This document shows, piece by piece, positions 1 through 18,442 of a stretch of DNA of 18,442 nucleotides (position 1 is its first letter; each line of letters opens with the position of its first letter). The notes under the pieces were generated by a model, which saw only the letters and a list, made by a program, of their open reading frames with translations, had not been told where the DNA came from and did not search any database. Origin of the DNA: Brachybacterium sp. (lineage in GTDB: Bacteria > Actinomycetota > Actinomycetes > Actinomycetales > Dermabacteraceae); the NCBI GenBank assembly GCA_027322375.1, contig DAHVRS010000415.1, forward strand, positions 1 through 18,442. Reading direction: 5' to 3'. The position numbers and the translations under genes were made by a program.

Positions 1-487
1 CGGGGATGCCGGGCTCGGGGTCGGCGGCGACGCCCGGCAGACCCTCGGCGACGCGGTTGACGAGGCTCAGCGGAGTGAGCTCCGCGGCGGTGCGCAGCGA
101 CTCCTCGTCCATGCGGCTCGAGCACAGCAGGATCCCGTCCACCTGCGGGGCGAGGGTGCGTACCAGCGGCAGCTCCCCCTCGGGGACCTCGCCGGCGTCG
201 GTGATGAGCAGCTGGGTGCCGAGTTGGTGGGCGCGGGCCTGGGCCCCCTTGAGCACGGCGGGGAAGAAGGGATTCTCGAGGTCGGGGACGATCACGCCGT
301 ACACGCCGGTGCGGCCGGTGATCAGCGCGCGGGCGGAGCGGTTCGGGCGATAGCCGAGCGCGTCGGCCGCCTCGCGGACGCGGCGCACGCTGCCGGCGGC
401 GACGAGCTCCGGGCGCTGGAAGGCGCGGGAGGCGGTGGCGACGGACACCCCTGCGCGGGCGGCCACGTCCTTGAGCCTCACGGCCAT
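1..487 (-). CDS. LacI-family transcriptional regulator (3' part outside window)
   Basis: About 162 N-terminal residues are visible, starting at ATG 487-485 and running open to the left edge, so the gene is cut by the window and not broken. Residues 3-50 form a classic LacI helix-turn-helix: LKDVAARAGVS, then SVATASRAF as the recognition helix, then the hinge-helix region ending NRSARAL. A periplasmic-binding-protein-like sensor domain begins at about residue 60 (GVYGVIVPDLENPFF). The start is supported by a purine-rich GAGGAGGG just upstream on the minus strand. The gene is divergent from a tagaturonate epimerase gene, and a LacI-type palindrome lies between them, so a role as local repressor of hexuronate catabolism is the natural inference. 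The effector cannot be read from the sequence. Confidence 0.93.
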   Translation of the reverse strand, partial: MAVRLKDVAARAGVSVATASRAFQRPELVAAGSVRRVREAADALGYRPNRSARALITGRTGVYGVIVPDLENPFFPAVLKGAQARAHQLGTQLLITDAGEVPEGELPLVRTLAPQVDGILLCSSRMDEESLRTAAELTPLSLVNRVAEGLPGVAADPEPGIP

Positions 488-578
488 GGCCCCTCCTCGA
501 CTCCGACATCCGATGCAACGATTTCAGTCCCGACGAAGACTACCCGACGGATGGTGCTTCCCGGCAGGCCAGAAGTAT

Positions 579-590
579 GCAATCGTTTGC
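579..590. promoter_or_regulatory. Candidate LacI-family operator upstream of uxaE
   Basis: GCAATCGTTTGC is an inverted repeat (GCAA...TTGC) with a central CG, the usual shape of LacI-family operators. It lies 56 bases before the uxaE ATG at 646 and overlaps an in-frame upstream ATG at 577, which argues against that ATG as the start. A weaker related element, TGCAACGATTTCA at 514-526, lies nearer the regulator gene and could serve autoregulation, but its half-site spacing is one base short. No clear -35/-10 pair could be assigned. Confidence 0.6.
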
Positions 591-645
591 GGTAGACCTC
601 TGCGGCCCGCCGGGCCGCCCCCTCCTCCCGGAACGGAGCCCCGTC

Positions 646-2082
646 ATGACCCTGCGCACCGACGCCCTCGAGGCGAGCATCTACTACGACGGCGGACGCC
701 GCTCGCTGCGGATCACGGCCGCCGACGCCGCCACCCTGAACCCCTTCGACGGCACCGCCGCCGCATCCGGGAACGGCCATGTGCTCACCGGTCCCCTCTC
801 GACCGCGAACGCTCTCGCCCTCCAGGACGCCTTCGAGGTGCTGCGCCCGCAGCTGATCAGCGGCCACCGCACCTCCGTGGGCACCGGTGACCGCACGGGC
901 CTGGCGACCCCCGGGCAGGCGCGCGCCTTCGGCGAGTCCGGCGCGGGTGTCAAGCCGGTCCTCGCCCAGCAGTCGATCCGCGAGATGGACCGCCTGGGCC
1001 GCAGCGCCCGCTCGGTGATGGATGACGCCGTCTTCGGTCTGCTCGAGGCCGGCTGGGACCGCGGCTTCGGCGCGGACTGCGACCACATCAAGACCAGCGA
1101 GGGCATCGACCGCGGTCTCGAGGCGGGCTTCCGGATGTTCACCCTGGACCCGGGAGACGCCGTCGCCGACGTCACCGCCGGGGTCACCCGTGCGGATGCC
1201 GAGGCGCTGGACTGGGACGCGCTCGAGGACACCCTCGACGCAGCGCTCGCCCGCTACACCGGCACCACCCTCGACCTCGGCGCGCGCAGCCTCGAGGTCA
1301 CCGAGCAGGACGTGCTCACGGCCGTGGTGAAGTACGGTGCTGCGGTCGCCGAGGCGATGCGCCTGTACCGCCACGCCACCTCGAATGCGACCGACGAGAT
1401 CGAGATCGAGTTCGCGGTCGACGAGACCCCGTGGATCACGAGCTTCTTCGAGCACTTCTACCTCGCCACCGAGCTGCGCCGCCTGGGCGCGACCTGGTCG
1501 AGCTTCGCTCCGCGCTACGTGGACGGCTTCGAGAAGGGCGTGGAGTTCCGCGGCGACGTCGACGCGCTGCGCGCGAACCTCGAGGCGCATCACGCGATCG
1601 CCGAGCAGTTCGGCGGCTACAAGATCTCCCTGCACACCGGCTCGGACAAGTTCTCGATCTACCCGCTGTGCGCGGAGGCGACCGACGGGCTGGTGCACCT
1701 GAAGACCTCCGGCACCAGCTGGCTGTGCGGCCTCGAGGTCGTCGCCGAGCACGATCCGGAGCTGTTCACCCGCATCTGGGACATCTCCCGCGCCTCCTAT
1801 GTGAAGGCCCGCGCGAGCTACCAGGTCTCTGCGGAGGAGGACCGCACTCCCACCTCGCTCGCGGGCGTGGACCTCGTGGAGCTGATCCGAGCGGAGGACT
1901 CCCGCCAGATCCTGCACGTGGGCTTCGGCGACTCGCTGGGCGGGACCGACGCCTCCGGCGTGTCCGTCCACGACCGGGTGCTCGACGTGATCGCCGCGCA
2001 CCAGGAGCAGCACAGCACCCTGCTCGCCGCCCACATCGGCCGCCACCTGGCGCCCTTCGCCGCGGTCGCCGCGCGCGTCTGA
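646..2082 (+). CDS. uxaE: Tagaturonate epimerase family protein (UxaE-like)
   Basis: A 478-residue protein. The UxaE family, described from Thermotoga, interconverts D-tagaturonate and D-fructuronate, linking galacturonate and glucuronate catabolism in the cytoplasm. Recognisable blocks are a VGTGDRTGLATPG segment near residue 80, GADCDHIKTSEG around residues 143-153 followed by FRMFTLDPGD, SLHTGSDKFSIYP at 328-340 (highly family-like, His330), and VHLKTSGTSWL shortly after. The ATG at 646 is chosen because GGAG (635-638) sits 7 bases upstream; the longer in-frame start at 577 overlaps the candidate operator and has no ribosome site. The divergent LacI regulator suggests induction by a hexuronate-derived signal. 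Other hexuronate genes would lie outside the window. Assignment is by motif memory, so the exact substrate remains an inference. Confidence 0.85.
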   Translation: MTLRTDALEASIYYDGGRRSLRITAADAATLNPFDGTAAASGNGHVLTGPLSTANALALQDAFEVLRPQLISGHRTSVGTGDRTGLATPGQARAFGESGAGVKPVLAQQSIREMDRLGRSARSVMDDAVFGLLEAGWDRGFGADCDHIKTSEGIDRGLEAGFRMFTLDPGDAVADVTAGVTRADAEALDWDALEDTLDAALARYTGTTLDLGARSLEVTEQDVLTAVVKYGAAVAEAMRLYRHATSNATDEIEIEFAVDETPWITSFFEHFYLATELRRLGATWSSFAPRYVDGFEKGVEFRGDVDALRANLEAHHAIAEQFGGYKISLHTGSDKFSIYPLCAEATDGLVHLKTSGTSWLCGLEVVAEHDPELFTRIWDISRASYVKARASYQVSAEEDRTPTSLAGVDLVELIRAEDSRQILHVGFGDSLGGTDASGVSVHDRVLDVIAAHQEQHSTLLAAHIGRHLAPFAAVAARV

Positions 2083-2094
2083 GCCAGACCCGCC

Positions 2095-2149
2095 GCTGAC
2101 AGCGAAGGACCCGCGCACCGGATCGGTGCGCGGGTCCTTTGCTGTCAGC
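2095..2149. terminator. Long bidirectional hairpin terminator between uxaE and bioY
   Basis: The arms 2095-2120 and 2124-2149 pair over 26 bp with only one G:U pair, closing on a 3-base loop (GAT). The inner stem is GGACCCGCGCACCG with its complement. It lies 12 bases after the uxaE stop and 9 bases beyond the bioY stop, so it can serve both converging genes. The stem is much longer than a typical intrinsic terminator. On plus, a short CCTTT run lies within the right arm instead of after it. Confidence 0.8.
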
Positions 2150-2158
2150 AGGTGCTGG

Positions 2159-2776
2159 TCAGCGGCGCTCGTCGAGGGCGCGCACGCCCTTCCACGCAGC
2201 GGGGATCAGCACCGCGGCGAGCGCGGCCTTGACGATGCCGCCGGGGATGAAGGGCCACAGACCCGCGGCGAGCACATCGCCGACGCCGGCGCCCGCACCC
2301 ATCACGGCGTTGAGGATCATCGCGAGGTACGGCACGCCCACGAGGAAGGGCACGACGCTCGCGGCGACGAAGCCGACCATCGCGAGGACCGGGCGGCGGT
2401 CCCAGGCGCGCTCGGCGAACCAGCCGGCGACGAACGCGGCGGGGATGAAGCCGATGATGAAGCCGAAGCTCGGGGAGAGGATCGAGGCGGGCCCGCCGGA
2501 GAACTCGGCGAACACGGGCGCACCGGCGAGGCCGACGGCCGCATAGCTCAGCAGCGAGAGCGCACCGCGGCGGGAGCCGAGCGCGGCGCCCACGAGGATC
2601 ACGCCGAGGGTCTGCCCGGTGATCGGCACGAGCGGCAGCGGGATCGTGAGCTGGGCGAGTGCGGCGACCACGACGGCGCCTGCGGAGACGAGCAGCGCGT
2701 CCCGCAGCAGGGTGCGGTGCGGGGCCAGTGCGTCGGCCAGGACAGGACGGCGAGCCGGAACGGCGATCGCGGACAT
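2159..2776 (-). CDS. bioY: Biotin transporter S component BioY
   Basis: A 205-residue integral membrane protein, the biotin-binding S component of an ECF-type importer. The family signature PITGQTLGVILVGAALGSRRG is followed by GLAGAPVFAEFSGGP, a FGFIIGFIPAAFVAGW membrane segment and a C-terminal WPFIPGGIVKAALAAVLIP block, all standard for BioY. The start at ATG 2776-2774 (MSAIAVP) is preferred over an in-frame upstream ATG because AGGAG (plus coordinates 2781-2785) lies directly before it, though the 4-base gap is short. No BioM or BioN genes are in the window, so it either uses a shared energising module or works alone. It lies 56 bases downstream of the M50B-type gene on the same strand. 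No convincing BirA or BioQ operator was found. Confidence 0.93.
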   Translation of the reverse strand: MSAIAVPARRPVLADALAPHRTLLRDALLVSAGAVVVAALAQLTIPLPLVPITGQTLGVILVGAALGSRRGALSLLSYAAVGLAGAPVFAEFSGGPASILSPSFGFIIGFIPAAFVAGWFAERAWDRRPVLAMVGFVAASVVPFLVGVPYLAMILNAVMGAGAGVGDVLAAGLWPFIPGGIVKAALAAVLIPAAWKGVRALDERR

Positions 2777-2804
2777 GGAGCTCCTCAAGGACGTGAATGG
2801 GAAA

Positions 2805-2829
2805 GCCGGGCCCACACTACCCGCCCGGC
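2805..2829 (-). terminator. Possible weak terminator between M50B-type gene and bioY
   Basis: GCCGGGC (2805-2811) and GCCCGGC (2823-2829) form a 7-bp stem with an 11-base loop. Read on minus, the stem is followed by CTTTCCCATT, a weak T-rich tail, so it could end or attenuate transcription leaving the peptidase gene. It might equally be part of the bioY leader. Confidence 0.35.
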
Positions 2830-2832
2830 CGC

Positions 2833-3543
2833 TCAGCGCAGCGCGGCGACCAGCACCGACCCCGCCCACCAGGTGCACAGCAGCAGCACGAGCCCGAACA
2901 GGCCCGTCCACACCACCGCAGGCAGCGGGGTGAGGCGGGCGAGCTGACCGGGGTCATCCTGCGCCGTGCCGCCACGGGCGACGGCGCCGAGGTGCCGCCA
3001 CGCCCCGAGCAGCAGCACCACTCCCGCGGCGAGGGTGAGCAGCCCGGCGAGCGCGGGCGGGCCCCACCACCACAGCGCCCCGATCGCGACCGCGCTCGTC
3101 ACCACCGCGAGGACAGTGTGGAGAGAGCGGGTGAACACGAGCGAGACCACGAGCACCACGAGCGCGGCGAACAGGGCCGGCCTCGCCCAGCCGGCGAGCG
3201 CGATCTGGACCAGCACGGCGCCGACGAGCGCGGGCGCCGGATAGCCGGCGGCGGTGGAGAGGATGCGGCCGATCCCCCGCCGGGGGCCGACGGTCACCGC
3301 ATGACCGGACATGTCCGCGGAGACGACGAATCCGGTGAAGCGCCGCCCCATGAGGATCCCGACAGCGGCGTGGCCGAGCTCGTGCACGATCGTCACGCCG
3401 GGCCGCAGCAGCCGCCACAGCGGCGGCACGGCGACGGCGAGCGCCGCCAGCCCCAGGGCGAGCAGGATCCACGGCCCGCCCGTCGGAGCCTGCCCGGGGA
3501 CCAGCCGCTGCCCGATCTGGTCCAGGAGCTGTGCGAGGTCCAT
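2833..3543 (-). CDS. M50B-type membrane metallopeptidase family protein
   Basis: A 236-residue, highly hydrophobic protein. A first membrane segment lies at about 24-44, then VTIVHELGHAAVGILMG at 50-68 with the HExxH zinc motif (His54, Glu55, His58), as in peptidase M50B-like proteins. Further hydrophobic stretches lie at about 96-118, 123-137, 141-160, 163-180 and 208-233. Members of this family are integral membrane proteins of mostly unknown substrate; activity is inferred only from the motif. The start is uncertain: ATG 3543 is the only in-frame candidate near the hydrophobic start, yet the best ribosome site (GGGGAGG, plus coordinates 3562-3568) is 18 bases away and better spaced for an out-of-frame ATG at 3551. 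The gene is divergent from the GH78 gene and upstream of bioY. Confidence 0.82.
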   Translation of the reverse strand: MDLAQLLDQIGQRLVPGQAPTGGPWILLALGLAALAVAVPPLWRLLRPGVTIVHELGHAAVGILMGRRFTGFVVSADMSGHAVTVGPRRGIGRILSTAAGYPAPALVGAVLVQIALAGWARPALFAALVVLVVSLVFTRSLHTVLAVVTSAVAIGALWWWGPPALAGLLTLAAGVVLLLGAWRHLGAVARGGTAQDDPGQLARLTPLPAVVWTGLFGLVLLLCTWWAGSVLVAALR

Positions 3544-3636
3544 CGGGCCATGGTGGCACCGCCTCCCCGGAAGTGGCTGAGAGCGTGGAAGACTGGAGCG
3601 CGACGTCGACGACGACCCCAGGAGCAGGTGGTTTCC

Positions 3637-5916
3637 GTGCCCGAGATCGATCCGACCCAGGCCGCGTGGATCACCGCCCCCGGCGAGGACCCGCAGAACC
3701 CGTTGCTGCGCACCGCGATCGACCTGCCCTCCCCGCCCGTCGCGGCGACGCTGCGGGTGACGGGGCTGGGCACCTTCCGTGCGGCGCTGAACGGCACCGA
3801 GGTGGATGATGCGCGCCTGGACCCGGGGCTCACCGATCCGCGGATCCGCGTGCAGGTGCGAGAGCTCGAGGTGGGCCCTCTGCTGCGCCGCGGCGAGAAC
3901 GTGCTCGGGATCGAGCTGGGCCGCGGCTTCCACGCCCTGACCACCCCGAACGTGTGGCGCTGGCACCAGGCGCCGTGGCGCGGGCCGGTACGGGCCTGGG
4001 CGCAGCTGCGGATCCATCTTGCCGACGGCTCCTCCCGGGCGGTCGCGACCGGTCCCGAGTGGCGCACCCGTCCGGGCCCTGTGGTCTTCGACTCGATGTT
4101 CGAGGGCGAGACCTTCACCCCGAGCGAGGACCCGGAGGCCTGGCTCCGCCCCGGCTACGACGACTCCGCCTGGGATCAGGTGCTCGCCTTCCCCTCCCGG
4201 CCTGCCGCGCCGACGGCCCGGCATCGCCGTGACCTGCCCGAGCCGGTCCTGCAGCTCCAGGTGCAGGAGCCCGTGCGCGAGGAGGCGGAGATCACCCCCG
4301 CCCTCGTCTCCCAGTCCTCTGCTTCCACGGTCCTGGACATGGGGCGGGTGATCGCCGGCTGGTGCCGCTACTCCCTGCGCGAGGACGTGCCCGCGGACGC
4401 CCCGCCGCTCGAGCTCGTGGCCCGTCACGACGAGAAGCTCCGGGAGGACGGTCACGTCGATGACCAGAACGAGCACATCCACACGGAGCGCTTCCAGGAG
4501 GACCGGGTGCGGCTCGAGCCCGCCTTCGCCCGCTCCTTCGCGCCGCGCCACTCCTACAAGGGCTTCCGCTATGTCGAGATCGAGGCGTCGCCGGAGGAGT
4601 TCGCGCGGCTCGAGGTCACCGGGATCCTCGCCCACGCGGACGTGCGCCCGCGCAGCACCCTCAGCTCCTCCGAGCCACTGCTGGAGCAGATGGATCAGGC
4701 GATGCGCGCCTCGCTCGCGAACAACCTCCACCACGTCCCCACCGACTCCCCGAGCCAGGAGAAGAACGGCTGGACGGGCGATGCTCTCACGGCGCTCGCG
4801 GCGATGGGCACCTCCTTCGACATGCGCGCCATGCTGCGCAAATGGCTCACCGACCAGGCCGACACCCAACGGCCCGACGGCTCCCTCGCCGTCATCGCCC
4901 CGGCCCCGGACTGGGGCTACGAGGAGCTCTCCCCCGCCCCGGAATGGACGTGCCTGCTGCCGGTGGGGATGGACGAGATGGTGTGCGAGTACGGGGAGAC
5001 GGACCTCGTGGGCTCGCTCGGCGGCGCGGCCGCCCGCTATCTCGCCTATGAGCTCTCTCGTGCCGACGCCGACGGGCTGATCTCGGGGGTGCTCGGCGAC
5101 TATCTGACCCCCGGCAGCCCCGGTCCGGCCCCGGAGGACAAGCGGCTCTCGGCGACCCTGCTGGTCGCCCACGCCCTGCGCCGGCTCGCGCACGCGATCG
5201 AGCGCGCGGAGTCAGAGGACCTCCCCTCCCCGGGCCAGCTCCGCGAGGACGCCACCCGGCTCGAGCACGCGATCAACCGCGTCTTCCTCGACACTCACCG
5301 CGGCCTCTACCGCGACCCGGGCACCGTCGCGATCCCGGGCACCACCACCTACCGCCAGACCTCGAACCTCCTCCCCCTCGCGTTCGGGATCGTGCCGGAC
5401 GAGCAGGTCGACACGGTGGCCCGCCACCTGGTGGACGACATCACCGCGCGCGGGGACCACCACAACTGCGGCCACCTCGGCGTGCGCTTCCTGCTGCCCG
5501 TGCTCTCCGCGCACGGGCACGGGGAGCTCGCCCTGCGGGTCCTCGCGAACCCCACGCCGCCCGGATGGAAGGCATGGCTCGAGGCCGGGAACTCGACCTT
5601 CGCGGAGATGTGGGAGGAGCCGCGCTCGCACTCCCACTACTTCATGGGCACGCCCGTCACCTGGATCCACGAGCACGTGGCCGGCCTGCGCCGCGGCCCG
5701 GAGGGCTGGGGGCAGTTCCTCGTCGCACCCGACCCAGCGATCCCCGTCGACCGCATCGCTATGACGCGCACTACTGACCAGGGCGAGATCGCGCTGGAGG
5801 TGGACCGGGAGTCGCGCACCCTCGCCCTCACCGTGCCGGACGGCGCGCGGGCGCGGGTGGAGCTGCCGGGGCTCACCGAGGACCTCTCCCCCGGGAACCA
5901 CCGCCTCAGCTGGTGA
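3637..5916 (+). CDS. GH78 alpha-L-rhamnosidase-like glycoside hydrolase
   Basis: About 759 residues. It begins with the beta-sandwich domains usual before the catalytic (alpha/alpha)6 barrel: AAWITAPGEDPQNPLLR at the N terminus, LNGTEV and a region rich in beta-type sequence to about residue 330. The catalytic signature DSPSQEKNGWTGDA starts at Asp370, with the expected general-acid Glu at 375. A second conserved acid is in NSTFAEMWEE (Glu657), followed by SHSHYFMGTPVTWI and a C-terminal beta domain (IALEVDRESRTLALTVP). No signal peptide is seen, so it is probably cytoplasmic and acts on imported rhamnosides, or possibly on a related sugar. The start is ambiguous: GTG 3637 (VPEIDP) or GTG 3628, both near AGGAG at 3620-3624. 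The ATG at 3550 has no ribosome site and gives an Arg-rich, atypical extension. Confidence 0.88.
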   Translation: MPEIDPTQAAWITAPGEDPQNPLLRTAIDLPSPPVAATLRVTGLGTFRAALNGTEVDDARLDPGLTDPRIRVQVRELEVGPLLRRGENVLGIELGRGFHALTTPNVWRWHQAPWRGPVRAWAQLRIHLADGSSRAVATGPEWRTRPGPVVFDSMFEGETFTPSEDPEAWLRPGYDDSAWDQVLAFPSRPAAPTARHRRDLPEPVLQLQVQEPVREEAEITPALVSQSSASTVLDMGRVIAGWCRYSLREDVPADAPPLELVARHDEKLREDGHVDDQNEHIHTERFQEDRVRLEPAFARSFAPRHSYKGFRYVEIEASPEEFARLEVTGILAHADVRPRSTLSSSEPLLEQMDQAMRASLANNLHHVPTDSPSQEKNGWTGDALTALAAMGTSFDMRAMLRKWLTDQADTQRPDGSLAVIAPAPDWGYEELSPAPEWTCLLPVGMDEMVCEYGETDLVGSLGGAAARYLAYELSRADADGLISGVLGDYLTPGSPGPAPEDKRLSATLLVAHALRRLAHAIERAESEDLPSPGQLREDATRLEHAINRVFLDTHRGLYRDPGTVAIPGTTTYRQTSNLLPLAFGIVPDEQVDTVARHLVDDITARGDHHNCGHLGVRFLLPVLSAHGHGELALRVLANPTPPGWKAWLEAGNSTFAEMWEEPRSHSHYFMGTPVTWIHEHVAGLRRGPEGWGQFLVAPDPAIPVDRIAMTRTTDQGEIALEVDRESRTLALTVPDGARARVELPGLTEDLSPGNHRLSW

Positions 5917-6025
5917 CGACCTCGCCCGCGAGCAGTCGCAGCACCGCTACGCGGATCACCTGCAGCGCGAGGATTCCGAGCAGCGCGATCACCATGATCA
6001 CCCGCAGCACGGTCAGACGCAGCAT
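5906..6025 (-). CDS. Small putative single-pass membrane protein (39 aa)
   Basis: The ORF starts at ATG 6025-6023 with GGGAG six bases upstream and encodes MLRLTVLRVIMVIALLGILA, continuing LQVIRVAVLRLLAGEVVTS to the stop. It is nearly all hydrophobic, with spaced arginines, consistent with one membrane helix. Its last 11 bases overlap the 3' end of the GH78 gene on the other strand. The beginning resembles the N terminus of DUF2975-type membrane proteins, so it may be a truncated relic of one, or a genuine small protein. It is downstream of the cold-shock gene terminator and would need its own promoter. Confidence 0.5.
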   Translation of the reverse strand: MLRLTVLRVIMVIALLGILALQVIRVAVLRLLAGEVVTS

Positions 6026-6075
6026 GGTCGCTCCCTGCATCAGAGGGAAGCCCGATCATCCACCCCCGAACGCGA

Positions 6076-6116
6076 CGACGCCCGCCGCCCGGCAGAAGCC
6101 GGGACGACGGGCGTCG
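6076..6116 (-). terminator. Hairpin terminator after cspA
   Basis: The outer arms CGACGCCCG (6076-6084) and CGGGCGTCG (6108-6116) enclose inner arms CCCGG (6088-6092) and CCGGG (6099-6103). It starts 13 bases beyond the cold-shock gene stop on minus. There is no T-run, as is common in high-GC actinobacteria. Confidence 0.7.
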
Positions 6117-6129
6117 GTGATGCGGAAGC

Positions 6130-6333
6130 TCAGAGACCGCGGATGTTGGTCGCCTGCAGGCCCTTGGGGCCCTGCTCGACGTCGAACTCCACGCGCTGGT
6201 TCTCCTGCAGGTCGCGACGGCCGGTGCCGACGATGGCGCTGAAGTGCGCGAACACATCAGCGGAGCCGTCCTCGGGAGCGATGAAGCCGTAGCCCTTGTC
6301 GGAGTTGAACCAGGTGACGATGCCAGTAGCCAT
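6130..6333 (-). CDS. cspA: CspA-family cold-shock protein
   Basis: A 67-residue single OB-fold cold-shock domain. It starts [20 protein letters not shown], holding RNP1 (KGYGFI), followed by DVFAHFSAI (RNP2-like) and ending [13 protein letters not shown]. Such proteins bind single-stranded RNA or DNA and act as RNA chaperones in the cytoplasm; some are cold-induced and others constitutive. The start at 6333 is backed by AAGGA about nine bases upstream on minus. Nearly 400 bases with no convincing gene lie upstream, which would fit the long 5' leader often seen on cold-shock mRNAs. The gene symbol follows common usage; which paralogue it is cannot be told. Confidence 0.95.
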
Positions 6334-6741
6334 GGCGGTATTTCCTTCGTTGTCGTGAGTCACGGTGAGTGACCCGTTCAGGTGCGCTGCCCGAGGGCGG
6401 CGCAGACCGCGGCCGACGACAGGGAGTCGTCGGTGCGATCGGTATGTGGGGGCCAGCGTGGCCGGGGCGGAGGAGGTGATGGGGGCCTTGTCTTCTCGGA
6501 GCGTTGCGCGACCGTCGTCGGTCGCCTCGGAGAGAGGCATCCTGCGCCGTGCATGTGTCCGCATCCTGCGCCGAGCGGCGAGGCTGTGCGGGCAACGTGG
6601 ACCACACTACGGCATGCCCGGCGATGCCCTCACCCGGTGTGACCCATCGGACGAACACCGCCGGTTGCGGGACGCAGTGGCCCGGCGCGGAGCAACAGGG
6701 CAGGATGGTCGCGACCAGTCAGCTGCATCGAAGGAGACCCC
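6334..6741. other. Gene-free divergent region between cspA and the monooxygenase-fold gene
   Basis: No ORF here has both a plausible composition and a ribosome site; the open frames are shadows of GC-rich sequence. It holds the likely cspA leader and promoter on minus and the promoter of the downstream gene on plus. A 13-base direct repeat, GCATCCTGCGCCG, occurs at 6537-6549 and 6561-6573 (24-base period). A minus-strand GTAGTGTGG near 6603-6611 could be a -10 region (TAGTGT), and the same nonamer occurs upstream of bioY near 2812-2820, but no good -35 accompanies either. Confidence 0.6.
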
Positions 6742-7053
6742 ATGACCGTCGTCGTCACCGCCGTGTTCCAGCCCAAGCCCGGCAAGCAGACCGAACTCGC
6801 CGAGGCGATGCGCCGCGGCATCGAGGCCGTGCACACCGAGAAGGGCTGCGAGCTCTACGCGATCCACGAGGCCGAGGACGGCACCGTCACGATGATCGAG
6901 AAGTGGACCACGGTCGAGGACCTCGACACCCACGGCGACAGCGACGAGGTGAAGATCCTTCGCGAGGACATCAAGGACCTCATCGAGGGCCCCGCGGTCG
7001 TCACCCGCATGACCCCCTTCCCCGTCGGCTCCCCCGAGCAGGGCGCGCTCTGA
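6742..7053 (+). CDS. Antibiotic biosynthesis monooxygenase (ABM/YgiN-like) domain protein
   Basis: A 103-residue single-domain protein with the ABM dimeric alpha/beta-barrel pattern: VVVTAVFQPKPGKQTELAEAM at residues 2-22, CELYAIHEAEDG in the middle, then TVTMIEKWTTVEDLDTH. Relatives include YgiN quinol monooxygenases and many uncharacterised stress proteins, so the reaction is not certain. It starts at ATG 6742 with AAGGAG (6731-6736) five bases upstream. Its stop codon overlaps the only likely start of the following membrane protein gene, which suggests an operon with translational coupling. Confidence 0.88.
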   Translation: MTVVVTAVFQPKPGKQTELAEAMRRGIEAVHTEKGCELYAIHEAEDGTVTMIEKWTTVEDLDTHGDSDEVKILREDIKDLIEGPAVVTRMTPFPVGSPEQGAL

Positions 7054-7766
7054 CCACTGAGCACGACCAGAGCCCCAGGGAGCGCGAGGGCGCGCCCTGG
7101 GGCTCGATCCTGCGCAATGTCGCGCTGGTCCTGACGGCGCTCGCGATGCTGTGGCTCGCGCTGAACGTGCGCCTGCCCTCCCTCGAGGAGCTGCGCGAGC
7201 AGATCGAGGCGCTCGGCGCCTGGGCACCGCTCGCCTTCATCGGCCTGTACGCGGTCGTGGCGCTCACCCCGATCCCGGTGACGATCATGGCGGTCACCGC
7301 CGGGCTGCTGTTCGGGCTGGGGCTCGGCACGCTCCTGTCGATGATCGGCGTGGTGCTGGGCTGCTTCGGCGCGTACTGGCTCGCGCGCGCCCTGGGCCGC
7401 GACACCGTGCTGAAGGTGCTCGGCTCCCATGCCCGGATGATCGAGGACCGGCTCGAGGGCGGCGGCTTCTACGCGGTGTGCACGCTGCGCCTCGTCCCCG
7501 GCATCCCCTACTGGCCGGTCAACTACGGCAGCGGCGCGCTGGGGATCCGCGCCCGAGAGTACCTGCTGGCCACTGCCATCTCCGCCCTGCCCGGGCAGGT
7601 CTCGCTCATCGCGATCGGCTCCTTCCTCGCCACACCCGACGTCCTCCACGGCGCCGCCGTGGTCCTGTCCTGGATCGTGGTCCTTGTCTTGACAGTCCTG
7701 TCGTATCGGCGGTGGCGTGCCGCGAGTGTCACATCTGAGCCTGCTGACGGGCGCTCTGACACCTGA
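7050..7766 (+). CDS. TVP38/TMEM64 family (VTT domain) membrane protein, probable CTG start
   Basis: A 238-residue membrane protein if read from CTG 7050. A first membrane helix lies at about 20-40, then ALGAWAPLAFIGLYAVVALTPIP at 54-76, GLLFGLGLGTLLSMIG (85-100), the conserved RLVPGIPYWPVNYGSGALGI (147-166) and hydrophobic segments at about 171-193 and 200-219. This is the VTT (SNARE-associated/DedA-like) fold; relatives are linked to lipid scrambling or membrane homeostasis, but this member's role is unknown. No ATG, GTG or TTG exists in frame before ATG 7146, which would cut the first helix in half. CTG 7050 overlaps the upstream stop as CTGA, pointing to re-initiation on a non-standard codon. 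Confidence 0.85.
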   Translation: MTTEHDQSPREREGAPWGSILRNVALVLTALAMLWLALNVRLPSLEELREQIEALGAWAPLAFIGLYAVVALTPIPVTIMAVTAGLLFGLGLGTLLSMIGVVLGCFGAYWLARALGRDTVLKVLGSHARMIEDRLEGGGFYAVCTLRLVPGIPYWPVNYGSGALGIRAREYLLATAISALPGQVSLIAIGSFLATPDVLHGAAVVLSWIVVLVLTVLSYRRWRAASVTSEPADGRSDT

Positions 7767-7791
7767 CCTGGGAGCACGCCGGGTCTAGACT
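7763..7791 (+). promoter_or_regulatory. Candidate promoter of the mannitol operon
   Basis: CTGACC (7763-7768) and TAGACT (7786-7791) are spaced by 17 bases; each matches 4 of 6 consensus positions for the housekeeping sigma factor. The -35 element overlaps the stop codon of the VTT gene. Transcription would start near 7798, leaving a leader of about 125 bases before the EIICBA start. Confidence 0.45.
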
Positions 7792-7853
7792 GCTTCCACG
7801 CCGAAGGTGCCTCCCTGAGCACGATGACCGGGGAAGCCCCCGATCAGCCGCGA

Positions 7854-7904
7854 CGGACCACCCGGTCCGCCGCGTCGCACGCCGCGGACCCCGTTTCAGG
7901 GTCC
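7854..7904 (+). promoter_or_regulatory. Four-segment alternating hairpins in the mtl leader
   Basis: Segments A CGGACC (7854-7859), B GGTCCGC (7864-7870), C GCGGACCC (7884-7891) and D GGGTCC (7899-7904) can pair A:B (6 bp, 4-base loop), B:C (7 bp, 13-base loop) or C:D (6 bp, 7-base loop). B:C excludes both others, the topology of an attenuator. D ends 11 bases before the ribosome site GAGGA (7916-7920). No T-run follows, so any effect would be on translation, or the palindromes could instead be protein-binding sites on DNA. Confidence 0.4.
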
Positions 7905-7925
7905 CGCCCGTCAGCGAGGATGGCT

Positions 7926-9986
7926 ATGACCACTACGACCGAGACCAAGAGCGGATTCTCTCCGCGGGTCGCTCTCCAGAAGGTCGGCACATCACTGTCC
8001 AACATGGTGATGCCGAACATTCCCGCGCTCATCGCGTGGGGCATCCTGACCGCCTTCTTCATCCCGGATGGCTGGACGCCGAACGAGCCGCTCGCGAGCG
8101 TCGTCGGCCCGATGATCCACTACCTGCTCCCGCTGCTCATCGCGAACACGGGCGGCCGCATGGTCTACGAGGCGCGCGGCGCCGTCGTCGGCGTCATCGC
8201 GACCATGGGTGTGATCGGCGGCTCGGACTGGCTGATCGCGCAGGAGAACGCGAAGCTGCTCGAGGAGTGGGTGGCCGCCGGCAACGAGGCCGCGGACTAC
8301 GCCGACCTCGGCCAGGTCCACATGTTCATCGGCGCGATGATCATGGCGCCGCTCGCGGCCTGGCTCATGAAGAAGCTCGACCGGCTGTGGCAGGACCACA
8401 TCCCCGCCGGCTTCGAGATGCTCGTGAACATGTTCTCCGCCGGCATCTTCGGCTTCATCATGCTGGTCGCGGGCTTCTTCGGCCTCGCCCCTCTCGTGAA
8501 CGGCCTGATGACGCTGCTGTCCGACGGCGTGGCCGCACTCGTGAACGCGGGCCTGCTGCCGCTGGTGTCGATCCTCATCGAGCCCGCGAAGGTCTTCTTC
8601 CTCAACAACGCCATCAACCACGGTGTGCTGACCCCGCTGGGCATCAGCGAGGCGGCGATCGACGGCAAGTCCGTGCTGTTCCTGCTCGAGGCCAACCCCG
8701 GCCCGGGCCTCGGCATCCTGCTCGCCTTCTCGATCTTCGGCCGCGGCGCGGCGAAGGCCTCCGCACCGGGCGCCGCGATCATCCACTTCTTCGGCGGTAT
8801 CCACGAGATCTACTTCCCGTACGTGCTCATGAAGCCGATCCTCATCCTCGCCGCGATCGGCGGCGGCATGACCGGCGTCGCGATCAACGTCCTGTTCAAG
8901 ACCGGCCTCATCGCCCCCGCCTCCCCCGGCTCGATCATCGCGATCTTCGGCGTCGCCGCGCGCGACTCCTACCTGGGCATCGCCCTGGCCGTCGGCGGCG
9001 CAGCGCTCGTGAGCTTCCTGCTCGCAGCCCTGTTCCTGAAGATCGGCAAGCAGGATGACGGCGACATCGCCGCCGCCACCGCCAAGATGGAGCAGATGAA
9101 GGGCAAGAAGTCCTCCGTCGCCGGTGCCCTGACCGGCGCGGACGCCGGTGCCGGCGCTGCTGCTGCAGCCGACGCCTCCGGCCACACCGGCCCGATCTCG
9201 AAGATCGTCTTCGCCTGCGATGCGGGCATGGGCTCCTCCGCCATGGGCGCGACCGTGCTGCGCAAGAAGGTGCGCGCGGCAGGCTTCCACGACGTCGAGG
9301 TCACCAACAAGGCGATCTCGAGCCTGAACGACGAGTGGGACATCGTCGTCACGCAGAAGGAGCTCACCGACCGCGCCCGCCAGCGCACCGGCTCCGCCGT
9401 GCACGTCAGCGTGGACCAGTTCATGAACTCCCCCCGCTACGACGAGGTCGTGGACCTGGTCCGCAGCCGCAACAGCGGTGAGGCCCCGGCAGAGGCTGCG
9501 GCGGCAGCCCCGGCGGCGGCAGCCGCCCCGTCGGCCGATGCGTCCTCCGACGCGGCGCCGATCCTCTCCCCCGCCTCGATCGTCCTGGACGGCACCGCGC
9601 GCGATGCGGCCGCCGGCATCGACGAGGCCGGCGCACTGCTCGTCGCAGCAGGCGCCGTGGACGAGGGCTATGTCCGCGCCATGCACGACCGCGAGGCGAC
9701 GGTGTCCACGTTCATGGGCAACGGCCTGGCGATCCCGCACGGCACCAACGAGGCCAAGTCCTCGATCACCCGCTCCGCGATGTCCTTCGTCCGCTACCCG
9801 GGCGGCATCGACTGGAACGGCAACCCCACCACCTTCGTGATCGGCATCGCCGGTGTCGGCGACGAGCACCTCTCGCTGCTGCAGAAGGTCGCGATGACCT
9901 TCTCCGATCCCGCGAAGGTCAGCCAGCTCGAGAAGGCCACCACTGCCGAGGAGATCCTCGCGATCCTCGGCGACGAGGAGGAGTGA
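7926..9986 (+). CDS. mtlA: PTS mannitol transporter, fused EIICBA
   Basis: A 686-residue three-domain permease that imports mannitol while phosphorylating it to mannitol-1-phosphate. EIIC spans about residues 10-370 with many membrane helices, including [14 protein letters not shown] near the N terminus and [19 protein letters not shown] follows a Gly/Ala linker: [14 protein letters not shown] carries phospho-cysteine Cys431. A second Ala/Pro-rich linker leads to EIIA, with phospho-histidine His605 in [13 protein letters not shown]. The start at ATG 7926 is chosen over ATG 7920 because GAGGA (7916-7920) is correctly spaced only for the former; an extension to ATG 7824 lacks a ribosome site and would cover the leader hairpins. 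The mannitol-1-phosphate dehydrogenase gene follows after 7 bases. Phosphate would arrive from the HPr encoded downstream. No mtlR regulator is in the window. Confidence 0.96.
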
Positions 9987-9993
9987 GCATCTG

Positions 9994-11133
9994 ATGAAGG
10001 CAGTGCATTTCGGAGCCGGGAACATCGGCCGCGGCTTCGTGGGGCTCCTGCTCCACGAGGCCGGCTACGAGGTGGTGTTCTCGGACGTCGCCGCACCGCT
10101 CGTCGAGGCGCTGCAGCAGGCGGACTCGTACACCGTGACGACCGTGGGCCAGCACCCCTCGACCACGGTCGTCGACGGGTTCTTCGCGATCAACTCCGCG
10201 GAGGACCCCGAAGGGCTCACTGCCCAGCTCGCGGACGCGGACATCGTCACGACCGCCGTGGGCGTGCGGATCCTCCGCTTCGTCGCCCCGGCGATCGCCG
10301 CGGGGATCGCGGCCCGTCCCGCGGGCGCGCCCCGCGTGGCGGTCCTCGCCTGCGAGAACGCGATCAACGCGACCGATGAGCTCGAGGCCCTGGTGCGCGA
10401 GGCGTACCAGGGCGATGACCTCGACGAGCGCGCCCTGTTCGCGAACACCGCCGTGGACCGCATCGTGCCGGTCCAGGCGGAGGGCGCGGGCCTGGACGTC
10501 ACCGTCGAGGACTTCCACGAGTGGGCCGTCGAGCGCGGCCCCTTCGCGGGTGCCGAGCCGGACGTCCCAGGCATCACCTGGGTGGACAGCCTGGGCCCGT
10601 ACATCGAGCGGAAGCTGTTCACGGTGAACACCGGCCATGCCACCACGGCCTGGCACGGCTGGGCCGCGGGGCACGCGACGATCGCGGAGTCCATCGCGGA
10701 CCCGTCGATCCTCGCCCGCGTCGAGCAGGTGCTCGGCGAGACTAGCGCCCTGCTCGAGGCGAAGCACGGCTTCTCCGCCGAGGAGATGACCGCGTACCGC
10801 ACGAAGGTGCTGGCCCGCTTCGCGAACACCTCGCTGCCGGATCCCGTGGACCGTGTGGGTCGCGGCCCGCTGCGCAAGCTGTCCCGTCACGACCGGATCG
10901 TCGGCCCCGCCGCCGAGCTGGCCGAGCGCTCCCTCGCGCACGACGGGCTGCTCGGCGCATTCGACGCGGCGCTCGGCTTCGCCCCCGAGGGCGATGCGGA
11001 GGTCACGCGCCTGCAGGAGCTCCTGCGCGGCACGGACGCCGACGCCGCGACCGCGGAGATCACGGGCCTCGAGCCCGGCCACCCGCTGTACCCGGAGGTG
11101 CGGGCGCTCGTCGCAGCCCGCCTCGCCGGCTGA
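9994..11133 (+). CDS. mtlD: Mannitol-1-phosphate 5-dehydrogenase
   Basis: A 379-residue cytoplasmic enzyme that oxidises mannitol-1-phosphate to fructose-6-phosphate with NAD. The N-terminal nucleotide-binding motif is [11 protein letters not shown] (residues 5-15). The long-chain polyol dehydrogenase signature [16 protein letters not shown] covers about 207-222, with Lys207, Asn212 and His215 at the usual active-site positions. Length is close to that of the Escherichia coli enzyme. The ribosome site GGAGGAG (9977-9983) lies inside the end of the EIICBA gene, and only 7 bases separate the two genes, so they form one operon. The pair covers uptake and entry into glycolysis. Confidence 0.97.
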
Positions 11134-11151
11134 GAACCTTCCCCCACCCGC

Positions 11152-11171
11152 CCCGGGTATATTCGCCCGGG
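11152..11171 (+). promoter_or_regulatory. Candidate ptsH promoter -10 with flanking CCCGGG repeats
   Basis: TATATT (11158-11163) matches 5 of 6 positions of the -10 consensus and lies 35 bases before the HPr start. It is bracketed by two CCCGGG hexamers (11152-11157 and 11166-11171), an arrangement that could place a dimeric regulator over the -10. The -35 region just after the mtlD stop is poor. If real, ptsH is expressed apart from mtlA-mtlD. Confidence 0.5.
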
Positions 11172-11198
11172 ACCGACCGATCGAAAGGCATATCCACC

Positions 11199-11471
11199 AT
11201 GGCAGAGCGCACCGTCAAGATCGCCAGCGCCTCCGGGCTCCACGCCCGCCCGGCCGGCATCTTCGCCCAGGCCGCCGCTGAACAGCCCGCATCCGTCACC
11301 ATCGAGAAGGCCGGCGGCAACGCTGTGCAGGCCTCGAGCATGCTCATGCTCATGACCCTCGGCGCCGGTCACGGCGACGAGGTCACCCTGCGCGCGGAGG
11401 GCGAGGGGGCCGAGGAGTCGGTCGCCGCTCTCGCGGCACTGCTGGAGAAGGACCTCGACGCGGAGGCGTGA
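11199..11471 (+). CDS. ptsH: Phosphocarrier protein HPr
   Basis: A 90-residue HPr, the small cytoplasmic carrier that takes phosphate from enzyme I and passes it to EIIA domains. The active site is His15 in ASGLHARPAG. Ser46 in AVQASSMLMLM matches the regulatory serine position of other HPr proteins, but the usual Lys before it is Ala. No HPr kinase gene is in the window, so its use is unknown. AAAGG (11184-11188) lies ten bases before the ATG. The gene follows mtlD by 65 bases, with a likely promoter in between, and converges on the enzyme I gene. Confidence 0.96.
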   Translation: MAERTVKIASASGLHARPAGIFAQAAAEQPASVTIEKAGGNAVQASSMLMLMTLGAGHGDEVTLRAEGEGAEESVAALAALLEKDLDAEA

Positions 11472-11489
11472 GCCGGACCCCCTGATACA

Positions 11490-11525
11490 CGAAGGGCGCC
11501 CCACCATCCGGTGGGGCGCCCTTCG
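11490..11525. terminator. Bidirectional terminator between ptsH and ptsI
   Basis: CGAAGGGCGCCCCACC (11490-11505) and its exact complement (11510-11525) form a perfect 16-bp stem on a 4-base loop (ATCC). It lies 18 bases after the ptsH stop and 25 bases beyond the ptsI stop, so it serves both converging genes. Confidence 0.88.
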
Positions 11526-11550
11526 CGTTGCCGGGGTCAGCGACCAGCGA

Positions 11551-13269
11551 TCACAGGCCCAGCTCGCCGAGGATCGGCAGGCCCGCACGGACGAGGCTGT
11601 TGGCCTCCTCCGCGGTGCGGGCGGAGACGGCCTTCACCGCGAGCTCGCGCGCCTGCTCGAGGGTGACGGTGGAGAGCACCTTCGCGACCGCGGGCAGGGA
11701 GCGCGGGGTCATCGAGAGGCTGTTCACGCCGAGACCGACGAGCACTACGGCGAGGCCCGGATCACCCGCGGCCTCACCGCAGACGCCGACGGGCTTGTTC
11801 GCGCTCTCGCCGAACGCCTCCGGGTCGCCGCCCGCGGCGCGCGCCCCGTCGCAGGTCGCCTTCACGAGCGCGAGGACGGCCGGCTGCCAGGGGTTGTTCA
11901 GGTGGGCGAGAGAGCCCAGCTGGCGGTCCGCGGCCATCGTGTACTGGGTGAGGTCGTTCGTGCCGATGGACACGAAGTCGCAGGCGGCGAGGTGCCGGTC
12001 CGCGGTGACAGCGGCGGCGGGCGTCTCGACCATGATCCCGGCCGGCTCGAGGTCGCGCTCGCGGCACAGGGCCGCGAAGTCCTCGGTCTCGGTGACCGTC
12101 GCGATCATCGGTGCCATCACCCACGGCTTCGCGTCGGTCTGCTTCGCAGCAGCGGCGATCGCGTCGAGCTGGTTGGTCAGCACCGAGCGCTTCTCCCAGG
12201 AGGTGCGGTAGGCGCGCACGCCGAGGGCCGGGTTCGGCTCGTCGGCGTCGGTGAGGAAGGGCAGGGGCTTGTCCGCGCCCGCATCGATCGTGCGGACCAC
12301 GACCTTCTTCCCGGCGAGGTGCTGGAAGGTCTCGACGTACGCGGCGGTCTGCTCCTCGACGCTCGGCTCGTCCTCCCGGTCCAGGAAGAGGAACTCGGTG
12401 CGGAACAGGCCCACGCCGTCGGCGTGCGCGGCGGCGGCCTTCTCGGCATCCTTCGCACCGCCGATGTTGGCGAGCAGCTGCACGCGGGTGCCATCGGAGA
12501 GGACTCCGCCGCCGCCCTCGTAGGTCAGCGGGTTCTTCTGCAGCTCGGCCCAGGCCGCGGCGAAGCGGTGGTGCTCCTCGGTGACCTCGTCGGTGATGGT
12601 GCCGTAGCCGGCGTCGACGAACACCTCGGTGCCGTCGGCGAACTCGTGGATGCTCTTCGCGGCGACGATCGCGGGCAGGCCCAGCTGGCGGGCGAGGATC
12701 GCGGTGTGGGACTGGGGGCCGCCGTCGGAGGTGACCAGGGCCAGCACGCGGCTCGGGTCGAGGGTGGCGGTGTCCGCGGGCGCGAGGTCGATCGCGGTGA
12801 GGATGAAGGGCTCGTCCACCTCGGGGATGCCGGGGGCCTGCTCGCCGCGCAGCTCGGCGACGATGCGGGCGCGCACATCGCGGACGTCGGTGGCGCGCTC
12901 GGCCATGTAGCCGCCCAGCCCCTCGAGCATGGCGGCGACCTGGTCACCGGCCTCCCACACGGCGCGTTCCGGTGACTTCCCGCCCGAGGTGACCAGGCCC
13001 TGCGCGGTCTGGCTCAGGGAAGGATCAGCTGCCATCTGGGCGGTGGCCTCGAGGATCTTCTTGCCCTCTCCCGGAGCCCGCTCGGCCAGGCGGCTCAAGG
13101 TGGCCTGCACCGCGGCGGCCGCGGCGGGGATGCGCGCGGCCTCGGTCGCCGGGTCGGCGCCCTCGGGGATCGTGTCGCCGGCCGGGGGCTCGGCGACGGG
13201 GGGCGCCATCGAGTAGATCGTGCCGATCACACGGCCCGGGCTGACGGCAACACCTGTGTACTGGGACAT
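11551..13269 (-). CDS. ptsI: PTS enzyme I (phosphoenolpyruvate-protein phosphotransferase)
   Basis: A 572-residue enzyme that takes phosphate from PEP and transfers it to HPr. It starts with VAVSPGRVIGTIY. The phospho-histidine is His188 in TSDGGPQSHTAILARQLGLPAIVA. The C-terminal PEP-binding barrel shows GLFRTEFLFLDR, FVSIGTNDLTQYTMAADR and PVGVCGEAAGDP, the last holding the catalytic cysteine. Length is normal for the family. The ATG at 13269 has GGGAGGGGAC upstream on minus. It converges on ptsH across a shared terminator, whereas many bacteria carry ptsHI as one operon. It is general PTS machinery, so its place beside the mannitol genes may be organisational, not functional. Confidence 0.97.
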   Translation of the reverse strand: MSQYTGVAVSPGRVIGTIYSMAPPVAEPPAGDTIPEGADPATEAARIPAAAAAVQATLSRLAERAPGEGKKILEATAQMAADPSLSQTAQGLVTSGGKSPERAVWEAGDQVAAMLEGLGGYMAERATDVRDVRARIVAELRGEQAPGIPEVDEPFILTAIDLAPADTATLDPSRVLALVTSDGGPQSHTAILARQLGLPAIVAAKSIHEFADGTEVFVDAGYGTITDEVTEEHHRFAAAWAELQKNPLTYEGGGGVLSDGTRVQLLANIGGAKDAEKAAAAHADGVGLFRTEFLFLDREDEPSVEEQTAAYVETFQHLAGKKVVVRTIDAGADKPLPFLTDADEPNPALGVRAYRTSWEKRSVLTNQLDAIAAAAKQTDAKPWVMAPMIATVTETEDFAALCRERDLEPAGIMVETPAAAVTADRHLAACDFVSIGTNDLTQYTMAADRQLGSLAHLNNPWQPAVLALVKATCDGARAAGGDPEAFGESANKPVGVCGEAAGDPGLAVVLVGLGVNSLSMTPRSLPAVAKVLSTVTLEQARELAVKAVSARTAEEANSLVRAGLPILGELGL

Positions 13270-13357
13270 CCACGTCCCCTCCCTCGATCGGATCCAGGGC
13301 GGTGGCGCAACGGAGTCGGCTGCTCCCGTCTGCAGGCCATCGCATCACGACATGCTC

Positions 13358-13363
13358 ATCCTA
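13358..13363 (-). promoter_or_regulatory. Candidate -10 element of ptsI
   Basis: On minus the sequence reads TAGGAT, a common actinobacterial -10 form, about 88 bases before the ptsI start. No good -35 is visible at 17-18 bases. An imperfect palindrome, GCATCACGACATGC (13342-13355), lies just downstream, near the expected transcription start. Confidence 0.35.
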
Positions 13364-13402
13364 CGGGGCGACGGGCCGGTGACGTGCCCGGCACCGGCGG
13401 AC

Positions 13403-14401
13403 TCAGAGCGTGAATCCGGCCGGGAACGGGTCGGTGGGATCGAGCATCTGCTGGGTGGTGGCGATGATCCAGGCGCTGCCGGTGATGGTGGGCACGACCG
13501 CCTCGTGCTGCCCCACCCGATCGGTGTCGACCAGGCGACCGGTGAACGAGGTGCCGAGAAGGGTCTCGTTGACGAAGTCCGTCTCGAGGTCCAGCCGGCC
13601 GCGGGCGTGCAGCACCGCCATCAGGGCGCTGGTGCCGGTTCCGCCCGGGGAGCGGTCCAGCCATCCGGGATGGTTGATCAGAACGTGGCGGGTGTGTCTC
13701 GCGTCGGACCCCGGGGCGATCATCACCACGTGCTCGCAGCCGGTGAAGCCGCTCTCAGGATGGGTGAGCGGGTGCTGCGCGTCGACCGCGGCCATGACGG
13801 CCTTCCCGGCGGAGATCAGCCGGTCCGCGGCGGCCACCTCGAAGGGGATCTCGAGCTGCTCGAGGTCGACGATGGCGTAGAAGTTCCCGCCGAAGGCAAG
13901 ATCGCAGGCCAGGGTCCCGTAGCCGGGCACGTCGACTCTCTGGTCCAGGGCGTGGGCGTAGGAGGGGACGTTGCGGATGGTGGCCGAGGTGGCCTTGCCG
14001 CCCGCGACCTGCACGTCGACGGTGATCAGGCCGATCGGGGCGTCCAGACGAACCGTGGTGACCGGCTCGGTGACGGCCACCATGCCGGTGTCTACCAGCA
14101 CGGTCGCCACCCCGATGGTGCCGGCCCCGCACATCGGCAGCACGCCGGTGACTTCGATGAACAGCACGCCCCAGTCGGCGTCGGGGCGTATGGGCGGCTG
14201 CAGGATCGCCCCCGACATCCAGCCGCTGCCGCGCGGTTCGCACATCAGCAGGGTGCGCAGCTCGTCAGCATTGTCGAGGAACCAGTGGCGGCGCTCGTCC
14301 ATGGTCGCGCCGGGGACGGTGGGCGCTCCCCCGGTGACCACCCGCACGGGCAGCCCCTCGACGTGGGCGTCGACGGTATGGATGATCCGGGTGCTTCTCA
14401 T
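13403..14401 (-). CDS. Proline racemase family protein with atypical active site
   Basis: A 332-residue member of the proline racemase / hydroxyproline epimerase / trans-3-hydroxyproline dehydratase family. It begins STRIIHTVDAHVEGLPVRVV with typical EPRG and GAILQPP blocks. The first catalytic cysteine is present (Cys91 in PMCGAGTIG), but the usual next-but-one His (MCGHG) is Ala. In the second active-site loop, DRSPGGTGTSA (249-259), the residue that is Cys in racemases/epimerases and Thr in dehydratases is Gly253. With only one acid/base residue, classic racemisation looks unlikely; a dehydratase-like or other reaction is possible. It overlaps the upstream oxidoreductase gene by four bases (ATGA), so the two are translationally coupled. 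Confidence 0.87.
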   Translation of the reverse strand: MRSTRIIHTVDAHVEGLPVRVVTGGAPTVPGATMDERRHWFLDNADELRTLLMCEPRGSGWMSGAILQPPIRPDADWGVLFIEVTGVLPMCGAGTIGVATVLVDTGMVAVTEPVTTVRLDAPIGLITVDVQVAGGKATSATIRNVPSYAHALDQRVDVPGYGTLACDLAFGGNFYAIVDLEQLEIPFEVAAADRLISAGKAVMAAVDAQHPLTHPESGFTGCEHVVMIAPGSDARHTRHVLINHPGWLDRSPGGTGTSALMAVLHARGRLDLETDFVNETLLGTSFTGRLVDTDRVGQHEAVVPTITGSAWIIATTQQMLDPTDPFPAGFTL

Positions 14402-15402
14402 GCTGTCGGCTCTCGCTCGTGGTCGGTGGTGGCGGCCAGCGCCTGGTACAGGTCCTCGGGGATCTCGACGTGGGTGCGGGGCGGCCTGCGTCGGCCGACG
14501 TCGATCCCGAACCGCTCGTGCAGCCGGAGCAGGTGCGTCTCGGCGCGCTCCTCGTAGCCGGGGTCGAAGGCGGTGGGGTCGATGGCCGCGATGAACAGTC
14601 CCAGGCGCGGTGAACGCGAGCCGGTGTCGAAGGGGGCGGCGTCCAGGGAGAAGGACCCGCCCGACATCGCGGCGAGCAGCTCGATCATCATCGCGATGTT
14701 CGCGCCCTTGTCGCCGCCGAAGGGCAGCAGCGCCCCGGTCAGGGCCGCTGCCGGGTCGATGGTCGGCTGTCCGTCGGCGTCCAGTGCCCAGCCGGGCGGG
14801 ATGTGCTCGCCGCGCTCGGCGGCCTGCCGGATGCTCACGAAGGCGGTCGCGCTGCTGGCCTGGTCGAACACGCGGGGGCCGGAGCTGTGCGGCAGGGCGA
14901 AGGCGAGCGGGTTGGTGCCGGTGACCGCTTCGGTGGAGTCGTAGGCGGCCATCAGCGCCGGAGAGTTCCCGCACACCAGGGCGATGAGTCCCTGCTCGGC
15001 GAGGCGGGTGGCGAAGTGGCCCAGCTCCCCGCCGGGGAAGGAGTCGTGGATCGACAGCACGGCGACGCCGCAGCTGCGGGCCGCCTCGACGAGGCAGTCC
15101 GCGGCGTGGTCGAAGGCCAGTTGGGCGGCGCCGCGATCCGCATCGACGGTCAGGGCGGCGGCTCGGCGGTGTGTGAGGCGGGGCCGGGCCGTGCCGTTCA
15201 GTCGTGTCGTGCGCAGCGCATCGAGGTAGTCGACCAGGTGGGCGGCCCCGACCGCGCTCTTGCCGCGACGTTCGGCGGCGACGGTCGCGGTCGCCAGCGA
15301 GGAGGCCAGCTCGGGCGATCCGCCTGCCGCGCGGACGGCATCGGCGCACAGTCGTTCGAGCTCGGGCAGGGACAGCAGACGGGTGGGATGCAGGGAAGCC
15401 AT
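14398..15402 (-). CDS. Ldh2 (malate/L-lactate dehydrogenase type) oxidoreductase
   Basis: A 334-residue protein of the Ldh2 fold, which includes delta1-pyrroline/piperideine-2-carboxylate reductases, ureidoglycolate dehydrogenases and malate dehydrogenases using NAD(P)H. Visible blocks are VTGTNPLAFALP, FDQASSATAFVSI, and GALLPFGGDKGANIAMMIELLAAMSGG near residues 218-245. The N-terminal motif normally read as RGxxSHG is RRGKSAVGAAHL (45-56), so the conserved catalytic Ser-His is Ala50-Val51. Coupling to a proline-racemase-family gene suggests hydroxyproline or cyclic imino acid metabolism, where such a reductase turns pyrroline-2-carboxylate into proline, but the lost His makes the reaction uncertain. 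The start at ATG 15402 has only a weak ribosome site; it begins 21 bases after the erm stop on the same strand. Confidence 0.85.
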   Translation of the reverse strand: MASLHPTRLLSLPELERLCADAVRAAGGSPELASSLATATVAAERRGKSAVGAAHLVDYLDALRTTRLNGTARPRLTHRRAAALTVDADRGAAQLAFDHAADCLVEAARSCGVAVLSIHDSFPGGELGHFATRLAEQGLIALVCGNSPALMAAYDSTEAVTGTNPLAFALPHSSGPRVFDQASSATAFVSIRQAAERGEHIPPGWALDADGQPTIDPAAALTGALLPFGGDKGANIAMMIELLAAMSGGSFSLDAAPFDTGSRSPRLGLFIAAIDPTAFDPGYEERAETHLLRLHERFGIDVGRRRPPRTHVEIPEDLYQALAATTDHEREPTA

Positions 15403-15423
15403 GTCCGCTCAGGCTATCGGTGA

Positions 15424-16182
15424 TCACCGGAGCCGGAACGCCTCGGCCCAGTGCGCCGGGTCCACGGTGCGCGGCAGCTGCGCGGGCCGGTAGCCGTGGC
15501 GGCGGCAGAATGCGCGGGCCCGGCCCGCCGGCAGCTCTCCGCTGCGCTGCAGGATCTCCTGCAGCCCGCGCCCTCGCCCGGTGAAGATGCGGCGGACGAA
15601 CTGCTGGTATGCGCGCTGCTCCCGCAGCGACAGCAGCGGCTCGCCGCGGCGGTGGATCAGCAGCAGACCGGAGTCCACGCCGGGTCGCGGCCGGAAGGCC
15701 GAGGCGGGCACCCGACGGTCCAGGATGAATTCGAACCAGGGCCACCACTGGGCGGTCATCAGTGTCGCCCCGCCCACTGCGGCGCGTTTGCGGGCGACCT
15801 CCCACTGGGTCATCAGCACCGCCCGCTCCCAGCCGCGCCGGGTCAGCAGGTGACGCAGCGCCGCAGTGGTCAGGTGGTAGGGCAGGTTGGCGACCAGGGT
15901 GGAGCCTGCGGGCGGGTTGTGTCGCAACAGGTCGCCGTGTCGCACGGTGACGTGCGGGCCGAGCCGGCGGGCGAGCTCGGAGGCCGCGCGCTGATCGATC
16001 TCGATCGCCTCGAGGGGTCGGCCGAGCTCGGACAGGGGGACGGTCAGCGCTCCGTCTCCTGGGCCCCATTCGACGATCGGGCCGTCGCGGCGGGCGGCGA
16101 GTTCCACGATGCGGGCGATGGTGCGGCGGTCGCGGAGGAAGTTCTGGCCCAGTTCATGGGCTCCGGGATGGTGACGAGGCAC
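15424..16182 (-). CDS. Erm-family 23S rRNA (adenine-N6) methyltransferase
   Basis: A 252-residue SAM-dependent methyltransferase of the Erm family, which methylates A2058 of 23S rRNA and gives macrolide-lincosamide-streptogramin B resistance. HELGQNFLRDRRTIARIV (9-26) is the family N terminus; motif I is EWGPGDGALT (38-47), motif IV is NLPYHLTT (99-106), and TAQWWPWFEF (143-152) with VPASAFRPRPGVD marks Erm as opposed to the KsgA housekeeping dimethylase. GTG 16182 is the start, with AGGAG (plus 16188-16192) five bases upstream. It is preceded by a leader ORF and hairpins suggesting drug-induced translational control, and is followed after 21 bases by the Ldh2-type gene. It looks complete, with no adjoining transposase or integrase. 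The exact erm class cannot be set by eye. Confidence 0.93.
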   Translation of the reverse strand: MPRHHPGAHELGQNFLRDRRTIARIVELAARRDGPIVEWGPGDGALTVPLSELGRPLEAIEIDQRAASELARRLGPHVTVRHGDLLRHNPPAGSTLVANLPYHLTTAALRHLLTRRGWERAVLMTQWEVARKRAAVGGATLMTAQWWPWFEFILDRRVPASAFRPRPGVDSGLLLIHRRGEPLLSLREQRAYQQFVRRIFTGRGRGLQEILQRSGELPAGRARAFCRRHGYRPAQLPRTVDPAHWAEAFRLR

Positions 16183-16226
16183 GAGGGCTCCTGGGATGGT
16201 GCGGGGCCGGGCAGCAGGACGGGCCG

Positions 16227-16242
16227 CCCGGCAGGGGCCGGG
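16227..16242 (-). promoter_or_regulatory. Second hairpin between erm leader ORF and erm start
   Basis: CCCGGC (16227-16232) and GCCGGG (16237-16242) form a 6-bp stem with a 4-base loop. The competing pair 16226-16232 with 16206-16212 (7 bp, 13-base loop) excludes it. Next to it, the minus-strand GCTCC (plus 16241-16245) can pair with GGAGC of the erm ribosome site (plus 16187-16191), a possible way to hide that site. Confidence 0.5.
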
Positions 16243-16274
16243 AGCGGCGCGAGATCGTCCAGAGGGTGGTGAAG

Positions 16275-16305
16275 CGGATCCGCGCCGTCAGCGGCGGCGG
16301 ATCCG
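16275..16305 (-). promoter_or_regulatory. Attenuator hairpin overlapping the erm leader ORF
   Basis: On minus, CGGATCCGC (16305-16297) pairs perfectly with GCGGATCCG (16283-16275). Inside, GCCG and CGGC add four pairs beyond one bulged C, closing on the loop CTGA, which contains the leader stop codon TGA. The upstream arm contains the Arg-Ile-Arg codons of the leader, so a ribosome halted there would open the hairpin. Confidence 0.7.
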
Positions 16306-16329
16306 GATGAAGATGGCGTTGATACCCAC
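16288..16329 (-). CDS. Erm leader peptide MGINAIFIRIRRR
   Basis: A 13-codon ORF from GTG 16329 to TGA 16290-16288, 105 bases upstream of erm. It holds Arg9-Ile10-Arg11, the Arg/Lys-X-Arg/Lys type of motif at which macrolide-bound ribosomes stall in leaders such as ErmD and ErmX; from memory the ErmX leader carries a similar FLRLR segment. No ribosome site precedes the GTG, but a possible promoter places the transcription start at or beside it, so translation may be leaderless. A longer in-frame start at TTG 16365 is possible. This ORF is inferred from position, motif and RNA structure, not from homology search. Confidence 0.65.
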   Translation of the reverse strand: MGINAIFIRIRRR

Positions 16330-16336
16330 GAGGAAA

Positions 16337-16365
16337 ACGGTACAGGCACCGGCTGCGACCGGCAA
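16337..16365 (-). promoter_or_regulatory. Candidate promoter of the erm leader transcript
   Basis: On minus, TTGCCG (16365-16360) and TACCGT (16342-16337) are 17 bases apart, and the leader GTG starts seven bases after the -10, as expected of a leaderless transcript. The -10 matches only 3 of 6 positions. A short AT-rich GAATTC (16368-16373) lies just upstream of the -35, where WhiB7 sites are found in actinobacteria; this last point is inference. Confidence 0.4.
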
Positions 16366-16521
16366 CGGAATTCTCGGGCACCGGCGCCGCGGGGATGAAC
16401 GCGGATCACACCATGCGCCGGCGGACTCGACGCGGGAGGGGCACCGGGGGAAGACTCGGGAGGGGACAGGGCAGGACGAAGGACCGGCGAGGGCCGGCGA
16501 GAAGACCCCGAGGAGACCGTC

Positions 16522-17340
16522 ATGAGCACCAGCGACCCATCGTCCGACGCCGCAGCCGTCAACCCCGCCTGGCAGGAGTTCCGGATCCGGCGCGAGCAGG
16601 GCCTTTCCGCGCCGCACGGGGTGCTCGCGCAGGTGGCCCTGCACTGGATCGAGCCCGGCGCCGACCCGCAGACCGTCCCGGGGGTGCCCGGACAGTGGCA
16701 GCTCACCGCGGACCGGCTGACGGTGACCTGGGAGGGTGAGCAGCTGCGGCTGCTCACCGGGTCACCCGAGGTGGAGGCCGGTGACCAGGACGGGACCCAG
16801 CGCGCCACCGTGCTCTCCGCGGCCGATGTGCGCCTGGCCCGCTTCGGGGACGAGGTGGAGATCGAGGTGATCCGGCGCGGGGGTCGCACCGGGCTGCGCA
16901 TCCTGGACCCCTCGGCCCCGCGCCTGACCGGTTTCACCGGCGTCCCCACCTACCCCTACGACCCCGAACTGGTGGTCACCGGCATCTGGACCGCCCGGCC
17001 CGCCATGGTCACCGTCGGCGCCGCCCTGCCGTGGCTCGAGCACGAGCTCCCCTCCCCCGGGGTCGCCACCGTGGAGATCGGCGATCGAGGGCTGGATCTG
17101 GTGCTGACCGGGGAGTCCAGCATCCTGTTCACCGATGGGACCTCGGGGTCGACGAGCGCGGACTGGCGTGTGGTCAACGCGGAGCTGGACGGGGAGGCGA
17201 TCCGGCTGGACCTGAACTACGCCGTCAACCCCCCGGCGGCTTTCAGCGCCTGGGCGACCTGCCCGCGTCCACCGCACGGGAACCACATCCCGGTGCCGGT
17301 GCGCGCCGGGGAGCAGCGGGTCGAGCAGACGGAGCGGTGA
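16522..17340 (+). CDS. DUF1684 domain-containing protein
   Basis: A 272-residue protein of unknown function. It shows the DUF1684 pattern: WQEFRIRREQGLSAPHGVLAQVALHWI at the N terminus, GGRTGLRILDPSAPRLTGFTG in the middle, YPYDPELVVTGIW, and the C-terminal LDLNYAVNPPAAFSAWATCPRPPHGNHIPVPV, which matches the family's NPPCAF..CPLPP..N type ending with the first Cys replaced by Ala. No signal peptide or membrane segment is seen, so it is likely cytoplasmic. AGGAG (16511-16515) lies six bases before ATG 16522. It is divergent from the erm leader and converges on a tRNA-Ser gene; the neighbourhood gives no functional hint. Confidence 0.86.
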   Translation: MSTSDPSSDAAAVNPAWQEFRIRREQGLSAPHGVLAQVALHWIEPGADPQTVPGVPGQWQLTADRLTVTWEGEQLRLLTGSPEVEAGDQDGTQRATVLSAADVRLARFGDEVEIEVIRRGGRTGLRILDPSAPRLTGFTGVPTYPYDPELVVTGIWTARPAMVTVGAALPWLEHELPSPGVATVEIGDRGLDLVLTGESSILFTDGTSGSTSADWRVVNAELDGEAIRLDLNYAVNPPAAFSAWATCPRPPHGNHIPVPVRAGEQRVEQTER

Positions 17341-17419
17341 CCGCTCTCGCGGCGCCGCGGGGGACGCCGACGGCATGGCGTTGCAGGCCCGTGGCGGTGC
17401 CTCAGCGAGGCCCGGGGCG

Positions 17420-17507
17420 CGGAGGGTGCGGGATTCGAACCCGCGGTACGGGGTTACCGCACAATGGTTTTCAAGACCACCTCATTCGGCCGCTCTGACA
17501 ACCCTCC
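17420..17507 (-). tRNA. tRNA-Ser (anticodon UGA)
   Basis: On minus the gene begins GGAGGGT and ends ACCCTCC plus discriminator G, giving a perfect 7-bp acceptor stem. The anticodon loop CTTGAAA is closed by GTGGT/ACCAT and carries TGA, reading UCN serine codons. A long variable arm precedes the T arm GCGGG-TTCGAAT-CCCGC, as expected for a class II tRNA. The 3' CCA is not encoded (CGC follows the discriminator). Length is 88 bases with the discriminator. Confidence 0.97.
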
Positions 17508-17756
17508 TGGATGTTCCCGTGCCGACCAGAGGGCACCGTGCGCACATCTGATCCTTGCCGGAAGCACCGACGGAGAGCCTATCGTGCCCTCGACGCGTCC
17601 TCCATCCAGGAAGGTCCGCGCAGCTGCGAGATGACGGCCGTCGATCGTGCGCATGTCCACCCGATCCGCTGCTCCGCAGCGCCCCGGGATCCGGCACTAC
17701 GCTGAGGTCGACCGCACCCCGCATCGGGCGTCGGTCCGGGTAGGAGGGAGGGCGCG

Positions 17757-18442
17757 ATGGCATCGCAGGACATCGGTCTGGACCGGTCCCCGTCGGCCGG
17801 CGCGCGCCGCACCATCCCCCTGCGGGAGATCACCCTGCCGCACCGCTGTCCCCGCCCGGTGCGGATGCACGTGCTGGCCCGCGCCCCGTACTTCGAGGGG
17901 CTCAGCGAGGAAGAGCTGGGCCGGATCGACGATCGCATGCACACCCGCTCGTACGCAGCGGGCGATCCGATCTACCGGGCCGGCGAACGCGCCGAGTACC
18001 TCTACGTGGTCGCCGAGGGCCGCGTGAAGCTGTCGCGGACCACGGCGGGCGGCACCGAGACCGTCACCGATCTGCTGGTCCCCGGCGAGCTGTTCGGGGC
18101 GATGAGCTCCCTGGGCGAGCCTCACCATCTGCAGTCCGCCTCCGCCCTGGTCGGCAGCTGCGTGCTGCGGATCGGCCAGCGGGACTTCCGGGAGGTCCTG
18201 GCCTTTCAGCCACAGGTCGCGCTGCGGGTCCTCGACGATGTCGCCGCCCGCCTGGCGCGCACCCAGTCCGATATCGGCGGTCAGGGCACCGAGACCGTCC
18301 CGCAGCGGGTGGCGACCGTGCTGCTCCGACTGGCCGACAAGCTCGGGCAGGACCGCGGGAGCGAGGGCATCATGCTCGAGGTCCCGCTCTCGCGCGCCGA
18401 CCTGGCGGGGCTGGCCCGCTCCACCCCGGAGTCCGTCTCCCG
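17757..18442 (+). CDS. Crp/Fnr-family transcriptional regulator (3' end outside window)
   Basis: 228 codons are visible before the window edge. Residues about 38-160 form a cyclic-nucleotide-binding-type beta-barrel: YFEGLSEEELGRI, YAAGDPIYRAGERAEYLYVVAEGRVKLSR, and PGELFGAMSSLGE. The phosphate-binding Arg expected after this loop (RSA/RTA in Crp) is Gln126 in LQSASA, so cAMP binding as in Crp is doubtful. A dimerisation helix (about 145-172) leads to a winged helix-turn-helix of which LSRADLAGLARSTPESVSR is seen. The N-terminal region has one Cys (Cys31) and lacks the cysteine cluster of Fnr. AGGAGGG (17742-17748) precedes the ATG. Its targets are unknown; no matching operator was found in the window. 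Confidence 0.92.
   Translation, partial: MASQDIGLDRSPSAGARRTIPLREITLPHRCPRPVRMHVLARAPYFEGLSEEELGRIDDRMHTRSYAAGDPIYRAGERAEYLYVVAEGRVKLSRTTAGGTETVTDLLVPGELFGAMSSLGEPHHLQSASALVGSCVLRIGQRDFREVLAFQPQVALRVLDDVAARLARTQSDIGGQGTETVPQRVATVLLRLADKLGQDRGSEGIMLEVPLSRADLAGLARSTPESVS

Follow-up and report, generated by a model that had tools for sequence, protein, structure and literature searches.

How is the erm gene of this Brachybacterium controlled, and does the stretch ahead of it act as a drug-responsive switch? The gene lies in a window of 18,442 nucleotides (the whole stretch of DNA analysed), which belongs to the MAG G000 (2.68 Mb, 74% complete), of the same genus as G015. It occupies positions 15424-16182 of the minus strand, starts with GTG at 16182 and encodes a 23S rRNA (adenine-2058) N6-methyltransferase of 252 amino acids. 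The product passes the broad NCBIfam Erm model NF000499 (236.8 bits, cut-off 212), matches the specific Erm46, Erm38 and Erm55 models below their cut-offs and matches Erm(38) (7f8a) with an E-value of 5.2e-78. Its ribosome site, AGGAG at 16192-16188, is located ahead of the GTG, about 100 nt beyond the leader hairpin described below. Elsewhere in the window, inspection of the ORF list by eye pointed to a tagaturonate-epimerase-type protein (577-2082) and to a mannitol PTS block (7824-9986, 9994-11133, 11199-11471 and 11551-13269) with a transporter and mannitol-phosphate dehydrogenase-like, HPr-like and enzyme I-like proteins.

An earlier note on this DNA had described a 13-codon ORF upstream of erm, a 9+4 bp hairpin with Arg-Ile-Arg (RIR) codons in its ascending arm and the stop codon in its loop, and a GCTCC segment able to pair with the erm ribosome site. 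The leader ORF, VGINAIFIRIRRR-stop, is indeed present at 16329-16288 on the minus strand and ends with TGA (16290-16288); four of its last five codons encode Arg. Its first codon had to be corrected: it is GTG in the window and ATG in the corresponding locus of Ca. Brachybacterium merdavium (L003), which indicates that the start is kept at this codon. This start coincides with the predicted transcription start. In the minimum free energy (MFE) fold the hairpin (16275-16305, minus strand; helix 1:2) consists of 9 bp (16305-16297/16283-16275) and 4 bp (16295-16292/16287-16284), separated by a bulged C at 16296, and its loop (CUGA, 16291-16288) contains the stop codon. In the same MFE fold of the window, GCTCC (16245-16241) pairs with the GGAGC (16191-16187) that belongs to the erm ribosome site. 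The fold of 16150-16330 reached -74.8 kcal/mol compared to -64.35 +/- 4.16 kcal/mol in 200 shuffled sequences (z -2.51), two of which were equally good. An Rfam scan of 15900-16600, carried out for the window and up to E 5, gave no family match. Leader and hairpin are present in front of erm, as the note had observed.

The window and L003 are 99.6% identical over the 4756 bases compared, with 17 differences. Just four differing bases fall within 15400-16600 (16410, 16344, 16329 and 16205), all upstream of erm and none inside it; 16329 belongs to the leader start codon and one of the four lies in segment 5 (see below). These upstream differences may be errors of the MAG.

Erm relatives were gathered from named genomes and from the family and order of the window, using tblastn anchors. 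Removal of five duplicates or near-duplicates (L003, L046, L049, L057 and L085) reduced 101 loci to 96, from Streptomyces, Actinomadura, Amycolatopsis, Mycobacterium/Mycolicibacterium, Prauserella, Leucobacter, Agromyces and others. Excluded were L043-L045 (32-39% identity, titles not Actinomycetota) and L002 and L061-L074, which were assumed to be KsgA-like (34-39% identity, E about 6e-20 to 1e-14). Further family and order matches (34-40% identity, best E 2.9e-30) stayed outside the survey, except G016:C90, which is L119. A leader was counted when an ORF of 8-30 codons started 6-8 nt after a TANNNT motif, at most 420 nt from erm (less at contig ends); the stricter criterion additionally demanded an end of the form R-x-R, zero to four residues and stop.

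By these definitions 87 of the 96 Erm loci have a leader, and 83 have one with R-x-R, leaving 13 without the strict form. The same search accepted 3.5% and 0.36%, respectively, of dinucleotide shuffles (n = 1920), 5 and 2 of the 96 reverse complements, and 6 and 1 of 1130 other windows from these loci (both strands counted). Since 83 of 96 loci stand against 0.36% of shuffles and a single one of the 1130 other windows, the leader is not a chance occurrence. When the promoter was disregarded, an ORF ending R-x-R-y-z-stop was still found in 85 of 96 loci. The leader is widely conserved among homologous erm loci, and the comparison that the note had named as a check came out in favour of its reading.

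Several leader types were noticed on the way. Six loci (L039, L087, L090, L093, L112 and L118) have distinct leaders ending IIRPRTA or VIRPRTA, placed 8 nt past the -10, with an AT box matching 1-3 of 6 positions. A large group (many of L092-L116; L058-L060, L077, L080, L091, L101, L105 and L111) has leaders of 19-22 residues, mostly beginning MGT and ending RDRRA, RHRSA or similar; some of their spacers to erm are about 300 nt long. In L053 and L157, relatives of the MLFYGTASLRLRSR leader type, the start and stop rules applied here yielded no intact short leader ORF. A search of viral contigs for Erm relatives found none. A gapped DNA pattern that combined the leader hairpin with segment 3 proved too strict for a survey of uses outside erm and gave two matches in 394 genomes, fewer than a control read backwards: L159 precedes an Erm, and L158 (in G713), with no Erm in the 3 kb covered, is possibly a chance match. 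The Brachybacterium form of the pattern matched only the window and G015 among 47 genomes, in part because its gap was too long for other species.

The leaders share a nearly fixed register. Although zero to four residues were allowed after R-x-R, exactly two (R-x-R-y-z-stop) are present in 81 of 83 leaders. In these 81, the first Arg is encoded by CGC (22), AGG (20), CGT (20) or CGG (18), with one Lys codon (AAG), and the second by CGC (76), CGT (4) or CGG (1). Residue x is L (24), D (16), I (12), T (10), P (8), H (8), E (1) or G (1), and y and z are variable. Because the first Arg is spread about equally over four Arg codons, codon usage indicates that the R-x-R peptide is under selection.

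Upstream of the leader, the minus strand carries a -10-like TACCGT (16337-16342), which ends 7 nt ahead of the leader start, a -35-like TTGCCG (16360-16365) at a distance of 17 nt from it, and, 3 nt further upstream, an AT-rich WhiB7/WblC-like box AGAATT (16369-16374) matching 4 of 6 positions of GAAAWY. GAAAWY, placed 3 nt upstream of the -35, is the WblC consensus box given in PMC7157823, which puts most transcription starts at WblC promoters of S. coelicolor 7 or 8 bp past the -10. Among the 87 leaders, searched at 6-8 nt, the distance between TANNNT and the start codon is 7 nt in 71, 6 nt in 9 and 8 nt in 7; without a promoter filter the distances also peak at 7 nt (68), followed by 16 nt (15). 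The start codon is ATG in 74 and GTG in 13, and in 99% of the 71 loci with 7-nt spacing it is preceded by C. With WblC transcription starts mostly 7-8 bp past the -10, the first nucleotides of the mRNA would be those of the start codon. The -10 spacing thus predicts that the leader is translated from a leaderless mRNA, and "apparently leaderless", as the note had put it, was a fair reading.

The box and the TTG of the -35 together score 7 of 9 in the window, and TANNNT is present. A score of at least 7 of 9 was obtained in 48 of 87 loci compared to 0.41% of base-shuffled upstream stretches, and L052, with 9 of 9, is stronger than the window. About half of the leader promoters resemble WhiB7 targets, as judged by these motifs. 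A WhiB7-like protein, identified with a query ending in the RGRGRPRK tail, was matched in 13 of the 16 genomes searched, including G015; in this set it was not found in the 74% complete G000, nor in G039 and G041. The WhiB matches L132-L134 in G015 were rejected as WhiB7, none of them having an RGRGRPRK-type tail. In G000 no WhiB-family protein at all was found, while all 42 other genomes of the same search have them; incompleteness of the MAG is probably the cause, though this is odd for a genome 74% complete. The leader of G039 and G041 resembles that of Erm(X) but lacks R-x-R (MLISGSVFMRPLTSR), and the box matches 2 of 6 positions (L056). A large group in the order of the window has an R-x-R leader without an AT box, so that the leader and WhiB7 layers are separable.

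Between leader and erm, the RNA can be divided into further segments, all on the minus strand: segment 2 (GACGGCGCGGATCCG, 16275-16289), segment 3 (GATCTCGCGCCGCTCCC, 16240-16256), segment 4 (CCTGCCGGGCGGCC, 16222-16235), segment 5 (CCTGCTGCCCGGCCCCGCAC, 16199-16218) and segment 6 (16186-16201), which contains the ribosome site AGGAG. Segment 3 can pair with 2, with 4, or via GCTCC with the ribosome site. The six segments downstream of the leader recur in 38 loci chosen by eye (37 of the 96 and L003), picked for a similar-looking downstream stretch and reduced to 24 representatives at less than 85% identity. The other 59 of the 96 loci, including all mycobacteria and most RDRRA-, RHRSA- and RPRTA-type loci, lie outside this test, which therefore gives no estimate of the frequency of the six-segment layout. 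As the register of the helices differs from clade to clade, column-based counting of pairs was replaced by a register-independent permutation test (5000 permutations), in which the pairing energy of each locus with itself was compared to pairings between loci.

Pairing within a locus was better than the mean across loci for helix 2:3 in 23 of the 24 representatives and for helix 5:6 in 20 of them, and for both none of 5000 permutations was as good. Uncorrected p values, from loci that share ancestry, were 0.003 for 1:2 and 0.016 for 3:4. Among the ten non-neighbouring pairs, 3:6, which is the anti-ribosome-site pairing, gave 0.013 and 1:6, counted among the control pairings, gave 0.017, the other eight ranging from 0.10 to 0.999 (uncorrected). 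A repeat with 16 hand-picked loci again gave 0 of 5000 for 2:3 and for 5:6, with p values of 0.003 (3:6), 0.023 (1:2) and 0.030 (3:4); the control pairing 4:6 reached 0.10 with 24 and 0.023 with 16 loci. Helix 4:5 is strong and nearly invariant (p 0.26) and can for this reason not be tested by co-variation. The predicted 5:6 pairing of the window (-7.6) is weaker than in four other representatives of the genus (-10.6 to -13.3). The competing helices 2:3 and 5:6 co-vary in the hand-picked subset. Together with 4:5 and the WhiB7-like promoter, they are additional to what the note had described.

A ribosome covers 16 nt counted from its P-site codon. With the P site placed on residue x, the modelled leading edge lies 1 nt beyond the stop codon in 76 of 78 loci. 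The fixed register would follow from this position, because a ribosome stalled there would cover segment 1 and leave nearly all of segment 2 free. Of the 87 loci, the 78 that have R-x-R and a recognised ribosome site were used to model the effect on this site. The comparison of folds with and without a footprint, proposed earlier as a check, was neutral for the window: at equilibrium, access to the erm ribosome site rose from 0.21 to 0.27 only, and GCTCC was still paired with the site in the stalled model. Across the 78 loci, access rose by more than 0.2 in 15, fell by more than 0.2 in 4 and changed less in 59. The rising loci include seven named mycobacteria and three loci of the same genus (L058-L060); clear rises in mycobacteria were seen, for example, in L016 (0.03 to 0.76) and L027 (0.00 to 0.54). 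A crude co-transcriptional model (16 loci, two thresholds) freed the site wholly once (L005, threshold 12); several mycobacteria rose or fell depending on the threshold, and the window went from 3 to 3 or from 4 to 3 of 5 paired bases. Neither the equilibrium nor the crude co-transcriptional model demonstrated that the window's ribosome site is released, and the details of the switch are for this reason drawn from its relatives.

We consider it likely, with a probability of roughly 0.7, that the stretch in front of erm is an R-x-R-class translational attenuator inducible by drug. The note's reading of an inducible switch is supported in this sense, with stalling and induction deduced rather than observed. 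A WhiB7-type promoter would produce an mRNA starting at the leader start codon. Without drug, a ribosome would complete the 13 codons and depart, and hairpin 1:2 would re-form; segment 3 would pair with segment 4 and/or the erm ribosome site, segment 5 would also pair with the site, and erm would be poorly translated. By analogy with ErmDL, a ribosome carrying a macrolide or ketolide would stall when Ile10 occupies the P site and Arg11 the A site. With its edge 1 nt past the stop it would sequester segment 1 and leave segment 2 almost entirely available, upon which 2:3 would form, 4 would pair with 5, and the erm ribosome site would be released. This last step is supported by co-variation among the relatives and not by the folding models of the window. 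WhiB7 would set the amount of mRNA and the leader the efficiency of its translation. Drug-bound ribosomes are probably halted by the Arg-x-Arg peptide, and erm is switched on in this way.

A variant release scheme is compatible with this attenuator. In it, 4:5 is a permanent spacer hairpin and segment 3, through GCTCC, alone hides the site until it is drawn off by 2:3, in the manner of ErmC. The MFE fold of the window contains 1:2, 4:5 and GCTCC:GGAGC, the 3:6 pairing reached p 0.013, and site access clearly increased in some mycobacteria (L016, L027). However, co-variation of 5:6 is stronger than that of 3:6, and in the stalled equilibrium model of the window GCTCC remains paired with the site. 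We regard this four-segment variant as plausible, though less likely than not.

Control could also be exerted by transcription only, WhiB7 switching erm on and the leader being a passive relic or a non-sensing ORF at the start of the transcript. The AT-box score of at least 7 in 48 of 87 promoters fits this, and so do published statements that WhiB7 acts directly on erm41 of M. abscessus and that erm(37) departs from the uORF scheme. On the other side, R-x-R is maintained through codon turnover, its register is nearly fixed, the leader is kept in loci without an AT box, and helices 2:3 and 5:6 co-vary; we judge this explanation unlikely. Premature termination of transcription instead of translational control has a precedent in whiB7 itself, described as controlled by a uORF and a terminator. 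In a scan of 16100-16540, however, the sole terminator-like hit lay over the -10 (16351-16338), with none between leader and erm, and the 3' helices involve the ribosome site, which makes termination very improbable. Four Arg codons among the last five of the window's leader might suggest that the leader senses a shortage of arginine and not a drug, but in the set of 81 leaders no residues other than the two Arg of R-x-R stay (nearly) constant, x, y and z being variable, and this idea appears, if anything, still more remote.

Beyond the attenuator itself, we tentatively propose, at somewhat less than even odds, that the window represents an actinobacterial family of erm leader RNAs, without an Rfam match for the window. 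Its members would have a leaderless, drug-sensing leader on which ribosomes start right at the mRNA's 5' end; roughly half of the loci would be doubly gated by WhiB7 and R-x-R stalling, helices 1:2, 3:4 and 5:6 would alternate with 2:3 and 4:5, and the length of the ribosome footprint would set the register R-x-R-y-z-stop. Should this layout prove correct, a drug-sensing leader without a ribosome site of its own would be present in most of the actinobacterial Erm relatives surveyed (83 of 96). It would qualify the view of WhiB7-controlled erm as an exception to leader control, expressed in PMC4128351. It would also provide a natural test case for the behaviour of macrolide-bound ribosomes on leaderless mRNA, and the conserved register yields a sharp prediction of the stall position. 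The combination of leaderless-type start, fixed register, WhiB7 box and helix chain did not come up in searches of an open-access library from which most subscription papers are absent.

Erm attenuators are textbook biology, mainly built on Firmicutes, and the R-x-R leader class as such comes from earlier work on erm leaders. The ErmC attenuator uses an IFVI-type stall and four segments, unlike the window, where there are as many as six segments and the start is of the leaderless type. It resembles our proposal in that, according to PMC6685928, the methylase's ribosome site becomes exposed when the ribosome stalls. ErmDL, of the +X+ class, shares the R-x-R motif (RLR), and its stalling is the mechanism assumed here; according to PMC8298421, the P site of the stalled ribosome holds X (Leu7) and its A site the second Arg. 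There, RLR occupies residues 6-8 and the ORF continues, whereas in the window two residues and the stop follow. Of the ErmD/ErmX kind named in the note, the ErmX part fits better than ErmD, where RLR lies at residues 6-8 of a longer ORF. The uORF attenuator of whiB7 is likewise actinobacterial and antibiotic-responsive, but acts by termination and not by hiding a ribosome site, and its uORF is described with a Shine-Dalgarno motif.

Closer likenesses are found among actinobacterial Erm leaders. The leader of the Rhodococcus Erm(46) plasmid (VGNTNIAVTEFRRF) starts with GTG and has Glu at the first position. Erm(36) of Micrococcus luteus pMEC2 (L153; MGSPSIAVTRFRRF) is inducible. Its leader lies 7 nt from the -10, shows the register R-F-R-R-F-stop and has, as read from its sequence, complementary arms around the stop, all as in the window; it differs in being plasmid-borne, in its ATG start and in its peptide. 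The Erm(X) leader of Corynebacterium (L155, pLEW279a; MLISGTAFLRLRSNR) is a short ORF 7 nt after TANNNT with R-x-R near its end, followed by a downstream core CCGGGCGG...GCCCGG and then Erm, as in the window, but with an ATG start and three residues after R-x-R instead of two; its genomic relatives L056, L084 and L089 match only 2-3 of 6 box positions. PMC3350403 suggests that the leader peptide gene of erm(X) might act by erythromycin-inducible translational attenuation. Because the Erm(36) and Erm(X) leaders share its layout, the window belongs with the known R-x-R leaders.
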